From assembly GCF_014899185.1 (NCBI RefSeq), contig NZ_CP045201.1:3635501-3699500 (forward strand): DNA of 64,000 nt. The letters run 5' to 3'. Source of the DNA: Pseudooceanicola spongiae. GTDB taxonomy: Bacteria; Pseudomonadota; Alphaproteobacteria; Rhodobacterales; Rhodobacteraceae. The notes under the pieces were generated by a model. The model saw nothing but the letters and a program-made list of their open reading frames with translations, had not been told where the DNA came from and did no database searches. The number at the start of each line of letters is the position of its first letter. Position 1 is the first letter of the stretch. Shown here in pieces: positions 1-64,000 of this stretch. A program made the position numbers and the translations under genes.

Positions 1-390
1 GCGCTGGTGGCCGGGACCTATCCCCTCGGCAGTCTGCTGCGCCCCGGTCCCGGCTTCTTTCCGATGGTCGTCGCCGTGCTTCTGGCGCTGCTCGGCCTCG
101 GCGTACTGGGCGAAGCCTTCGCCGCCCGCCGCGCCGCCGCGCCCCCGCAACAGCCGTTCCCCTGGCGCGCCGTGCTCTGCACCTGCGCCGCCGTTCTGGC
201 CTTCGCGTTCAGCGTTGAGCGTATCGGCTTCATCCCCGCCGCCTGCCTGCTGATCGCCATCACCGCCTTTGCCGAGCCACAGCGCAGCTGGCCCCGTCTG
301 GCCATTGTCGCGCTGTTCATCGCGGTGTTCGGCAGCATCGTCTTCATCTGGGGCCTCGGCCTGCCGCTCAACACCTTCGGAGCCTCCTGA
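1..390 (+). CDS. tctB: TctB-family subunit of a tripartite tricarboxylate transporter (5' end cut by window)
   Basis: Small membrane subunit of a TctABC-type secondary carboxylate importer. The frame is open from the first base, so the true start lies upstream; 129 residues are visible. They show the usual TctB pattern of a PGPGFFP-type segment followed by hydrophobic helices (about residues 20-40, 60-75, 78-90 and 100-120). The stop overlaps the start of tctA by one base (TGATG), so the two are translationally coupled. The periplasmic binding protein TctC is not in the window and is probably upstream. The substrate cannot be read from the sequence. Confidence 0.82.
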   Translation, partial: ALVAGTYPLGSLLRPGPGFFPMVVAVLLALLGLGVLGEAFAARRAAAPPQQPFPWRAVLCTCAAVLAFAFSVERIGFIPAACLLIAITAFAEPQRSWPRLAIVALFIAVFGSIVFIWGLGLPLNTFGAS

Positions 391-1904
391 TGGATATCCT
401 GCACGGAATTGAGCTGGGCCTGCACACCGCCCTCACCTGGCACGCGCTGCTCTATTGCCTGATCGGGGTCAGTGTCGGCACCTTCGTCGGCGTGCTGCCG
501 GGGATTGGTGCTCTGGCCGCGATTTCCCTCGCGCTGCCGCTGACCTATTACCTTGACCCGACCGACGCGCTGATCATGCTCGCGGGCATCTTCTACGGCG
601 CGCAATACGGCGGCTCCACCGCGTCGATCCTGCTGAACCTGCCGGGCACCGCGACCGCCGCCATCACCTGCCTCGACGGCTATCCACTGGCGCAGCAGGG
701 CAAGGCGCCGCTGGCGATCTTTGTCACTGCGATCAACAGCTTCGTCGGCTCGACCTTCGCGATCATCCTCGTCATGGGCTTCGCGCCGCTGATCGCGGAA
801 TTCGCGCTGAAGTTCGGTGCGGCGGATTACTTCGCCGTCATCCTGCTGGGCCTCGTCGCCGCCTCGACCATGACCCTCGGCTCGCCGTTCAAGGCGCTGG
901 GGATGGTGGTCTTCGGCCTCGCCCTCGGGATGGTCGGCACCGACGTCAACACCGGCCAGTTCCGATTTACCTTCGGGGTGTTTGAGCTGGCGGACGGCTT
1001 CAGCATCGTCGCCCTCGCCATGGGTCTGTTCGGCGTCGCCGAGATCATCGCCAATATCGGCCAGCCCGCCGGCGTCATGCAGGCCGTCGGCAAGATCCGC
1101 TTTCGCGACATGCTGCCGACCCGCAAGGAATGGAAGGTCATCACCTGGCCGACCCTGCGCGGCTCCGCCATCGGGTCTTTCGTCGGCGCGCTGCCGGGCA
1201 CCGGGCCGGGCATCGCCTCGCTCATGGCCTACGCGGTGGAAAAGCGCATCTCCAAGCACCCCGAAACCTTCGGCAAGGGCGCGCTTGAGGGGATCTCGGC
1301 CCCCGAAGCCGCCAATAACGCCAGCGTGCAGGCCGCCTTCATCCCCACCCTCAGCCTCGGGATTCCCGGCGATGCGGTGGTGGCCGTGCTGATGGGCGCG
1401 ATGATCCTGCACGGCATCACGCCGGGGCCGAACCTGATCAACGAACAGCCGCAGATGTTCTGGGGCCTGATCATGAGCTTCTGGGTCGGCAATCTGCTGC
1501 TGCTGGTCCTGAACATCCCGCTGATCGGCATGTGGGTCAAACTGCTCTCCGTACCCTACCGTATGCTCTATCCCTGCGTGCTGATCTTCATCTGCCTCGG
1601 GGTCTATTCCGCCAACAACAACGTCTTCGACATCTTCGTCGTGCTCGGCTTCGGCATCTTGGGTTACCTGATGCGCCGCACCGGATTTCCGGCGACGCCG
1701 GTGCTGCTCGGCTTCATCCTCGGCCCGCTGCTGGAGGAGAACTTTCGCCGCGCCATGCTCCTCTCCAAGGGCGATCTGATGGTGTTCTTTGAAAGCCCAA
1801 TCAGCGCGGTGTTCATGGGCCTCAGCCTGCTGTTCATCGCCTCGGTCTTTCTGCCCGGCCTGCGCGCAAGGCTGTCGCGCCGCGCCCCCAAAGCCTCCGA
1901 GTAA
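390..1904 (+). CDS. tctA: TctA-family large permease subunit of a tripartite tricarboxylate transporter
   Basis: Main transmembrane subunit (504 residues, the normal family length) of a proton- or sodium-driven carboxylate importer with TctB and an extracytoplasmic TctC. Visible family motifs are GVLPGIG at residues 34-40, a YGGSTASILLNLPG stretch near residue 75, an ALPGTGPG stretch near residue 270 that mirrors the first, and GIPGDAVVAVLMG near residue 325. The two glycine/proline-rich motifs reflect the internal duplication typical of TctA. About ten or more hydrophobic helices span the protein. It is followed directly by a strong terminator, so it is the last gene of its operon. It converges on the hydantoinase-like genes. 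Confidence 0.93.
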   Translation: MDILHGIELGLHTALTWHALLYCLIGVSVGTFVGVLPGIGALAAISLALPLTYYLDPTDALIMLAGIFYGAQYGGSTASILLNLPGTATAAITCLDGYPLAQQGKAPLAIFVTAINSFVGSTFAIILVMGFAPLIAEFALKFGAADYFAVILLGLVAASTMTLGSPFKALGMVVFGLALGMVGTDVNTGQFRFTFGVFELADGFSIVALAMGLFGVAEIIANIGQPAGVMQAVGKIRFRDMLPTRKEWKVITWPTLRGSAIGSFVGALPGTGPGIASLMAYAVEKRISKHPETFGKGALEGISAPEAANNASVQAAFIPTLSLGIPGDAVVAVLMGAMILHGITPGPNLINEQPQMFWGLIMSFWVGNLLLLVLNIPLIGMWVKLLSVPYRMLYPCVLIFICLGVYSANNNVFDIFVVLGFGILGYLMRRTGFPATPVLLGFILGPLLEENFRRAMLLSKGDLMVFFESPISAVFMGLSLLFIASVFLPGLRARLSRRAPKASE

Positions 1905-1910
1905 ACCATG

Positions 1911-1941
1911 AAAAAGGCCCGCAGCTGATCCTGCGGGCCTT
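1911..1941. terminator. Bidirectional intrinsic terminator between tctA and hyuB
   Basis: An 11-bp perfect stem (AAGGCCCGCAG / CTGCGGGCCTT) with a 6-base loop, preceded by an A run on the plus strand. It lies between the stop codons of the converging tctA and hyuB genes, so it can serve both. Confidence 0.85.
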
Positions 1942-1947
1942 CACGTC

Positions 1948-3510
1948 TCACTCCGGCGTGCCGTATCCCGCCCCGCCCGAGCTTTCGATCACCAGCACAT
2001 CGCCCCGGTTCAGCACCACGGCCGAGCGCGCGGTCAGCTCCTGCCGCGCCCCATCCGCGCGGATCACGGTCGCAGCCGAGCCCTTGGGCGATCCGCCGCC
2101 ATGCGCGCCCTGCGCGACGCGGGCAAACCGCTCGCCCCGGATCGAGGCGGCGATGCCATCGCTCAGCGCCTCATAGGTCCGCCGGATGCCGTCGCCGCCG
2201 CGAAACCGCCCCGGCCCGCCCGACCCGGCCCGGATTTCCGCCGCACGAAGCCGCATCGGCACCAGCGCCTCCAGTGATTCAGCCGAGATGTTCATCGCAT
2301 TGCCCACGTCGGTCGAGATCCCCGGCGCGCCATCCGCATGGGGTCCGCCGCCCGCGCCGCCCGCCACGATCTCGGTCGAGAGAAACGGCGCGCCGGTCGC
2401 ATCCTTGCCCGAAAACGCGATGACATAGGACATCCCCGAATTCGCGGCGGGCATCCGTTCAGCATCGGCCTGCGACAGCGCCTGCAGCACGGCCGAGGTG
2501 ATGCAGCGCACCATGTTCATCCGCGCATTCACGGCGGCGGGCAGGGCGGCGTTGACCACGCTCGCCTCCGGCAGCTGCAGCGTGATCCGCCGCAGAATGC
2601 CGCCGTTGCGCAGCGCAGTGTCCCCGACCAGCGTCAGCAGCCCGTAAAACACCGCCGACAACGGACCCGAGCGCACGCAGTTCACCGGCGCCTGCACCTG
2701 AGGCGAGGAGCCGTGGAAATCCGCCACCAGCCGCCCGTCGCGGATCGCAATGGCGACATGCGCCTCGCACGGTCCGAGGTCCGTCACCGGGTCCAGCGCA
2801 TCCATACCGTGAAACGGCCCGGCGGGCAGAGCGCTCAGCCGCGCGACGGTCTCGTCCTCGGCGCGGTCCAGCAGGGCCTCGAGCGCGCGCAAAAACGCCG
2901 CTGTTCCGAGGTCCTGCGCAATGCGCCGCACCCCATGCGCGGCACTGCGCCCGGCGGCCAGCTGCGTCTCAAGATCGCCCAGCACCACATCCGGCGCACG
3001 CGAGGCGGCGCGGATCAGATTGGTGAACTCGCGCGTGAAGCCAGCGCTATCCCCCACCCGCATCGGCGGAATCCGCAGCCCCTCGTGATAGATCTCAGTC
3101 GCATCCGGCGGCACCGAGCCTGCCCTTGTGCCGCCGATATCCTGATGATGCAGCAGGCTGGCCGACAGCGCGATCAGCGCCGCGCCCGCAAAGACAGGCT
3201 GCACGACGGCGATATCGGGCAGGTGGGTGCCCCCCGAAAACGGGTCGTTGGTGACAAAGACATCGCCCGGGCGCATCTGGTCCGCCGGGTACTCCCCCAG
3301 GATCGCCCCGACCGCGCCGGGCAGCGCGCCCAGCAGCAGCGGGATCGCCTCGGCCAGCGCCAGCAGCTCTCCACGCGCGGTGAAAAGCGCGCAGGAGGCA
3401 TCGGCCCCCTCGCGCACCACCGGCGACACGGCGACCCGCAGCAGCGTCTGCTGCATCGCCTCGGCCAGTCCATCAAGACGCAGTTGCAGGATCGTCAGGG
3501 CATCGCTCAT
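1948..3510 (-). CDS. hyuB: Hydantoinase B/oxoprolinase family protein (HyuB-like)
   Basis: Likely catalytic partner of HyuA in an amidohydrolase that opens a cyclic amide such as a hydantoin or 5-oxoproline analogue. The 520-residue length fits HyuB. Visible family signatures are NDPFSGGTHLPD near residue 95, the GGAGGGPHADG stretch in the C-terminal half, and the closing SSGGAGYG near the C-terminus. It overlaps the end of hyuA by 4 bp (ATGA), so HyuA and HyuB are translated together, as is usual for this two-subunit enzyme. Related families include acetone and acetophenone carboxylases, so the substrate is open. Confidence 0.88.
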   Translation of the reverse strand: MSDALTILQLRLDGLAEAMQQTLLRVAVSPVVREGADASCALFTARGELLALAEAIPLLLGALPGAVGAILGEYPADQMRPGDVFVTNDPFSGGTHLPDIAVVQPVFAGAALIALSASLLHHQDIGGTRAGSVPPDATEIYHEGLRIPPMRVGDSAGFTREFTNLIRAASRAPDVVLGDLETQLAAGRSAAHGVRRIAQDLGTAAFLRALEALLDRAEDETVARLSALPAGPFHGMDALDPVTDLGPCEAHVAIAIRDGRLVADFHGSSPQVQAPVNCVRSGPLSAVFYGLLTLVGDTALRNGGILRRITLQLPEASVVNAALPAAVNARMNMVRCITSAVLQALSQADAERMPAANSGMSYVIAFSGKDATGAPFLSTEIVAGGAGGGPHADGAPGISTDVGNAMNISAESLEALVPMRLRAAEIRAGSGGPGRFRGGDGIRRTYEALSDGIAASIRGERFARVAQGAHGGGSPKGSAATVIRADGARQELTARSAVVLNRGDVLVIESSGGAGYGTPE

Positions 3511-5255
3511 CGGGCGCTCCTCTCCAGTCGATAGGCCGTGTCGGTGCGGCTCAGGCGCCAGCCCTCAGGGCACCAGATCGCTCCGGCTTCGGTCGCGATC
3601 AAGCCTGTCGCGGCGCCGTCGCCAAGCTCCGCCATCGGCGGCACCGGCCCGCGCGTATCGCGGTAGACGGCGATCGAGAACAGATAGCCCGGCCCCGGCG
3701 GCGCAATGCCGAACTCCGCGCGAAACCCTGCCGCGAAAGCCTCGCCGATCTCCGCGCCGCTGGCCGGTCGCGCGCCCAGAATCAAGGGCATTGCATGCAT
3801 CTGCCGCCGCGCCGCCAGCGACAGCGCGTAGACCAGAGGGCCAGAGCCGTCGCAGGCCCCCTCCAGCCGGTCCAGCAGCGCGTCAAGAGCCTCCGCGCTC
3901 AGCGCCTCCAGCCCCAGATCCACCCGCGCAAAGGCCTCGCTGCGCCGTGCCGCCTGCATCAGGCCAATCGCACCTGAGGCCCCCGGCGCGCGCGGCAACA
4001 GCACCCGCTCCAGCCCCATAGCCGCCGCGATATCTGCGGCCAGCAGCGCCCCCGTGCCGCCCATCACCGCAAGCGACGCGCGCCCCGGATCGATGTTGCG
4101 CCGTGTTGCGTAGCGGGTCAGCGCATAGGCCATCCGGTCCGCCGCCGCCGCGACGACCGCCTCGGGCGAGAACGGCGCGCTCCATACGCCAGCGTCCGGC
4201 AAACGGCCAAGCGCCGCCAGCGCATCATCCAGCCGTGGCCCCTCGTCCACGTCAAAATTCAAACCCCGCGGCCCCGTGCCAACCCGCCGGGTGCCGCCAA
4301 GCGCAATGCTCTCGATATCCGTGCAGGCCTCGCGCAGCGGCACCCCCGCCAGCAGCCCCGTCTCCGACATCCCCGGCTGCCCGCCGCGCCCGGTCGACAT
4401 ATCAGCGCTGAGCGAACCGATATCCGCCGCAATCACCACCCCATCCGCCGACAGATCCGCTCCAGCCCGCGCTGCCGCCGCCGGCGCGCCCGACAGCAAG
4501 ATCGCCCGATGCGCGCGCGCCGCCGCGTCGGACACCAGAACGCCGCGACCATCGCCGAACAGCAGCTCTCCCGCAAAGCCGCGAGCCGCCAGCGCCGCGC
4601 GCACAGCCGCCAGAGGGGCGTCCATCCGCGCCGCCAGCCAGGCGTCGCTCAGCACGGAAACGGTGCGTTCATATTCCCTCGGTGCGGGATCAACCTGATG
4701 CGACAGGCTCAGGCTCACCTCTGGCAATGCCGCGCGGATCGCCTCGGCCAGCGCCAGCTCCTGCGCGGGGTTCACATGGGCAAACAGCAGGCAGATCGCG
4801 ACCGCGCGCACCTCCCGCGCCCGCAGCCCCGCAATTGCCGCCGCGATATCGGCAGGGTCCAGCGGTGCCAGCTCGGCCCCCGTCGCGTCCAGCCGCCCGC
4901 CAATCTCGTGGCTGTCCTCGGGCGCCACCAGAAACACCGGCGCAGGCGAGCGCGCCACCGGATCATAGAGCGCCGCGCGGTTCTGCCGCCCCAGCCGCAA
5001 CGTGTCGCCAAAGCCCCGCGTGCTCAGCAGCGCGACCGGCATCGGTCTGCGCGCCAGCAGCGCATTCAGCGGCGCGGTGGTGACCAGCCGCAGCTCCTGC
5101 AGGCGCTCCGCCTCCAACTCCAGCGCCTCCAGCCCCGCCACAAGATCGGCGGCCATGTCGCCGGAGACGGGCCGCTTGAGGATGCGCAGCCCCGCGTCAT
5201 CCCAGGCGACGAAATCGGCAAACCGCGCGCCGAAGTCTACGGCAAGGCGACTCAT
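3507..5255 (-). CDS. hyuA: Divergent hydantoinase A/oxoprolinase family protein (HyuA-like) with altered phosphate loops
   Basis: Partner subunit of HyuB, from the ASKHA-fold hydantoinase/oxoprolinase A family. I start it at 5255, where the ATG overlaps the stop of the upstream allA-like gene (ATGA) and gives 582 residues beginning MSRLAVDFG; longer in-frame starts add a sequence unlike the family. The family normally has DxGGTFTD at the N-terminus and D-GGTSTD in mid-protein. Here these read DFGARFAD (residues 7-14) and DIGSLSAD (about 278-285), so both GGT phosphate loops are lost. A later MGGTG stretch near residue 398 is kept. The protein is also shorter than the usual 650-700 residues. 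Frame and composition are intact, so this is divergence rather than decay. Confidence 0.8.
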   Translation of the reverse strand: MSRLAVDFGARFADFVAWDDAGLRILKRPVSGDMAADLVAGLEALELEAERLQELRLVTTAPLNALLARRPMPVALLSTRGFGDTLRLGRQNRAALYDPVARSPAPVFLVAPEDSHEIGGRLDATGAELAPLDPADIAAAIAGLRAREVRAVAICLLFAHVNPAQELALAEAIRAALPEVSLSLSHQVDPAPREYERTVSVLSDAWLAARMDAPLAAVRAALAARGFAGELLFGDGRGVLVSDAAARAHRAILLSGAPAAAARAGADLSADGVVIAADIGSLSADMSTGRGGQPGMSETGLLAGVPLREACTDIESIALGGTRRVGTGPRGLNFDVDEGPRLDDALAALGRLPDAGVWSAPFSPEAVVAAAADRMAYALTRYATRRNIDPGRASLAVMGGTGALLAADIAAAMGLERVLLPRAPGASGAIGLMQAARRSEAFARVDLGLEALSAEALDALLDRLEGACDGSGPLVYALSLAARRQMHAMPLILGARPASGAEIGEAFAAGFRAEFGIAPPGPGYLFSIAVYRDTRGPVPPMAELGDGAATGLIATEAGAIWCPEGWRLSRTDTAYRLERSAR

Positions 5256-5794
5256 GCTGCGCCTGTCCCGGCAGGCCAGCGGATGCCCCATGGTGCGCTC
5301 AGCGTCAGAAATTCGGTGTCGCGCGCCGCCTCGCCGGTCTTCCACATCAGCGAGGTGAAACAGGCGGGCTGGTCCAGCGCGACGATGCCGTGGTGCCACA
5401 GCCCCGGCGCATAGGTCACGACGTCCTGCGGCCCGGCGACAAAGGCAAGCGGCGCGCCCTCGGGCCCCTCTGGCCAGACGACGACCAGCCAGCGCGCGGC
5501 GCCCATCGGGCTGAACATCTGCGACGACAGCACATGCCGCTCGATCACGGTGGCGACCAGCAGATCCTGCTCCGGCGGCACCTCGTAGAAATCCAGCCGG
5601 GGCTCTGTCGCCTCGGGGTCGTGGGGAAAGTCGGTGTCGCTCTTGCTCAGCAGCACATGACCGCCCCGGATCGCCTTGACCGCGCCCAACCCGGGCCGCG
5701 CGACATGGCCATAGGGCGCAAAGGCCTCGGGGCTCAGCGGGCGCGCCTGAATCTGGCGCAGCGCCGGGGTCGGATCGGGGTGGCGGTCGGTCAT
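5252..5794 (-). CDS. allA: Ureidoglycolate lyase family protein (AllA-like cupin)
   Basis: Cupin-fold enzyme of the AllA family, which cleaves ureidoglycolate to glyoxylate and urea in purine/allantoin breakdown. The 180-residue length matches the family. Recognisable family stretches are RPLSPEAFAPYGHV at the start, LDFYEVPPEQ and IERHVLSSQMFSPM in the middle, and YAPGLWHHGIVAL towards the end. The start at 5794 gives MTDRHPD; in-frame sequence before it (to 5905) is not family-like. It heads the minus-strand operon allA-hyuA-hyuB with 4-bp overlaps. The neighbours suggest use of a ureido or cyclic amide compound rather than classical allantoin degradation, since no allantoinase or allantoicase is nearby. 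Confidence 0.82.
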   Translation of the reverse strand: MTDRHPDPTPALRQIQARPLSPEAFAPYGHVARPGLGAVKAIRGGHVLLSKSDTDFPHDPEATEPRLDFYEVPPEQDLLVATVIERHVLSSQMFSPMGAARWLVVVWPEGPEGAPLAFVAGPQDVVTYAPGLWHHGIVALDQPACFTSLMWKTGEAARDTEFLTLSAPWGIRWPAGTGAA

Positions 5795-6240
5795 GGGCTG
5801 TCCTTCGTCGCTGCGCTCCGCAGAGCCGGGGGCGTGCTCAGGGTCTACGTCAGCCGGCACGCTCTGCCCAGAATAGCGCCGCTTGGCCGTGCTATAAATC
5901 CACAATTTGATGTATTATCGCACAAATGTTGTCTCAATCGACGGTGGAGCGGCGAGGCGCTGTCTCCGTCGATCACGGTCTGCCGCGTTAACCTGTCCGA
6001 TCCACGCGAAACCGCACCGTTCGGATACCGTTCAGATACCGACCGGATACCGACATCGCAAAACTGCCAATAGGTCATATTAACTTGAGCTTTGCGTCGA
6101 TCCGGCAAAAGGATGTCTGGGACGCGCCGAGCCCCCTGCGACATGGCCCGCCCGCCGCCTTCCCTTGCACCGGCGGGCGCGGGCCTTACCTATGAGACAG
6201 CACTGCGACGCCCCCCTAAGCGACCCAACAAAGGCCCTCT
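5795..6240. other. 446-bp divergent intergenic region with an A+T-rich promoter stretch
   Basis: No convincing gene lies in this gap between the allA-like operon (leftward) and the hemerythrin-like gene (rightward). Bases about 5890-5935 are clearly A+T-rich (TATAAATCC, TTTGATGTATTAT) and are the best place for the allA promoter and an operator. The 44-bp repeat element at 6014-6057 sits in the middle. A GC-rich hairpin-prone stretch lies at about 6145-6185. Confidence 0.5.
6014..6057 (+). repeat. 44-bp element, four 11-bp ACCG units (copy A)
   Basis: Four consecutive 11-bp units, each starting with an nnACCG core: GCACCGTTCGG, ATACCGTTCAG, ATACCGACCGG, ATACCGACATC. The cores start at 6014, 6025, 6036 and 6047, exactly 11 bp apart. 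The same architecture recurs at 35891-35934 and, inverted, at 54039-54082. This copy lies in a divergent promoter region. Confidence 0.85.
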
Positions 6241-6822
6241 ATGACCAGACGCAACAAGACTGCAGCAACGCAGACCGCCGACCTCAAGGAGGCCGAGCGC
6301 CCGCGTGCCCCGGCCATTCCGGGGGCCACCGAGCGGCACCGCCGCCAGGGGCGTCATCTGGCCGCTATCCACCGGATGCACCTCAGCGATGTCGCTGAAA
6401 TCCGTAATATCATCAAGCGGATAGACAAGGATAGCGGGGCGCCGGGGCAGCTGGACGACAAGATGAAAAGCCTCGCCATGACCCGCAATCTGCGCAGTTT
6501 CGGCACGCTCTGCGGTGGTGAATGTAACCGTCTTCTGTTCCACCACGATGCCGAAGAACAGCAGGTGTTTCCGATTCTTGAGCTGCTCGGCAGCGATGGT
6601 CTGCGCGCCGTCGTGCAGAAATTGCGCGACGAACACGAGGTCATCCATGCCCTGCTGCGCGATCTCGCCAGTGGCGCCAAGCGTGTGCGCTCGGCTCCCA
6701 ATGCGGCCGCCTACGCCGCGTTGCGCGCCACTTTCACCTCGCTGGAAGGGGCGCTCAAGTCGCATTTTCACTACGAGGAGACCGAGCTCGAAGAAGCCCT
6801 CGGTGTGCATGACGCCCTATGA
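6241..6822 (+). CDS. Hemerythrin HHE domain-containing protein
   Basis: Four-helix-bundle protein of 193 residues that probably binds a di-iron centre, giving roles in oxygen, NO or iron sensing/handling in the cytoplasm. Candidate metal ligands in order are H44/H47, the HHDAEE motif at about residues 101-106, H132 and H136 (EHEVIH), and the HFHYEE motif at about 175-180. The first 35 residues are basic and low in complexity, probably disordered. The start at 6241 has only a weak ribosome site (AAAGG, 6 bases upstream). A flavin reductase gene follows after 24 bp, so the two are likely co-transcribed and may form an electron-supply pair. I assign no precise function. Confidence 0.8.
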   Translation: MTRRNKTAATQTADLKEAERPRAPAIPGATERHRRQGRHLAAIHRMHLSDVAEIRNIIKRIDKDSGAPGQLDDKMKSLAMTRNLRSFGTLCGGECNRLLFHHDAEEQQVFPILELLGSDGLRAVVQKLRDEHEVIHALLRDLASGAKRVRSAPNAAAYAALRATFTSLEGALKSHFHYEETELEEALGVHDAL

Positions 6823-6846
6823 AAACTCTAGGAAAAAGGACCTGAT

Positions 6847-7416
6847 ATGACCCTCAAACTCAAAGTCATTACTGGCTCGACCCGCCCCGGCCGCGTTGGC
6901 CCCACCATTGCCAAATGGGTGACCCAAGCCGCTGAAGCCAATGGCAATTTCGCCGTGGAGGCCGTGGATCTTGCAGACATCAACCTGCCGTTGCTCGACG
7001 AGTCGACCCACCCTGCGATGCAGCAGTACGAACACGAACACACCAAGCGTTGGAGCGCGATCATCGGTGACGCGGACGCCTTCGTTTTCGTCACGCCCGA
7101 GTATGATTTCTTCGCGCCCGCCTCGCTGGTGAATGCCGTGCAGGTGCTGCTGAAGGAATGGAAATACAAGCCCGCCGGCGTCGTCAGCTACGGCGGCATT
7201 TCGGGGGGGCTCCGCTCCGCGCAGACCCTGCGCCAACTGCTCGGAAACGTCGGCGTTGCGGCGATTCCGGAAGGCGTGCCACTGCCGTTGTTCCCTGAGT
7301 TCATCAGCGACGACGGCACCTTCGTGCCCAACGACAAGGTCAAGGAAGGTGCCAACGCCATGTTCTCAGAACTGGCACGTTGGGGCGAAGCTCTCAAGCC
7401 GATGCGCAGCGCCTAA
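6847..7416 (+). CDS. NADPH-dependent FMN reductase family protein
   Basis: Flavodoxin-fold reductase of 189 residues that reduces FMN, quinones or azo compounds with NAD(P)H. Typical features are the phosphate-binding GSTRPGR loop at residues 10-16, the TPEY motif near residue 80 that lines the flavin, and a YGGISGG stretch near residue 118. A good ribosome site (AAAAGGA) lies just before the start. It follows the hemerythrin-like gene by 24 bp on the same strand and ends at a terminator, so the pair forms a two-gene operon. The physiological acceptor is unknown. Confidence 0.88.
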   Translation: MTLKLKVITGSTRPGRVGPTIAKWVTQAAEANGNFAVEAVDLADINLPLLDESTHPAMQQYEHEHTKRWSAIIGDADAFVFVTPEYDFFAPASLVNAVQVLLKEWKYKPAGVVSYGGISGGLRSAQTLRQLLGNVGVAAIPEGVPLPLFPEFISDDGTFVPNDKVKEGANAMFSELARWGEALKPMRSA

Positions 7417-7435
7417 GCTATCGTATTGCAACGAA

Positions 7436-7467
7436 AAAGAGCCGGGCCCGCGAGGGCTCGGCTCTTT
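7436..7467. terminator. Bidirectional intrinsic terminator
   Basis: A 14-bp stem with one mismatch (AAAGAGCCGGGCCC / GGGCTCGGCTCTTT) and a short loop, flanked by A and T runs. It lies between the converging FMN reductase and accA genes. Confidence 0.85.
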
Positions 7468-7490
7468 GCATTTCAACACCTTGCGAGGGC

Positions 7491-8453
7491 TCAGGCGGCC
7501 AGACCGCGCGCGCCCATGTCGAGGAATTTCTTGCGACGGTCATGGATCAGCGCCTTGCGATCCATCCCCTTCATGCTGGTGAGCAGCGCTTGGATCTCGG
7601 TCCCCACAGCGGTCATCGCCTGATCGGCACCACGATGCGCGCCGCCGACGGGTTCGCCGATGATGCGGTCAATCACACCGAGATAATGCAGATCCTGCGC
7701 CGTCACCCGCATGGCTTCGGCCGCTTCGCGCATCTTCTCGGGGTTCTTCCACAGGATCGAGGCACAGCCCTCGGGCGAGATCACCGAGTAGACCGAATGC
7801 TCCAGCATCGCGACGCGGTTGGCCGCAGCGATCGCCACAGCCCCACCAGAGCCGCCTTCGCCAATGATCACGCTGATCATCGGGACGCCGATCTGCAGGC
7901 ATTTTTCTGTTGAGCGCGCAATGGCTTCGGACTGGCCACGCTCTTCCGCGCCCTTGCCGGGATAGGCCCCGGCGGTATCGACAAGGCTGATCACGGGCAT
8001 GTTGAAGCGGTCTGCGATCTCCATCAGACGGATCGCCTTGCGATAGCCCTCGGGGCGCGCCATGCCAAAGTTCCGCTCGATCCGGCTCTTGGTATCATTG
8101 CCTTTTTCGTGGCCGATCACCACGACAGGGCGGTCGTTGAAGCGGGCGAGGCCGCCCATCAGCGCCAGATCCTCGGCAAAGTTCCGGTCGCCCGCCAGTG
8201 GCGTATATTCGGTGAACAGGTTCGCAATGTAATCTTTGCAGTGCGGGCGGTCGGGGTGTCGCGCCACCTGGCATTTGCGCCAAGGCGTCAGCTTGGCGTA
8301 CATATCCACCAGCATGTCGGCGGCTTTCTTGTCCAGCGCCGCCGCCTCGGACTCGACGTCCATATCCTCGTTCTGCCGGGCCATGGCGCGCAGCTCTTCG
8401 GCCTTGCCTTCAATCTCGGCAAGGGGGCGTTCAAAGTCGAGGTAATTGGTCAT
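7491..8453 (-). CDS. accA: Acetyl-CoA carboxylase carboxyltransferase subunit alpha
   Basis: Alpha subunit of the carboxyltransferase that, with AccD, moves the carboxyl group from biotin carboxyl carrier protein to acetyl-CoA, the committed step of fatty acid synthesis. The 320 residues match the family. Visible signatures are [12 protein letters not shown] at the N-terminus, GRSxRIE-type segments replaced here by [19 protein letters not shown] in the middle, and the [17 protein letters not shown] and GEGGSGGA motifs of the crotonase-fold CoA-binding core. It is a single gene facing the FMN reductase. No biotin-carrier genes are nearby, which is normal for proteobacteria. Confidence 0.97.
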
Positions 8454-8552
8454 CCGGGACTCCCACTTTCACTGTGGGTTATATGACGGTGACGGGCTCA
8501 GGATGCAATAAGGCAAGCGTAACCGCTGCGTGGCCCGGCCTGGACTTGCCGC

Positions 8553-9158
8553 TCAGTGCAGAAAAACCGGGTAGAGCGAGGCCACCAGCAGCGCGGCCAT
8601 CGACCAGTTGAAGGTGCGCAGCCGGGCCGGGTTGTGCAGGAGCCGCCGCATCTGTTGCCCCAGCAGCACCCAGACCGACAGAGCCGGAAGGCAGACCAGC
8701 CCGAAGACCACCGCGATCACCGCGACGGCAGCCAGATCGCGTCCCGGCGCATAGATGGTGATCGCGGTCAGTGCCATGGTCCAAGCTTTTGGGTTAACCC
8801 ATTGAAAAGCGGCGGCCTGTAGAAAGCTCATCGGGCGGCGTGTCGGGTCGGCCTCGCCACTGGGCGGTGCGGCATGGGCGATTTTCCACGCCAGATACAG
8901 CAGATAGACCACGCAGGCGACCGTCAGGATCCGGCGCAACACAGGGACCGTTTCAAACAGCTGCATCAGCCCGATGCCGACCAGCACCACCATCGCGGCA
9001 AAGCCAAGGGCAATGCCCAGCATATGCGGCAGGCTGCGCCGATAGCCAAAATTCGCGCCCGAGGCCATGACCATCAGGTTGTTCGGCCCTGGTGTCACAC
9101 TCGAGACGGTGCAGAACAGGGTCAGCGCGGCAAGGAAGTTCAGCGATAGCATGGTCAT
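8553..9158 (-). CDS. LysE family amino acid exporter
   Basis: Inner-membrane exporter of the LysE/RhtB family, about 201 residues from the ATG at 9158 (alternative ATGs at 9173 and 9152). The family signature TPGPNNLMV lies near residue 22-30, followed by about six hydrophobic helices and the QWxNPKAW segment near residue 120. An Lrp/AsnC regulator is transcribed divergently from a start 100 bp away, the classical arrangement for a regulator controlling an amino acid exporter. The exported substrate cannot be told. Confidence 0.88.
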   Translation of the reverse strand: MTMLSLNFLAALTLFCTVSSVTPGPNNLMVMASGANFGYRRSLPHMLGIALGFAAMVVLVGIGLMQLFETVPVLRRILTVACVVYLLYLAWKIAHAAPPSGEADPTRRPMSFLQAAAFQWVNPKAWTMALTAITIYAPGRDLAAVAVIAVVFGLVCLPALSVWVLLGQQMRRLLHNPARLRTFNWSMAALLVASLYPVFLH

Positions 9159-9258
9159 GATGCACTCTGGCAAGTTAGGATCTGGGAGTGCAATCCTATG
9201 CGCTTTTTAGCGCGCAGTGGTTGCGATCTGCGGCCTCTAGAGATGGATTTTGCAACAT

Positions 9259-9711
9259 ATGACCAAGCTTGACGATCTGAACCGAAAGATATTGCGTTTG
9301 TTGTCACGCGAGGGGCGCCTTTCGAATCTGGAGCTGGCCGAACGTGTCGGCCTCTCCCCCTCGGCCTGCCTGCGCCGGGTGCAGGAGCTTGAGCGCGCTG
9401 GTGTGATCCTCGGCTATCGCGCCGTGCTCGACCCGCTCGCCATGGGGGCGGGCTTCATCGCCTATATCACCGTCGGGCTATCCGAGCATACCAAGCTGGC
9501 GCAGGAAACCTTCGAGCAAGCGATGCAGGGCGCGCCCGAGGTGCGCGAGTGTCACAATATCACCGGTGCGCGCGAATATCTGCTACGCATCGAGGCGGCA
9601 GATCTTGCCGCCTACAAGAGGTTTCACACCGATGTTCTGGGTACCCTGCCGCATGTCAATGCGCTGACATCCTATGTGGTCATGGGCTCGGCCAAGGATG
9701 AACGGGCGTGA
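9259..9711 (+). CDS. Lrp/AsnC family transcriptional regulator (divergent from LysE exporter)
   Basis: DNA-binding protein of 150 residues with an N-terminal winged helix-turn-helix (LSNLELAERVGLSPSACLRRVQ, residues about 22-43) and a C-terminal RAM/ACT-like effector domain (GYRAVLDPLAMG onward). It begins at 9259 (MTKLDDLN), which fits the family better than the ATG nine bases earlier. Its position back-to-back with the LysE-type exporter suggests that it senses an amino acid and controls the exporter. The gap contains GTTGC...GCAAC half-sites (about 9219 and 9250) that could be an operator, but this is weak. Confidence 0.9.
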   Translation: MTKLDDLNRKILRLLSREGRLSNLELAERVGLSPSACLRRVQELERAGVILGYRAVLDPLAMGAGFIAYITVGLSEHTKLAQETFEQAMQGAPEVRECHNITGAREYLLRIEAADLAAYKRFHTDVLGTLPHVNALTSYVVMGSAKDERA

Positions 9712-9715
9712 CGTC

Positions 9716-10264
9716 TCAGCTGCAGTAGGCGGCCTGTTCCTCGATGGCTGCGCCAGCACCAGCGAGGCTGATCGGATAGGTTTGCCCGCCGATGGTCAGC
9801 TGCTCACCGCGCCGCAGGATCTCAAGGAAAGTGTCGCGGGCGGTGTCGTCGGGGAAGATCATCTTGTAGCCCTGAACCTTGCCGCTGGCGATCTTGGGGT
9901 CTTTGGTGGCGCCGGTGTATTGCACCAGATAGCCGCCCTCATTGCCGTCCACAGCAAAGCGAACCTCGGCCATATACTCTTTGCCACGTCCGGCCTTGCC
10001 CGGCACTCCCGGCAGTTTTTCGCCAAAGCCGAGGCGAATCGAGCGACCGGCCTCGTCGCAGCGAATCGAAAAGTATTCGCCAACCTGCGCACGTTCCTGC
10101 GTCAGGTACATCAGCAGCCCGTCCTTGTCGGCTTCCTTGCTTTGCATCCATTGCCCGGCAAAGACCTTGGCGATCGGCGTTTCGATCACGTCCTGCGCGG
10201 CAAGAGGGGTGGATAGGCACAGGCTGGTCAGGCCAATGGCAAGGGCAGTGGTGGGCAGGCGCAT
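9716..10264 (-). CDS. Secreted/periplasmic protein of unknown function
   Basis: 182 residues that I do not recognise as a named family. The N-terminus is a clear signal peptide (MRLPTTALAIGLTSLCLSTP, probable cleavage after LAAQ). The mature part carries two cysteines (IRCDEAG near residue 69 and AYCS at the C-terminus) that could form a disulfide. It has a mixed alpha/beta look without repeats. The stop lies only 4 bp from the stop of the converging Lrp gene. Upstream is a 278-bp gap that holds the mcl1 terminator. Function unknown. Confidence 0.72.
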   Translation of the reverse strand: MRLPTTALAIGLTSLCLSTPLAAQDVIETPIAKVFAGQWMQSKEADKDGLLMYLTQERAQVGEYFSIRCDEAGRSIRLGFGEKLPGVPGKAGRGKEYMAEVRFAVDGNEGGYLVQYTGATKDPKIASGKVQGYKMIFPDDTARDTFLEILRRGEQLTIGGQTYPISLAGAGAAIEEQAAYCS

Positions 10265-10490
10265 GAGAATCTCCGGTCGCTGGCTGCGAAAGTCGTGGTC
10301 TCGTGCAACCTAAGGCGTTGTAAAGATTTGCCAAGAGCGGTTTTGGGGTGGATTTGTCCGATGCCGAACACAAAGCCGTCAGAGCCCTGATCGCGCTTAA
10401 CCCGAGCCCATATCACAGGCACGAAACGTGGCATACGCCGCCGCATGTTTTTTTGCTGAAAGTCGTGATAAAACCTAAGCTTAAATAGGG

Positions 10491-10525
10491 GAAGCGCCCG
10501 TGAGTCCTCCTCTCACGGGCGCTTC
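10491..10525. terminator. Strong hairpin downstream of mcl1
   Basis: A 14-bp perfect stem (GAAGCGCCCGTGAG / CTCACGGGCGCTTC) with a 7-base loop, 18 bp beyond the mcl1 stop on the minus strand. No long T run follows, so termination strength is uncertain. Confidence 0.65.
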
Positions 10526-10542
10526 GCCGAGCATGCCTGCAG

Positions 10543-11505
10543 TCACTCCCCCGCGGCTATCAGCTCGGCTTGTCTCACGATTACTTGTGCCTGTTTTATA
10601 GATGCAATGTCAACAAGTCGACCTTTATATACTGTCGCCCCTGCTCCCGTTTTACGGGCGTCTTCCATTGCGGACAGGATCTCTTTAGCTTCGGTGACCT
10701 TCGCCTGCGTAGGGGTGAAGACCTCGTTCGCCAGAGCGATCTGTTTCGGGTGGATCGCCCATTTCCCGACCATGCCGAGGGTGGCCGAGCGCAGTGACTG
10801 CGCACGGAATCCTTCGTCGTCAGAGAAGTCGCCAAAGGGGCCGTCGACCGGCAAAAGCCCATGTGTACGGCAGGCTGCGACAATGGCCGTTTGCGCCCAA
10901 TGCCATGGATCTGCCCAATATTTTTGCCCCTGACGCAGCATATAGTAGTCTTCCTGGGTGCCGCCGATGCCCGTCGTCTGCATCCCCATCGAGGCCGCGA
11001 AATCCGCCGCGCCAAGGCTCATCGCCTCCAGCCGGGGCGAGGCGGCGGCGATTTCCTCGACGTGAGACAGGCCGGCGGCGCTCTCGATGATCACCTCAAA
11101 GGCGATCCGTTTTTGGCGACCTTTGGCCGTTTCAATGGCGGTGACGAGGGCATCGACAGCATAGATATCGGCCGCGCAACCGACCTTGGGAATCATGATT
11201 TGATCCAGCCGCTCGTCACAATTTTCCAGAAGATCGACGACATCGCGATACCACCACGGCGTATCGAGCCCGTTGATTCGCACCGAAAGGGTCTTGTTGC
11301 CCCAGTCGACATCGCCAATCGCCTCGATGACGTTCCTGCGCGCTTGCGGTTTGTCGTCGGGCGACACTGCGTCTTCCAGATCCAGATTGATCACATCCGC
11401 CGCCGAGGCTGCCATCTTGGCAAACAGCTTGGTGTTTGAGCCGGGTCCGAAAAGCTGGCAGCGGTTCGGGCGCGCGGGCGGCTGGGGCTGGAGTCTGAAG
11501 GACAT
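10543..11505 (-). CDS. mcl1: L-malyl-CoA/beta-methylmalyl-CoA lyase
   Basis: HpcH/HpaI-aldolase/citrate-lyase-fold enzyme of 320 residues that reversibly cleaves L-malyl-CoA to acetyl-CoA plus glyoxylate, and beta-methylmalyl-CoA to propionyl-CoA plus glyoxylate. These are the later steps of the ethylmalonyl-CoA pathway for acetate assimilation. The sequence closely follows what I know of the Rhodobacter sphaeroides Mcl1 protein: PPARPNRCQLFGPGS at the N-terminus, INLDLEDAV with acidic metal ligands, IMIPKVG, FEVIIESAAG, and GKWAIHPKQ towards the end. The start at 11505 (MSFRLQPQ) matches that protein; the in-frame extension to 11763 does not. It is divergent from dgcN. Confidence 0.93.
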   Translation of the reverse strand: MSFRLQPQPPARPNRCQLFGPGSNTKLFAKMAASAADVINLDLEDAVSPDDKPQARRNVIEAIGDVDWGNKTLSVRINGLDTPWWYRDVVDLLENCDERLDQIMIPKVGCAADIYAVDALVTAIETAKGRQKRIAFEVIIESAAGLSHVEEIAAASPRLEAMSLGAADFAASMGMQTTGIGGTQEDYYMLRQGQKYWADPWHWAQTAIVAACRTHGLLPVDGPFGDFSDDEGFRAQSLRSATLGMVGKWAIHPKQIALANEVFTPTQAKVTEAKEILSAMEDARKTGAGATVYKGRLVDIASIKQAQVIVRQAELIAAGE

Positions 11506-11654
11506 TCTGCGACACCTTGGTAATGAAGTTACGAAATATCTTTCCCATTTGATATTAAGTTGCGCGACCATCTTCAAGTGCATTTTGCGCTGCGGCGACG
11601 CTTCTGCGCTGCAGCGGAAGATCCTTCGAAGTGGATGCCTGCTCGGCGGACAAA

Positions 11655-11691
11655 CTTGCGCAAATGAGCTGCGGTGCGCCGAATTTGCAAA
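11655..11691. promoter_or_regulatory. Possible operator pair between mcl1 and dgcN (TTGCGCAA and TTTGCAAA palindromes)
   Basis: Two similar palindromic sites, CTTGCGCAAA (11655-11664) and a perfect TTTGCAAA (11684-11691), lie in the 242-bp divergent gap. TTTGCAAA is the half-site known for PccR/RamB-type regulators of propionyl-CoA and acetate metabolism, which fits a gene for an ethylmalonyl-CoA pathway enzyme. The two sites differ and their spacing is not the known one, so this is suggestive only. Confidence 0.35.
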
Positions 11692-11747
11692 CACCTTGAT
11701 GCGGAATGGGGGCAAGCTGGTGGAAAGTCTGCTGGGAGTATGACGAC

Positions 11748-12752
11748 ATGATCGAGACACCATATCTGCTTTTCCTCGGCGATGCGCCGGACGCGCTCGC
11801 TGCCAAGGTCGCCCAAGGCATCAAGGACTGGCGCCCTGACAATTGCGTCGGGCAGTTCCGCATGGACGGCTGCAAGGCCAACCTCGGCCTGACCGACATG
11901 ACGCTGGCCGAGGCCAAGGCCGCTGGCGCCAAAACGCTGGTGATCGGCGTCGCCAACCGCGGCGGCATGATCTCGCAAGCCTGGAAGAAGGTGCTGGTTG
12001 AGGCGCTGGAAGAGGGCTTTGATATTGCCTCGGGCCTGCACAACCTGCTGCGCAACGAACCGGACCTGAAAGCCGTGGCCGAGGCCACCGGCCGCACGTT
12101 GCACGACGTGCGCATCCCCACCGTGCAATACCCGATCGCCAATGGCGAGAAACGTACCGGCAAGCGTTGCCTGGCCGTCGGCACCGACTGTTCGGTCGGC
12201 AAGATGTACACCGCGCTGGCGATGGACAAGGAAATGAAAGAGCGTGGGCTGAAATCGAGCTTCCGCGCCACCGGCCAGACCGGCATCCTGATCACCGGCG
12301 AAGGCGTGCCGCTGGACGCCGTGATCGCCGACTTCATGGCCGGGTCGGTCGAATATCTGACGCCCGACAATGATGCTGACCACTGGGACATGATCGAGGG
12401 GCAGGGCAGCCTGTTCCACGCCTCCTACTCCGGTGTGACGATGGCGCTGGTGCATGGCGGTCAGCCGGACGCGCTGGTGCTGTGCCACGAGCCGACACGC
12501 GAGCATATGCGCGGTCTGCCGTCGTACAAACTGCCGACGCTGGAAGCGCTGCGCGACGTGGCGTTGACGCTGGCGCATGTTGTGAACGCGGGCTGCACCG
12601 TCATCGGGATTTCGGTGAACACGCAGCATCTGAGCGACGACGAGGCCAACGCCTATCTGGCGGAAGTCGAAGAGCGGATGGGTCTGCCCGCCGTGGATCC
12701 GTTCCGTCTGGGCGCGGGTCGTCTGGTGGATGCGCTGGTCGCACTCGGGTGA
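11748..12752 (+). CDS. dgcN: D-glutamate N-acetyltransferase DgcN (DUF1611 family)
   Basis: 334-residue DUF1611 protein. Family knowledge assigns DgcN the acetylation of D-glutamate, the first step of a D-glutamate catabolic route in marine proteobacteria and haloarchaea. The sequence has an N-terminal Rossmann-like domain and a P-loop-like GTDCSVGKM at about residues 145-153, with RATGQTGILI and EGQGSLFHASYSG further on. The start at 11748 is the ATG that gives MIETPYLLF. It is followed after 82 bp by dgcA and then by a D-amino-acid aminotransferase, the expected context for the pathway. It shares a divergent promoter region with mcl1. Confidence 0.82.
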   Translation: MIETPYLLFLGDAPDALAAKVAQGIKDWRPDNCVGQFRMDGCKANLGLTDMTLAEAKAAGAKTLVIGVANRGGMISQAWKKVLVEALEEGFDIASGLHNLLRNEPDLKAVAEATGRTLHDVRIPTVQYPIANGEKRTGKRCLAVGTDCSVGKMYTALAMDKEMKERGLKSSFRATGQTGILITGEGVPLDAVIADFMAGSVEYLTPDNDADHWDMIEGQGSLFHASYSGVTMALVHGGQPDALVLCHEPTREHMRGLPSYKLPTLEALRDVALTLAHVVNAGCTVIGISVNTQHLSDDEANAYLAEVEERMGLPAVDPFRLGAGRLVDALVALG

Positions 12753-12789
12753 TCTGACATCCCGCTGGGGGCGCTGCTGAAAATGGCAG

Positions 12790-12824
12790 GTGCCTCCGGC
12801 GGGAGTATTTCGGCAAGAAGAAGG
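12790..12824 (+). repeat. Dispersed intergenic repeat R1 (copy 1), ahead of dgcA
   Basis: Copy of a 33-40-bp repeat with the core GCCTCCGGCGGGAGTATTT, then two variable bases and GGCAAGAAGAAGG. Four other copies in the window are at 24746-24785 (inverted), 28971-29003, 40151-40184 and 54111-54150. In this copy the AGAAGAAGG end lies 10-15 bp before the dgcA start and would serve as its ribosome binding site. Confidence 0.8.
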
Positions 12825-12834
12825 GGTGAGGTCC

Positions 12835-13800
12835 GTGCAGATAGATGTGACGCGCGACAAGTTTCCATTGGCGCAGGTGTTCCGGATCAGCCGTGGGGCG
12901 CGGACCGAGGCTGAGGTGCTGACGGTCACGCTGCGGGATGGCGATTTCGTGGGGAGGGGCGAATGTGTGCCCTATGCCCGCTACGACGAAACGCTGGCCT
13001 CGGTCGAGGCGCAGATCGCGGCGCTGCCGCTGGATATCACCCGCAAGGGTCTGCAGGATCTGCTGGAGCCGGGGGCCGCGCGCAATGCGGTGGACTGCGC
13101 GCTCTGGGATCTGGAAGCGAAGCGGGCTGGCAAGCGCGTGTGGGAGCTGGCTCGTTTGCCGGCACCCAAGCCCGAGATCACCGCCTATACCTTGTCGCTG
13201 GACGAGCCTGCGGCGATGGAAGCGCAGGCGGTGAAGAATGCTTTTCGTCCCCTGCTGAAGATCAAGCTGGGCACGCCGGACGATATGCCCCGGCTGGAGG
13301 CCGTGCGGCGGGGCGCACCGAAATCACGCATCATTATCGATGCCAATGAGGGCTGGAGCGCCGAGGTCTATGCCGATCTGTCGTCGCATCTGATCCGTCT
13401 GGGTGTCACGCTGGTCGAGCAGCCCCTGCCGGCCGGCCTCGACGAGGCGCTGATCGGGATGGAGCGCCCCGTTCCGGTCTGTGCCGACGAGAGCTGCCAT
13501 GACCGCGCCAGCCTGCCCAAGCTGAAGGGCAAGTATGACGTGGTGAACATCAAGCTCGACAAGACCGGCGGTCTGACCGAGGCGCTGGCGCTGCGCGATG
13601 CCGCCTTGGCCGAAGGCTACGGCGTCATGGTGGGCTGCATGGTCGGCTCGTCGCTGGCGATGGCGCCTGCGGTGCTGGTGGCGCAGGGCGCGCTGGTCAC
13701 CGATCTGGATGGGCCGCTGCTGATGGCGCAGGATCGCGACGTGCCGCTGCACTATGACGAGGCGGGTGTGCATCCGTCAGTGCCGGAGCTCTGGGGCTGA
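12835..13800 (+). CDS. dgcA: N-acetyl-D-glutamate racemase DgcA (enolase superfamily, dipeptide-epimerase-like)
   Basis: 321-residue member of the mandelate racemase/muconate lactonizing enzyme group, close to L-Ala-D/L-Glu epimerases. Catalytic features are KIKLG with the KxK base near residue 143, the metal ligands in IDANEGW, EQPLP and ADESCHD, and the second base in NIKLDKTGG. Paired with dgcN it is best read as DgcA, which racemises N-acetyl-D-glutamate to the L form. A muropeptide epimerase is the alternative. I start it at GTG 12835; an in-frame GTG at 12826 is also possible. The AAGAAGG of repeat R1 just upstream appears to be its ribosome site. Confidence 0.78.
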   Translation: MQIDVTRDKFPLAQVFRISRGARTEAEVLTVTLRDGDFVGRGECVPYARYDETLASVEAQIAALPLDITRKGLQDLLEPGAARNAVDCALWDLEAKRAGKRVWELARLPAPKPEITAYTLSLDEPAAMEAQAVKNAFRPLLKIKLGTPDDMPRLEAVRRGAPKSRIIIDANEGWSAEVYADLSSHLIRLGVTLVEQPLPAGLDEALIGMERPVPVCADESCHDRASLPKLKGKYDVVNIKLDKTGGLTEALALRDAALAEGYGVMVGCMVGSSLAMAPAVLVAQGALVTDLDGPLLMAQDRDVPLHYDEAGVHPSVPELWG

Positions 13801-13913
13801 GGCCTCTCCACGTGAATTCCTCTTGTCCTTGCGCAGGCCGTCAGGGCAAGAGGCCATAACAGACAGCACCCGAGGGGGATCGCCCCGCGCCGGGCGATTT
13901 CAAGGAGTGTCCA

Positions 13914-14777
13914 ATGAGCCGCATTGTCTACGTGAATGGTGAATATCTGCCCGAGGAAGACGCGAAGATTTCCATCTTCGACCGCGGGTTCCTGATGGCG
14001 GATGGCGTTTATGAGGTGACCAGTATCCTCGACGGCAAGCTGATCGATTTCCCCGGTCACGCCAAACGGCTGGAACGTTCGCTGGGCGAGCTGGACATGG
14101 CCAACCCCGTCACCATGGACGAGCTGCTGGCGATCCACCGCGCGCTGGTTGCGAAGAACGATATTGTCGAGGGTCTGGTCTATCTGCAGATCACCCGTGG
14201 CGCGCCCGGCGATCGCGACTTCGCCTTTCCGGACCCGGCAGAGACACCGTCGACCATCGTGCTGTTCACCCAGAACAAGCCCGGTCTGGCCGACAGCCCT
14301 GCTGCGAAGAAGGGCACCAAGGTTATTTCCATCGAGGATATCCGCTGGGGTCGCCGCGACATCAAGACGGTGCAGCTGCTCTATCCATCGATGGGCAAGA
14401 TGATGGCCAAGAAGGCCGGCTGCGATGATGCCTGGATGGTCGAGGATGGCTTCGTGACCGAGGGCACCTCGAACAACGCCTATATCGTCAAGGGCGGCAA
14501 GATCATCACGCGTGAGCTGTCGACCGACATTTTGCATGGCATCACCCGCGCTGCCGTGCTGCGGCTGGCCGCCGAGGCGCAGATGGAGGTCGAGGAGCGC
14601 AACTTTACCATCGACGAGGCCAAGCAGGCGGATGAGGCCTTCACGACCTCTGCCAGCGCCTTCGTGATGCCGGTGGTCGAGATTGACGGTGTGGCTCTGG
14701 GCGACGGCACCCCCGGCGCAATCGCCAAACGTCTGCGCGAGATCTATCTGGAAGAGAGCCGCAAGACGGCGATCTGA
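13914..14777 (+). CDS. dat: D-amino-acid aminotransferase (class IV PLP-dependent transaminase)
   Basis: 287-residue fold-type IV PLP enzyme. The Schiff-base lysine lies in RRDIKTVQLL near residue 147, and the phosphate-binding EGTSNNAY motif near residue 184. FDRGFLMADGVYE at the N-terminus is typical of the D-amino-acid transaminase/branched-chain transaminase group. A strong AAGGAG site precedes the ATG. Third in line after dgcN and dgcA, it probably interconverts D-glutamate and other D-amino acids with 2-oxo acids. Branched-chain or 4-amino-4-deoxychorismate specificity cannot be excluded from sequence alone. Confidence 0.8.
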   Translation: MSRIVYVNGEYLPEEDAKISIFDRGFLMADGVYEVTSILDGKLIDFPGHAKRLERSLGELDMANPVTMDELLAIHRALVAKNDIVEGLVYLQITRGAPGDRDFAFPDPAETPSTIVLFTQNKPGLADSPAAKKGTKVISIEDIRWGRRDIKTVQLLYPSMGKMMAKKAGCDDAWMVEDGFVTEGTSNNAYIVKGGKIITRELSTDILHGITRAAVLRLAAEAQMEVEERNFTIDEAKQADEAFTTSASAFVMPVVEIDGVALGDGTPGAIAKRLREIYLEESRKTAI

Positions 14778-14849
14778 CGCCGACGGGGCAGGTGCCAGCG
14801 CGATTGTGATTGGCCCGCCCCGGCGCAAAAGATACACTACCCGCATGAG

Positions 14850-14878
14850 CAGAGCGCGCCAGAATCTGGCGCGCTCTG
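14850..14878. terminator. Hairpin downstream of the D-amino-acid operon
   Basis: A perfect inverted repeat (CAGAGCGCGCC / GGCGCGCTCTG) 72 bp after the aminotransferase stop and before the next gene. There is no T run, so it is a terminator-like or transcript-end hairpin. Confidence 0.5.
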
Positions 14879-14954
14879 TGCGTTGAACGGGCCATCGTGT
14901 CGCGATGGCTGACCTGACCCGCAAGACCGGCCCAGTCCGGTCGGGAGACTTCTG

Positions 14955-15746
14955 ATGCGCCTCGCTTCCTGCTCTATCGTGACCCTTCTGACGCTGGCCT
15001 CGCCGGCTTTGGCGGATGTGAAATTGTGCGACTATCGTCCCAGCGAATTGATCGGGACGCATTCCGGTGCGCTGAAGGGGGCTGCCGCAGTTGGATCCAT
15101 GGCGGGTGTGCCCGCCGTCGGCGGCGCCGGGATGAAGGGATTTTACGTCTTGTCGGACGTGGTCGGCGCCCCCGCGAACGACGCGGTCGAGCCCGAGAAA
15201 AAACGACTGGGACTGAAGGATGCGGCGGGGCTGGTCAGCAGTGCCGTCAGCGCCGTCTCCTCTGCCGCGATGCTGTCGCCTGCCGCGCTGGCTGCGGGGG
15301 CCGTTGCCGGTGTCGGCATGGCCGGAATGGAGAAGGTCTGCCAGCTGCGCGATGAACGGATCGATGACCCGCAGGCCGTGATGCTGATCCTCTATCAGGT
15401 CGCCGACAATGCCGACCCTGAGTATTTCGCGCGCACTACAGTTGACGGCGATCCCGCCATACGGGTGCGTCAGGACGATGGCGGCCATGCCGACTACAAG
15501 ATGGCCGATCTTTATATTGTCGATGGCGAGATCCGGCACCGCAAGTTGGGACGTGACACTGTGGTTGGTACGCTCGGGTTTCTGGTGACGGCGGGCGATC
15601 CTGTGGCCTATGATCCGGGCCCGCAGCCCATCACTACAACCGAACTTGAGGCCGCCCCGATCACCGACATCCCTGCCGAGGCGCCTCTGCCGGAGAGCCC
15701 CGCCGACGCGCCTGTGGATGCGCCCCTGAGCGCCCCTGTCGAATAG
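14955..15746 (+). CDS. Secreted protein of unknown function
   Basis: 263 residues with a signal peptide (MRLASCSIVTLLTLASPALA, cleavage before DVKLC). The mature part contains CDYRPSELIG with a cysteine, a long Ala/Gly/Val-rich hydrophobic stretch (about residues 90-125) that could insert in a membrane or form a helical hairpin, a VCQLRDERIDDPQ segment, and a proline- and acid-rich tail (about residues 220-263) that is probably disordered. I do not recognise the family. It stands alone, with its stop 18 bp from the converging DUF1244 gene. Confidence 0.7.
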   Translation: MRLASCSIVTLLTLASPALADVKLCDYRPSELIGTHSGALKGAAAVGSMAGVPAVGGAGMKGFYVLSDVVGAPANDAVEPEKKRLGLKDAAGLVSSAVSAVSSAAMLSPAALAAGAVAGVGMAGMEKVCQLRDERIDDPQAVMLILYQVADNADPEYFARTTVDGDPAIRVRQDDGGHADYKMADLYIVDGEIRHRKLGRDTVVGTLGFLVTAGDPVAYDPGPQPITTTELEAAPITDIPAEAPLPESPADAPVDAPLSAPVE

Positions 15747-15764
15747 GGCAGAGACGCCGGACTG

Positions 15765-16088
15765 TTACTTGTCCGGCGTACCGACATTTTCGCGAAACGC
15801 GGTGGTGAAGGCATCTTTCTTGGCGTCGCTCGCCTCGGTCTGGTGGGCGGCTTTCCAGTCCTCGAATGGGATGCCATAGAACTCCTCGCGCGCTTCGTCC
15901 TTGGTCATCTCGATGCCGCGGATGTTCGCGGCCTCCTGATACCAGCGGCTGAGGCAGTTGCGGCAGAACCCGGCCAGGTTCATCAGATCGATGTTCTGCA
16001 CCTCGGGGCGCTTGTCCATCAGGTGGTCGCGCAGGGCGCGAAAGGCTGCGGCCTCGAGCTCGATACGGGTCTTGTCGTCCATCGTCAT
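15765..16088 (-). CDS. DUF1244 family protein
   Basis: 107-residue cytoplasmic protein of the DUF1244 family, common in alpha- and gammaproteobacteria and without an agreed function. Recognisable conserved stretches are AAAFRALRDHL near the N-terminus, NLAGFCRNCLSRWY with the conserved CRNC pair (about residues 40-53) and EEFYGIPFEDWK (about residues 69-80). The two cysteines could bind metal. It is the last gene of a minus-strand run with the isomerase-like gene (12-bp gap) and N-formylglutamate amidohydrolase. Confidence 0.85.
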   Translation of the reverse strand: MTMDDKTRIELEAAAFRALRDHLMDKRPEVQNIDLMNLAGFCRNCLSRWYQEAANIRGIEMTKDEAREEFYGIPFEDWKAAHQTEASDAKKDAFTTAFRENVGTPDK

Positions 16089-16100
16089 CTCTCCTGTCGC

Positions 16101-16424
16101 TCAGCGTTTGCGGAACGAGGCTTTCGGGATCGCCACGGTTTCAACACACAGCGCACATGTCTCGGGCAGATCGCGCCGCAAGACCTCCATCACGGCGTCT
16201 GCCAGTTCACTGTGCTGGTCCGCGCCGCGCGTGTCCATCAGGCGCAACGTGACATGAGCAAAGCTCGGCTCACCCGACAGCAGCAGATAGTCGACCCGGT
16301 GCGCCCGCACCTTGACGGCGTCGCGCGGCACAGCCGGATGGGCGGCAACCGCCTCGGCCAGCGCCTGCATCAGCGGGTGCAGGGGCTGATCCAGACCGCC
16401 GTGTTCCAGAACGATATGGGGCAT
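16101..16424 (-). CDS. 5-carboxymethyl-2-hydroxymuconate isomerase-like protein (tautomerase superfamily)
   Basis: 107 residues starting MPHIVLEHG, so Pro2 is available as the catalytic N-terminal proline after Met removal, as in CHMI and other tautomerases. The length is slightly below the usual 120-130. No other homoprotocatechuate pathway genes are near, so it may act on another enol/keto substrate. It sits between DUF1244 (12 bp) and N-formylglutamate amidohydrolase (15 bp) in one operon. Confidence 0.75.
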   Translation of the reverse strand: MPHIVLEHGGLDQPLHPLMQALAEAVAAHPAVPRDAVKVRAHRVDYLLLSGEPSFAHVTLRLMDTRGADQHSELADAVMEVLRRDLPETCALCVETVAIPKASFRKR

Positions 16425-16439
16425 TGCGTGGTCCTTTGT

Positions 16440-17180
16440 TTACAGGCCTGTATCGGCCAAGGCGGCCTGCAGCACCGGGGCCAGACGCATGGCCCAGGCC
16501 GTTTGTGCCGCAGTCTCCCCGATCAGGTCGTTGCGCAGTTCGACCAGTGCGTTCAACCGCCCGTGATCTATCGCGTGCCGCGCGATGGCGTCGCCGGGCA
16601 GGTGCCCGCCGTAGGGCTGGTTCGCCCCAACGCAGAGATCGCCTTCCTGTTCCAGCCGCGCGATCAGTGGCGCGGTCAGCCGCTCATCCGCGGCAAACAG
16701 GATGCCAACCTGCCAGGGGCGGGGCGGCCGCCCTTTCAGCTGCGGGGTGAAGGAGTGCACCGACAGGATCACCGTGTCGGGCTGGCGTGCTGCCAGATCG
16801 GCGAGGGCCGCGTGATAGGGGCGGTAACAGGCGTTCAGCCGCGCCTCCCGCTCGGCTGGGCCGGCATGGCGGTTGGCGGGGATGATCGTGCCATCGTAGA
16901 GCTTCATCAGCAGTGTCGGATCGTCTTCGCCCCGGTTCGGATCGATCACGAGACGCGAGAAATTCGACAGGATCGCCGGGGCGTCCAGCGCCTCGGCCAG
17001 CGCGCGTGTCAGCCCGGCAGCGCCCACGTCATAGGCGATATGGCGGCGCATGTCGGTTTCGGAGAGGCCCAGACTACCACCGCCCACGAAATCGGGTACG
17101 GTGTTGGCAGCATGATCGCAGGTGACGAGCCAGCGTGACGGACGATCCCTGCCAACGATTTCGTAAGGGGCGTATGTCAT
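16440..17180 (-). CDS. N-formylglutamate amidohydrolase family protein
   Basis: 246-residue zinc-type amidohydrolase of the HutG/N-formylglutamate deformylase family, which releases L-glutamate from N-acyl-glutamate in histidine breakdown. Visible family signatures are VTCDHAANTVP near residue 20, RHIAYDVGA near residue 47, NFSRLVIDPNRGEDDP near residue 75 and ILSVHSFTP near residue 138. No hut genes are nearby. It heads the leftward three-gene operon. Because the dgcN/dgcA genes lie 3 kb away and make N-acetyl-glutamate, a role in deacylating that product is a possibility worth testing. Confidence 0.87.
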   Translation of the reverse strand: MTYAPYEIVGRDRPSRWLVTCDHAANTVPDFVGGGSLGLSETDMRRHIAYDVGAAGLTRALAEALDAPAILSNFSRLVIDPNRGEDDPTLLMKLYDGTIIPANRHAGPAEREARLNACYRPYHAALADLAARQPDTVILSVHSFTPQLKGRPPRPWQVGILFAADERLTAPLIARLEQEGDLCVGANQPYGGHLPGDAIARHAIDHGRLNALVELRNDLIGETAAQTAWAMRLAPVLQAALADTGL

Positions 17181-17283
17181 GAGGGTGTCACCTCCATTGG
17201 CCAGTTTGCAAAGACGCCATAATATGCGATGTGAACGCTAACATCCGGGATTTCCCGGGCCGCGAGAACAGGGGATGACCTTA

Positions 17284-18735
17284 ATGAAACGTCAGCGCAA
17301 TACCAAAATCGTCGCAACTCTGGGGCCTGCCTCCTCTGATTACGAGACGATCCGCGCGCTCTACGAAGCCGGTGCGGATGTGTTCCGACTGAACATGTCG
17401 CACGGCAGCCACGATGAAATTCGCGAAAAGCACCGCATCATCCGTCAGATCGAACGCGATACCGACGGTATCATCGGCATCCTTGCTGATCTTCAGGGGC
17501 CGAAACTGCGGGTCGGTGTCTTTCGCAACGACTCCGAAGATCTGGTGATTGGCGCTGCTTTCCGCCTCGATCTGGATGACACGCCGGGCGATCTGACCCG
17601 CGTGAACCTGCCCCACCCCGAGATTTTTGCCGCGCTCGAACCCGGCTCCAGCCTTCTGGTCAACGATGGCAAGATTCGTCTGGTGGTCAAGGAATGCGGT
17701 GAAGACTACGCCAATTGCGAAGTCACCGTGGGCGGCACGATTTCCAACCGCAAGGGTGTGAACGTGCCCGATGTGGTGCTGCCGCTGGCCGCCCTGTCTG
17801 ACAAGGACCGTGCCGATCTGGAATTCGTCTGCCAGCTGGGGGTCGACTGGCTGGCCCTGTCCTTCGTGCAGCGTGCCGCCGATGTGGACGAGGCCCGCGA
17901 ACTGGCCGGTGGCCGTGCCGCGATCCTCTCCAAGATCGAAAAGCCCGCAGCCGTGAAAAGCTTCGACGAGATCCTTGCGGTTTCCGACGGCATCATGGTG
18001 GCACGCGGTGACCTTGGCGTCGAACTGCCCGTCCACGCCGTGCCGCCGATCCAGAAGCGCCTGATCCGCAAATGCCGCATCGCCGCCAAGCCGGTGATCG
18101 TCGCGACTCAGATGCTCGAATCGATGATCGAAAGCCCGATGCCGACCCGGGCCGAGGTCTCCGACGTGGCCGCCGCGATCTATGAGGGCACCGATGCCGT
18201 CATGCTCTCGGCCGAAAGCGCCGCCGGCCTCTATCCGATCGAAGCCGTCAAGACGATGGACAACGTCGCCCATGAGGTCGAGACCGACTCGCTCTATCGC
18301 GAAGTGATCGAGGCGCAGCGCAGCGCCACCACCCGCCGTGGCTCGGTCGCGGAAGGCATCGTTGCCGCCGCGCGTGAGATTGCCGAGACGACGGACATCA
18401 AGGCGATCTGCTGCTTCACCCAGCACGGCACGACCGCGCTGCTGGTGTCGCGCGAAAAGCCCCGCGTGCCGATCCTGGCGCTGACCCACCTGCGCGGCAC
18501 GGCCCGCCGTCTGACCCTGTCCTGGGGCGTGAACTGCCTGATGACCGGCCAGCTCGACCGCTTCAAGCAGGCCGTCGTCAACGCCGCGCGCGGTGCCCGT
18601 GTCACCGGCCTCGCCACGGCAACCGATCAGATCGTCGTGACCGCCGGGGTGCCCTTCAACCAGCCCGGCACCACGAACATCCTGCGCGTCGCACCCTGTG
18701 AAGAGCGTCTGATCTACGCGGCAGACCCCGAGTAA
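17284..18735 (+). CDS. pyk: Pyruvate kinase
   Basis: Glycolytic enzyme converting phosphoenolpyruvate and ADP to pyruvate and ATP; 483 residues. Clear signatures are KIVATLGPAS and FRLNMSHGSH at the N-terminus, GPKLRVG in the first barrel strands, the active-site segment ILSKIEKP around residue 220, ARGDLGVELP, and VATQMLESM. The C-terminal regulatory domain follows. I prefer ATG 17284 because the AGGGG site upstream is 9 bases away; the ATG at 17275 abuts that site. It is monocistronic, with a hairpin after its stop. Confidence 0.97.
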   Translation: MKRQRNTKIVATLGPASSDYETIRALYEAGADVFRLNMSHGSHDEIREKHRIIRQIERDTDGIIGILADLQGPKLRVGVFRNDSEDLVIGAAFRLDLDDTPGDLTRVNLPHPEIFAALEPGSSLLVNDGKIRLVVKECGEDYANCEVTVGGTISNRKGVNVPDVVLPLAALSDKDRADLEFVCQLGVDWLALSFVQRAADVDEARELAGGRAAILSKIEKPAAVKSFDEILAVSDGIMVARGDLGVELPVHAVPPIQKRLIRKCRIAAKPVIVATQMLESMIESPMPTRAEVSDVAAAIYEGTDAVMLSAESAAGLYPIEAVKTMDNVAHEVETDSLYREVIEAQRSATTRRGSVAEGIVAAAREIAETTDIKAICCFTQHGTTALLVSREKPRVPILALTHLRGTARRLTLSWGVNCLMTGQLDRFKQAVVNAARGARVTGLATATDQIVVTAGVPFNQPGTTNILRVAPCEERLIYAADPE

Positions 18736-18745
18736 ATCCACCATG

Positions 18746-18773
18746 CCCCTGTCCCGCTTCGGTGGGGCAGGGG
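18746..18773 (+). terminator. Hairpin after pyk
   Basis: A 10-bp stem with one wobble pair (CCCCTGTCCC / GGGGCAGGGG) and an 8-base loop, just after the pyk stop. It has no T run and the next small gene starts 32 bp later, so partial read-through is likely. Confidence 0.45.
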
Positions 18774-18804
18774 TAGGCCACAGGGGCGGCAGGCGAAGGG
18801 CCTT

Positions 18805-19044
18805 ATGACCAGCGATCTCCTCTATGTTCTTGGCGTCCTGCTGGTGGTGCTGGCGATTCCCGCTCTCGCCACCGCCTATGCGGATCGTCGCCCGCCGCTT
18901 GTGTCGCTGATCGTCATGGTGCTCGGTTTCGGGCTGATCGGCTGGATCTACAGCACCGACCCGGCCACCTATGCCTTGCCTCAGCTGCCGGACGCGCTGT
19001 TTCGCGTCATCGGATACGTGCTGCATAGCGCCGCGTCGGCCTGA
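18805..19044 (+). CDS. Small inner-membrane protein of unknown function
   Basis: 79 residues with two strong hydrophobic helices (about residues 5-23 and 31-50) separated by a short YADRRPP loop, then a polar tail. A GAAGGG site lies 6 bases before the ATG. No named family is recognised. It follows pyk on the same strand and may be co-transcribed with it. Coding looks real from the ribosome site, codon usage and membrane-protein pattern. Confidence 0.62.
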   Translation: MTSDLLYVLGVLLVVLAIPALATAYADRRPPLVSLIVMVLGFGLIGWIYSTDPATYALPQLPDALFRVIGYVLHSAASA

Positions 19045-19205
19045 CTTCGGCCCGCTTGCGCAAATAACGCGCCCCTGCTGCATTCCTTCAGGAAACCGGG
19101 CTTGCCAAAGCCAACCTTCGCCCCTATACGGCGCTTTCTATCTGCGCGGCCGGCCCAAGTGGCATGCCGAGTCGCGCTTCATCTCGTGAATAACAGGAGA
19201 CGAAA

Positions 19206-19406
19206 ATGCCAAAGATGAAAACGAAATCGAGCTGCAAAAAGCGGTTCAAGGTGACGGCCACTGGCCGTATCGTTGCTGGCCAGGCCGGCAAACGCCACGG
19301 CATGATCAAGCGGAGCACCAAGTTCATCCGCACCGCCCGTGGGACCACGATCCTGGCGAAGGCTGATGAGAAGATCATCAAGCCAATGATGCCCTACGCA
19401 CGCTAA
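19206..19406 (+). CDS. rpmI: 50S ribosomal protein L35
   Basis: 66-residue basic ribosomal protein. The N-terminus [20 protein letters not shown] and the KRHGMIKR and GTTILAKAD segments are typical of L35. A strong AGGAG site precedes the ATG. It is followed after 12 bp by rplT in the conserved rpmI-rplT order. infC is not adjacent here, which is usual in this bacterial group. Confidence 0.97.
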
Positions 19407-19418
19407 GGAGTTCAGTAT

Positions 19419-19790
19419 ATGTCCCGCGTTAAAGGTGGTACTACAACCCACGCCCGTCACAAAAAAGTTCTCGACGCTGCAAAAGGCTATTATGGCCGCC
19501 GCAAGAGCACTTTCAAAGTTGCCCGTCAGGCCGTCGACAAGGCCAACCAATACGCAACACGCGACCGTAAAAACCGCAAGCGCAACTTCCGCGCGCTGTG
19601 GATCCAACGGATCAACGCTGCTGTTCGTATGCATGACGAAGCTCTGACATACTCGCGTTTCATCAACGGTCTGGCGCTTGCCGGTATCGAAGTTGACCGC
19701 AAGGTTCTGGCCGATCTGGCCGTGAACGAACCCGAAGCTTTCGGTGCGATCGTCGCGCAAGCCAAATCGGCTCTGCCCGCCGCCGCCTGA
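19419..19790 (+). CDS. rplT: 50S ribosomal protein L20
   Basis: 123-residue ribosomal assembly protein that binds 23S rRNA. The long basic N-terminal helix begins [20 protein letters not shown] and continues with [15 protein letters not shown], followed by the globular [13 protein letters not shown] segment. An AAGGAG site precedes the ATG. It ends the rpmI-rplT operon ahead of a strong terminator. Confidence 0.98.
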
Positions 19791-19833
19791 TCTTTCCCCA
19801 CCGGGTCCGCCCGGAACGGAAATGTCACAGATT

Positions 19834-19863
19834 AAACCCCGCTCAGCCCGAGCGGGGTTTTTT
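19834..19863 (+). terminator. Intrinsic terminator of rpmI-rplT
   Basis: An 11-bp perfect stem (AAACCCCGCTC / GAGCGGGGTTT) with a 5-base loop followed by a run of T to 19863, 44 bp after rplT. Confidence 0.93.
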
Positions 19864-19963
19864 CATGCCTGCACGGCCCTTAGGGCGCGCCATAAGCGCC
19901 CTAACAAACTTGCATTCCGGGGCCGCTGTGATACCCACTCGCGGTCTGTGAACGGAGGCCGCG

Positions 19964-21031
19964 ATGGACGATCTTAAGGCAAAATACCTCTCGGCAATCG
20001 CCGATGCGGGCGATGAATCCACCCTCGAGGACCTGCGTCTGCAGGCCGTCGGCAAAAAGGGCGAAGTCAGCCTGAAGATGCGCGAGCTGGGCAAGATGAC
20101 CCCGGAGGAGCGCCAGACCGCTGGCCCCGCCCTCAACGCCCTGAAGGACGAGATCAACTCGGCCCTCGCCGCGAAAAAGGCCGCCCTTGGCGACGCTGCC
20201 CTCGATGCGCGTCTGCGGGCCGAATGGCTCGACGTGACGCTGCCAGCGCGCGGCACCGCGCGTCAGGGTACGATCCACCCGGTCAGCCAGGTCTGGGAAG
20301 AGTGCACCGCGATCTTCGCCGACATGGGCTTTGCTGTCGCCGAAGGGCCGCAGGTCGAAACCGACTGGTACAATTTCGACGCCCTCAACATCCCCGGCCA
20401 CCACCCCGCCCGGGCCGAGATGGACACCTTCTACATGCACCGTGCGGCAGGCGACGACCGCCCGCCGCACGTCCTGCGCACGCACACCAGCCCGGTCCAG
20501 ATCCGCTCGATGCAGGATCAGGGCGCGCCGATCCGCATCATCGCGCCGGGTCGCGTTTACCGTGCTGACTACGACCAGACCCACACGCCGATGTTCCACC
20601 AGGTCGAGGGCCTCGCGCTCGACAAGAACCTCTCCATGGCGAACCTGAAATGGGTGCTGGAGGAGTTCTTCACCGCCTATTTCGGCACCAAGGTCAAAAC
20701 CCGCTTCCGCGCCTCGCACTTCCCCTTCACCGAGCCCTCGGCCGAGGTCGACATCCAGTGTTCTTGGGAAAACGGCACCGTGAAGGTGGGCGAGGGCGAC
20801 GGCTGGCTTGAAGTCCTGGGCTCCGGCATGGTCCACCCGCATGTGCTGCGCGCCGGTGGGGTTGATCCTGACAAATGGCAGGGCTTCGCCTTCGGCATGG
20901 GCATCGACCGCATCGCGATGCTGAAATACGGCATCCCCGATTTGCGCGCCTTCTTCGATTCCGACCTGCGCTGGCTGCGCCACTATGGGTTTAGCGCGTT
21001 GCAGGTGCCGACCATTCGCGGCGGGGTTTGA
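19964..21031 (+). CDS. pheS: Phenylalanine--tRNA ligase subunit alpha
   Basis: Catalytic subunit of the (alpha-beta)2 class II PheRS; 355 residues. An N-terminal coiled coil (about residues 1-90, contacts tRNA) is followed by the class II core: motif 1 around [19 protein letters not shown], motif 2 around RAGRVYR (here [19 protein letters not shown]), and motif 3 with [17 protein letters not shown] near the C-terminus. Normally pheS is directly followed by pheT, but here two small genes intervene. An AACGGAGG site precedes the start. Confidence 0.98.
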
Positions 21032-21032
21032 G

Positions 21033-21461
21033 GTGGGATTCCGCTTCCGCACCAAACGACTTGCTGAAGCATTGTCGGTGGTCGCGGATGCGGGGTTCGA
21101 AGGAATGCGCCACAATCATGCTGTGTCGGTTCTAGACAAGAATGGGATCTCGGTGCCTAAGCGTGCCTTCGCGTTGTTCCGACCTAAGCCATTCTCTGGA
21201 CTGGAGTTCGGTGACAATATGTTCTTGGCTATGAAAGACCAATTGATTGAGCACGACGGCAAGCGGACTGATGGTGCGTATTCTGGCGAGTGGGAGACCA
21301 TTCAACTGTCTTTGGCCGGGTGGCGCTTCCTAGAACTGCATGGTGACTCCTATTGGTCAACATCGCTACGGCAGATCGTAAATAATGTACCGACTATCAT
21401 TGTAAGTGTCCTGGGGACTTTGATCGGGCGATGGCTTCTGAACGTGATTGGAGTTTTGTAA
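21033..21461 (+). CDS. A+T-richer orphan gene between pheS and pheT; C-terminal membrane helix
   Basis: 142 residues if started at the GTG just after the pheS stop (an in-frame ATG at 20985 would overlap pheS by 47 bp). It has no family I recognise. The N-terminal part is soluble and basic (FRFRTKRLAEALSVVADAGF). The last 25 residues (NNVPTIIVSVLGTLIGRWLL onward) form one probable transmembrane helix. Base composition and codon choice (many A/T-ending codons) differ visibly from the GC-rich neighbours, which points to recent acquisition. Its position in the PheRS operon implies co-transcription with pheS and pheT. Confidence 0.6.
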   Translation: MGFRFRTKRLAEALSVVADAGFEGMRHNHAVSVLDKNGISVPKRAFALFRPKPFSGLEFGDNMFLAMKDQLIEHDGKRTDGAYSGEWETIQLSLAGWRFLELHGDSYWSTSLRQIVNNVPTIIVSVLGTLIGRWLLNVIGVL

Positions 21462-21594
21462 TGCCTCTCGATTTTTGCGCGCTCTTCCCTGTTCGTTCTA
21501 GAAAGGCAACGCTTTCTCTGCATTTGTTTCCGAAATTCGACCTCCTTTTGAACAGCCGTTTGGGGGCAAATGTACCAGTGACAGGAGCCACCCC

Positions 21595-21876
21595 ATGACC
21601 CTATTCCGCCACGAAAACCGCCAGCAGACCGAGTCCTCGAAGCGCCTCTACGCCCGCTTCGAGATCGTCTACACTCTGGTTGATTTCGGCGCGGCCTTCT
21701 GCTTCGTGCTCGGCTCGATCTTCTTTTTCTACGACAGCCTGATGACCCCCGGCACCTGGCTGTTCCTGATCGGCTCGCTCCTGTTTGCCGCCAAACCGAC
21801 GCTGCGGCTGGTCCGCGAAATCAAACTCTACCGTATGGGCGATCAAGACGACCTCGCCTCCCGCCTGAAGGACTGA
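21595..21876 (+). CDS. YrhK domain-containing membrane protein
   Basis: 93 residues with two transmembrane helices (about residues 27-48 and 53-70) around a short loop, and a charged C-terminus. The pattern RYEIVYTxxDFxxAxxFxxGSxxFF and the TWLFLIGSLLF segment fit the YrhK domain family, whose function is not known. An ACAGGAG site precedes the ATG. It lies 4 bp upstream of pheT and is almost certainly translated from the same message. Confidence 0.78.
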   Translation: MTLFRHENRQQTESSKRLYARFEIVYTLVDFGAAFCFVLGSIFFFYDSLMTPGTWLFLIGSLLFAAKPTLRLVREIKLYRMGDQDDLASRLKD

Positions 21877-21880
21877 CCCG

Positions 21881-24277
21881 ATGAAATTCACCCTCTCCTG
21901 GCTGAAAGAACACCTCGACACCACCGCCACGCTGGACGAAATCACCGAGGCGCTGACCGACCTCGGGCTTGAGGTCGAAGGCGTCGAAGATCCCACCGCC
22001 AAGCTGCGCGGCTTCACCATCGCCAAGGTGCTCGAGGCCGAGCAGCACCCCGACGCCGACAAGCTGCGCGTCTGCAAGGTGCAGACGGGCGAGGGCGAGA
22101 CCCAGATCGTCTGCGGTGCCCCGAACGCGCGCGCCGGGATCACCGTCGTGCTGGCGAAACCGGGCACCTATATCCCCGGCCTCGACATCACCATTTCCGT
22201 CGGCAAGATCCGCGGCGTCGAGAGCTTCGGCATGATGGCGTCGGAGAAAGAGCTGGAGCTGTCGGACGAACACAACGGCATCATCGAGCTGCCCTCCGGT
22301 GAAGTCGGTGAGGATTTCGCCGATTGGCTGGCCGCGAACCGCCCCGAAACCGTCGACCCGGTGATCGAGATCGCGATCACGCCGAACCGCCCCGACGCCC
22401 TCGGCGTGCACGGCGTGGCGCGTGATCTGGCCGCGCGTGGCCTCGGCACCCTGAAACCGCTGCCCGACTATACGCTGGCTGAGGAGGGCGCTTGCCCGAT
22501 TCCCGTCAGCATTGACGCGAGCGCCGCCGACGGTTGCCTGGTTTTCGCCGGGCGCGTGATCAAGGGCGTCAAGAACGGCCCCAGCCCCGAATGGCTGCAG
22601 CGCAAACTGCGCGCCATCGGCCTGCGCCCGATCTCGACCCTCGTCGATGTGACGAACCTGTTCACCTACGACCTGAACCGCCCGCTGCACGTCTTCGACG
22701 CGGCCAAGGTGGCCGGCGGCCTGCGCATCCACCGCGCCACGGGCGGCGAAGAGCTGCTGGCGCTGGACGAAAAGACCTATAAGATCCCCGCAGGTGTGCT
22801 GGTCATCTCTGACGACAACGGCGTCGAGAGCATCGGCGGCATCATGGGCGGCGAGGTCTCTGGCTGCACCGAGGACACCACCGACGTCTTCGTCGAGGCG
22901 GCGTTCTGGGACACCGTCTCGATCGCCACGGGGGGCCGCGCGCTCAAGATCAACTCCGACGCGCGCTATCGCAACGAACGCGGCATCGACCCGGCCTTCA
23001 ACATGGAGGCGCTGGACCGCGCCTGCGCGCTGATCGTCGCGCTTTGCGGCGGCACCGTCACCGAAGCCGTCGTCGCCGGCGCCGTGCCCGACGTGTCGCG
23101 CGCCTACAAGCTCGACACCGACCGCTGCTCGTCCCTCGTCGGCATGGACATCCCCGCCGACACGCAGCGCGCGACTCTGACCGCCCTTGGCTTCGTGATG
23201 GATGGCGACGTGGCCCATGTCCCGAGCTGGCGCCCCGACGTGCTGGGCGAAGCGGACCTGGTTGAGGAAGTGGCGCGCATCGCCTCCCTCTCCAACCTCG
23301 AGCCGAAGCCGATGCCGCGCCTGACGACGGGCGTCCCGAAGCCGATCCTGACCCCGCTGCAAAAGCGCGAACAGCTGGCGCGGCGCACCGCGGCGGCGCT
23401 CGGCTACAACGAATGCGTCACCTACTCCTTCATCGACAAGACCTCGGCAACGCTGTTCGGCGGCGGCGACGATGCGACAATGGTCGGCAACCCGATCTCC
23501 TCAGAGATGTCGCACCTGCGCCCGGACCTGCTGCCCGGCCTGCTGCAGGCCGCCGCGCGCAACCAGTCGCGGGGCATGCCCGACATGGCCCTGTTCGAGG
23601 TCGGCGCGATCTGGCACGGCGGCGAGCCGGGAGAACAGCAGCTGCAGGTCGCAGGCCTGTTGGTCGGACAGACAGCGCCCAAGGACGTGCACGGCGCGGC
23701 GCGCACGGTCGACACCTTCGACGCCAAGTCCGATGTCGAAGCGATCCTGACCGCCATCGGCGCCCCCGCCAAGGTACAGGTGCTGCGCGACGGCGATACT
23801 TGGTGGCACCCCGGTCGCCACGGTCGCATCTGCCTCGGCCCGAAGAAAATGCTGGCCGTCTTCGGCGAAGTGCATCCCAAGATACTGCGCGAAATGGGCG
23901 TAAAGGGCACCGCCGTCGCCTTCTCGATCTGGCCCGAACAGATTCCGCTGCCGCGCAACGCCTCGGCCTCGCGCGGAGCGCTGGTGCTGAACGATCTGCA
24001 GGCGGTCGAACGTGACTTCGCCTTCGTCGTCGACGCGGGCGTCGAGGCGCTGACGCTGGTCAATGCCGCCGCCGGTGCTGACAAGGCGCTGATCACCGAC
24101 GTGCGCGTGTTCGACGAATTCATCGGCGGCTCGCTTGGCGAGGGCAAGAAAAGCCTCGCCGTCACGGTGCGCCTGCAGCCAAGCGACGCCACGCTGAAGG
24201 AAAAGGACATCGAGGCCATCTCGGCCAGGATCGTCGAAAAGGTCGAAAAGGCCACCGGCGGCACCCTGCGCGGCTGA
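21881..24277 (+). CDS. pheT: Phenylalanine--tRNA ligase subunit beta
   Basis: Beta subunit of PheRS, 798 residues, the full bacterial length. Domains in order are an N-terminal tRNA-binding OB-fold (about residues 40-150, with LEAEQHPDADKLRVCKV and VCGAPNARAG), the B3/B4 editing domain in the middle (about 210-390), a B5 DNA-binding-like domain (about 400-470), a catalytic-like core, and a C-terminal ferredoxin-like anticodon-binding domain. It closes the pheS-orphan-YrhK-pheT operon. A terminator hairpin follows. Confidence 0.98.
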   Translation: MKFTLSWLKEHLDTTATLDEITEALTDLGLEVEGVEDPTAKLRGFTIAKVLEAEQHPDADKLRVCKVQTGEGETQIVCGAPNARAGITVVLAKPGTYIPGLDITISVGKIRGVESFGMMASEKELELSDEHNGIIELPSGEVGEDFADWLAANRPETVDPVIEIAITPNRPDALGVHGVARDLAARGLGTLKPLPDYTLAEEGACPIPVSIDASAADGCLVFAGRVIKGVKNGPSPEWLQRKLRAIGLRPISTLVDVTNLFTYDLNRPLHVFDAAKVAGGLRIHRATGGEELLALDEKTYKIPAGVLVISDDNGVESIGGIMGGEVSGCTEDTTDVFVEAAFWDTVSIATGGRALKINSDARYRNERGIDPAFNMEALDRACALIVALCGGTVTEAVVAGAVPDVSRAYKLDTDRCSSLVGMDIPADTQRATLTALGFVMDGDVAHVPSWRPDVLGEADLVEEVARIASLSNLEPKPMPRLTTGVPKPILTPLQKREQLARRTAAALGYNECVTYSFIDKTSATLFGGGDDATMVGNPISSEMSHLRPDLLPGLLQAAARNQSRGMPDMALFEVGAIWHGGEPGEQQLQVAGLLVGQTAPKDVHGAARTVDTFDAKSDVEAILTAIGAPAKVQVLRDGDTWWHPGRHGRICLGPKKMLAVFGEVHPKILREMGVKGTAVAFSIWPEQIPLPRNASASRGALVLNDLQAVERDFAFVVDAGVEALTLVNAAAGADKALITDVRVFDEFIGGSLGEGKKSLAVTVRLQPSDATLKEKDIEAISARIVEKVEKATGGTLRG

Positions 24278-24349
24278 CCCGACAAGGATGCCAAACGGCG
24301 CGCTCTCCGTCCCCGGAGAGACGCCCCGCCCGCCATCCCACAGCTAAAG

Positions 24350-24375
24350 ACGGCGCGTCCCCGGTCGCGCCGTTT
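24350..24375 (+). terminator. Intrinsic terminator after pheT
   Basis: An 8-bp perfect stem (ACGGCGCG / CGCGCCGT) with an 8-base loop followed by TTT, 72 bp after the pheT stop. A second hairpin (CTCTCCG/CGGAGAG) lies at 24303-24320. Confidence 0.65.
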
Positions 24376-24430
24376 GCCCTTTCTGCGGCCGTGCCGTAGA
24401 GCCAAGACAGACAACACAAAGGAACGCCCG

Positions 24431-24730
24431 ATGAGCGACAACGACGAATATGTCTATGACGAAGCCTCGGGCGAATGGATGCCTGCCGCAGACCTCGCGG
24501 CGCGCAATGACGAGAGCGTTCAGGTGGTCGACTCCCAGGGCACAGCTCTGGCCGATGGCGACTCGGTCGTGCTGATCAAGGACCTCAAGGTCAAGGGCGC
24601 CGGTCATACCCTCAAGCAGGGCACGGTGATCAAGACCATCCGCCTCACCGCCAACCCCGAAGAGGTCGACTGCCGCCACCCCGACATCAAGGGCCTTGTC
24701 CTGCGCACGGAATTCATCCGCAAACGCTGA
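24431..24730 (+). CDS. PhnA/YjdM-like domain protein lacking the N-terminal zinc ribbon
   Basis: 99 residues. The C-terminal two thirds (VVDSQGTALADGDSVVLIKD onward, then LKVKGAGHTLKQGT) match the PhnA/YjdM SH3-like domain. The N-terminal CxxC zinc ribbon of E. coli YjdM is absent; instead there is an acidic YVYDEASGEWMPA segment. Despite the family name, these proteins are not shown to act in phosphonate breakdown. An AAAGGA site precedes the ATG at 24431. It is a single gene between the pheT terminator and a bidirectional terminator. Confidence 0.8.
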   Translation: MSDNDEYVYDEASGEWMPAADLAARNDESVQVVDSQGTALADGDSVVLIKDLKVKGAGHTLKQGTVIKTIRLTANPEEVDCRHPDIKGLVLRTEFIRKR

Positions 24731-24745
24731 ACTCTGCGGACAGGC

Positions 24746-24785
24746 CTCCCTGTCATCTTGCCGGAAATACTTCCGCCGGAGGCTC
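24746..24785 (-). repeat. Dispersed intergenic repeat R1 (copy 2, inverted)
   Basis: Read on the minus strand: GAGCCTCCGGCGGAAGTATT, then TCCGGCAAGATGACAGGGAG. It has the GCAAGATGACAGGGAG type of 3' end, shared with the copy at 54111-54150. It lies just after the PhnA-like gene. Confidence 0.8.
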
Positions 24786-24816
24786 CGACACCACCAGCCG
24801 GGCCAACGGTTGAAAC

Positions 24817-24850
24817 GAAAAAAGGCGGCCCGCAAGGACCGCCTTTTTCG
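24817..24850. terminator. Bidirectional intrinsic terminator
   Basis: A 10-bp stem (AAAAAGGCGG / CCGCCTTTTT) with A and T runs on both sides, between the converging PhnA-like and glutathione transferase genes. Confidence 0.88.
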
Positions 24851-24867
24851 CAACGTCCAGGCCCGCC

Positions 24868-25560
24868 TCAGCGTGCCGGAATGTCCTTGCCCCGTATCAC
24901 CGCAGGACGCGCATAGAACCGGTCCAGATAGGGCTGCAGATTGGCATAGCTCTCCCACTCCAGCACCCCCTTCGCACCGTAGAACTCGAGCCCGTTCAGC
25001 CAGGGCGCAATCGCGATATCCGCGATCGAGAACTCACCCGTCACCCAGTCCTTGCCCTCAAGCTGCGTGTTGATCACGCCGAGCAGCCGCTTGCCCTCGT
25101 TGACGAACCGCTCAAGCGGGCGAGGATCTTCGATCTCCTTGCCGGCGAACTTGTAGAAATATCCCAGCTGCCCCAGCATCGGGCCCAGACCGCCCATCTG
25201 CCACATCAGCCACTTGATCACCTCGTACTTGCCCGCCCCCGACACCGGCATCAGCTTGCCGGTCTTCTCGGCGAGGTAAATCAGGATCGCGCCGGATTCA
25301 AACAGCTGCACCACCTCGCCGCCGGGGCCGTTCGGGTCGATGATGGCCGGGATCTTGTTGTTCGGGGCCAGCGACAGAAACTCGGGGCTGCGCACGAACT
25401 CATCGCCCAGTGGCACCTTGTGGGCCTCATACTCCAGACCCACTTCCTCCAGCGCGATCGAGACCTTCACCCCGTTCGGCGTCGGAAAGGAATACAGCTG
25501 GAGTACCTTGGGGTTCTGGGCCGGCCACTTGTCGTTGATCAAGAAAGTCTCGGGAAACAT
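24868..25560 (-). CDS. Glutathione S-transferase family protein (YfcG/YghU-like)
   Basis: About 230 residues with an N-terminal thioredoxin-like GST domain (LQLYSFPTPNGVKVSIALEE, NNKIPAIIDPNGPG, FESGAILIYLAEK) and an all-helical C-terminal domain (MLGQLGYFYKFA, FSIADIAIAPWLNG). The PTPNGVKV and KIPAI pattern is that of the Nu-class YfcG/YghU proteins, which act as disulfide-bond reductases with glutathione. The AGGAGG site is 6 bases before the ATG at 25560; an ATG two codons earlier overlaps that site, so I prefer 25560. Confidence 0.9.
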   Translation of the reverse strand: MFPETFLINDKWPAQNPKVLQLYSFPTPNGVKVSIALEEVGLEYEAHKVPLGDEFVRSPEFLSLAPNNKIPAIIDPNGPGGEVVQLFESGAILIYLAEKTGKLMPVSGAGKYEVIKWLMWQMGGLGPMLGQLGYFYKFAGKEIEDPRPLERFVNEGKRLLGVINTQLEGKDWVTGEFSIADIAIAPWLNGLEFYGAKGVLEWESYANLQPYLDRFYARPAVIRGKDIPAR

Positions 25561-25725
25561 GCGCATCCTCCTGTTGCCAATTTCACCCAACATAACCCCA
25601 GCGCAGCGATAAAACAGCCAGCGCCCGACCGCAGCACTGGAAAAGTCGGTGCGTGGACGCAGATTTCATAGTCAAAGAATACACAACGCCCCCTCGGGCC
25701 ATCTGCTGAAAAAAGGGACAGGGAC

Positions 25726-26196
25726 ATGCTGAAAGAATTCCGCGCCTTCATCGCCAAGGGCAATGTCATGGACATGGCCGTCGGCATCATCATCGGCGCC
25801 GCCTTCACCGCCATCGTCAAATCCATGGTGTCGGACCTGCTGAACCCGGTGCTGGGCCTGTTCACCGGCGGCCTCGATTTCACCAACAACTACGTCATCC
25901 TCGCTGGCGGTGGCCCCTACGACAGCCTTGATGCCGCCCGTGAGGGCGGGGCCGCCGTCTTCGCCTATGGCGCGTTCCTCTCGGCCGTGATCAACTTTCT
26001 GATCGTCGCCTTCGTCGTCTTCATGCTGGTGCGCTACCTCAACAAGGCCAAGTCCATCGTCATCGCTGAGGAAAAGGCCGCCCCCGCAGAAGCCAAGCCC
26101 GCAGGCCCGACCCAGCTCGACGTGCTGCTTGAAATCCGCGATGCGCTGAAGAAGGATACGCCCACAGAGCAGGGCACTGGCCGCCCGGCACTCTGA
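25726..26196 (+). CDS. mscL: Large-conductance mechanosensitive channel
   Basis: 156-residue pore protein that opens on hypo-osmotic shock. The N-terminal amphipathic helix ([20 protein letters not shown]) runs into the first pore helix ([19 protein letters not shown]); the second helix is [16 protein letters not shown] at about residues 88-103. The cytoplasmic tail is Ala/Pro/Lys-rich with a final short helix. The periplasmic loop contains [15 protein letters not shown], longer than in E. coli. It is monocistronic. Confidence 0.97.
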
Positions 26197-26296
26197 TTTC
26201 GGTGCTTTCCGGGGCTTGAGCGCAAGTATCGCCTCGCAATCCCCCTCTCCGGCAGGATAACCTGCGCATAAGTTGGTTTATTGCCGGAGACCCTTG

Positions 26297-26755
26297 ATGT
26301 CCCTCGATCAGATGGATCGCTCGATCCTGCGCGTGCTGCAAAAGCAGGGGCGCATGTCCAATGCCGATCTGTCGGAAAAGGTGGGGCTGTCGCAATCCGC
26401 CTGTCATCGCCGCGTGCAGCGGCTGGAAACAGACGGCTATATCCGCGACTATGTGGCGCTGCTCAATGCCCGCAAGATGCAGCTGGCCACCACGGTCTTT
26501 GTCGAGATCGGCCTCTCCGGCCAGGCGGATGAGCTGCTTGAGGCGTTCGAGACCGCCGTGGCCCGTGTCCCTGAGGTGCTGGAGTGTCACTTGATGGCGG
26601 GGACGGCGGATTACCTGCTGAAGGTGGTCGCCGAAAGCTCGGAGGATTTCGCGCGCATCCACCGTCAAAGTCTGGCGCGGCTGCCCGGCGTTCAGCGCAT
26701 GCAAAGCTCCTTCGCCCTGCGCACCGTGTTCCGGACAACCGCCCTGCCGGTCTGA
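26297..26755 (+). CDS. Lrp/AsnC family transcriptional regulator
   Basis: 152-residue DNA-binding regulator. The N-terminal helix-turn-helix is MSNADLSEKVGLSQSACHRR (about residues 19-38), followed by the C-terminal effector/oligomerisation domain (GYIRDYVALLNARKMQ, then ECHLMAGTADYLLKV). The ATG at 26297 gives the usual family start MSLDQMDRSIL. Unlike the Lrp gene at 9259, no transporter or enzyme is divergent to it, so its target cannot be inferred. Its stop is 4 bp from the converging membrane-protein gene. Confidence 0.9.
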   Translation: MSLDQMDRSILRVLQKQGRMSNADLSEKVGLSQSACHRRVQRLETDGYIRDYVALLNARKMQLATTVFVEIGLSGQADELLEAFETAVARVPEVLECHLMAGTADYLLKVVAESSEDFARIHRQSLARLPGVQRMQSSFALRTVFRTTALPV

Positions 26756-26758
26756 GGG

Positions 26759-27481
26759 CTATTCCGCCGGGGCGCAGAACTGATGCGCCAGACGCACCCG
26801 CTTGCGCGCCGTGCCTTCGGTATAAAGGCCAGGGTTGCGCGGCGCGGCGAAGATCATCATCGACATCAGGCTGAAGGCGAACTCATAAAGCTCGAACTGG
26901 CGCGGCACGCCGCCGATGATCACCATCGTCACCGAGGCGATCACCGCCAGCCAGGCATGCAAGGGGCGGGGCACCGGCACAGCCAGCGCCGTGGCAAAGC
27001 CGCGCACCCAGTGGGCCAGAGGGTACAGGATCGGCAACAGGATCAGGTAGGCCAGCAGGACCGGCGTCAGATCGTTGCCGAAGATCGTGCTGGCCAGTTG
27101 GGTGTCTCCGATGACAAGGTTGTGCAGGTTCGTCTCGGCCTGAAAGTTATGCTCCACAAAGAAACTGCCGGACTGCCAGTCGAAGATTCGCTGCCCCCAG
27201 GAGATTTCCTCGCCCGCCACGAAGGCATAGAGCAGGGCATAGAGCCAGGTCAGCGCGGCGCCGAAACGCCTGCCGATCTGCAACAACTGACGCCCACGCC
27301 AGATCAGCAGCAGGGCCGCCACGAACAGGAAGATCGCCGTGCCGTATTCCAGCGGCCCATCTTCCTGCGCCAGCGCGGTTTCAAACAGGCCCGGGTTGAT
27401 CAGCGCAACCGGAATGGCGATGGCATGGGCGAAGATGAACATCGCAAGGACTACAAGGGTAAACCGGCGCTGGCGGGGCAT
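26759..27481 (-). CDS. Multi-pass membrane protein of unknown function with GEEISWGQR motif
   Basis: 240 residues with about six hydrophobic helices (residues about 10-28, 47-62, 75-90, 135-152, 170-190, 195-215). Between helices 3 and 4 lies a polar stretch with GEEISWGQRIFDW (about residues 91-103) and EHNFQAETNLHNL (about 111-123), rich in Glu, Asn, His and Trp and likely the functional site. I recall similar motifs in uncharacterised bacterial membrane proteins but know no assigned function. The tail carries a cysteine. It is a single gene converging on the Lrp regulator. Confidence 0.72.
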   Translation of the reverse strand: MPRQRRFTLVVLAMFIFAHAIAIPVALINPGLFETALAQEDGPLEYGTAIFLFVAALLLIWRGRQLLQIGRRFGAALTWLYALLYAFVAGEEISWGQRIFDWQSGSFFVEHNFQAETNLHNLVIGDTQLASTIFGNDLTPVLLAYLILLPILYPLAHWVRGFATALAVPVPRPLHAWLAVIASVTMVIIGGVPRQFELYEFAFSLMSMMIFAAPRNPGLYTEGTARKRVRLAHQFCAPAE

Positions 27482-27847
27482 GTCGCGAACCTTTCTGAAC
27501 TCAGCTGTGGGCCTGATGTCAGGTCCTGAAAATGCGGGATCCAGCAGGTCAGACTCGGCAGACTCAGGCAGGTTCCGGGTGACTGAACTAACGAGTTCAG
27601 TTGGAAGTTCAAGAAACTGTCATGAAATTGTTGGAAAAAATTCTGCAACCCTTGGGCGAATCGGCAAATATCTGCCGATGAAAGGCCTCTTGGAGGTGCG
27701 GATGCGCCCGGCGGTTGTGGCGCGGGGGCGGCTCAGGGGGGATGCGCGCAAGGCCATGCCCCGGAAATGACAAACCCCCGGGCGTTGGCCACGGGGGATC
27801 ATCTGTTTTTCATGTTCGTCTGAATGAAAAGCTCAGGCAAAGAGCCC
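27482..27847. other. 366-bp gap upstream of the membrane protein; rpsU terminator but no gene
   Basis: No convincing coding region. Bases about 27580-27650 are A+T-rich (GAAATTGTTGGAAAAAATTC) and are the likely promoter of the leftward membrane-protein gene. The rpsU terminator lies at 27775-27797. Several short direct repeats of CAGACTC/CAGGTTC type occur at about 27530-27570 without clear order. Confidence 0.45.
27775..27797 (-). terminator. Terminator of rpsU
   Basis: A GC-rich stem (CCCCCG-GGC / GCC-A-CGGGGG) with a 4-base loop and one bulge, followed on the minus strand by TTTG. It is 50 bp beyond the rpsU stop. Confidence 0.7.
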
Positions 27848-28054
27848 TCAGATCATGCCTTCGCGTTGCAATTGCTTGCGAGCCAATTTACGGGCACGGC
27901 GGACAGCTTCGGCTTGCTCCCGGGCTTTCTTCTCGGACGGTTTCTCGAAATGTTGCTTGAGCTTCATTTCACGGAAAACGCCTTCGCGCTGGAGCTTTTT
28001 CTTCAGAGCCCGGAGGGCCTGGTCGACGTTATTGTCGCGAACACTAACCTGCAT
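27848..28054 (-). CDS. rpsU: 30S ribosomal protein S21
   Basis: 68-residue basic ribosomal protein. The N-terminus [20 protein letters not shown] and the [20 protein letters not shown] segment are the S21 signature. The Arg/Lys-rich C-terminal extension ([17 protein letters not shown]) is typical of alphaproteobacteria. It is transcribed away from the COQ9 gene and ends at its own terminator. Confidence 0.97.
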
Positions 28055-28215
28055 GTGGTTGTCACCACCTTCCTAAGTTTGAGTTGCATCAGATTGCAGG
28101 AGGTGGCCGTATAGCAATGAGTGCCCTATTTGTCCAGTATTGCCGCATGCGCCGTTCCGGTGCGCGGCGGAGCGGGCAGGATGCCCGCGCTGGTCAGGCG
28201 AAAAGGAGACGCACC

Positions 28216-28929
28216 ATGACGCACGACACCCAAACCGACGCAGATCCGGGCCCGGAGGCCACGCCGAACGCGGCGGACCGGCTGCTGGATGCGGCGCTGC
28301 TGAACGTGCCTTTCGACGGCTGGAGCGAGGCCACCCTGCGCGCCGCCACCAACGAGACCGGGATTTCCGCCGGTCTGGCCAAGGCGCTGTTTCCGCGTGG
28401 CGCGGTCGACCTTGCGCTGGCCTATCACAAGCGCGGCGACGACGAGATGGCGCGCCGTTTCGCCGCTGAGGATCACTCCGATCTGCGCTACAGCGAGAAG
28501 GTTGCCCGTGCCATCCGCATCCGGCTGGAGCTGGCCGACCGCGAGCTGGTGCGCCGTGGGGCGACGCTGTTCGCGCTGCCGCAACATGCCACGGATGGGG
28601 CCAAGGCGATCTGGGGCAGTGCCGATGCGGTCTGGACCGCGCTTGGCGACACCTCTGAGGATGTGAACTGGTACACCAAGCGGATGACCCTGTCGGGCGT
28701 CTACTCCGCGACCGTTCTGTTCTGGCTGGGCGATGATTCGCTGGAGCAGCAGGCGACGTGGGATTTCCTCGACCGGCGTATCGCGAACGTCATGCAGTTC
28801 GAAAAGGCCAAGGCCCGCGCCACGGACAGTCGTCTGGGCCAAGCGCTGGCCAAAGGGCCGTTGGCGCTGTTGTCGCGTTTGCGGGCACCGCAGAGGCCGG
28901 GCGATATGCCGGGGTCTTTCGGGGCCTAG
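28216..28929 (+). CDS. COQ9 family protein (ubiquinone biosynthesis accessory factor)
   Basis: 237 residues of the COQ9 family, a TetR-like all-helical lipid-binding fold that helps late steps of ubiquinone synthesis. The N-terminal half has RLLDAALLNVPFDGWSEATL and KALFPRGAVDLALAYH, and the C-terminal part has the conserved WGSADAVWTALGDTSEDVNW and RMTLSGVYSATVLFWLGD segments. The ATG at 28216 has an AAAAGGAG site; earlier in-frame ATGs give a non-family N-terminus. Divergent from rpsU, an order seen in many alphaproteobacteria. Confidence 0.9.
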   Translation: MTHDTQTDADPGPEATPNAADRLLDAALLNVPFDGWSEATLRAATNETGISAGLAKALFPRGAVDLALAYHKRGDDEMARRFAAEDHSDLRYSEKVARAIRIRLELADRELVRRGATLFALPQHATDGAKAIWGSADAVWTALGDTSEDVNWYTKRMTLSGVYSATVLFWLGDDSLEQQATWDFLDRRIANVMQFEKAKARATDSRLGQALAKGPLALLSRLRAPQRPGDMPGSFGA

Positions 28930-28970
28930 CGCGAGGCGGGCGGCGGGGCACTGGCCTGTAAGCGGTGCGC

Positions 28971-29003
28971 TGCCTCCGGCGGGAATATTTCAGCAAGAAG
29001 AAG
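28971..29003 (+). repeat. Dispersed intergenic repeat R1 (copy 3), ahead of the quinone oxidoreductase
   Basis: TGCCTCCGGCGGGAATATTT followed by CAGCAAGAAGAAG. The AAGAAGAAGATAGGGAG that continues from it is the ribosome binding region of the gene starting at 29020, the same relation as copy 1 has to dgcA. Confidence 0.8.
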
Positions 29004-29019
29004 ATAGGGAGCGCTTCTC

Positions 29020-29994
29020 ATGCGTGTGATCGAGATTTCGAAACCGGGTGGACCGGAGGTATTGGTGCTGGGCGAACGCGAGGTGCCGGTGCCCGGCCCG
29101 GGTCAGGTGCGTCTGCGTGTCGCCTATGCCGGGGTCAACCGCCCCGATGCGCTGCAACGCGCTGGCTCCTATGCGCCGCCGCCGGGGGCCAGCGATCTGC
29201 CGGGGCTTGAGGCTTCGGGTGAGGTCGTGGCGACCGGACCTGGCGTGCCCGAAAGTGCCATGGGGCAGCGTGTTTGCGCCCTTTTGCCCGGCGGTGGCTA
29301 CGCCGAAGAGGTGGTCACCCCCTGGGCGCATTGCCTGCCGGTGCCCGAGGGCATGGATATGGCCGAGGCCGCCTGTCTGCCCGAAACCTACTTCACCGTC
29401 TGGACCAATGTGTTCATGCGCGGTCGGCTGAAGGGGGGCGAGACTTTCCTTGTGCATGGCGGTTCCTCCGGGATCGGGACGACGGCGATCCAGCTGGCGA
29501 AGCTGTTCGGGGCACGGGTGTTTGCCACGGCCGGGTCGGCGGAGAAGTGCGAAGCCTGTGTCAAGCTCGGGGCGGAGCGGGCGATCAACTACAAGACCGA
29601 GGATTTCACCGAGGTTCTGGCCGAGGCTGGCGGCGTCGATGTCATCCTCGATATGGTGGGTGGAGACTATATCCCCCGCAACATACAGGCGCTCAAGCCC
29701 GAAGGGCGGCTTGTCATGATCGCCTTCCTCGGCGGTGCCAAGGCCGAGGTGAACTTTGCCCAGGTCATGATGAAGCGGCTGACGGTCACCGGATCGACCC
29801 TGCGCCCGCAAGGGGATCAGGCCAAGGCCGAGATTGCCGAAGCGCTGCGCGAACACGTCTGGCCTTTGCTGGCTGCGGGCCGTCTGGCCCCCGTGATGGA
29901 CAGCGAATACCCGATGGAGCGCGCCGCCGATGCCCATGCCCGCATGGAAACCTCGGCGCATATCGGCAAGATCGTCCTCAAGATCTGCGGCTGA
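29020..29994 (+). CDS. NAD(P)H-quinone oxidoreductase (PIG3-like, zinc-independent MDR family)
   Basis: 324-residue medium-chain reductase that reduces quinones or enones with NADPH. The N-terminal GroES-like domain has VAYAGVNRPDALQRAGSYAP; the Rossmann domain begins with VHGGSSGIGTTAIQLAKLFG (about residues 147-166), with GAERAINYKTEDF further on. The structural-zinc cysteines of alcohol dehydrogenases are absent. The motif set matches the human TP53I3/PIG3-type quinone oxidoreductase subgroup. It is a single gene, 90 bp after COQ9. Repeat R1 forms its upstream region. Confidence 0.9.
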   Translation: MRVIEISKPGGPEVLVLGEREVPVPGPGQVRLRVAYAGVNRPDALQRAGSYAPPPGASDLPGLEASGEVVATGPGVPESAMGQRVCALLPGGGYAEEVVTPWAHCLPVPEGMDMAEAACLPETYFTVWTNVFMRGRLKGGETFLVHGGSSGIGTTAIQLAKLFGARVFATAGSAEKCEACVKLGAERAINYKTEDFTEVLAEAGGVDVILDMVGGDYIPRNIQALKPEGRLVMIAFLGGAKAEVNFAQVMMKRLTVTGSTLRPQGDQAKAEIAEALREHVWPLLAAGRLAPVMDSEYPMERAADAHARMETSAHIGKIVLKICG

Positions 29995-30112
29995 GCCAAG
30001 CTGAAACCTGAGAACCAGAGCCTGGGGTGCCCGATGGGGTGCCCCAGGCCCAAGAGGCACTGTCCAAGAGACACGGCCCAACCTCCCCTCCAGTCCCAAA
30101 GGAGCCCTCCTC

Positions 30113-30895
30113 ATGAAAATCGATCTTTCCGGCAAACATGCCCTCGTCACCGGCTCAACCGGCGGTATCGGCTATGGTATCGCGAAACGTCTGGCCGAGG
30201 CGGGCGCGCATGTCATTCTCAACGGACGCGGCGCTGACAAGGTGACCAGCGCCGTGGCCTCCCTGCAAAACGACTTCCCCGAGGCTGAGGTGAGCGGCGT
30301 TGCCGCCGATCTTGCCACCGCCGAGGGCTGCGCTGACGTGCTCGCCAAGGCCGGTCCCGTCGATATCCTGATCAACAATGCGGGGATTTTCGGCCCCAAG
30401 GATTTTTTCGAGGCCGATGATGATCTCTGGCAGCAATACTGGGATGTGAACGTGATGAGCGGCGTGCGCCTGTCACGCGCTCTGGCGCCGAAGATGGTCG
30501 AAAACGGCTGGGGCCGGATCCTGTTCCTCGGCTCGGAATCGGCCTTCAACATTCCCGCCGATATGATTCACTACGGTGTCAGCAAGACCGCCTATGTCTC
30601 GCTGGCGCGCGGGCTGGCCAAGCGGCTGGCGGGCACCGGCGTCACCGTCAATTCGCTGCTGCCCGGGCCGACGCTGTCGGAGGGCATGACAGGCGGCCTC
30701 GACCCTGCTCCGGGGCAGAGCACCGAGGATGCGGCGAAGGATTTCGTGATGAAAAACCGCCCCAGCTCGATCATCCAGCGGGCGGCGACGGTCGAGGAGG
30801 TCGCGAATATGGCGCTCTATGCGGTTTCGCCGCTCAGCTCGGCGACCACGGGCGCGTCGTTGCGGGTCGATGGCGGTGTGATCGATTCGATCTAA
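30113..30895 (+). CDS. SDR family NAD(P)-dependent oxidoreductase
   Basis: 260-residue classical short-chain dehydrogenase. The cofactor-binding GSTGGIGYGIA lies at about residues 14-24, NNAG near residue 88, and the catalytic Tyr and Lys in YGVSKTAY near residues 155-162. LLPGPTLSEGM and DGGVIDSI close the protein as in many SDRs. An AAAGGAG site precedes the ATG. The substrate cannot be predicted. Its stop overlaps that of the converging RNase T2 gene by 4 bp. Confidence 0.9.
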   Translation: MKIDLSGKHALVTGSTGGIGYGIAKRLAEAGAHVILNGRGADKVTSAVASLQNDFPEAEVSGVAADLATAEGCADVLAKAGPVDILINNAGIFGPKDFFEADDDLWQQYWDVNVMSGVRLSRALAPKMVENGWGRILFLGSESAFNIPADMIHYGVSKTAYVSLARGLAKRLAGTGVTVNSLLPGPTLSEGMTGGLDPAPGQSTEDAAKDFVMKNRPSSIIQRAATVEEVANMALYAVSPLSSATTGASLRVDGGVIDSI

Positions 30896-31551
30896 TCGGC
30901 CCCGCTCATGCTGTTGAACAGCGCGTCGTGCGCGCGGCAATCGCGCCGCGTGTCGGCGGCACAGGGGCGCGGATCGAGGTCCTTTGTCAGGCAGATCCGC
31001 GCCTCCTGTATCCGGCCCGCCTTGCAGGTCACGGTCACGCCGTCGGCCTCAAGCTGCGGATTCACCTCAAGAAAAGCGGCCTCGATGGTGCTGGCGGGCA
31101 GGCGCAGATCGCGTGGCACGGCGCGCAGCAGAGGCGGGCGCGTCACGCTGGCGAAAGCCCGGCGGGATAGCGCGAAGTAGTCAGGCGCGCTGAGCCCCGA
31201 ACAGCGCCCGTGCTTTTTCCACTCGTGCCAGGCGAGGCTGCCGGTGCCCATGATATCGGCCATCGCGGCGGTTTCGGCGCGGCTCGGATCGGGCAGGCGG
31301 CTCGCACAATCGCTGGGATAGCCCGCCTCGTACTGCGGCCAGAGCCCGTGCAGCACCCAACCGAACCCGGCCCCCGGCGCGCATTGGGCCGACCCCTCGG
31401 CCCGTCCCTGCGCCGCGCACCAGCCCGGCGACCAGCTGAGCGACAGCACGTAATAGTCGAACCGGCCCGCCACATCCGCCGCCTGCGCCATGGGCGCCAG
31501 CAGCAGCGTGGTCAGGACAGTCATCGCCCTGCGAATAAGGTGCCTGCGCAT
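30892..31551 (-). CDS. Secreted ribonuclease T2 family protein
   Basis: 219 residues with a signal peptide (MRRHLIRRAMTVLTTLLLAP, cleavage near AQA-A). Both catalytic motifs are present: CAS I HGLWPQY (about residues 69-75) and CAS II WHEWKKHGRC (about residues 107-116), each with its catalytic histidine. Several cysteines support disulfides in the periplasm or outside. It would degrade single-stranded RNA for nutrient use. The ATG at 31551 is the one that gives the signal peptide. Divergent from trcR with a 133-bp gap. Confidence 0.92.
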   Translation of the reverse strand: MRRHLIRRAMTVLTTLLLAPMAQAADVAGRFDYYVLSLSWSPGWCAAQGRAEGSAQCAPGAGFGWVLHGLWPQYEAGYPSDCASRLPDPSRAETAAMADIMGTGSLAWHEWKKHGRCSGLSAPDYFALSRRAFASVTRPPLLRAVPRDLRLPASTIEAAFLEVNPQLEADGVTVTCKAGRIQEARICLTKDLDPRPCAADTRRDCRAHDALFNSMSGAD

Positions 31552-31684
31552 TCGACTCTTCCATTTCCTTGCAAAGCTGACTATATAGCGGGCAAGTTCC
31601 CCCACAACGGTAACCTGCATCGCCCCGGCGGTGCGCCTGGTCCCGCCAGGCAGCGGGGAAGATTTGACGTTCAGGAGTTTCGAC

Positions 31685-32446
31685 ATGACTGGCAAACCTC
31701 TCATGGCCAAGGCCACCGCGGTCTGGCTGGTGGACAACACCACGCTGACCTTCAAGCAGATTGCCGACTTCGCTGGCATGCATGAGCTTGAAGTGCAGGG
31801 CATCGCTGACGGCGACGTCGCCACGGGCGTCAAGGGCTTTGACCCGATTGCGAACAATCAGCTGGATCAGGCTGACATCGATCGCGCCGAGGCCGACCCG
31901 ATTGCGCGCCTCAAGCTGAAGTTCAACCCCTCTGCGGTTGGCGAAGAAAAGCGTCGCGGCCCGCGCTATACGCCGCTGTCCAAACGTCAGGACCGTCCGA
32001 ACGCGATCCTCTGGCTGGTGAAATTCCACCCAGAACTGACCGACGGCCAGATCGCCAAGCTGGTCGGCACCACCAAGCCGACGATCCAGTCGATCCGCGA
32101 ACGCACCCACTGGAATATTGGCAACATGCAGCCGATCGACCCGGTCGCGCTTGGCCTGTGCAAACAGAGCGAGCTTGACGCCGCCGTTCAGAAAGCCGCG
32201 CAGAAACGTGCCGCCGATGGCGCCGCGATGACGGATGATGAGCGTCGCAAGCTGCTCTCGACCGAACAGAGCCTCGGCATGGAAACCGAATCGCGCATGC
32301 CGACGGCGATCGAGGGCCTCGAGACCTTCACGCTGTCCAATGACGACGACGAGGACAACGAGTACAAGAAAAAGCCGCAATACGATGCCGAGAGCCTCTT
32401 CAACCTGCCCAAGGGCGGTGGTGACGACGACGAGGACGACGAATAA
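31685..32446 (+). CDS. trcR: Cell cycle transcriptional regulator TrcR (DUF1013)
   Basis: 253-residue alphaproteobacterial DUF1013 protein, named TrcR in Caulobacter and linked there to cell-cycle transcription. It contains two similar helix-turn-helix-like modules: LTFKQIADFAGMHELEVQGI (about residues 21-40) and LTDGQIAKLVGTTKPTIQSI (about residues 119-138). The C-terminus is strongly acidic (DDDEDNE and GGGDDDEDDE) and probably disordered. The ATG at 31685 or the one six codons later are both possible. It ends at a clear terminator. Confidence 0.9.
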   Translation: MTGKPLMAKATAVWLVDNTTLTFKQIADFAGMHELEVQGIADGDVATGVKGFDPIANNQLDQADIDRAEADPIARLKLKFNPSAVGEEKRRGPRYTPLSKRQDRPNAILWLVKFHPELTDGQIAKLVGTTKPTIQSIRERTHWNIGNMQPIDPVALGLCKQSELDAAVQKAAQKRAADGAAMTDDERRKLLSTEQSLGMETESRMPTAIEGLETFTLSNDDDEDNEYKKKPQYDAESLFNLPKGGGDDDEDDE

Positions 32447-32478
32447 GGCCAACCGCCTGACCGTCTGACGCATTTGCA

Positions 32479-32508
32479 GGACCCGGCGCCCATGGCTCCG
32501 GGTCTTTT
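32479..32508 (+). terminator. Intrinsic terminator after trcR
   Basis: A 7-bp perfect stem (GACCCGG / CCGGGTC) with an 11-base loop and a TTTT tail, 33 bp after the trcR stop. Confidence 0.75.
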
Positions 32509-32605
32509 GCGTCTTGCGGTGGGGCAGGGGCTTGCACCTGAGCGCGGTCCTGTCAAACCTGCGCGCGACGATGGACTCGCGCCTGCTTTGGAAAGGACAC
32601 CCCCC

Positions 32606-33754
32606 ATGCATATCGCCGTTGTTGGCGCCGGAATGATCGGTGCCGCCGCTGCCCGCCACCTGACGCTGGCCGGGCACCGCGTCACGCTGATCGGTCCGGA
32701 GGAGCCCGTCGACCCGCAAACCCACACCGGCCCCTTCGCCAGCCACTACGACGCCGGTCGCATCACCCGCCAGCTCGATCCGTGGATTTTCTGGAGCCGG
32801 GTGTCGCGCGCCTCGATCGCCCGCTACCGCGAGATTGAGGCGGTGAGCGGCGTGACCTTCTTCTCCGAGGTCGGCTCTCTGATGGCGGGGCCTGAGGGCA
32901 CCGTGCAGATGCAGCGACTCGACAGCACCCGCCAGCGCGACAGCGTCCCCTGCGACGTGTTGCGCGACGACGAGCTTGCGCATCAGTTCCCCTATTTTGA
33001 CTTTCACCCCGGCACCATCGGCTTTCACGAGCGCAGCAACGCCGGGCATATCAACCCGCGCAGGATGGTCCGCGCCCAGATCGCCGCGGCCACCGCACAG
33101 GGGGCGACCCTGCTGCGCGATGTGGTGCAAGGCATTGACGACACTGGTAAAGGCGTCACCCTGCGCCTGTCAGACAGCACTCTGCAGGCCGACCGTGCCC
33201 TGATTGCGACCGGCGGGTTCTCCCGCACGCTGACCGGCGATGCCCTGCCGCTGAAGACCTACGCCCGCACCGCCGCGATGTTTGAGGTGACGGAGCAGGA
33301 GGCGCAGCGGCTGGCGCAGATGCCGACGCTGATCGTGCTGCTGCCGACCGGCGAGGACCCCTATCTACTGCCTCCGATCCGCTATCCCGACGGCAAGATG
33401 TACCTCAAGATGGGCGGCGACAGCGTGGATATTCCGCTCGAAACTCCGGACCAGTTCACCGACTGGTATCGCTCCGGCGGCTCGGCCAAGGTCGGCGGCG
33501 AACTTGAGGCTCTGCTGCGCGCACAGATGCCCAGCCTCGACATCCGGTCTGTCGCGACCATGCCCTGCGTCACGACCTTCTCACCCGAGAATATCCCGCA
33601 TTACAAATCCCTCTCGGGCAACGTCTTTACCGCCATCGCCGGCTGTGGGCGCGGTGCCAAGAACTCCGACGAACTCGGCCGCCTCGGCGGGCTGCTGGCC
33701 ACCGGCGAAGCGCTGCCCGACTGGGCGTATGAGCCCGCTGTCGCCCAAGACTGA
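32606..33754 (+). CDS. FAD-dependent oxidoreductase (DAO family, sarcosine/N-methyl amino acid oxidase-like)
   Basis: 382-residue D-amino-acid-oxidase-fold flavoprotein. The dinucleotide-binding motif VVGAGMIGAAAARHL lies at the very N-terminus (about residues 5-19), a substrate-domain arginine-rich stretch GRITRQLDPWIFWSR near residue 52, and a C-terminal FAD contact GCGRGAKNSDELGRL near residue 347. Family members oxidise secondary or tertiary amino acids such as sarcosine, N-methyltryptophan or dimethylglycine. An AAAGGA site precedes the ATG at 32606. It is followed after 19 bp by a membrane protein gene, so the two are probably co-transcribed. Confidence 0.85.
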   Translation: MHIAVVGAGMIGAAAARHLTLAGHRVTLIGPEEPVDPQTHTGPFASHYDAGRITRQLDPWIFWSRVSRASIARYREIEAVSGVTFFSEVGSLMAGPEGTVQMQRLDSTRQRDSVPCDVLRDDELAHQFPYFDFHPGTIGFHERSNAGHINPRRMVRAQIAAATAQGATLLRDVVQGIDDTGKGVTLRLSDSTLQADRALIATGGFSRTLTGDALPLKTYARTAAMFEVTEQEAQRLAQMPTLIVLLPTGEDPYLLPPIRYPDGKMYLKMGGDSVDIPLETPDQFTDWYRSGGSAKVGGELEALLRAQMPSLDIRSVATMPCVTTFSPENIPHYKSLSGNVFTAIAGCGRGAKNSDELGRLGGLLATGEALPDWAYEPAVAQD

Positions 33755-33773
33755 CGAAGAAAGTACGCCGCCG

Positions 33774-34454
33774 ATGACACCTGAAAAACCCCGCCTCACC
33801 TCGCGCCACATCTGGCGCATCGTGATCGACCTTGGTGCCAATCTGGTGCTGCCGTTGCTGATCTATGTGCTGAGCCACGAGGCCATCGGAGAGGTGCCGG
33901 CGCTGCTGGCCTCCTCGATGCCGCCGATTGCGCTGAGTCTGGTGGATTTCATCCGCGACCGCAGGATCGACGCTCTCTCGATCCTCGTGCTGATCGGGAT
34001 CGCCCTGTCACTTCTGGCCTTCGTCGGGGGGGGGTCGGTCAAGGCCCTGCAATTGCGTGAGAAATTCGGCACCCTTGCCTTTGGTCTGGCATTTCTGGGG
34101 TCCGCTGCGATCGGCAAGCCGATCATTTTCTACCTCGCGCGCGCAAGCTACGCCCGAAAGGGCGCAGCCGAGGGCGCCAAGCTGGACGCCGCGCGCAACC
34201 TGCCGCATGTGCGGCGCATGATGACGGTGATGACCGTGGTCTGGGGCGCCGGGCTGGTGGCGGAGTTCGCCGTGTCGCTGGTGCTGGTCTATGCGCTGCC
34301 GATCACCCAATACCTGATGATCGGCCCCGTGGTGGGCTATGTGACCATCGCCGCGCTGGCCGTCTGGACCTATCGCTACGTCCGCCGCACGCGCGACGCT
34401 CAGGTCGCCGCGACACCGCCGCCCACACCCCCTGCGCAGCCGCCTCAGGCCTGA
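33774..34454 (+). CDS. VC0807-like multi-pass membrane protein
   Basis: 226 residues with about six transmembrane helices. The conserved-looking start DLGANLVLPLLIYVLSHE and the segment ALSLVDFIRDRRIDALSILV resemble the VC0807 family of uncharacterised membrane proteins; IGKPIIFYLAR lies mid-protein. The C-terminal tail is proline-rich. It follows the FAD oxidoreductase by 19 bp. Function unknown; family assignment is from memory and moderate. Confidence 0.7.
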   Translation: MTPEKPRLTSRHIWRIVIDLGANLVLPLLIYVLSHEAIGEVPALLASSMPPIALSLVDFIRDRRIDALSILVLIGIALSLLAFVGGGSVKALQLREKFGTLAFGLAFLGSAAIGKPIIFYLARASYARKGAAEGAKLDAARNLPHVRRMMTVMTVVWGAGLVAEFAVSLVLVYALPITQYLMIGPVVGYVTIAALAVWTYRYVRRTRDAQVAATPPPTPPAQPPQA

Positions 34455-34487
34455 CCGGGGCGGCACCAGCGCCGCCCCGATCCGCTT

Positions 34488-35603
34488 TCAGAGCCGTTCC
34501 AGAGCCGTCTCGGCAGGGGTATAGTCCAGCCCCTGCGCCTCGGCGACGGGCGCACAGGTGATCTTGCCGCCCGCGACGTTCAGCCCGGCCAGCAGATGTA
34601 CATCGGCCTTCAGCGCCGCCACGACCCCCAGATCGGCCATCCGCAGCAGATGCGGCAGCGTCGCGTTGTTCAGCGCGTAGGTCGAGGTCCGCGCCACACC
34701 GCCGGGCATGTTGGCGACGCAGTAATGCACGATATCCTCTTCGACATAGGTCGGATCGGCGTGGGTCGTGGCATGGGAGGTCTCAAAGCAGCCTCCCTGA
34801 TCAATCGCCACATCGACGATGACCGCGCCCTTCTGCATGCCCTTGAGCATCTCGCGCGTCACCAGCTTGGGCGCGGCGGCACCGGGGATCAGCACGGCCC
34901 CGATCACCAGATCGGCGGTGGCCAGCACGCTCTCCAGCGCGGTGCGGGTGGAATAGAGCGTCTTCACCCTGCCGCCGAATTGCGCATCAATCGCCTCCAG
35001 CACCTCGTTCGAGCGGTCGAGCAGCACGACCTCCGCCCCCAGACCCACGGCCATGGCGGCGGCATTGCGCCCCACGACACCGCCGCCGATGATCACGACA
35101 TGACCCGGCGCAACACCCGGCACACCGCCGAGCAGGACGCCGCGCCCGCCCTGCGCCTTCTCCAGCACATGCGCGCCCGCCTGCACCGACATGCGACCGG
35201 CCACCTGGCTCATCGGTTTCAGCAGCGGCAGTCCGCCATGGGGCGAGGTGACGGTCTCATAGGCGATACAGGTCGCACCCGAGGCGACCAGATCCGCCGT
35301 CTGTTCGGCGTCGGGGGCAAGATGCAGATAGGTATAGAGCACCTGCCCGGGGCGCAGCCGCTTGCGTTCCGCCGCCTGCGGTTCCTTGACCTTGACGACG
35401 ATCTCGCAGGCAAAGACATCCTCGACACTGCCGATCGTGGCGCCGGCGGCAGTGTATGTGTCGTCCTGAGCGCCGATCCCGGCACCGGCGCCGGCTTCGA
35501 TCACCACCTCATGGCCGTGGGAGACCAGCTCGGCCGCGCTCTCCGGCGTCAGGCCGACACGATACTCGTGGTTCTTGATTTCTTTCGGGCATCCGATCCG
35601 CAT
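34488..35603 (-). CDS. ald: Alanine dehydrogenase
   Basis: 371-residue NAD-dependent enzyme that interconverts L-alanine and pyruvate plus ammonia. Family signatures are [20 protein letters not shown] at the N-terminus, the active-site [19 protein letters not shown] near residue 132, the Rossmann motif [17 protein letters not shown] near residue 172, and [14 protein letters not shown] near residue 270. The start at 35603 fits the family exactly. It is preceded by a 353-bp gap that holds the recR-operon terminator and one 44-bp element; A+T-rich bases at about 35640-35720 are its likely promoter. Confidence 0.97.
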
Positions 35604-35839
35604 GGTCTGGCTCCTCTGTGTGGCTATGGGGCCATGATGACAGAAGGCTGGGGGATTTCCTTGATTTCTCAAGGGGTATTTGTGCGATTGCAGCGGTGAT
35701 TCTTCTGCTGGATGGAGCGCGCGCGCAAGACTCTTCGAGGATTTGGGCAGACCCCGGGATCAGCTTCGGTGAAGCCCCTTGATTTCGGGCGAATGCTGCG
35801 CTGCGGCGGCCTCGCGCGCCCTCCTGCGGGCAGCGCAGA

Positions 35840-35870
35840 AAAAAGCCCGGCATCGAACCGGGCTTTTTTC
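35840..35870. terminator. Strong bidirectional terminator after recR
   Basis: A 12-bp perfect stem (AAAAAAGCCCGG / CCGGGCTTTTTT) with a 7-base loop, flanked by A and T runs. It is 87 bp beyond recR on the minus strand and isolates the dnaX-ybaB-recR operon from ald. Confidence 0.92.
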
Positions 35871-35890
35871 TTGGGGCGGCGGCTGAAATC

Positions 35891-35934
35891 GCACCGTTCA
35901 GTTACCGCCCGAATACCGACGGGATACCGACATC
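35891..35934 (+). repeat. 44-bp element, four 11-bp ACCG units (copy B)
   Basis: GCACCGTTCAG, TTACCGCCCGA, ATACCGACGGG, ATACCGACATC. The ACCG cores are exactly 11 bp apart. It sits between the recR stop and its terminator. A further isolated GCACCGTTCG occurs at 35942. Confidence 0.85.
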
Positions 35935-35956
35935 TAAATCTGCACCGTTCGAGGCC

Positions 35957-36550
35957 TCAGATATCCTTGCGCGCCCGCAGTGCCGCCGTGATCGTGCCAT
36001 CGTCGAGATAGTCCAGCTCTCCGCCAATCGGCACGCCCTGCGCCAGCGAGGTCAGGCGCACCCGACCCTCCAGCTGATCGGCGATGTAATGCGCGGTGGT
36101 CTGGCCGTCGACGGTGGCATTCAGGGCCAGAATGACCTCGGAAATGCCTTCGTCTTCAATGCGTTGCACCAGCTTGGGGATACGCAGTTCATCCGGTCCG
36201 ACAGCATCCAGCGCGCTGAGCGTACCGCCCAGCACGTGATAGCGCCCACGAAAGCTGCCGCCGCGCTCCATCGCCCAGAGATCCGCCACGTCCTCGACCA
36301 CGCAAAGCTCTGAATTCGCACGCTTTTCATTGGCGCAGATATCGCAGAGCCGGTCACTGCCGAGGTTGCCGCAGCGCTCGCATTCGCGCACCGTCACGGC
36401 CACCTGATGCATCAGATCCGCCAGCGGTGTCAGCAGCAGCTCCCGCTTGCGGATCATCTGCAGCACAGCCCGCCGGGCACTGCGCGGGCCGAGGCCCGGC
36501 AGCCGCGCCATCATGTCGATCAGCGAGTCGATATCGCGGGAGGCGCTCAT
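35957..36550 (-). CDS. recR: Recombination mediator protein RecR
   Basis: 197-residue DNA repair protein that with RecO/RecF loads RecA at single-strand gaps. Order of domains: helix-hairpin-helix ([19 protein letters not shown]), C4 zinc finger ([16 protein letters not shown], about residues 57-72), Toprim domain ([16 protein letters not shown]) and Walker-B-like tail. The start at 36550 gives the usual [12 protein letters not shown]. It is the last gene of dnaX-ybaB-recR, 7 bp after ybaB. Confidence 0.97.
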
Positions 36551-36557
36551 GCTCAGC

Positions 36558-36902
36558 TCAGAACGGCATCTTGAAATCTGCAGGCAAACCAAGGCCTTCG
36601 GTGATCTTGCCCATCTCTTGCTGCGCCAGCTCCGCGGCCTTGGCCTGGGCGTCCTTGATGGCAGCGAGGATCAGATCTTCGACCACTTCCTTGTCGTCGC
36701 TGTTGAAGATCGAGGGGTCGATATCCAGGCTCTTCAGCTCACCCTTGGCGCTGGCCACGGCCTTGACCAGACCCGCGCCGCTTTCGCCCGTGACCGTCAT
36801 GTCGTGCAGAGAGTCCTGCAGCTCGCCCATTTTCGACTGCATCTCCTTGGCAGCCTTCATCATTTTCGCCATGTCACCCATTTGACCGAGGCCCTTGAAC
36901 AT
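36558..36902 (-). CDS. ybaB: YbaB/EbfC family nucleoid-associated protein
   Basis: 114-residue DNA-binding dimer. The N-terminal coiled coil ([20 protein letters not shown]) and the hydrophobic core strand [20 protein letters not shown] are typical, as is the [19 protein letters not shown]-terminal helix. The start at 36902 has an AAGGAGA site. It lies between dnaX and recR, the conserved order in most bacteria; co-expression with the clamp loader and RecR suggests a link to replication/repair that is not mechanistically settled. Confidence 0.96.
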
Positions 36903-37058
36903 CGTCTTTCTCCTTGGATTGAAAGGGGGCTGGCGCGATCGCCCGACCCCGAAACTGGTCTCTTGTTTCATATCGCGGCCCGCTGGCACCAGTGCAAGGG
37001 TGGCGGCGTCAAAGCGCCTGTTTGCCTCGGAAATGTGCCTGTTCTCAGGGCCTTCCGC

Positions 37059-38888
37059 CTAGTCGTCTTCAAAGGGATCCCATTCGTCATCGACCTCTGG
37101 CAGGGCGTCGGCCTGCACTTCGGCGCTGATGTCCTGCAGGGTCCGCACGCCGGTGATCTCGGATTTCGGAAAGGCTTCGAACAGCGCTTTCAGCATCGGA
37201 TGGTCGGCGGCAGCCGCCTTCAACTCGCGCGCCTTGGCGTCGCGTTTGTCGGCGATGGTCTCCTCCGCCTCCTCGTTGCCCAGGACCACCGCCCAGCGGT
37301 TCCCGGTCCAGAGCTGCAGCCGCGAGCCGAGTCGCTGAGACAGGTCCTTCGGGGCGCCGGGAGCCGGAGAAAACTCAATCCGTCCAGGACGATAGGAGAT
37401 GAGGCGGACACCGTTCTCGACCTCCACCAACAGCTTCATGTCGCGGTTGGTGCGGATCAGTTCGATGACATGCTCAAAGCTCGGGTAGCGTGACAGCGCT
37501 TGGTCGACGTCCTGCGCCAGCATGGCATTCGCGCCGCCAGACGCCTGACCACCGCCGCCGCCGATGCTGGCCGAGGCGTAAGCCGAGGCCCCCCCGCCCG
37601 CCGCAGGCGCGCCCGTGCTCTGCACGGGTCTCCCGCCTCCGCCGCCAGAGCCTCCGCCGCCAGAGCCGCCTCCGCCAGAACCACCACCGCCACCGGGCGC
37701 ATCCGCCGGCCTTGGTGTGTCTTTCAGCTTGCGCACAAGTTCCTCTGGCGAGGGCAGCTCCGCCACATGGGTCAGCCGGATCACGGCCATCTCTGCCGCC
37801 ATCATTGCGTTCGGAGCCAGAGAGACTTCTTCCAGCGCTTTCAACAGCATCTGCCACATCCGCGTCATCGATCGCATCGGCAGGCGTGCCGCCAGATCGA
37901 CACCACGGGCACGCTCATCGGGGCTGATCGTGGGGTCTTCGGCAGCATCCGGCGTGATCTTCACGACGCTGATCCAGTGTGTGATTTCCGCAAGGTCACG
38001 CAGCACGGCCAGCGGGTCTGCGCCGGCGGCGTATTGCCCCGACAGCTCGGTCAACGCGGCGGCGGCATCACCGCGCATGATCATTTCGTAGAGGTCCATG
38101 ACCCGACCGCGATCCGCCAGCCCCAGCATGGCGCGCACCTGATCGGCGGTGGTTTCGCCCGCGCCATGGGAAATCGCCTGATCGAGCAGCGAGGTCGCAT
38201 CGCGGGCCGAACCTTCTGCCGCCCGGCAGATCAGCGCCAGCGCGTCATGGGTTATTTCGGCCTTTTCGCGCCCGGCGATCTTTTCCAGCAGGGCGATCAT
38301 CACCTCCGGTTCGATCCGGCGCAGGTCGAACCGCTGGCAGCGCGACAGCACCGTCACAGGCACCTTGCGGATCTCGGTCGTGGCGAAGATGAACTTCACA
38401 TGCGCAGGCGGTTCCTCCAGCGTCTTGAGCAGCGCGTTGAACGCGCTGGTCGAGAGCATATGGACCTCATCGATGATATAAATCTTGTAACGTGCCGAAG
38501 CGGCACGATAATTCACGCTGTCGATGATCTCGCGGATGTCATTGACGGAGGTGTTGGAGGCCGCGTCCATCTCCATCACGTCGACGTGGCGCCCCTCCAT
38601 GATGGCGCGGCAGTGTTCGCATTTGCCGCAAGGTTCGGTCGTCGGACCGCCATTGCCATCGGGTCCGATGCAGTTGATGCCCTTGGCGATGATACGTGCG
38701 GTCGTGGTTTTCCCGGTGCCGCGGATGCCCGTCATGATGAAGGCCTGCGCGATGCGATCGGCGGCAAAGGCGTTTTTCAGTGTGCGCACCATGGCGTCCT
38801 GCCCGACGAGGTCGGCAAAGGTCTCGGGCCGGTATTTGCGGGCCAGAACCTGGTAGGCGCCAGAGGATGTCTGCTCGGTGTCGGTCAT
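37059..38888 (-). CDS. dnaX: DNA polymerase III subunits gamma/tau with a natural Gly4Ser-like linker
   Basis: 609-residue clamp-loader ATPase. The AAA+ core has the Walker A GIRGTGKTTTAR (about residues 53-64), a zinc module with CGKCEHCRAI near residue 90, and Walker B/DEVHMLS near residue 140. The tau-specific C-terminal part begins after a long flexible linker of glycine and serine (about residues 397-445) made of repeated GGGGS-like units. No A-rich slippery heptamer of the E. coli type is seen before the linker, so a gamma form by frameshifting is not evident. The start at 38888 is family-typical (ARKYRPETFADLVGQ follows). Confidence 0.96.
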   Translation of the reverse strand: MTDTEQTSSGAYQVLARKYRPETFADLVGQDAMVRTLKNAFAADRIAQAFIMTGIRGTGKTTTARIIAKGINCIGPDGNGGPTTEPCGKCEHCRAIMEGRHVDVMEMDAASNTSVNDIREIIDSVNYRAASARYKIYIIDEVHMLSTSAFNALLKTLEEPPAHVKFIFATTEIRKVPVTVLSRCQRFDLRRIEPEVMIALLEKIAGREKAEITHDALALICRAAEGSARDATSLLDQAISHGAGETTADQVRAMLGLADRGRVMDLYEMIMRGDAAAALTELSGQYAAGADPLAVLRDLAEITHWISVVKITPDAAEDPTISPDERARGVDLAARLPMRSMTRMWQMLLKALEEVSLAPNAMMAAEMAVIRLTHVAELPSPEELVRKLKDTPRPADAPGGGGGSGGGGSGGGGSGGGGGRPVQSTGAPAAGGGASAYASASIGGGGGQASGGANAMLAQDVDQALSRYPSFEHVIELIRTNRDMKLLVEVENGVRLISYRPGRIEFSPAPGAPKDLSQRLGSRLQLWTGNRWAVVLGNEEAEETIADKRDAKARELKAAAADHPMLKALFEAFPKSEITGVRTLQDISAEVQADALPEVDDEWDPFEDD

Positions 38889-39079
38889 GCGAGGCCTGTT
38901 CGGGTAGCGATCCGGCAAGAGGCCGGATGTGGGGGTCGCCCCAAGGTTAAAGGGCTGTGCGGGCAGCGTCCACCGGCAACGATCGAGTAGGTGGCGGGAT
39001 GCTGCAAGGGAACCATACCCCTGTTTCGCACATTGGCCCTGCACATATAAGGGCGCGTTGCCCATGAGAGGAGACTTTG

Positions 39080-39928
39080 ATGCGTCTGCGGGGCACGAGA
39101 ACCAGTTCCAATATCGAAGACCGGCGGCGATCCGGCGGCGGCGGCCGGGTGATTGGCGGGGGGCTGGGCATCGGCGGCGTGCTGCTCGTCCTGGCGATCG
39201 GCTGGTTCACCGGCATAGACGTGACGCCGATCCTGAATGGGGGCTCCGAGCCGCAGAGCCAGCAAACCACGCGAGAGCTGAGCGCGCAGGAAGAACAGTC
39301 CGGCGTCTTCGTCTCGCAGGTTCTGGCCAGCACCGAGGACGTCTGGGGCGAGGTTTTCCCGCAGCAGGTGGGTGAGGCCTATCAGCCGCCACGTCTGGTG
39401 ATGTTCTCGCAGGTGACGAGCAGCCCCTGTGGTGGCGCTTCTGGGGCGACGGGGCCTTTCTACTGCCCGCTGGATCAGAAAGCCTATCTCGATACGGATT
39501 TCTTCTCGACGCTGTCGCAACAGTTGGGCGCGGAGGGTGACTTTGCCGCCGCTTATGTGATTGCGCATGAGGTCGCGCACCACGTGCAGAACCAGCTGGG
39601 GATCCTCGATCAGGTCGACAGCTATCGCCAGGGGGTGAGTGAGGCGGAGGGGAATGCGGCAACCGTGCGGTTGGAGTTGCAGGCGGATTGTCTGGCGGGC
39701 GTTTGGGCCTCGAATGTCGATGCGCTGCTGGAGCCGGGGGACATCGATGAGGCGGTAAATGCTGCCCGGATGATCGGCGATGACCGTCTGCAGCGTCAGG
39801 CGGGGCAGGTGCCGCAGCCCCATACTTTCACACATGGGACATCTGAACAGCGCTCGCGCTGGTTCACGACCGGCTATGAAACCGGTGAAATCGGCAGCTG
39901 CGATACGTTCAACGCCAAGACTTTGTGA
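39080..39928 (+). CDS. YpfJ-like neutral zinc metallopeptidase, membrane-anchored
   Basis: 282 residues. A single hydrophobic helix (about residues 26-46, RVIGGGLGIGGVLLVLAIGW) anchors it, with the catalytic domain outside the cytoplasm. The zinc-binding HEVAHHVQNQLG (HExxH) lies near residues 162-173, preceded by FYCPLDQKAYLD and followed by LELQADCLAGVWA with the third ligand region, as in the YpfJ/neutral zinc metallopeptidase family. A GAGGAG site precedes the ATG; an in-frame TTG sits one codon upstream. It stands alone between dnaX and the SRP RNA, on the opposite strand to both. Confidence 0.9.
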   Translation: MRLRGTRTSSNIEDRRRSGGGGRVIGGGLGIGGVLLVLAIGWFTGIDVTPILNGGSEPQSQQTTRELSAQEEQSGVFVSQVLASTEDVWGEVFPQQVGEAYQPPRLVMFSQVTSSPCGGASGATGPFYCPLDQKAYLDTDFFSTLSQQLGAEGDFAAAYVIAHEVAHHVQNQLGILDQVDSYRQGVSEAEGNAATVRLELQADCLAGVWASNVDALLEPGDIDEAVNAARMIGDDRLQRQAGQVPQPHTFTHGTSEQRSRWFTTGYETGEIGSCDTFNAKTL

Positions 39929-39983
39929 GGGGTATGCCCTACAGGCGCAGCTGGCGCCTGTAGCGGGGCAAGGTGAGAGGCTG

Positions 39984-40080
39984 GACAACGACCCAAGCGG
40001 GGCTCGTTACGGCTGCTTCCTTCCGGACCTGACCGGGTTGGCGAGGCGCTCGCCCGCGCCAACCTCTCGAGGGGTGATAT
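39984..40080 (-). ncRNA. ffs: Signal recognition particle RNA (4.5S-type, bacterial small SRP RNA)
   Basis: On the minus strand the sequence contains GGTCCGGAAGGAAGCAGCC, the universally conserved SRP RNA helix 8 loop that binds Ffh, flanked by pairing arms (CCTCGCCAACCC upstream, GCTTGGGTCGTT downstream). The arms CCCCTCGAGAGG and the 3' side fit the roughly 97-base alphaproteobacterial small SRP RNA. The ends given are approximate. In many alphaproteobacteria ffs lies just upstream of dnaX; here the metallopeptidase gene separates them. Confidence 0.93.
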
Positions 40081-40150
40081 AGGGGCTGCTACGCGGATTC
40101 GCAACACCTTGTGGCAGGGGGCGGATTTGCCTCTCTCTGCGAGAGCGGCA

Positions 40151-40184
40151 AGCCTCCGGCGGGAATATATTTGCAGGAAGAAGG
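40151..40184 (+). repeat. Dispersed intergenic repeat R1 (copy 4)
   Basis: AGCCTCCGGCGGGAATATAT followed by TTGCAGGAAGAAGG. It lies between the SRP RNA promoter side and the cpdB terminator, with no gene start downstream on the plus strand within 2 kb, so here it cannot act as a ribosome site. Confidence 0.78.
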
Positions 40185-40207
40185 GCCGGGGTTTGCGCCC
40201 CGGCCCT
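40182..40207. terminator. Hairpin after cpdB
   Basis: A 10-bp perfect stem (AGGGCCGGGG / CCCCGGCCCT) with a 6-base loop, 25 bp beyond the cpdB stop. The T run is on the plus side only (GTCGTTTTC), so direction is unclear; it overlaps the end of repeat R1. Confidence 0.6.
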
Positions 40208-40231
40208 GTCGTTTTCTCAAGTCTCAGGTGA

Positions 40232-42205
40232 TCAGAGCATGATGCGGAACAGGGCGAAGCCGCCTTCGCCTTCGCCAGCCGGCTCAATATCGACGCCTTT
40301 GACGCTGTCGGCGTATTTTGCAGCGCCGGGGCCGGTTTCAAACAGCACTGTAGTGTCGGGCATCGGCGCGAAGGTCCAGTTGGCATCTGCTTTCGGGCTG
40401 ATGGTACCCTTGTCGACGATGTAGCGCACGATGATGTCGCGGTTGGTGTCGGGGCCTTCAAAGATGATCGTGTCGCCAGTGCCGGGGAAGTGGCCGCCGC
40501 CGGAGGCACGGTAGTTGTTGGTGGCGACGATGAACGTCATGTCATCGGTGACCGGCTTGCCCTGGTAGGCGAGGTTGACGATGCGGCTCTCAGGGCTGAC
40601 CTCGCCCCCGTCATCGTCGTAACGCGCAGGCTTGGACAGGTCGATCTGGTAGGTCACGCCGTCGATCACGTCGAAGTTGTAGCTGGGGAAGGAGGTGTTC
40701 AGCAGCGCCGCGTCTTTCGAGCCCGGTTCGATCTGGTTGAACATGCCGGCCGAACGGTCCAGCCAGCCCCGCAATTGCGTGCCGTTGATCTTCACCGCGC
40801 GGATCGTGTTGGGGTAGAGGTAGAGGTCGGACACGTTCTTGATCGCGACATCGCCCACCGGCACTTCGGTGTAGTATTCCGGGCCACCGCGACCGCCGGC
40901 CTTGAAGGGGGCGGCAGCAGACAGAATTGGCAGGCCTTCGTATTCGGTGCCGACCATCATGTCCTTGATGTACCACTCCTGCGCGTTCGAGACGACCTGA
41001 ACCGAAGGATCATCGGCGACCAGCGCAAAGTAGGAATGCAGCGGCGTGTCGGTCTTGCCGACGGCGCGGCGCACGTAGGACAGCGTCTCGTCGTGCTGTT
41101 GCTGGGCGGCGGCCAGAACGGTCGGCACGCTTTCGACCAGTGCAGTGATGGAGCGATCCTCGCCGCGTTTGTAGATCGGGCGGGTCTCACTTTCGGTGGC
41201 GACGACACGCCACTCGTTGCCCTCATGCTCCAGCAGCAGGTCGATCACACCGAGGTCGGAGCCCCAGAAACCACCCATGACGGCGGGTTTGCCGTGGATC
41301 GTGCCTGCGGCCACATCGACGGCGGCGAAGCCTTCGAAGGTGGGCGAGGGGAAGACGAGGTGCGAGTGACCTGTGAGCAGGGCGTCTATGCCCTCGACCT
41401 CGGCCAGCGGGACGGCGGCGTTTTCCATGCCGTCTTCGTGCTTGGCGGAACCGATGCCGGAGTGGGACAGTGCGATGATGATATCGGCGCCCTCTTCCTT
41501 CATCTGCGGCACGTAGGCGCGGGCGGTTTCGACGATGTCGCGGGTGTTGACCTTGCCCTCAAGGTGCTTGCGATCCCAGTTCATGATCTGCGGCGGCACG
41601 AAGCCGATCAGGCCGATCTTGATGGGATGGGCGCTGCCGTCGCCGAGGGTGATGGTCTTGTCGAGGATCACATAGGGCGGCAGCAGTGTCTTGTCGGCGG
41701 TCGGATTGGCCGCCATTTCCTTGACCACGTTGGCCGAGATCACCGGGAAGTTCGCGCCCGCCACGGATTTCATCAGGAAATCGAGCCCGTAGTTGAATTC
41801 GTGGTTGCCGAGGGTCGAGGCCTCATACCCCAGCGTGTTCATCGCGGCGATCACCGGGTGCAGGTCGCCGTCCTTCATGCCGCGCTCATAGGCGATGTAG
41901 TCGCCAAGAGGATTGCCCTGCAGGAAGTCGCCGTTGTCGATCAGGATCGAGTTCGTCGCCTCGGAACGGATGGTGTCGACATGCGCCGCGGTGCGGGCAA
42001 GGCCGACCGTGTCATCGGGTTTGTCGGCGTAATAGTTATAGGGAAAGACATGCACGTGCAGGTCGGTCGTTTCCATGATGCGCAGGTGCGCCTGGGCGCC
42101 GGCGGCGCGCGCCGAGAAGGGGTGAAGGCTGAGCAAGGATGCCCCCGCTACTGTGCCGGCCAGGAAGCCGCGGCGCGACAGGCTGGATGATTTGAATTTC
42201 GACAT
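40232..42205 (-). CDS. cpdB: 2',3'-cyclic-nucleotide 2'-phosphodiesterase/3'-nucleotidase, Tat-exported
   Basis: 657-residue periplasmic enzyme that hydrolyses 2',3'-cyclic nucleotides and 3'-nucleotides. A twin-arginine signal [11 protein letters not shown] lies at residues 7-17. The metallophosphatase domain has [35 protein letters not shown] and TGHSHLVFP as metal-binding signatures; the C-terminal 5'-nucleotidase substrate domain follows. The start at 42205 (MSKFKSSS) puts the twin arginines at a normal distance. It is monocistronic. The periplasmic RNase T2 at 30892 could feed it with cyclic nucleotides. Confidence 0.95.
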
Positions 42206-42416
42206 GATCGACTCCCTCAATTTCGTAAAGGCGCATCATGCGACCCGAGGATGACATTGCCATAACAGATTCAGGGTGACGTAGCCGGAGGTGAGGTGTT
42301 TGGCGCGTCTTGGCCTGTCATGTGGCGCGGATCTTGGCCCACTTTGCCTGATTTTTCAACATTGCACTCGCTGAGGCAAGCGGGCAGGTTGCGGCAAATT
42401 ATGGAAGGAAGATCCC

Positions 42417-43388
42417 ATGACTGTCGCAATCGCCGAGGAGGTGACGTTTGGGGGATCCGGCCTGGACAGGGCCGCGCATCTGCGGGGAAATCCTGAGGCA
42501 CTGATGGCGTCTTTGCGCCAGCCCGAGGCACGTGCGATCCTGTTCTGGCGCGGCACTCTGCTGGTCGAGGCGGACGGCCGTCTGGCCCGGCATGAGATGA
42601 ACCCCAGCGTTGTGATCGAGGCCGGCGATGCCGCGACCCTTCTGGGATTGGACGAGGGGGGGCCGGTTTTCGCGCTTGATCTCGCGACCTGGGGCCGGGA
42701 TGAGGCCGCGTTTCGGGACCCGACAGCGGACCTTGCGGCACAGGGCTTGCCCCTGCTCCGGGCCTTGCCCGAAGACGAGGTCTTCGTGGATCTGCGCAGC
42801 GTGATGGCTGGCCTGTCGCCGGTGGATGCCGAGCTGGCTGCGACGGCAAAGGCGCTCTACGCATGGCATGCGACCCACCGTTTCTGCGCCTGCTGCGGCC
42901 AACCGAGCGAGATCATCGAAGCGGGCTGGCAGAGGCGCTGTCTGTCCTGCGATGCGCGCCATTTTCCCCGCACCGACCCCGTGGTGATCATGTTGATCAC
43001 GCGCAACAATCAGGTGCTGCTGGGGCGCTCTCCGCAATGGCCGGAGGGGATGTATTCGCTGCTGGCCGGGTTTGTCGAGCCGGGCGAGACGATCGAGGCC
43101 GCCGTGCGCCGCGAGGTGCTGGAGGAAACCGCCGTGCCAGTGGGCGAGGTCTCGTATCTGTGCAGTCAGCCCTGGCCGTTTCCGAATTCGCTGATGTTCG
43201 GCTGTCGCGGCACCGCCCTGTCAGATCGCATCGAAGTAGACCCGGTTGAGATCGAGGCCGCGCTCTGGCTCAGCCGTGAAGATCTGGTGACGGTTTTCGC
43301 CGGAGATCATCCGATGATTCGCCCGCCGCGAAAGGGAGCAATTGCCGAATTTCTTCTGCGTAATTGGCTTGCGGACCGTTTGGATTGA
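42417..43388 (+). CDS. nudC: NAD(+) diphosphatase NudC (also deNADding-type Nudix hydrolase)
   Basis: 323-residue Nudix hydrolase that cleaves NADH/NAD and can remove NAD caps from RNA. The zinc ribbon has cysteine pairs CACCG and CLSCD (about residues 156-184) with HFPRTDPVVI after it. The Nudix box GFVEPGETIEAAVRREVLEE lies near residues 216-235. The NudC-specific SQPWPFPNSLMFG is near residue 253. An AGGAAG site precedes the ATG. A SRPBCC protein gene follows after 51 bp on the same strand. Confidence 0.95.
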   Translation: MTVAIAEEVTFGGSGLDRAAHLRGNPEALMASLRQPEARAILFWRGTLLVEADGRLARHEMNPSVVIEAGDAATLLGLDEGGPVFALDLATWGRDEAAFRDPTADLAAQGLPLLRALPEDEVFVDLRSVMAGLSPVDAELAATAKALYAWHATHRFCACCGQPSEIIEAGWQRRCLSCDARHFPRTDPVVIMLITRNNQVLLGRSPQWPEGMYSLLAGFVEPGETIEAAVRREVLEETAVPVGEVSYLCSQPWPFPNSLMFGCRGTALSDRIEVDPVEIEAALWLSREDLVTVFAGDHPMIRPPRKGAIAEFLLRNWLADRLD

Positions 43389-43439
43389 CGCAATCCTCGC
43401 TGGGATCAATCACCACGAGCTGCAAAACGGCGGAGCTTC

Positions 43440-43898
43440 ATGAAGATCGTTGCGAAACAGGATATCGAAGCGCCGATCCAGAAGGTTTTCGAACGCGCCA
43501 CGGATTTCAAAAACTTCGAGCGTTCTGCGATGCGTCGCGGGGCCAGCGTCACGCGACTTGAGGGCGAGGATGACGCGCAGGTCTGGGATGTGGCGTTTCC
43601 GCTGCGCGGCAAAACCCGCCTCTTTCGCCTGACGGTCACCGATTTTGACGAGCCCGAAAGGATGAGCATGTCTGCCGTCTCGGAAGGGATGGCAGGCAGC
43701 ATCCAGGTGGATCTGGTTGCCTTGTCGCGCAGCCGCACACGCCTGCGCGTCGAGATCGAGGTCAAGCCGCAGACCCTGTCGGCCCGGTTGCTGGTCCAAT
43801 CCCTGCGTCTGGCGCGCGGCAGCCTGCAACAGCGCCTGCAAGAGCGTCTGGCGGAGTTCACGACGGCCGTGGAGGGGACCCGGTCCCGGCGCGCCTAG
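43440..43898 (+). CDS. SRPBCC (START-like) family protein
   Basis: 152-residue protein with the START/Bet v1-like pattern: an N-terminal strand MKIVAKQDIEAPIQKVFERA followed by DFKNFERSAMRRG, a run of beta strands and a long C-terminal helix (SLRLARGSLQQRLQERLAEF). Such proteins bind a hydrophobic ligand in a cavity; no ligand can be named. It follows nudC by 51 bp and is likely co-transcribed with it. Confidence 0.8.
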   Translation: MKIVAKQDIEAPIQKVFERATDFKNFERSAMRRGASVTRLEGEDDAQVWDVAFPLRGKTRLFRLTVTDFDEPERMSMSAVSEGMAGSIQVDLVALSRSRTRLRVEIEVKPQTLSARLLVQSLRLARGSLQQRLQERLAEFTTAVEGTRSRRA

Positions 43899-43921
43899 CA
43901 GGCCGCTGGACGGCGGCCTGC
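43898..43921. terminator. Hairpin between the SRPBCC gene and pheA
   Basis: An 8-bp perfect stem (GCAGGCCG / CGGCCTGC) starting at the last base of the SRPBCC stop codon, between two converging genes. It has no T run. Confidence 0.45.
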
Positions 43922-43946
43922 GTGCCCCGGAAGGGTCAGCGCGTGT

Positions 43947-44780
43947 TCAGCCGCGCTGCGGATCAGCGGCATATACGCCCAGAATTTCCAGCTTTGAGGA
44001 GAAGTACCCCAGCTCGTCGAGGGCCAGCTGGACATTGTCGTCCTCGGGGTGGCCTTCGATATCGGCATAGAACTGGGTCGCGGTGAAACTGCCCCCGACC
44101 ATGTAGCTCTCAAGCTTGGTCATGTTGATGCCGTTGGTCGCAAAGCCGCCCATGGCTTTGTAAAGCGCTGCGGGGATGTTGCGCACTTCGAACACCAGCG
44201 TGGTGATCATGCCGTGATCGCCGCGCCGGCGCATGTCAGGCTCACGGGACATGATCAGGAATCGGGTCGTGTTGTTGGCCTGATCCTCGATATGGCGGGC
44301 CAGCACGTCCAACCCATAGACCTCTCCGGCCAGTTCGCTGGCGAGGGCCGCCCGCGTTGGATCGTCCTGCTGAGAGATCAGCAGGGCCGAGCCTGCCGTG
44401 TCCGCGCCAATGATCCGGCTGATGTTATGCTCTGACAGAAACGCACGGCATTGCCCCAGCAGCATCTGGTGCGAGGTGGCCGAGGTGACCTCCTCCAGAC
44501 GTGTGCCGGGCAGGGCCAGCAGGTTGATATGCACCCGCACGAAGGCCTCGCCGACGATGTTCAGCCCGCTGCCGGGCAGCAGATAGTGCATGTCGGCGAC
44601 GCGCCCGAAGGTTGAGTTGTCGACGGGCAGCATGGCTAGATCGGCGGTGCCGTCCAGCACGGCGGCAATCGCGTCCTCAAAGCTGCGGCAGGGGAGCGGT
44701 TCAAACTCCGGCTTCGCTTCTACACAGGCCTGATGGGAATAGGCACCCAACTCTCCCTGGAACGCAATGCGGCGATTCAT
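43947..44780 (-). CDS. pheA: Prephenate dehydratase with ACT domain
   Basis: 277-residue enzyme that converts prephenate to phenylpyruvate, the last specific step before phenylalanine. The catalytic domain starts RIAFQGELGAYSHQACVEA and includes the TTRF motif near residue 172 (NNTTRFLIMSRE). The C-terminal ACT domain binds phenylalanine for feedback control: GMITTLVFEVRNIPAALYKA and LESYMVGGSFTATQFYADIE. There is no fused chorismate mutase, as usual in alphaproteobacteria. Divergent from the cytochrome c gene. Confidence 0.96.
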   Translation of the reverse strand: MNRRIAFQGELGAYSHQACVEAKPEFEPLPCRSFEDAIAAVLDGTADLAMLPVDNSTFGRVADMHYLLPGSGLNIVGEAFVRVHINLLALPGTRLEEVTSATSHQMLLGQCRAFLSEHNISRIIGADTAGSALLISQQDDPTRAALASELAGEVYGLDVLARHIEDQANNTTRFLIMSREPDMRRRGDHGMITTLVFEVRNIPAALYKAMGGFATNGINMTKLESYMVGGSFTATQFYADIEGHPEDDNVQLALDELGYFSSKLEILGVYAADPQRG

Positions 44781-44922
44781 GACGATTAATTCCGTGTTAT
44801 TCTGGACATATCGCCATAAAGGGCGATTGGTCGCGGTAACTACACCTTGCGTTGAGCGAGGGGAAGCGGATAGATACCCGCCGAAACACTTGCGACGGAT
44901 TCAATCAGGGGCGCGGCTTTTC

Positions 44923-45444
44923 ATGTTTGATACAATGACTATCACGAAGATCGTTGGCGGCGTATGCGGCACGCTTTTGGTGTTCCTTTTGGGGAACTGG
45001 TCGGGCGATCTGCTGTACGAAACCGGATATGGCGAACATGGCGCTGAAGAGCACGCTCAGGGCTATCTGATCGAAACCGCCGCCCTAGAAGGCGGAGACG
45101 CTGGCGCCGAAGGCCCGACCTTCGAGGAAGTCTTCGCATCCGCAGACGCTGGCGCAGGCGAGCGTGTGTTCAACAAGTGCAAGGCCTGCCACAAGGTCGA
45201 CGGCAGCAACGCAACCGGCCCTCACCTCGATGGCGTCGTCAACCGCGCAGTCGATTCGGTTTCCGGCTTCACCTACTCGGGCGCTCTCGAAGAGCATTTC
45301 GATGTCTGGACGCCTGAGCACCTCAACACTTTCCTGACCAATCCGCGCAGTGCCGCACCGGGCACCAAGATGACCTTCGCCGGTCTGCCCAAGGTCGAAG
45401 ACCGCGCCAACGTGATCGCCTATCTCGACTCCCTGTCGAACTGA
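44923..45444 (+). CDS. Membrane-anchored c-type cytochrome (c-552/c(y)-like)
   Basis: 173 residues. An uncleaved N-terminal anchor helix (about residues 6-26, KIVGGVCGTLLVFLLGNWSG) holds the protein in the membrane. A Glu/Ala-rich linker (about 30-70) follows, then a class I cytochrome domain with the heme motif CKACH near residue 86 and the methionine ligand in GTKMTFAG near residue 148. This layout matches Paracoccus c-552 (CycM) and Rhodobacter c(y), which carry electrons from the bc1 complex to oxidases. The ATG at 44923 begins the anchor directly. It ends at a strong terminator. Confidence 0.9.
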   Translation: MFDTMTITKIVGGVCGTLLVFLLGNWSGDLLYETGYGEHGAEEHAQGYLIETAALEGGDAGAEGPTFEEVFASADAGAGERVFNKCKACHKVDGSNATGPHLDGVVNRAVDSVSGFTYSGALEEHFDVWTPEHLNTFLTNPRSAAPGTKMTFAGLPKVEDRANVIAYLDSLSN

Positions 45445-45468
45445 TCCTGGCCTGAGCGATGCATTTAG

Positions 45469-45499
45469 GGCCGTCAGCCTTCGGGCTGGCGGCCTTTTT
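45469..45499 (+). terminator. Intrinsic terminator of the cytochrome c gene
   Basis: An 11-bp stem with one wobble (GGCCGTCAGCC / GGCTGGCGGCC), a stable TTCG tetraloop and a TTTTT tail. Confidence 0.93.
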
Positions 45500-45652
45500 C
45501 GTGTTGCATGCCGCCGATCACAACGGCTTCACGCAATCTCAACTTGAACATGGCCAAGATGCGACATTAGCCTAAGTCACACGCTGGACCGGTCGAAACC
45601 AGTCCACGGCAGAATGCCGAATGCGCCCAGAAGGATAGACGAGGAGCCCTCC

Positions 45653-47611
45653 ATGCACCGTCCCGCGACCCTGCTCTTGCCGTTTCAGGCCTCCTTGTCA
45701 CGGCGCAAGGTCCTGGCGCTGGGGGCGCTGACCGCCGCGTCGTTTGCCTTTGCCGTGCCGGAGGCGCGCGCGCAGGACACGGCATCGCAAACCTCCGAGG
45801 AGGCTGAGAGCACCGGCGCTGATGACAAGATCATCACGAGCCACGGTTATTCGTACTTCGGGGAACTGAAGTATCCGGCAGATTTCGAGCATCTGGCTTT
45901 CGTGAACCCGGATGCGCCAAAGGGTGGCGAGATTGTCATTCAGGAATCCGGCACGTTCGATTCGATGAACCCCTACACGGTCAAGGGGCGGGCCGGTGCG
46001 CAGGCCACGATCATGTACGAAACTCTGCTGGGCAGTTCCGCAGATGACTACAACGGCTCCTACTGTCTGCTTTGCGAGAGCCTGGAATATGACGAGGGGC
46101 AGACCTGGGTCATCTTTCACATGCGCAAGAATGTGAAGTTTTCCGATGGTACGCCGCTGACCGCGCAGGACGTTGTGTTTTCCCACAACCTGCTGATCGA
46201 GCAGGGGCTTCCGTCGTATTCCGCAGGCGTCAAGAAACGCATCCTGAGTGCCGAGGCGCTGGACGATTATACCGTCAAATTCACCTTCGCGACGGGGATT
46301 TCGCGCCGGTCCCTGATTGATCAGGTCGGCGGGACCTCGGTCTTCAGCAAGAAATGGTACGAGGAAACCGGCGCACGTCTGGATGAGCCGCGGTTTGAGA
46401 TTTCGCCGGGCTCCGGGCCTTATATGCTCGACAGTTATGACGTGAACCGCCGTATCGTATACAAGCGCAATCCTGAGTACTGGGGGGCGGATTTGCCGCT
46501 GAACAAGGGGCGGTACAACTTCGATACCATCCGCATTGAATACTTTGGCGACGAATCCGCCGCTTTTGAGGCGTTCAAGGCCGGTGAATATACCTTCCGA
46601 ATCGAAAGCAGCTCTCGCCAATGGGCGACGCAATATAACTTCCCCGGCGTGCAGAACGGCCACGTGATCAAGACCGAGCTGCCCGATGGCACGCCGCCGA
46701 ACAACGTCGGCTTTGTGTTCAATCTGGGCCAGGAGAAATTCAAGGACAAGCGGGTGCGCGAAGCCATCGCGCTGGCCTACAACTTTGAATGGACCAACGA
46801 GAGCCTGCAATACGGCCTGTTCAAGCACCGTGAGAGCTATTTCCAGGATACCCCCCTGCAAGCCATCGGCCTGCCGGAGGGCGAAGACCTCGCCTTTCTT
46901 GACGGGCTGGGGGACATCGTTCCCGAAGTGCTGAAAACCGAACCTCCCGTAGGGATCCACGACAGTTCGCCTGAGCGTTTGAATGATCGTGGCAATCTGC
47001 GCAAAGCGGCCAATCTGCTGGAGGAGGCTGGCTGGATCGTGGGCGACGACGGTCTGCGCCGCAATGCCGCGGGAGACGTGCTCTTCATCGACTTCCCGAT
47101 CAACTCCTCCTCTGCCAGCGCGCTTGAGCCGGTGCTGGATAACTACGCGCTGAACCTCAAGGCCATCGGTATCCGCCCCGATTTCGAAAAGGTCGACCCG
47201 AGCCAGTACACCAACCGCACCCGCAAGGGCCAATACGACATGGTCTACGGCGGCTATCCTGCGTTTCTGGGCACCGGGACCGGGTTGATGCAGATGTATG
47301 GCACATCCGAGGTCGGGTTCTCGTCCTTCAATCCGGCTGCTCTGGCCAGTGATCTGGTGGACACAATCATCCTCGCCTCACTCGATACCACGAGTCAGGA
47401 AGAACAGGACGCCTCGCTGCGCGCTCTCGACCGGGCGCTGCGCTACGAATTCCTGATGGTGCCGACCTGGTACAAGTCCGGCTATTGGGTGGCCTACTAC
47501 GATATGTTCGAACACCCCGATATTCCGCCCTATGACTTAGGGTACCTCGATTTCTGGTGGTACAATGCGGACAAGGCGGCCCAGTTGAAGGCCGCTGGCG
47601 CACTGAGGTAA
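45653..47611 (+). CDS. yejA: Peptide ABC transporter substrate-binding protein (YejA-like), Tat-exported
   Basis: 652-residue periplasmic binding protein of the DppA/OppA family, YejA subgroup (oligopeptide and microcin C uptake). The export signal contains SLSRRKVLALGALTAASFAF (about residues 14-33), a twin-arginine-type motif with cleavage near ARA. The mature protein has the family's FDSMNPYTVKGRAGA, IFHMRKNVKFSDGTPLTAQD and RYNFDTIRIEYFGDESAAFE stretches. The ATG at 45653 is preceded by GAGGAG. It is the first gene of yejABEF with spacings of 9 bp, 3 bp and a 4-bp overlap. Confidence 0.93.
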   Translation: MHRPATLLLPFQASLSRRKVLALGALTAASFAFAVPEARAQDTASQTSEEAESTGADDKIITSHGYSYFGELKYPADFEHLAFVNPDAPKGGEIVIQESGTFDSMNPYTVKGRAGAQATIMYETLLGSSADDYNGSYCLLCESLEYDEGQTWVIFHMRKNVKFSDGTPLTAQDVVFSHNLLIEQGLPSYSAGVKKRILSAEALDDYTVKFTFATGISRRSLIDQVGGTSVFSKKWYEETGARLDEPRFEISPGSGPYMLDSYDVNRRIVYKRNPEYWGADLPLNKGRYNFDTIRIEYFGDESAAFEAFKAGEYTFRIESSSRQWATQYNFPGVQNGHVIKTELPDGTPPNNVGFVFNLGQEKFKDKRVREAIALAYNFEWTNESLQYGLFKHRESYFQDTPLQAIGLPEGEDLAFLDGLGDIVPEVLKTEPPVGIHDSSPERLNDRGNLRKAANLLEEAGWIVGDDGLRRNAAGDVLFIDFPINSSSASALEPVLDNYALNLKAIGIRPDFEKVDPSQYTNRTRKGQYDMVYGGYPAFLGTGTGLMQMYGTSEVGFSSFNPAALASDLVDTIILASLDTTSQEEQDASLRALDRALRYEFLMVPTWYKSGYWVAYYDMFEHPDIPPYDLGYLDFWWYNADKAAQLKAAGALR

Positions 47612-47620
47612 GCCAGCCAG

Positions 47621-48706
47621 ATGGGAGCCTACATTTTTCGCCGCCTGCTGTTGGTCATTCCGACCCTGTTGGGCATGATGATCATCAACTTCACGCTGAC
47701 ACAGTTTGTGCCGGGCGGCCCGATCGAACAAATTATCGCTCAGGTGCAGGGGCAGGGCGATGTCACCGCCGGTTTTACCGGTGGCGGTGGTGATGCAGCC
47801 AATATGCTCGGCTCCAACGACTCTGCCTATGCCGGTGCGCGTGGCTTGCCGCCCGAGTTCATCGAGAAGCTGGAGAAGGAGTTCGGCTTCGACAAGCCGC
47901 CTCTGGAACGCTTCGGGCTCATGCTGTGGAACTACGTGCGGCTTGATTTCGGCGACAGCTATTTCCGCTCGGTCAGTGTGATCGATCTGGTGCTGGAAAA
48001 GATGCCGGTGTCGATCACCCTCGGCCTCTGGTCGACGCTGATTGCCTATCTGATCTCGATTCCTCTGGGCATTCGCAAGGCGGTCAAGGACGGCTCCAGC
48101 TTTGACAACTGGACGTCCGGCGTGATCATCGTGGCCTATGCGATCCCTGGATTTCTCGTGGCGATCCTGCTGCTGGTGCTGTTTGCCGGTGGCTCCTACT
48201 GGCAGGTGTTTCCGCTGCGCGGGCTGACGTCGGACAATTTTGATCAGCTCAGCTGGGGCGGCAAGGCGCTGGACTATCTCTGGCACATCACGCTGCCGGT
48301 GCTGGCCTCGACCATCTCCGCCTTTGCGACGCTGACCCTGCTGACCAAGAACTCGTTTCTGGACGAGATCAAGAAGCAGTACGTCATGACCGCCCGCGCC
48401 AAGGGGCAGAGCGAACGTCGCGTGCTCTATGGCCATGTGTTCCGCAATGCGATGCTGATCGTCATCGCTGGTTTTCCGGGCGTGTTCATCAGCGTCTTCT
48501 TCGCCGGCAGCCTGATCATCGAGACGATCTTTTCCCTTGATGGGCTGGGCCGTCTGGGGTTTGAGGCGGCTGTCGCGCGGGATTATCCGGTGATCTTCGG
48601 CACGCTGTTCATCTTCGGCCTGATGCAACTGGTGGTCGGGATCGTGTCGGATCTGATGTATGTCTTTGTCGATCCACGCATCGACTTTGAAAAGCGCGAG
48701 GGCTAG
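47621..48706 (+). CDS. yejB: Peptide ABC transporter permease YejB
   Basis: 361-residue inner-membrane permease. The N-terminal helix [20 protein letters not shown] and the long periplasmic loop (about residues 35-130) are typical of YejB; the binding-protein-dependent permease core has the EAA-type motif around [20 protein letters not shown] (about residues 258-277). [17 protein letters not shown] follows as in DppB-like permeases. It lies 9 bp after yejA and 3 bp before yejE. Confidence 0.95.
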
Positions 48707-48709
48707 GCC

Positions 48710-49894
48710 ATGACAGACCTGATGCAGCCCCCCGCGCCGCGTATTCCGGGCCATGATGCGCCCGCTCCGGTACCCGCAGCCCCAAAGCGCGGACTGTCGC
48801 CGCTGAACAAGCGGCGCTGGCGCAACTTCCGCCGCAATCGCCGTGCGTTCTGGTCTCTGATCGTCTTCACCATCCTCTTCGGCATCTCGCTGTTTGCCGA
48901 GTTCGTGGCCAACGACAAGCCGATCCTGATCAACTACCGCGGCGACTACTACATGCCGATCTTCCGCTTCTATCCGGAGACGGCCTTTGGCGGCGATTTC
49001 AAGACCGAGGCGATCTACCGCGACCCCGAGGTGCAGTGCCTGATCCACAGCGGCGGGCTGGAGAGCTGCTTCGATGATCCGCAAGGCGTCATGGTGGACT
49101 CAGAAGATGGTGTCGTCGATGGCGAACCGATCGAAAAGGGCTGGTCGATCTGGCCGCCGATCCCCTATTCCTACGACAGCCCGGTGGATCGTCCCGGTGC
49201 CGCGCCGCTGCCGCCGAACTCCGAGAACCTGCTCGGCACCGACGACACCAAGCGGGACGTGCTGGCGCGGGTGATTTACGGCTTCCGGCTGTCGATCCTG
49301 TTCACGCTGATCGTGACCGGCCTGTCGTCCTTTATCGGTATCGTGGCCGGTGCCGTACAGGGCTTTTTCGGCGGGTGGGTCGATCTGCTGTTCCAGCGTT
49401 TCATCGAGGTCTGGTCCTCGACCCCGTCACTCTACGTCATCATCATCCTCTTCGCGATCCTGGGGCGCGGGTTCTGGCTGCTTGTCGGGCTGACCGTGCT
49501 GTTCGGATGGATGGCGCTTGTCGGCGTCGTCCGGGCCGAGTTCCTGCGGGCGCGCAACCTCGAATACGTGCGTGCAGCCAAGGCGCTAGGCGTGTCGAAC
49601 CGCACCATCATGTTCCGCCATATGCTGCCCAATGCCATGGTCGCGACGCTGACCATGATGCCCTTCATCGTCACTGGCACCATCTCGACGCTGGCCGGGC
49701 TCGACTTCCTCGGCTTCGGTCTGCCGTCGTCCTCGCCTTCGCTGGGAGAGCTGACGTTGCAGGCCAAGGAAAACCTTCAGGCGCCCTGGCTGGCCTTCAC
49801 ATCCTTCATCGTGTTCGCCCTGATGCTGTCGCTGCTGGTCTTCATATTCGAGGGGGTGCGCGACGCCTTCGACCCCAGAAAGACGTTTCAATGA
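48710..49894 (+). CDS. yejE: Peptide ABC transporter permease YejE
   Basis: 394-residue permease partner of YejB. The N-terminal cytoplasmic segment (NKRRWRNFRRNRRAFWSL, about residues 25-42) leads into the first helix; a long periplasmic region of about 130 residues with NYRGDYYMPIFRFYPETAFG follows, which is the YejE hallmark. The core has GTDDTKRDVLARVIYGFRLS and the EAA-type loop EYVRAAKALGVSNRTIMFRH near residue 285. Its stop overlaps the yejF start by 4 bp (ATGA). Confidence 0.95.
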   Translation: MTDLMQPPAPRIPGHDAPAPVPAAPKRGLSPLNKRRWRNFRRNRRAFWSLIVFTILFGISLFAEFVANDKPILINYRGDYYMPIFRFYPETAFGGDFKTEAIYRDPEVQCLIHSGGLESCFDDPQGVMVDSEDGVVDGEPIEKGWSIWPPIPYSYDSPVDRPGAAPLPPNSENLLGTDDTKRDVLARVIYGFRLSILFTLIVTGLSSFIGIVAGAVQGFFGGWVDLLFQRFIEVWSSTPSLYVIIILFAILGRGFWLLVGLTVLFGWMALVGVVRAEFLRARNLEYVRAAKALGVSNRTIMFRHMLPNAMVATLTMMPFIVTGTISTLAGLDFLGFGLPSSSPSLGELTLQAKENLQAPWLAFTSFIVFALMLSLLVFIFEGVRDAFDPRKTFQ

Positions 49895-51747
49895 GTATAC
49901 TTGAGGTCCGCGACCTGCGCATCGCCTTCCGCCAGGACGGCCAGCGGCACGAGGCCGTCAAGGGCGTCAGCTTCTCCGTCGACCGGGGCGAAACCGTGGC
50001 ACTGGTGGGCGAATCTGGCTCGGGAAAATCCGTCACGGCGATGTCGACGGTCGCCTTGCTGGGCGACAATGCCGAGGTCTCCGGCAGCGCCACCTTTGAC
50101 GGGCAAGAGATGATTGGCGCCAATGCCGAGCTGCTGCGCAAGGTGCGTGGCAACGACATCAGCTTCATCTTCCAGGAGCCGATGACCTCGCTCAACCCGT
50201 TGCACACCATTGAAAAGCAGCTGGCCGAGTCGATGGCTCTGCACCAGGGCCTGAAGGGGCGCGGCAAGGGCAAGCGGTTCCTCGAGAGCTGGATGAACTT
50301 CTCCCCCGTGCCCTTCCTGATCGGGATCGGCGTGTTTCTCGCGGCCATCGCGGCCTACGGCAGCTTTATCGCCACCGCCCCGAGCGAGCCGAGCCTGTCT
50401 TTCCTGCCCGCCTTCGCCGCAGATCTGGTGCCAGGGCTGATCATTGCGCTGGCTTGGGCGGTTGGGCTGACAGCCGTCCTCTGGTTGGGGAAATATCTGC
50501 TCGCGTCGCGGCTGCGGACATGGATCATCACGTCGGAGACGCGCGAACGCTCGATTGCCCTGCTCAATCAGGTTGGCATCCGAGACGCCGAATCACGCCT
50601 GACCGCCTATCCGCACGAACTCTCCGGTGGGCAGCGTCAGCGCGTCATGATCGCCATGGCGCTGGCCAACCGTCCCGGCCTGCTGATCGCTGATGAACCT
50701 ACAACGGCGCTGGATGTCACCATTCAGGCCCAGATTCTTGAGCTGCTGGCAGAGCTGAAAGACAGTCATTCCATGGGCTTGCTGTTCATCACTCATGACC
50801 TCGGGATCGTGCGGCGTATCGCGGACCGGGTCTGCGTGATGAAGGACGGCGAGATCGTCGAGACCGGTCCGACGGCGCAGATCTTTGCCAATCCGCAACA
50901 CCCCTATACACAAATGCTGCTCTCGGCTGCCGCTGTCGGGGTGCCGAACCCCGCGGCCAGTGATGCGCCTGCGGTGCTGGAGGCCGAAAATCTGCGCGTC
51001 TGGTTCCCGATCAAGGCCGGCCTGATGAAGCGCACGATCGGCCATGTGAAGGCGGTCAACGACGCCACCCTGACCGTGCATGCGGGCGAGACGCTGGGCG
51101 TCATCGGCGAATCCGGATCTGGCAAGTCGACGCTGGCCATGGCTCTGATGCGGCTCATCGGCTCGGGAGGGCAGATCCGCTTTCAGGGACAGGACATTCG
51201 CCAGTGGTCTACCGGGCAGCTACGCCATCTGCGCAAGGACATGCAGATCGTCTTTCAGGACCCCTTCGGCTCGCTCAGTCCCCGCATGACCTGCGAACAG
51301 ATCATTGCCGAGGGACTGTCGATCCACAACATCGGTGGCGGTCGTCCGCAACGTGAACTGGTCGCCGAGGTGATGCATGAGGTCGGGCTGGACCCTGCCG
51401 CGATGCACCGCTATCCGCATGAGTTTTCCGGTGGCCAGAGGCAGCGGATCGCCATTGCCCGCGCGATGATTCTGCGCCCCAAACTGGTCGTTCTGGACGA
51501 GCCGACCTCTGCTCTGGACATGACCGTGCAGGTGCAGATTGTCGATCTGCTGCGCGATCTGCAGCAGAAATACGGGCTGGCCTATGTCTTTATCAGCCAC
51601 GACCTGAAGGTGGTGCGCGCCATGTCACACCGCGTGATGGTGATGCGTCAGGGTGATGTGGTCGAAAGCGGCACGGCCGCGCAGGTGTTTGACGCCCCGC
51701 AAGCTGCTTATACGCAAGAGCTTTTCGCCGCCGCTCTGGATCGCTGA
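49891..51747 (+). CDS. yejF: Peptide ABC transporter double ATPase YejF with a transmembrane insertion in the first NBD
   Basis: 618 residues carrying two complete nucleotide-binding domains. NBD1 has Walker A GESGSGKS (40-47), Q-loop Q95, signature LSGGQ (244-248), and Walker B LLIADEP (264-270). NBD2 has Walker A GESGSGKS (406-413), signature FSGGQ (512-516) and Walker B VVLDEP (533-538). E. coli YejF is about 530 residues. The surplus is an in-frame insertion at about residues 122-215, between Q-loop and signature of NBD1. It holds two hydrophobic helices (about 139-162 and 179-207) joined by about 17 polar residues, and is flanked by basic residues (KGRGKGKRF before, SRLRTW after). This looks like a membrane hairpin with both ends in the cytoplasm. 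Base composition is unchanged across the insertion. Catalytic motifs are intact, so the protein should work as the importer's ATPase. Confidence 0.93.
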   Translation: MSILEVRDLRIAFRQDGQRHEAVKGVSFSVDRGETVALVGESGSGKSVTAMSTVALLGDNAEVSGSATFDGQEMIGANAELLRKVRGNDISFIFQEPMTSLNPLHTIEKQLAESMALHQGLKGRGKGKRFLESWMNFSPVPFLIGIGVFLAAIAAYGSFIATAPSEPSLSFLPAFAADLVPGLIIALAWAVGLTAVLWLGKYLLASRLRTWIITSETRERSIALLNQVGIRDAESRLTAYPHELSGGQRQRVMIAMALANRPGLLIADEPTTALDVTIQAQILELLAELKDSHSMGLLFITHDLGIVRRIADRVCVMKDGEIVETGPTAQIFANPQHPYTQMLLSAAAVGVPNPAASDAPAVLEAENLRVWFPIKAGLMKRTIGHVKAVNDATLTVHAGETLGVIGESGSGKSTLAMALMRLIGSGGQIRFQGQDIRQWSTGQLRHLRKDMQIVFQDPFGSLSPRMTCEQIIAEGLSIHNIGGGRPQRELVAEVMHEVGLDPAAMHRYPHEFSGGQRQRIAIARAMILRPKLVVLDEPTSALDMTVQVQIVDLLRDLQQKYGLAYVFISHDLKVVRAMSHRVMVMRQGDVVESGTAAQVFDAPQAAYTQELFAAALDR

Positions 51748-51752
51748 GGCGT

Positions 51753-53108
51753 TCAGATCGCTGACGAATGGCGCGCAATTGACGTGTCGTAGCGATCAAA
51801 GGCGCGGGCAATCATGCGCGTCAGGGGGCGGACAGGTTCTGGAATGAACAGCCCGTCGGTGGTGACGCGCAACAGGCCCGGAAACTGGTCCGCAACGCCG
51901 TTGAACATGGCGATCAGGGCGGCGGGGGATACGGGGAAATGCGCCGCAAGCTCGCCCGTGCGGACTTCGAAATCACACATCAGGGCTTCGATGATCCTGC
52001 CCCGCAGGCGGTCCTCGGCGGTGAACATATGCCCGCGTGTGGTTGAAAACCCACCGTTGCGGATCGCGGCCGTGTGACCAGAGGTCGCCGCGTTGTTCTG
52101 CGTATAGCCCTGCGGAAACCGCGAAATGGACGACGCGCCGACACCGATCAGCACATCCGATGTGTCATCGGTGTAGCCTTGGAAATTCCGCCGCAGCAAC
52201 CCGGCCTTCTGCGCGATCTCAAGCCCGTCGCCAGCGAGGGCGAAATGATCGATACCGATCTCGGCGTATCCATCCCATTGAAACAACTGACGCGCGGCCT
52301 CGAACAGGGCGAGTCTCTCTTGCGGCAAGGGCAGCGCCTCGGAGGGCAACATGCTCTGACGGCGCGCCATCCAGGGCACATGCGCATAGCCATAAAGCGC
52401 AACACGATCTGGGCTCAGCGACAGCAGTTTTTGCACGCTATCGGTGATCTTGGCGGGCGTCTGATGGGGCAGGCCGTAGAGGATATCGGCGTTCAGACTG
52501 TGCACGCCGTGGTCGCGGATCGCAGTCACGACGTCGCGTGTCACCTCGTAGCTCTGCACACGACCTATGCATTTCTGGATCTGCGGATCGAAATCCTGCA
52601 CCCCGATCGAGGCACGGTTCATGCCCGCAGCAGAGAGCACCGAGAGACGGGCAGCGTCTACCTCATTTGGGTCGATCTCGACCGAAAATTCGGCATTGGG
52701 GGCCAGTGGCGCGACCTCGGCGATGGCGCCGGCGAGGGTCTGCATCATGGCGGGCGACAGGAGTGTGGGGGTCCCCCCACCCCAGTGCAGGCGCGATAGG
52801 CTGACGCCTTCGGGCAGCTGCGATTTCAGTGTTTTCAGTTCTGCCAGAAGGGTTTGCAGGTAGGCGGCCACGGGCGCCTCGCTCTGCGTGCCCTGCGTCC
52901 GACAGGCGCAGAACCAGCAGAGGTGGCGGCAGAAGGGGACATGGATATAGAGCGAGATCGTCGCGCCGGGCGGGATCGCGGCAATCCAGTCCGCATGATC
53001 CTGCGGACCTGTCGCGTCCGAGAAGTGCGGGGCTGTCGGATAGCTGGTGTAACGCGGGACTTTCGCGTCAAACAGACCGTGGCGGGACAATTGCGTTTTG
53101 ATATCCAT
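51753..53108 (-). CDS. hemN: Oxygen-independent coproporphyrinogen III oxidase
   Basis: 451-residue radical SAM enzyme that makes protoporphyrinogen IX without oxygen. The cluster motif CRHLCWFCACRTQG (CxxxCxxC plus a fourth Cys) lies near residues 58-71, preceded by SLYIHVPF. LHWGGGTPTLLSP follows near residue 108, and VQDFDPQIQKCIGRVQ near residue 170. It is the anaerobic heme synthesis enzyme paired with FnrL in Rhodobacter. It is transcribed divergently from fnrL, with an FNR box 36 bp ahead of its start, so FnrL control is expected. Confidence 0.96.
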   Translation of the reverse strand: MDIKTQLSRHGLFDAKVPRYTSYPTAPHFSDATGPQDHADWIAAIPPGATISLYIHVPFCRHLCWFCACRTQGTQSEAPVAAYLQTLLAELKTLKSQLPEGVSLSRLHWGGGTPTLLSPAMMQTLAGAIAEVAPLAPNAEFSVEIDPNEVDAARLSVLSAAGMNRASIGVQDFDPQIQKCIGRVQSYEVTRDVVTAIRDHGVHSLNADILYGLPHQTPAKITDSVQKLLSLSPDRVALYGYAHVPWMARRQSMLPSEALPLPQERLALFEAARQLFQWDGYAEIGIDHFALAGDGLEIAQKAGLLRRNFQGYTDDTSDVLIGVGASSISRFPQGYTQNNAATSGHTAAIRNGGFSTTRGHMFTAEDRLRGRIIEALMCDFEVRTGELAAHFPVSPAALIAMFNGVADQFPGLLRVTTDGLFIPEPVRPLTRMIARAFDRYDTSIARHSSAI

Positions 53109-53143
53109 GAGGCTAGGGTTAGCAGGGCCGTGTGCGGGTCTCC

Positions 53144-53157
53144 TTGACCCAGATCAA
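53144..53157. promoter_or_regulatory. FNR box between hemN and fnrL
   Basis: TTGACCCAGATCAA, a perfect fit to the FNR consensus TTGAY-N4-RTCAA. It lies 36 bp before hemN and 28 bp before fnrL, so it may activate hemN and autoregulate fnrL. Confidence 0.9.
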
Positions 53158-53184
53158 ACCGACACCCTCAACCTAAAGGCGAAC

Positions 53185-53931
53185 ATGCTGCATTCTGACC
53201 TCGCCCATTCCACGCAGGATTGCGAAGCCTGCCCGATCCGGCATCGGGCTGTCTGCGCTCGCTGTGATGCTGATGAGCTTCAGGTGCTGGAGGGGATCAA
53301 ATACTATCGCAGTTTCGAGGCCGGGCAGACTGTTGTCTGGGCGGGGGACCGGATGGATTTCGTTGGCTCCGTAGTCTCGGGCGTGGCGACGCTGACCCAG
53401 ACGATGGAAGACGGGCGGACCCAGATGGTGGGGCTTTTGCTGCCGTCGGATTTCGTCGGGCGGCCCGGGCGTGATGGGGCTGCCTATGACGTTGTGGCGA
53501 CGACGAATTTGGTAATCTGCTGTTTTCGCAAGAAACCTTTCGAGCAGCTGATGGAGACGACACCGCATATCGCCCAGCGTTTGTTGCAGATGACACTGGA
53601 TGAGCTGGACGCCGCGCGCGAGTGGATGTTGGTGCTGGGGCGCAAGACGGCGCGCGAAAAGATCGCAAGTCTGCTGGCAATCGTGGCGCGACGGGATGCG
53701 ACGCTGAACTTGCTGACGCCGAACGGGAAATTGGTTTTCGACCTGCCGATGACCCGTGAGGCGATGTCCGACTACCTCGGGCTGACGCTGGAGACGGTGA
53801 GCCGTCAGATGAGCGCGCTCAAGCGTGACGGGGTGATCGTGCTGGAAGGCACACGCCATATCACCGTGCCAGATTTCAGTCGGTTGCTGGAAGAGGCGGG
53901 GGATGACAGCGACGGCGGGATGCTGAGCTGA
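53185..53931 (+). CDS. fnrL: Crp/Fnr family anaerobic regulator FnrL
   Basis: 248-residue oxygen sensor. Cluster cysteines are at the N-terminus in CEACPIRHRAVCARC (about residues 14-28), with a further candidate in VICCFRKK near residue 115. The cyclic-nucleotide-type beta barrel follows, then the dimer helix (DELDAAREWMLVLGRKTARE) and the DNA-recognition helix LTLETVSRQMSALKRDGVIV, whose ETVSR is the FNR-type E-xx-SR reader of TTGAT. Length and the CPIRHRAVCARC segment match Rhodobacter FnrL. The ATG at 53185 gives the usual short N-terminus before the cysteines. Confidence 0.95.
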   Translation: MLHSDLAHSTQDCEACPIRHRAVCARCDADELQVLEGIKYYRSFEAGQTVVWAGDRMDFVGSVVSGVATLTQTMEDGRTQMVGLLLPSDFVGRPGRDGAAYDVVATTNLVICCFRKKPFEQLMETTPHIAQRLLQMTLDELDAAREWMLVLGRKTAREKIASLLAIVARRDATLNLLTPNGKLVFDLPMTREAMSDYLGLTLETVSRQMSALKRDGVIVLEGTRHITVPDFSRLLEEAGDDSDGGMLS

Positions 53932-54038
53932 CGTGACCCTGGCTGTTTGATGAGGTGCCCTGCGGAGACGTGGGACATTTTTTTGGCTTTTGCGGGGTCG
54001 GAAGGGGGGAGTCCGAGCCTTGGAGAGCGTTGAATCGG

Positions 54039-54082
54039 GATGTCGGTATCTGGTCGGTATCGCGTCGGTAAGGGGGCGGTGC
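54039..54082 (-). repeat. 44-bp element, four 11-bp ACCG units (copy C, inverted)
   Basis: Read on the minus strand: GCACCGCCCCC, TTACCGACGCG, ATACCGACCAG, ATACCGACATC, again with exact 11-bp spacing and the same first and last units as copies A and B. This copy is between two converging genes (fnrL and usp), so it is not a promoter of either. Confidence 0.85.
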
Positions 54083-54110
54083 GAAAAGCAGGGCTCTGCC
54101 CTCGGCGCGA

Positions 54111-54150
54111 TGCGCCTCACCCGAAGTATTTCAGGCAAGATGACAGGGAG
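54111..54150 (+). repeat. Dispersed intergenic repeat R1 (copy 5, divergent)
   Basis: TGCGCCTCACCCGAAGTATT followed by TCAGGCAAGATGACAGGGAG. The middle is less conserved than in other copies, but the 3' end matches the copy at 24746-24785 over 16 bases (GCAAGATGACAGGGAG). It lies 28 bp from the 44-bp element. Confidence 0.72.
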
Positions 54151-54191
54151 TGTGGGGCCGCTGGGGAGGGGGCTCTCCAGCGGTTAGGGTG

Positions 54192-54242
54192 TCAGTGCGC
54201 CAAGAAGATTAGTGCGCCAGGAAGGTCAGTGCGCCAGGAAGA
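54192..54242. repeat. 17-bp tandem triplication across the usp stop codon
   Basis: Three units: TCAGTGCGCCAAGAAGA, TTAGTGCGCCAGGAAGG, TCAGTGCGCCAGGAAGA. The unit at 54226-54242 encodes the last codons and stop of usp (FLAH-stop on the minus strand); the other two are copies placed beyond the stop. Confidence 0.9.
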
Positions 54243-55062
54243 TTGGCAGCTCGGTTGATTCGAGCATATTGCGGGTGGCGCCGCCGAGGATGGCCTGGCG
54301 GAAGCGGGAGTGGCCGTAGCCGCCCATGACGATCAGGTCGGCGGAGATGTCCTGGGCGTGCCGGCTGATCTGGTCAGAGACGTGGGGCATGGTTTTTGCC
54401 AGCACTTCGATTTGCGCCGAGACGCCGTGGCGCGACAGCCATGTCGCCAGCAGGCCGCCGGGATCGGAGCGGGTCGGGCCGTGCACCGGCGGGTCGATCA
54501 CCACGATATGCACGTCACGCGCCTGTTGCAGCAGCGGCAGGGCGGCGCGCACGGCGGCCAGAGCCTCGGGTGTTTCGTTCCAGGCGATCAGCGGCGTCTG
54601 CAGCGCCTCGGGGGTGGATTGTGCGGGCAGGATCAGGATCGGGGCGCGGCCCTCGAAGAGGCAGGCTTCGGTGATCTGCTCATGCTCGGTCAGGCGGTCC
54701 TTGCCATAGGGCTTGGGCAGCACGACCAGATCGGCGAAGCGGGCGCGCCAGCCGACGTGACGGCCGATGTCGCCGAGCTGGGTGACGTCGGCTTCGCTGG
54801 ACCAGCGCAGCTCTGCCCCCATCATCGCGGCTTTGACCGTTTCCTCGATCCGCGCGGATTCGGCGAGGGCGGAGTCGATGGCCTCTTGCAGGATCAGGGC
54901 ATTTTCGCCCGGGTAGTAGTAGCCGATCTGACTGCGGTCGATGCCGAGACAGAGCACATCAAGGTGCGCGTCCTGTTCGACGGCAACGGTGACGGCATTA
55001 TCCAGAACAATTTTCTCGGCATCGTTTTCGGTGATGACGGTGAAGACGGATTTGTAGGCCAT
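54226..55062 (-). CDS. Universal stress protein, tandem UspA domains
   Basis: 278 residues. Two UspA-like halves: the first (residues about 1-145) starts [20 protein letters not shown], and the second (about 150-278) ends with the ATP-binding-type signature [20 protein letters not shown] near residues 245-264 and the closing TELPIFLAH. In Rhodobacter relatives a usp gene beside the cbb3 operon is under FnrL control. Here it is divergent from ccoN, with an FNR-like site 63 bp upstream of its start. The stop region is triplicated (see the 17-bp repeat). Confidence 0.92.
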
Positions 55063-55124
55063 GTCAGCCTCCCTCTCGTGGCGTTGCTATTTCTGCATCA
55101 GAGCACGCAAAAGCCGGGTCCACC

Positions 55125-55138
55125 CTGATCTGGGTCAA
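55125..55138. promoter_or_regulatory. FNR-like site upstream of usp
   Basis: CTGATCTGGGTCAA matches the FNR consensus except for the first base (CTGAT for TTGAT). It is 63 bp before the usp start and 16 bp from the perfect site at 55155. Confidence 0.6.
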
Positions 55139-55154
55139 CTCTGCGGTGCGGCGA

Positions 55155-55168
55155 TTGATGCAGATCAA
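55155..55168. promoter_or_regulatory. FNR box upstream of ccoNOQP
   Basis: TTGATGCAGATCAA, a perfect TTGAY-N4-RTCAA palindrome, 107 bp before the ccoN start. This is the expected FnrL activation site of the cbb3 oxidase operon. Confidence 0.9.
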
Positions 55169-55274
55169 GGAAAGCCGATCACGGTGCGGTGATAAGCGCC
55201 GGGGCAAGGACGCGAACACGTGGCGGGTGTTTCCCGGCGCGGGGCCGACAGCCCGGACGGACAGAGGGACGAAA

Positions 55275-56894
55275 ATGACAAATGCAGTAAAGCTGATCGT
55301 GCTGGCGATTGTTGCGCTGATGGCAGCAATTGCAGCGAATTACGCGCGCGATCTGGCCTATATGGTCAATGCGCTGGTGGTGATGGCGGTGGCCGCGGTG
55401 ATGTTCATCGTGGTGCTGCGCAACACCGATGAAGAGGTCGAGACGCGCGATCTTTCGGGCGAATACATGGACGATGTGATTCGCTTTGGGGTTGTGGCGA
55501 CGGCGCTTTGGGGCGTGGTCGGGTTTCTGGTGGGCGTGTTCATCGCCTTTCAGCTGGCCTTTCCATCGCTGAACTTCGGTTGGGCCGAAGGATATCTGAA
55601 CTTTGGCCGGCTGCGCCCGCTGCACACCAGTGCGGTGATCTTTGCCTTTGGGGGCAATGCGCTGATCTGCACCAGCTTCTATGTCGTGCAGCGCACCAGC
55701 GCGGTGCGGCTCTGGGGCGGGAACATGGCGTGGTTCGTCTTCTGGGGGTACAACCTGTTCATCGTCATGGCGGCGCTGAGCTATGTCCTCGGCGGGTCGC
55801 AGTCCAAGGAATATGCCGAGCCTGAGTGGTATATCGACATCTGGCTGACGATTGTCTGGGTCTGCTACCTGGCGGTCTTCCTCGGCACGGTGATCAAGCG
55901 GAAGGAGCCGCATATCTACGTGGCGAACTGGTTCTACCTGGCCTTCATCGTCACCGTGGCCATGCTGCATGTCGTCAACAACCTGGCCGTGCCGGTCAGC
56001 ATCTGGGGCGGCAAGTCCGTGCAGCTGTTCTCCGGCGTGCAGGATGCCATGACGCAGTGGTGGTATGGCCATAACGCGGTCGGCTTCTTCCTGACGGCGG
56101 GCTTCCTGGGGATGATGTACTACTTCGTCCCCAAGCAGGCCGAGCGGCCTGTCTACAGCTACAAACTGTCGATCATCCACTTCTGGGCGCTGATCTTTCT
56201 CTATATCTGGGCCGGTCCGCACCACCTGCACTACACCGCGCTGCCCGACTGGGCGAGCACGCTGGGCATGGTGTTCTCCATCATCCTGTGGATGCCGAGC
56301 TGGGGGGGCATGATCAACGGGTTGATGACCCTGAGCGGCGCCTGGGACAAGCTGCGCACCGATCCGGTGATCCGCATGATGGTTCTGGCGATCGGCTTTT
56401 ACGGCATGTCCACCTTTGAGGGGCCGGTGATGTCGATCCGGGCCGTGAACTCTCTGAGCCACTATACCGACTGGACGATCGGGCACGTGCACTCCGGTGC
56501 GCTTGGCTGGAACGGGATGATCACCTTTGGTTGCCTGTACTTTCTGGTGCCGCGTCTTTGGAACAAGCAACGGCTCTATAGTCTGTCGATGGTCAGCTGG
56601 CACTTCTGGTTGGCGACGATCGGGATCGTGCTTTACGCGGCCTCGATGTGGGTCACCGGCATCATGGAGGGCCTGATGTGGCGCGAAGTCGATGCGAACG
56701 GGTTCCTCGTGAACAGTTTCGCCGACACGGTGGCTGCGAAGTTCCCGATGTATGTGGTGCGGGGCTTGGGCGGGGTCATGTTCCTGGCCGGTGCGATCAT
56801 CATGTGCATCAACCTGTGGCTGACGGCCACCCGAGCGCCTGCGATCGACAAGGCCAGCGATGTTAGGCCCAATGGCCTGGTCCCGGCGGAATAA
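55275..56894 (+). CDS. ccoN: Cytochrome c oxidase cbb3-type, subunit I
   Basis: 539-residue catalytic subunit holding heme b, heme b3 and CuB for oxygen reduction and proton pumping at low oxygen. About 12-14 transmembrane helices. Ligand histidines lie in [17 protein letters not shown] (low-spin heme, about residue 115), [15 protein letters not shown] (CuB/active-site Tyr-bearing helix region, about residue 265), [15 protein letters not shown] (CuB pair, about residue 315), and [19 protein letters not shown] (heme b3/b ligands, about residues 395-413). The ATG at 55275 has an AGAGGGA site. First gene of ccoNOQP. Confidence 0.98.
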
Positions 56895-56906
56895 GGAACT
56901 GAAAAC

Positions 56907-57632
56907 ATGGGTATTCTTGACAAACACAAGTTCCTTGAACGCAACGCCACGCTGCTGCTGGTCTGCTCTTTCGCGGTGGTCAGCATCGGCGGGATCGTCG
57001 AAATCGCGCCTCTGTTCTACCTGCAGAACACCATCGAGAAGGTAGAGGGCATGCGCCCCTACTCTCCGCTGGAGCTGGCGGGGCGGGATGTCTACATCCG
57101 GGAGGGCTGCTATGTCTGCCACTCCCAGATGATCCGCCCGATGCGCGATGAGGTGGAGCGGTACGGGCACTATTCGCTGGCGGCGGAGTCGATGTACGAC
57201 CATCCGTTCCAGTGGGGCAGCAAACGCACCGGGCCGGATCTGGCGCGGGTCGGCGGGCGCTACAGCGACGAGTGGCACGTCGATCACCTCAGCGATCCGC
57301 AGAGCGTGGTGCCGGAATCGGTGATGCCGAAGTACGCCTTTCTGGCTGATGTGCAGATTGACGGGCGCTATATCCAGGACTCGCTGAAGACGCATCGCAT
57401 CGTCGGCGTTCCTTACACGGATGCGATGATCGAGAACGCCGAGGCAGATTTTACTGTTCAGGTTCAGCCCTTTGGTAACTGGGACGACATGGTGGCGCGC
57501 TATCCCAAGGCACAGGTGCGCAACTTCGACGGGCGGCCGGGCATCTCGGAAATGGATGCGCTGATCGCCTACCTTCAGATGCTGGGCACGCTGGTCGACT
57601 TCTCGACCTTCACGCCTGATGCAAGCCGCTAA
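56907..57632 (+). CDS. ccoO: Cytochrome c oxidase cbb3-type, subunit II
   Basis: 241-residue membrane-anchored mono-heme cytochrome c that passes electrons to CcoN. The anchor helix ([20 protein letters not shown]) is at about residues 13-32. The heme motif CYVCHS lies near residue 70 within [16 protein letters not shown], and the axial methionine in SVMPKYAF near residue 140. It follows ccoN by 12 bp. Length is typical. Confidence 0.98.
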
Positions 57633-57640
57633 GGGGGACC

Positions 57641-57826
57641 ATGATGGATACCTATTCCCTGATGCGCGAATTCGCCGACAGCTGGATGCTGCTGTGGCTG
57701 TTCGTGTTCTTTGTCTGCGTCTTTGCCTGGGTGTTCCGCCCCGGCAGTCGCCGCGTGTACCGCGACACGGCAAACATCCCCTTTCGCAACGATGACCGGC
57801 CCGCTGCCGCCGACAAGGAGGCCTGA
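57641..57826 (+). CDS. ccoQ: Cbb3-type cytochrome c oxidase subunit CcoQ
   Basis: 61-residue single-helix protein that stabilises the cbb3 complex. The helix is about residues 13-31 (ADSWMLLWLFVFFVCVFAWV), followed by the conserved FRPGSRRVYRDTANIPF. Two ATGs in a row (57641 and 57644) follow an AGGGGG site; either may start the protein. It lies 8 bp after ccoO and 3 bp before ccoP. Confidence 0.95.
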   Translation: MMDTYSLMREFADSWMLLWLFVFFVCVFAWVFRPGSRRVYRDTANIPFRNDDRPAAADKEA

Positions 57827-57829
57827 GCG

Positions 57830-58693
57830 ATGAGCGAGAATGACCTGAAGGACAAGCACGGCACCACCGGCCACAGCTGGGACGGTATCGAGGAGCTGAA
57901 CACCCCCCTGCCGCGCTGGTGGCTCTATACCTTTTACGCCTGTATCGTCTGGGGGATCGGCTATGCGATCCTGTTCCCCTCGATCCCGCTGCTGCATGGC
58001 GCGACGCCGGGCTTGCTGGGCTTTTCGACCCGCGGCGAGTTCGCCGAAAAGCTGAGTGCGGCGGAACTGGCCAATGCCGGCGTCAACGAACAGCTGGTTG
58101 CCATGCCGCTGGAAAGTGTCGCCCAGGATACCACGCTGAACCAATATGCGACCTCGGCCGGGGGCGCGGTCTTCATGACCTGGTGCGCCCAGTGCCATGG
58201 CTCGGGTGCGGCGGGGGCCAAGGGCTATCCCAACCTGCTGGATGATGACTGGCTCTGGGGTGGCGCGATTGATGACATCCACACCACCATCACCCACGGG
58301 ATCCGCAACGAAACCGACCCTGATGCCCGCTACAGCCAGATGCCAGCCTTCGGGCGCGACGGCATTCTGGAAAAAGCGGATATCAGCGCCGTGGTCAATT
58401 TCGTGATGTCGCTGTCGGAGACACCGCAGGACCCCAGCCTCGTGGCACGCGGTGCCGAGGTTTTTGCGGAGAACTGCGTCTCCTGCCACGGGGCCGAGGG
58501 CAAGGGGGACCGCGCACAGGGCGCGCCGAACCTGACCGATGCGATCTGGCTCTATGGCGGCGATTACGCGACCCTGCATGAGACGGTCACAAATGCGCGC
58601 TTTGGCGTCATGCCCGCCTGGGGCGACCGGCTGAGCGAGGCGCAGATCCGCGCCGTGGCCATCTATGTCCACCAATTGGGGGGCGGCGAATAA
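57830..58693 (+). CDS. ccoP: Cytochrome c oxidase cbb3-type, subunit III
   Basis: 287-residue di-heme cytochrome c that receives electrons from the bc1 complex or soluble c-type cytochromes. The N-terminus has [20 protein letters not shown], then an anchor helix (about residues 28-48). The two heme motifs are CAQCHG near residue 120 and CVSCHG near residue 216, each with a downstream methionine (SQMPAFG and GVMPAWG). It is the last gene of ccoNOQP and ends ahead of a bidirectional terminator. Confidence 0.98.
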
Positions 58694-58802
58694 CGCCGAC
58701 CTCTCCGCCACGCCCGCCTGCTGGTTCGTCCCCGGCGGTCGGGCTCGGTGCGCCCCGGTCCCACCTGTTCGCGCAATCCTGAGCCGGGGTGCGCCACAAA
58801 AG

Positions 58803-58835
58803 AAACCCCGCAGCGCGTCGCGTCTGCGGGGTTTT
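58803..58835. terminator. Bidirectional terminator after ccoP
   Basis: An 11-bp perfect stem (AAACCCCGCAG / CTGCGGGGTTT) with a 10-base loop and A/T flanks. It lies between ccoP and the converging 52-codon gene, and cuts ccoNOQP off from ccoGHI. Confidence 0.9.
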
Positions 58836-58847
58836 ACGTGTGAGGGG

Positions 58848-59006
58848 TCAGGGTCGGGTCCAGTCGATCAGATCCTGCAGCCATTCGGGCCGCTGGCGAC
58901 GATGACGGCGGGCGGTTTCGCGGTAGGGGCGGCCATCCGGGCGGCGGCCTCTGGCATCGAGGTCGGAGGGGAACAGATCCGGTGTGCGGTCGTAAAAGGG
59001 GCCCAT
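58848..59006 (-). CDS. Small Arg-rich protein, 52 residues, unknown function
   Basis: Starts MGPFYDRTPDLFPSDL and ends WLQDLIDWTRP. It is rich in Arg, Asp and Pro, with no signal peptide or membrane helix. Evidence for coding is a strong AGGAGG site 7 bases before the ATG, a position right before a terminator, and aromatic/charged composition unlike random GC-rich frames. It follows the 42-residue frame at 59045-59173 on the same strand after 38 bp. I do not recognise it. Confidence 0.55.
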   Translation of the reverse strand: MGPFYDRTPDLFPSDLDARGRRPDGRPYRETARRHRRQRPEWLQDLIDWTRP

Positions 59007-59044
59007 GGGGGTGTCCTCCTGTCATGGGTTGCGGGGGCCGCGTG

Positions 59045-59173
59045 TTATTTGACGGGCGGGCGTGCGGGGGCTCTGAGGCGGGGCATGACCTCCTCAGGAC
59101 GGGCGGTGCGGGCGGCGGAGGTATGGCCGGAGCGCGCGGCGGTCAGGAAAGATTTTGCGAGAATGTGCAGCAT
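59045..59173 (-). CDS. Possible small basic protein, 42 residues
   Basis: Starts MLHILAKSFLTAARSGHTSA, followed by a basic, proline-rich tail. An AAGGA site lies 7 bases before the ATG. It is upstream of the 52-residue gene on the same strand and divergent from the LysR gene, so the three may form a regulator-target unit. The length is short and the evidence is only the ribosome site and context. Confidence 0.35.
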   Translation of the reverse strand: MLHILAKSFLTAARSGHTSAARTARPEEVMPRLRAPARPPVK

Positions 59174-59263
59174 GGCGGTGTGTCCTTGTGTGTGTCGATG
59201 TGACGTCTCTGGGGACTGTGATACGCCGAAGTTGGTGATTTCCCTATTCAGGAAGACTGATCC

Positions 59264-59284
59264 CATGTAAGGCTGGCTTACATG
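59264..59284. promoter_or_regulatory. Perfect palindrome over the lysR start codon
   Basis: CATGTAAG-GCTGG-CTTACATG, an 8-bp perfect inverted repeat with a 5-base spacer. The right arm includes the ATG at 59282. It is a likely operator for autoregulation of the LysR gene and perhaps for the divergent small genes. Confidence 0.7.
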
Positions 59285-60202
59285 ATAGATTGGATGAAAC
59301 TGCCGCCCTTGAGCGCGCTGAGGGCCCTTGCCGCCCTTGCGGAAACCGGCTCCACCGTGCAGGCGGGGGCGCGGTTGAACGTCAGCCACGCCGCGATAAG
59401 TCAGCAGATCAAGGGGTTGGAGGCGCACTTGGGCCTAGCGCTGGTTGACCGGGGCGGGCGGCAACTGGCGCTGACCGAGCAGGGGCGACAGGTGGCCGAT
59501 GCGGTGATCGGCGGCATGTCCTCCATCGAGTCGGTTATTGAAAGATTAACAGGTCAGGATGCCGCGCGGCCGCTGATGGTGACCTGCACGCCAGCTTTTG
59601 CCTCGTCCTTCCTGATGCCGAGGTTGGCGGATTTCCAGCGCCGTCATCCCGGTGTGTCGCTGATGCTGGACCCGACGCCGGTGATCCAGAGCATCGGGCC
59701 GGGCGGCGCGGATGTGGCGCTGCGTTACGGCACGGGCGTCTGGCCGGGGCTGGAGGCGGAGCTGCTGCTGAACACCCCGATCGCCATTGTCGCCGCGCCT
59801 GCGCTGGTGGGGCAGGGCGGCGCGCTCGATCCCGGAGATCTGACCGGCTATCACTGGCTGCAGGAGCTGGGGACCAACGAGGCGAGCGAATTTCTGCGCT
59901 GGCATGGCCGGGATCTGGACATGTCCAAGGGCGTCACCTCTCTGCCCGGCAACCTCATGCTGGACGCGGCGCGTGACGGGCGCGGCGTGGCGGTGATCGC
60001 GCGCGCCTTCGTTGAGAGTGACCTTGTCGCGGGGCGGTTGCGGCTGCTCTATGAGGATCGGCGCAAGAAGGGCTACTACCTCGTCTGGCATCCCGGCCAT
60101 ATCCGCCCGCTGGCGCGCGAGTTCATGACCTGGGTGCGCGGTCAGGCGCGCCGTGCCGAGGATGGCGGGCATGGTTACAGCGGGCAGCCGGTGGCAGGGT
60201 AA
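59282..60202 (+). CDS. LysR family transcriptional regulator (GcvA-like)
   Basis: 306 residues with an N-terminal winged helix-turn-helix (LSALRALAALAETGSTVQAG, then LNVSHAAISQQIKGLEAHLG, about residues 10-50) and a C-terminal periplasmic-binding-like effector domain. The PPLSALRAL start resembles the GcvA/AmpR-type LysR group. The ATG at 59282 lies inside an operator-like palindrome and has no clear ribosome site; the ATG at 59294 (MKLPPLSAL) fits family starts better. It sits between ccoNOQP and ccoG, divergent from two tiny genes that may be its targets. Effector unknown. Confidence 0.88.
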   Translation: MIDWMKLPPLSALRALAALAETGSTVQAGARLNVSHAAISQQIKGLEAHLGLALVDRGGRQLALTEQGRQVADAVIGGMSSIESVIERLTGQDAARPLMVTCTPAFASSFLMPRLADFQRRHPGVSLMLDPTPVIQSIGPGGADVALRYGTGVWPGLEAELLLNTPIAIVAAPALVGQGGALDPGDLTGYHWLQELGTNEASEFLRWHGRDLDMSKGVTSLPGNLMLDAARDGRGVAVIARAFVESDLVAGRLRLLYEDRRKKGYYLVWHPGHIRPLAREFMTWVRGQARRAEDGGHGYSGQPVAG

Positions 60203-60255
60203 GGCGGCGCTGAAATAATATGACCGCCAAATAACATGACCCATGGATGCGCCAA

Positions 60256-60269
60256 TTGATGCAAGTCAA
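60256..60269. promoter_or_regulatory. FNR box upstream of ccoG
   Basis: TTGATGCAAGTCAA, a perfect TTGAY-N4-RTCAA site, 66 bp before the ccoG start. It gives ccoGHI its own FnrL-dependent promoter. Confidence 0.9.
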
Positions 60270-60334
60270 TGCCGGGTGCCGACAGCTCTGTCACAACGCA
60301 CAGGAATATCCTGCGCAGAAGTGAGACTCACCCC

Positions 60335-61894
60335 GTGTCGACATCCCAGCCAAGCCCCACTGAACCCGGCCTTTATGCCGCGCGAGAACCGATCTTTCCG
60401 CGCCGTGTGCAGGGCAAGTTCCGCCAGTTGAAGTGGGTGATCATGGCGCTGACGCTGGGGGTCTATTACCTGACGCCCTGGATCCGCTGGGATCGTGGCC
60501 CGAACCTGCCCGATCAGGCGGTGCTGATCGACATGAGCAGCCGGCGGTTCTTTTTCTTCTGGATCGAGATCTGGCCGCATGAGTTCTATTTTGTCGCAGG
60601 CCTGCTGGTGATGGCGGGGCTGGGGCTGTTCCTCTTCACATCCGCCTTGGGCCGGGTCTGGTGCGGTTACACCTGCCCACAGACGGTCTGGACGGATCTG
60701 TTCATCCTTGTCGAGCGCTGGATCGAGGGCGACCGCAACGCCCGCCTGCGCCTGCATCGCCAGAAGAAATGGGATTTCCGCAAGGCCCGCCTGCGGGTGA
60801 CGAAGTGGGTGGTCTGGCTGCTGATCGGCCTCGCCACCGGCGGGGCGTGGGTGTTCTATTTCGCCGATGCGCCGACCCTGCTGCGCGATCTGGTGACGCT
60901 GAGCGCGCATCCGGTCGCCTATGGCACCATGGCCTTTCTGACGCTGACCACCTTTGTCTTCGGTGGCTTCATGCGCGAACAGATCTGCATCTACGCCTGC
61001 CCATGGCCGCGCATTCAGGCGGCGATGATGGACGAGGACACGATCACCGTCGCTTACCGCGAATGGCGAGGAGAGCCGCGCGGCAAGCACCGTCGCCGTG
61101 CCGAGATGCAGGAAAAGACCAACAAGGCGCTGGATCTGCGGATAGCTGGCCCGAAAGAGGGGGGCACCGTGCCGTTCCTTGCGATGCCGGGGATGCCTGC
61201 GGGTGTTGGCGGGCCGATCCCGGCCAAGGAAACCTTGGGTGATTGCATTGATTGCAACGCCTGCGTCAACGTCTGCCCGATGGGGATCGACATCCGCGAC
61301 GGTCAACAGATGGCCTGCATCACCTGTGCGCTCTGCATTGATGCCTGTGACGACGTAATGGACAAGATCGGCAAACCGCGTGGGCTGATCGACTATATGG
61401 CGCTGACGGACGAAACCGCCGAGCGCGCCGGAGCCACGCCGCGCCGGGTCTGGCGGCATGTGATGCGGCCGCGGACCATCATGTACACGCTGCTCTGGGC
61501 GACGGTCGGGCTGGGGCTGGTGTTCGCGCTGTTCATCCGCTCGGACATCGACATGACGGTCGCTCCGGTGCGCAATCCGACCTTCATCACCCTGTCCGAC
61601 GGCACCATCCGCAACGTCTACGACGTGCGCCTGCGCAACAAGAACGGCGAGGCCCGCCCCTTCCGCCTGTCGGTCGCGGGGGATGCGGCGTTGGTCGTCT
61701 CGGTCGAGGGCAGCTCTGACGCGACCGTCACCGTGCCGGCCGACAGCGCTGAGCTCGCGCGTCTGTATGTCGAGGCGGCGCCGGGCACTGAGGCCGCGGG
61801 CGAGGAGCGCACGGACTTCAGGCTCTGGGTCGAGGATATGACCAACGGCGACCGGGCCAGCCGGGATACGGTCTTCAACGGAAGGGACAATTGA
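60335..61894 (+). CDS. ccoG: Cytochrome c oxidase accessory protein CcoG (RdxB/FixG)
   Basis: 519-residue membrane iron-sulfur protein needed for cbb3 assembly, thought to act in copper reduction. N-terminal transmembrane helices at about residues 35-55 and 85-107 are followed by GRVWCGYTCPQTVWTD near residue 108, more helices and YACPWPRIQAAMMDEDT near residue 222. Two [4Fe-4S] motifs lie at CIDCNACVNVCPMGID (about residues 306-321) and CITCALCIDACDDV (about residues 329-342). I use the GTG at 60335 (VSTSQPSPTEPGLY); longer frames run into the FNR box. Its stop overlaps the ccoH start (TGATG). Confidence 0.95.
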   Translation: MSTSQPSPTEPGLYAAREPIFPRRVQGKFRQLKWVIMALTLGVYYLTPWIRWDRGPNLPDQAVLIDMSSRRFFFFWIEIWPHEFYFVAGLLVMAGLGLFLFTSALGRVWCGYTCPQTVWTDLFILVERWIEGDRNARLRLHRQKKWDFRKARLRVTKWVVWLLIGLATGGAWVFYFADAPTLLRDLVTLSAHPVAYGTMAFLTLTTFVFGGFMREQICIYACPWPRIQAAMMDEDTITVAYREWRGEPRGKHRRRAEMQEKTNKALDLRIAGPKEGGTVPFLAMPGMPAGVGGPIPAKETLGDCIDCNACVNVCPMGIDIRDGQQMACITCALCIDACDDVMDKIGKPRGLIDYMALTDETAERAGATPRRVWRHVMRPRTIMYTLLWATVGLGLVFALFIRSDIDMTVAPVRNPTFITLSDGTIRNVYDVRLRNKNGEARPFRLSVAGDAALVVSVEGSSDATVTVPADSAELARLYVEAAPGTEAAGEERTDFRLWVEDMTNGDRASRDTVFNGRDN

Positions 61895-62367
61895 TGGAAA
61901 ACGCAGTGAAACCGGGCTTTACGCTGAAGGGTTGGCATGTGCTGGTGGGGTTCGTCGCGGCGTTCAGCGTGATCATCACCGTCAACGTGGTGATGGCAAC
62001 GCAGGCGATCCGCACTTTTCCGGGGCTGGAGGTCGCCAATTCCTACGTTGCCAGTCAGGAGTTCGACACCCGCCGCGCGGCGCAGGAAAAGCTCGGCTGG
62101 ACGGTCTACGCCGATGACGCGGATGGCTGGGTGCATCTGCGCATCACCGACCGCGATGGCACGTCGGTGCGCGCAAAAGAGCTGCAGGCCGTGGTTGGTC
62201 GCGCCACCGTGCGCACGCAGGATGTCACCCCGGCCTTTGCCTATAACGGCAGCTACTACGAGGCGCCGCTGGCGCTGGCGGGCGGCAAATGGGACGTGCG
62301 GATCAACGCGACGGCTGAGGATGGCACCGCCTTTACCCAGCGGGTCATCCTGCATGTGACGCGGTAA
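61894..62367 (+). CDS. ccoH: FixH family protein (CcoH, cbb3 assembly)
   Basis: 157-residue single-span membrane protein that helps cbb3 oxidase maturation. The N-terminal GFTLKGWHVLVGFVAAFSVI helix (about residues 10-35) is followed by the NVVMATQAIRTFPGLEVANS segment and a beta-rich periplasmic domain. Translation is coupled to ccoG by the TGATG overlap and to ccoI by a 4-bp gap. Confidence 0.93.
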   Translation: MENAVKPGFTLKGWHVLVGFVAAFSVIITVNVVMATQAIRTFPGLEVANSYVASQEFDTRRAAQEKLGWTVYADDADGWVHLRITDRDGTSVRAKELQAVVGRATVRTQDVTPAFAYNGSYYEAPLALAGGKWDVRINATAEDGTAFTQRVILHVTR

Positions 62368-62371
62368 CGCC

Positions 62372-64000
62372 ATGGCCGAGGCGATTCCCTTTGCGGCCTG
62401 TCCGGCCTGTGGCGTGGCCCCCGCGGCGGGCGAAATTGCGGCGCGCGCGCTTCGGGACGTGACGCTGATGCTGTCGATCCCGGGCATCCACTGCGCCGCC
62501 TGCATCGACACGGTGGAGCGCGCGTTGAACGCCGAACCGGGGGTGCAGGGCGCGCGGGTGAACCTGACGCTGAAGCGCGCTCAGGTGCAGGCCGAGGCCG
62601 GGGTAGAGGCCGCCAGTCTGGTGCGCGCGGTCGAGGCGGCGGGCTACGAGGCGCATGAGCTGGACGCGGGCGCGATTGCCGCCACGGCGACCGACCGCGC
62701 GGGCCGGGAGCTGCTGATGCGCCTTGCCGTGGCCGGGTTCGCCAGCATGAACGTCATGCTGCTGTCCGTTTCGGTCTGGGCGGGGGCGGAGGACGCGACG
62801 CGCGACATGTTCCACTGGATCAGCGCGGCGATCACCTTTCCCGCCATCGCCTTCTGCGCCCAGCCGTTCTTTCGCAACGCCTGGCGGGCGCTGCGGGTGG
62901 GTCGGCTGAACATGGATGTGCCGATCTCTCTGGCGATCCTGCTGGCGCTTGGCACCTCCCTCTGGGAGACGATCCTGTCGGGCGAGGACGCCTATTTCGA
63001 CGCGGCGCTGACGCTGACGTTCTTCCTGCTGGCGGGGCGCTATCTGGACCACCGCACCCGGGCCATGGCGCGCTCTGCCGCCGAGGAGCTGGCGGCGCTG
63101 GAGGTGCCGCGCGCGCTGGTCCTGCGCGACGGGGGCGAGGTGCTGGTGCCCGTGGGCGAGGTTGTCTTGGGAGACCTTGTTCGGGTGCGCCCGGGTGGCC
63201 GGATGCCGGTCGACGGAGAAATTGTCGAGGGATCCTCGGAGCTTGATCGCAGCCTGCTGACAGGTGAGACACTGCCGGTGCAGGCGATGCCGGGCCAGCT
63301 GGTCAGCGCGGGCGAGGTCAATCTGACGGGGCCGCTGCTGGTGCGGGCGACGGCGGTGGGGCGCGATACGTCCTTGCACCGCTTGGCAGATCTGGTGGCG
63401 ATCGCCGAAAGCGGGCGCAGCCGGTACACCTCGCTGGCGGATCGCGCCGCGCGGCTCTATGCGCCGGGGGTGCATATCCTGTCGGCGCTGGCCTTTGCGG
63501 GCTGGTGGCTGGGCACCGGCGATCTGCGCATCGCGCTGAACATTGCGGCGGCGGTGCTGATCATCACCTGCCCCTGTGCCCTCGGGCTGGCGGTGCCGGC
63601 GGTGACGACGGCGGCCTCGGGGCGGCTGTTCCGGCGCGGCATGCTGATCAAGCACGAGACTGCGCTGGAGCGGATGGCGCTGGTCGACACCGTCGTCTTC
63701 GACAAGACCGGCACGCTGACCGCCGGGGTGCCTGTGGCGATCAACATTGACGATTTCGACGACGCAACGCTGGGCATCGCGCTGGCACTGGCCGAGGCGT
63801 CGTCGCATCCGCTGAGCCGCGCGCTGGTGCAGGCACTGGCCGGGCGGGTGCGTCCTGCGGTACTCAGCGATCTGCGCGAGGTGCCGGGCTATGGCACCGA
63901 AGCGCTTCTGGACGGCGCGCTGGTGCGGCTGGGGCGGGCGGAGTGGTGCGGCGCGCAACCGGGCGCGCAGACCTCGGCGCATTTGCAGGCGGGCGGGCAG
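62372..64000 (+). CDS. ccoI: Copper-translocating P-type ATPase CcoI (FixI), 3' end cut by window
   Basis: The reading frame is open from the ATG at 62372 to the last base; 543 residues are visible of an expected 720-740. N-terminal CPACG (residues 10-14) and a heavy-metal domain motif GIHCAAC (residues 38-44) bind copper. The transmembrane CPC motif is at about residues 400-402, the actuator TGE at about 297-299, the phosphorylation DKTGT at about 444-448, and the SSHPLSRAL motif near residue 477. It exports or delivers copper for the CuB centre of CcoN. ccoS would be expected just beyond the window. Confidence 0.95.
   Translation, partial: MAEAIPFAACPACGVAPAAGEIAARALRDVTLMLSIPGIHCAACIDTVERALNAEPGVQGARVNLTLKRAQVQAEAGVEAASLVRAVEAAGYEAHELDAGAIAATATDRAGRELLMRLAVAGFASMNVMLLSVSVWAGAEDATRDMFHWISAAITFPAIAFCAQPFFRNAWRALRVGRLNMDVPISLAILLALGTSLWETILSGEDAYFDAALTLTFFLLAGRYLDHRTRAMARSAAEELAALEVPRALVLRDGGEVLVPVGEVVLGDLVRVRPGGRMPVDGEIVEGSSELDRSLLTGETLPVQAMPGQLVSAGEVNLTGPLLVRATAVGRDTSLHRLADLVAIAESGRSRYTSLADRAARLYAPGVHILSALAFAGWWLGTGDLRIALNIAAAVLIITCPCALGLAVPAVTTAASGRLFRRGMLIKHETALERMALVDTVVFDKTGTLTAGVPVAINIDDFDDATLGIALALAEASSHPLSRALVQALAGRVRPAVLSDLREVPGYGTEALLDGALVRLGRAEWCGAQPGAQTSAHLQAGGQ

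Follow-up and report, generated by a model that had tools for sequence, protein, structure and literature searches.

Chi and KOPS are chromosomal sites that affect moving DNA enzymes in a directional manner, their polarity being linked to replication; they are 8-bp motifs read by the enzyme itself, are far more frequent than the elements considered below, and involve neither an array nor a separate binding protein. The REP/BIME elements, which are palindromic, occur in over 100 extragenic copies at gene 3' ends. Among protein-bound sites, those of SegB from the SegAB system of the Sulfolobales are recognized by a ribbon-helix-helix (RHH) protein which, in the portion of the published account drawn on here, occupies sites at its own promoter as well as scattered sites, with 39 ChIP peaks (PMC12284271). 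The parC/ParR system, as far as the excerpted source goes, combines tandem repeats, each taken by one small dimer, with autorepression (PMC5016525), while the operators of CarH/LitR are given in part of their description as three or four tandem 11-bp direct repeats (PMC9304148). Tandem 11-bp direct repeats in arrays of three or four likewise make up the elements of Pseudooceanicola spongiae described here.

The window analyzed is a stretch of 64,000 nucleotides (G000:C1:3635501-3699500) of this organism, whose genome, G000, is a single contig of 4,365,781 bp. An earlier note had reported three copies of a four-unit, 11-bp repeat in it; these were found exactly at the positions, on the strands and with the sequences claimed, and in the gene contexts given for them, namely a divergent gap, a gap after a gene end and a convergent gap (Table 1). 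A pattern search for ACCG-N7 in fourfold repetition recovered only these three arrays in the window. The further statement that every copy ends in the unit ATACCGACATC is true of the window only; genome-wide, 40 of the 103 arrays end in this manner.

Table 1. Arrays and other features of the window (position 1 is its first letter)
Feature	Window position	Strand	Units	Genome position	Setting or remark
Array 1	6014..6057	+	GCACCGTTCGG ATACCGTTCAG ATACCGACCGG ATACCGACATC	G000:C1:3641516	Divergent gap, ureidoglycolate lyase gene (-) / hemerythrin gene (+)
GTTAAC adjoining array 1	5987..5992	.			Flanking motif, present at a subset of arrays
Array 2	35891..35934	+	GCACCGTTCAG TTACCGCCCGA ATACCGACGGG ATACCGACATC	G000:C1:3671393	recR (-) 3' end / alanine dehydrogenase/PNT-family gene (-)
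Array 3	54039..54082	-	GCACCGCCCCC TTACCGACGCG ATACCGACCAG ATACCGACATC (on - strand)	G000:C1:3689544	Convergent gap, Crp-family gene (+) / Usp-family gene (-)
Bacterial small SRP RNA (RF00169)	39972-40068	-			Sole Rfam match in the window

Across the genome the pattern ACCG-N7-ACCG-N7-ACCG-N7-ACCG recovered 53 + 51 matches, as against none for a backwards control pattern, and the copies thus clearly exceed chance, a check that the earlier note had proposed. Because one five-unit array was counted twice, these 104 matches represent 103 distinct arrays. Within 800 unselected contiguous kb there are 26 arrays with three or four units, approximately one per 31 kb; a weight matrix scored these 26 at 28.6 bits or above and nothing further above 14 bits, and recovered no array from the reversed sequence of the same stretch. 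Similarly, 222 kb that had not been chosen for their arrays (the window and the contig ends) contain nine arrays of at least 39 bits, the next-best match, at 17 bits, being a shifted register of a listed array. No degenerate array relics were detected with the weight matrix in these 222 + 800 kb of unselected G000 DNA. Based on gene calls from a purpose-written codon-usage script, 101 of the 104 matches are intergenic (overlapping called genes by at most 15 bp). Among the 99 matches with a called neighbor on both sides, convergent gaps are over-represented (35/99 vs 48/294 background gaps of at least 100 bp from the same fragments) and divergent gaps under-represented (11/99 vs 81/294), and the placement is biased toward gene 3' ends. 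The 103 arrays are spaced more evenly than they would be at random (CV 0.755 vs 0.987 +- 0.094); a strict runs test on their orientation along the chromosome was not significant.

In sequence 97 of the 103 arrays are distinct and the spacer variants of different units are weakly linked (z 1.5-3.7); they are therefore unlike the products of recent copying from one master. Conservation extends beyond the 44 bp as an A/T tract at -5..-2, ATTT near +48..+51 and TTT at +57..+59. GTTAAC clusters beside the arrays, 36 of its 47 intergenic occurrences being within 110 bp of one in DNA that was sampled mostly around arrays. The arrays are composed of direct repeats only, with no hairpin or palindrome in them. 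An RNA element was considered and rejected: the window arrays have no Rfam match and the arrays show no strand preference relative to genes (30 '++' and 23 '--' with co-directional neighbors), which favors the protein-binding DNA array that the earlier note had suggested in its place.

Within the genus, threefold TACCG-N6 is found in 4 of 22 genomes, with 121 matches in G000, 56 in G315, 10 in G314 and 9 in G001. A G000 array with homologous neighboring genes exists for 6 of the 7 arrays examined in G314, 4 of 7 in G001 and 12 of 48 in G315, and the orientation relative to these neighbors, judged by eye, is kept in 20 of the 22 pairs, the exceptions being L256/L070, where it is unclear or opposite, and L306/L076, which lie in different gaps. 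Flanks and spacers at these paired arrays have diverged between the congeners. Units 1 and 2 of the G000 arrays are mostly ACCGTTCAG, ACCGTTCGG or ACCGCCCGG, replacing ACCGACGYR. The family-wide pattern search that had been advised recovered three-unit TACCG matches in 18 of 295 genomes, with a maximum of 147; carriers among the matches listed include Roseovarius, Salinihabitans, Shimia, Silicimonas, Boseongicola and Sulfitobacter. Outside G000 many arrays (L133-L243, e.g. L226, L227 and L203) are situated between a GTTAAC left arm and a GTTAAC...GATTCG right arm, with all three marks present at 27 of 150. GTTAAC and GATTCG resemble CtrA and CcrM (GANTC) sites. A phage origin was rejected: 50 viral stretches (L342-L391, on AT-rich phage contigs) fit the three-unit pattern, nearly all by virtue of AT-rich, GTACCGACCAA-type 11-bp repeats that are unlike the G000 arrays and probably unrelated to them. 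The sole viral contig with a genuine-looking four-unit array, of TACCGAC core, is IMGVR_UViG_3300037791_000022 (L360, at ~7490).

A search for genes recurring beside arrays recovered a gene of the BrnA family, which in three genera is preceded by an array at a distance of 86-114 bp. In G000 it encodes a candidate binder of 119 aa (G000:C1:2582691-2583047, outside the window) that belongs to the family PF14384, from which membership an RHH domain is inferred. The BrnA-type genes of G315 and G001 have an array ~100 bp upstream as well, and for most such genes examined the distance is roughly 90-165 bp. Other gene pairs also recur beside arrays (presumably leuC/leuD, and arfB with a transporter gene, as named from sequence), and adjacency alone is hence no proof of a binder. 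However, an 11-bp array of score 3.2 or more precedes the own gene in 29 of 32 homologues (the 30 best-scoring family loci, G315 and G001) vs 32 of 717 control genes, with a few of the 29 (e.g. G135, G304) being weak by eye and the G000 control regions possibly containing real arrays; at a score of at least 4 the counts are 23/32 and 16/717. The homologue upstream regions display lineage-specific cores, usually with GTTAA or TTAAC close by. MerR/CarH and OmpR-type binders, which the 11-bp period had suggested, were set aside once the BrnA-type gene was found.

The phyletic distribution of the protein was compared with that of the arrays. Within the genus it is detected at E<1e-20 in G000, G315 and G001 only, and at 4e-5 to 5e-4 in G010, G009 and G007, while G314, with its 10 TACCG matches, has no match at E<=0.001. 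With a five-protein profile, 76 of the 295 family genomes gave a match at E<=1e-8, of which 18 reached E<=1e-30. At the latter cut the protein is present in 10 of 10 genomes with at least four TACCG matches vs 8 of 285 others; the cut was chosen post hoc, and the profile had been derived from array carriers that include two (G000, G138) of these ten. Among the eight genomes with 1-3 TACCG matches, G144 alone has it at E<=1e-30 and G103 at 1.7e-13; the remaining six have no profile match at 1e-8, including G074, G195 and G305, whose 2-3 matches are family-like arrays. These promoter and co-occurrence patterns suggest that the array is probably the binding site of a small protein present in many related bacteria.

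All 26 aligned proteins are members of PF14384. Their putative strand (KVTLxLD) has a variable residue: 12 of 12 proteins with a GTCGGTA-type or close promoter core have Y there, and the lineages with other cores have M/L, W/R, N/R or A/S (alignment A2, by eye), a comparison that ignores kinship among the proteins. A monomer structure model of the candidate (pLDDT 75, pTM 0.45) has helices at 64-71 and 77-108, which fit a C-terminal RHH fold, but no strand, and the fold as such is not seen in it; it recovered no match with Foldseek, nor did profile searches recover a relative of solved structure, or the NCBIfam and PADLOC families match the candidate. Among 10 neighbor proteins scanned at six BrnA-type loci (three of these proteins matched no family) there was neither a BrnT toxin nor a ParA-type ATPase, and the neighbors scanned are of housekeeping types. 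A gene for a 68-aa cold-shock protein, identified as such with Pfam at three of seven loci, lies near the BrnA-type gene in seven genomes (L462, L457, L463, L464, L467, L472 and L478), which suggests an old shared locus.

The cores read from promoters, and the genomes in which they were expected, were fixed before genome-wide scans of 34 genomes each, and the named predictions were borne out in 8 of 9 genomes, the miss being G066. Threefold TATGG gave 152 matches in G086, 71 in G164 and 16 in G124, as well as 8 in G223 and 0-1 in the others, with G164 and G086 not fully blind on account of 37 and 4 backwards-control matches in the earlier TACCG family scan. Threefold TGCAC gave 38 in G250, 22 in G051 and only 1 in G066; threefold TCGGA gave 85 in G187, 55 in G083 and 47 in G190, with at most 2 elsewhere. 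A set of 35 unpredicted TGCAC x3 matches with a palindromic GTGCAC core was observed in G037 (e.g. L524, L528 and L531), where no BrnA-type protein was matched at E<=1e-8; these arrays possibly represent a further core with a diverged protein.

The orientation of the arrays is tied to local GC skew. On the ACCG strand G minus C is negative within 3 kb of 96 of the 103 arrays in G000 and 44 of 48 in G315, and all 26 arrays of the 800-kb stretch agree with this rule when 5 kb upstream are considered. The rule is also followed by 131 of 152 further TACCG arrays, most of which come from other genera (measured over 2 kb upstream, or the first kb downstream if the upstream side was short; the count includes four Pseudooceanicola arrays and excludes two Bacteroidales-bin arrays, one of which agrees, as well as L107, L110 and L122, which are unlike the family, and L116 and L132, which are from G000 itself). 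Agreement is best in Roseovarius (27/27) and G287 (13/13), and weak in Sulfitobacter (1/4), Shimia (3/5) and the mixed family loci (18/23). Around arrays with other cores, G exceeds C on the promoter-sense strand (within 1.5 kb) in 47 of 49 distinct cases from ten genomes, both misses being in G190 (excluded from this count are G037, the palindromic core of which is orientation-less, and the single or double matches in G025, G054, G312, G086 (TGCAC) and G190 (TATGG)). As the TGCAC arrays, which are not G-rich, follow the skew too, element composition is an unlikely cause. Gene direction is no explanation either: the element strand has a coding fraction of 0.56, and skew over whole genes is nearly equal for + and - genes.

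Since gene direction has its own effect at fourfold sites, both directions were averaged there. The skew is strongest at these sites, with its maximum at the array; an array-centered pattern is missing from first codon positions. In the 800 kb the averaged fourfold-site skew upstream is -0.276 within 1.5 kb and -0.163 at 7-10 kb, and downstream -0.148 in the first kb and -0.052 at 3.5-6 kb; the other G000 arrays and those of G315 display the same shape, reaching ~0 at 2-3.5 kb downstream. On the 5' side of the ACCG strand the skew takes more than 10 kb to fade, and on the other side it does so within ~3 kb. T minus A is near zero around the arrays, i.e. there is G/C skew without A/T skew. In G000, GC at fourfold sites is about.88-.90 upstream and drops to.83-.85 over the first 2 kb downstream; the corresponding values for G315 are.91-.92 and.88-.89. 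In the one genome used as an array-free control (400 kb of the congener G005) the s.d. of 5-kb fourfold skew is.082, still above the binomial expectation (~.037 in both genomes), vs.165 in G000, and its 5-kb lag correlation is.28 vs.63. Array score and skew strength are not significantly correlated (Spearman p 0.23). A change of skew sign at every array, forming an origin-like V, was dropped as the 800-kb profile is one of unequal decay on the two sides, and recent inversions as the source of locally reversed skew are disfavored by the array-centered decay. The peak at the array and the longer reach on the 5' side of the ACCG strand point to a process that starts or changes there and proceeds mainly one way.

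The origin of G000 lies near 3.217 Mb, as indicated by exact parS sites, and the terminus was taken as the point opposite it. With both placed in this manner, without recourse to GC skew, the CGGT strand is leading for 31 of the 42 arrays less than 1 Mb from the terminus and 31 of the 61 farther out. A first, post hoc cut had given 28/33. In G287 parS lies at 2.93 Mb, and a site resembling dif, with 2 mismatches, was located at 0.991 Mb, likewise independently of skew; a hand count found the CGGT strand leading in 20 of 24 arrays within ~0.9 Mb of this dif-like site.

Taken together, we consider it likely that the arrays are a chromosome-wide directional site system with a BrnA-type protein as its candidate binder, which supports the chromosome-wide role envisaged in the earlier note; the array appears to steer a large-scale DNA process. 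Dimers of the BrnA-type protein would occupy neighboring positions along the 11-bp direct repeats; the array upstream of its gene would provide autoregulation. For the last step we tentatively propose that the bound array may act with polarity on a machine that processes DNA, by halting it, loading it or converting it, in the way that Chi acts on RecBCD. Strand-specific recombination would then occur mainly 5' of the ACCG strand, over ~10 kb or more, and the incorporation of one strand polarity, with C:C mismatches presumably being repaired poorly, could result in G-to-C drift on the ACCG strand and might raise GC there. We favor a polar recombination site in that such biased incorporation would be compatible with G-to-C drift in the absence of A/T skew, and with the GC step. 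More generally, it is a plausible picture, though one to which we would not give quite even chances, that many Rhodobacteraceae chromosomes consist of ~30 kb directional domains, each headed by an array for a rapidly evolving BrnA-type protein, in which a one-way strand-asymmetric transaction (directed recombination or a secondary replication start) generates a sawtooth of GC skew, with the protein and the core changing together over more than 100 loci.

Alternatives to a polar recombination site were also considered. Were the arrays iteron-like, one-directional secondary replication starts dispersed over the chromosome, with the CGGT strand as the local leading strand for ~10-30 kb, this would account for a one-sided skew field that has the leading-strand sign and peaks at the array; the adjoining A/T tracts, the GTTAAC and GATTCG flanks of many arrays outside G000 and the leading CGGT strand near the terminus are also in keeping with it. 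Leading strands, however, commonly show both G/C and A/T skew, unlike the situation here, and ~140 starts per chromosome would be needed, for which we know of no bacterial precedent; we regard such starts as unlikely. The one-way decay over several kb could also be expected if directional export of DNA began at the arrays, whether by packaging into gene transfer agents or by mobilization of the chromosome, the skew resulting from one-strand uptake and recombination, and gene transfer agents are reported to be common in this bacterial group; but no tie of the protein to packaging or transfer was found, with no PADLOC match and the neighbors scanned being of housekeeping types, and export is rather improbable. 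Somewhat unlikely is a purely chromosome-organizing function by SegB- or ParR-like bridging or compaction. This function would suit a binder of the RHH family that has one array at its promoter and others scattered, as in the excerpted account of SegB (PMC12284271), and also the even spacing and the intergenic, gene-end placement of the arrays. The skew would then be a by-product, arising for instance if arrays were retained in one orientation relative to another strand-asymmetric process, but organization alone gives no account of a skew that peaks at the array and decays unequally.

Two further possibilities were considered. The earlier note had allowed for a dispersed mobile remnant, and a mobile REP-like repeat amplified in some genomes would agree with the high copy number and patchy distribution; nevertheless, relics are absent from the unselected DNA, most arrays differ from each other with weak linkage between unit variants, there is no palindrome, and positions and orientation are common to different species, all of which leaves very little room for this origin. 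That the arrays might be operators of a large ordinary regulon is suggested by their presence upstream of most BrnA-type genes examined, but the under-use of divergent and over-use of convergent gaps, and the want of a common theme among the array-neighbor genes inspected, render this barely credible, in line with the doubt already expressed in the note about a simple promoter operator.

GC skew is commonly interpreted as reflecting one origin and one terminus. In the genomes studied here, local skew is predicted by an array spanning a few dozen bases, across several genera and for four kinds of core, and origin or terminus calls from skew can mislead in array-bearing genomes. The arrays offer a natural experiment on the source of strand asymmetry, point to a protein of chromosome-wide reach in a large marine bacterial group, and present a case of one protein and more than 100 sites shifting specificity together. 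Topic and sequence-string searches of open-access full text recovered, among the papers listed, no prior description of the arrays or of such a protein in Rhodobacteraceae, which does not prove its absence, and neither these nor Rfam assigned the copies to a named repeat family, a possibility that had been marked for checking. To our knowledge no known site family marks a sawtooth of local GC skew, and on this account, as far as the sequences indicate, the arrays form a novel system of directional sites across the chromosome, together with a candidate protein that co-evolves with them. Relative to the earlier note, the likely binding protein, the lineage-specific cores and the apparent link to local GC skew are additions.

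Thus, in comparison with the known systems, the arrays share with REP/BIME elements their more than 100 extragenic copies and their location at gene 3' ends, but are direct repeats with no hairpin. With Chi and KOPS they have directionality in common, whereas the array structure and a separate candidate binder are found only here. The proteins of CarH/LitR, MerR-family light regulators acting at promoters in the part of the source used (PMC9304148), differ in family and distribution; promoter and co-occurrence evidence points to a PF14384 protein, not one of the MerR family, as the putative binder of the arrays. The likeness to parC/ParR lies in tandem repeats as the predicted target of a small autorepressing protein, but parC, as excerpted (PMC5016525), is one locus per plasmid beside the par operon, whereas more than 100 dispersed arrays are seen here with no ParM partner. 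The BrnA antitoxin of BrnTA shares the family PF14384 with 26/26 of the proteins; in contrast to BrnTA, there is no BrnT among the neighbor proteins scanned at the six loci and the arrays are spread chromosome-wide. In its logic SegB is, by analogy, the closest counterpart, with sites at the own promoter and scattered over the chromosome, which are recognized here from sequence alone. In the portion of the account used, SegB recognizes 13-bp palindromes that lie mostly within genes and whose core is similar from genus to genus, and it works with the ParA-like partner SegA (PMC12284271). The arrays, on the other hand, are intergenic 11-bp direct repeats with lineage-specific cores and a tie to GC skew, and no ParA-type ATPase occurs at the BrnA-type loci scanned. 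Considered by itself, the binder would amount to a modified form of a SegB-type system.
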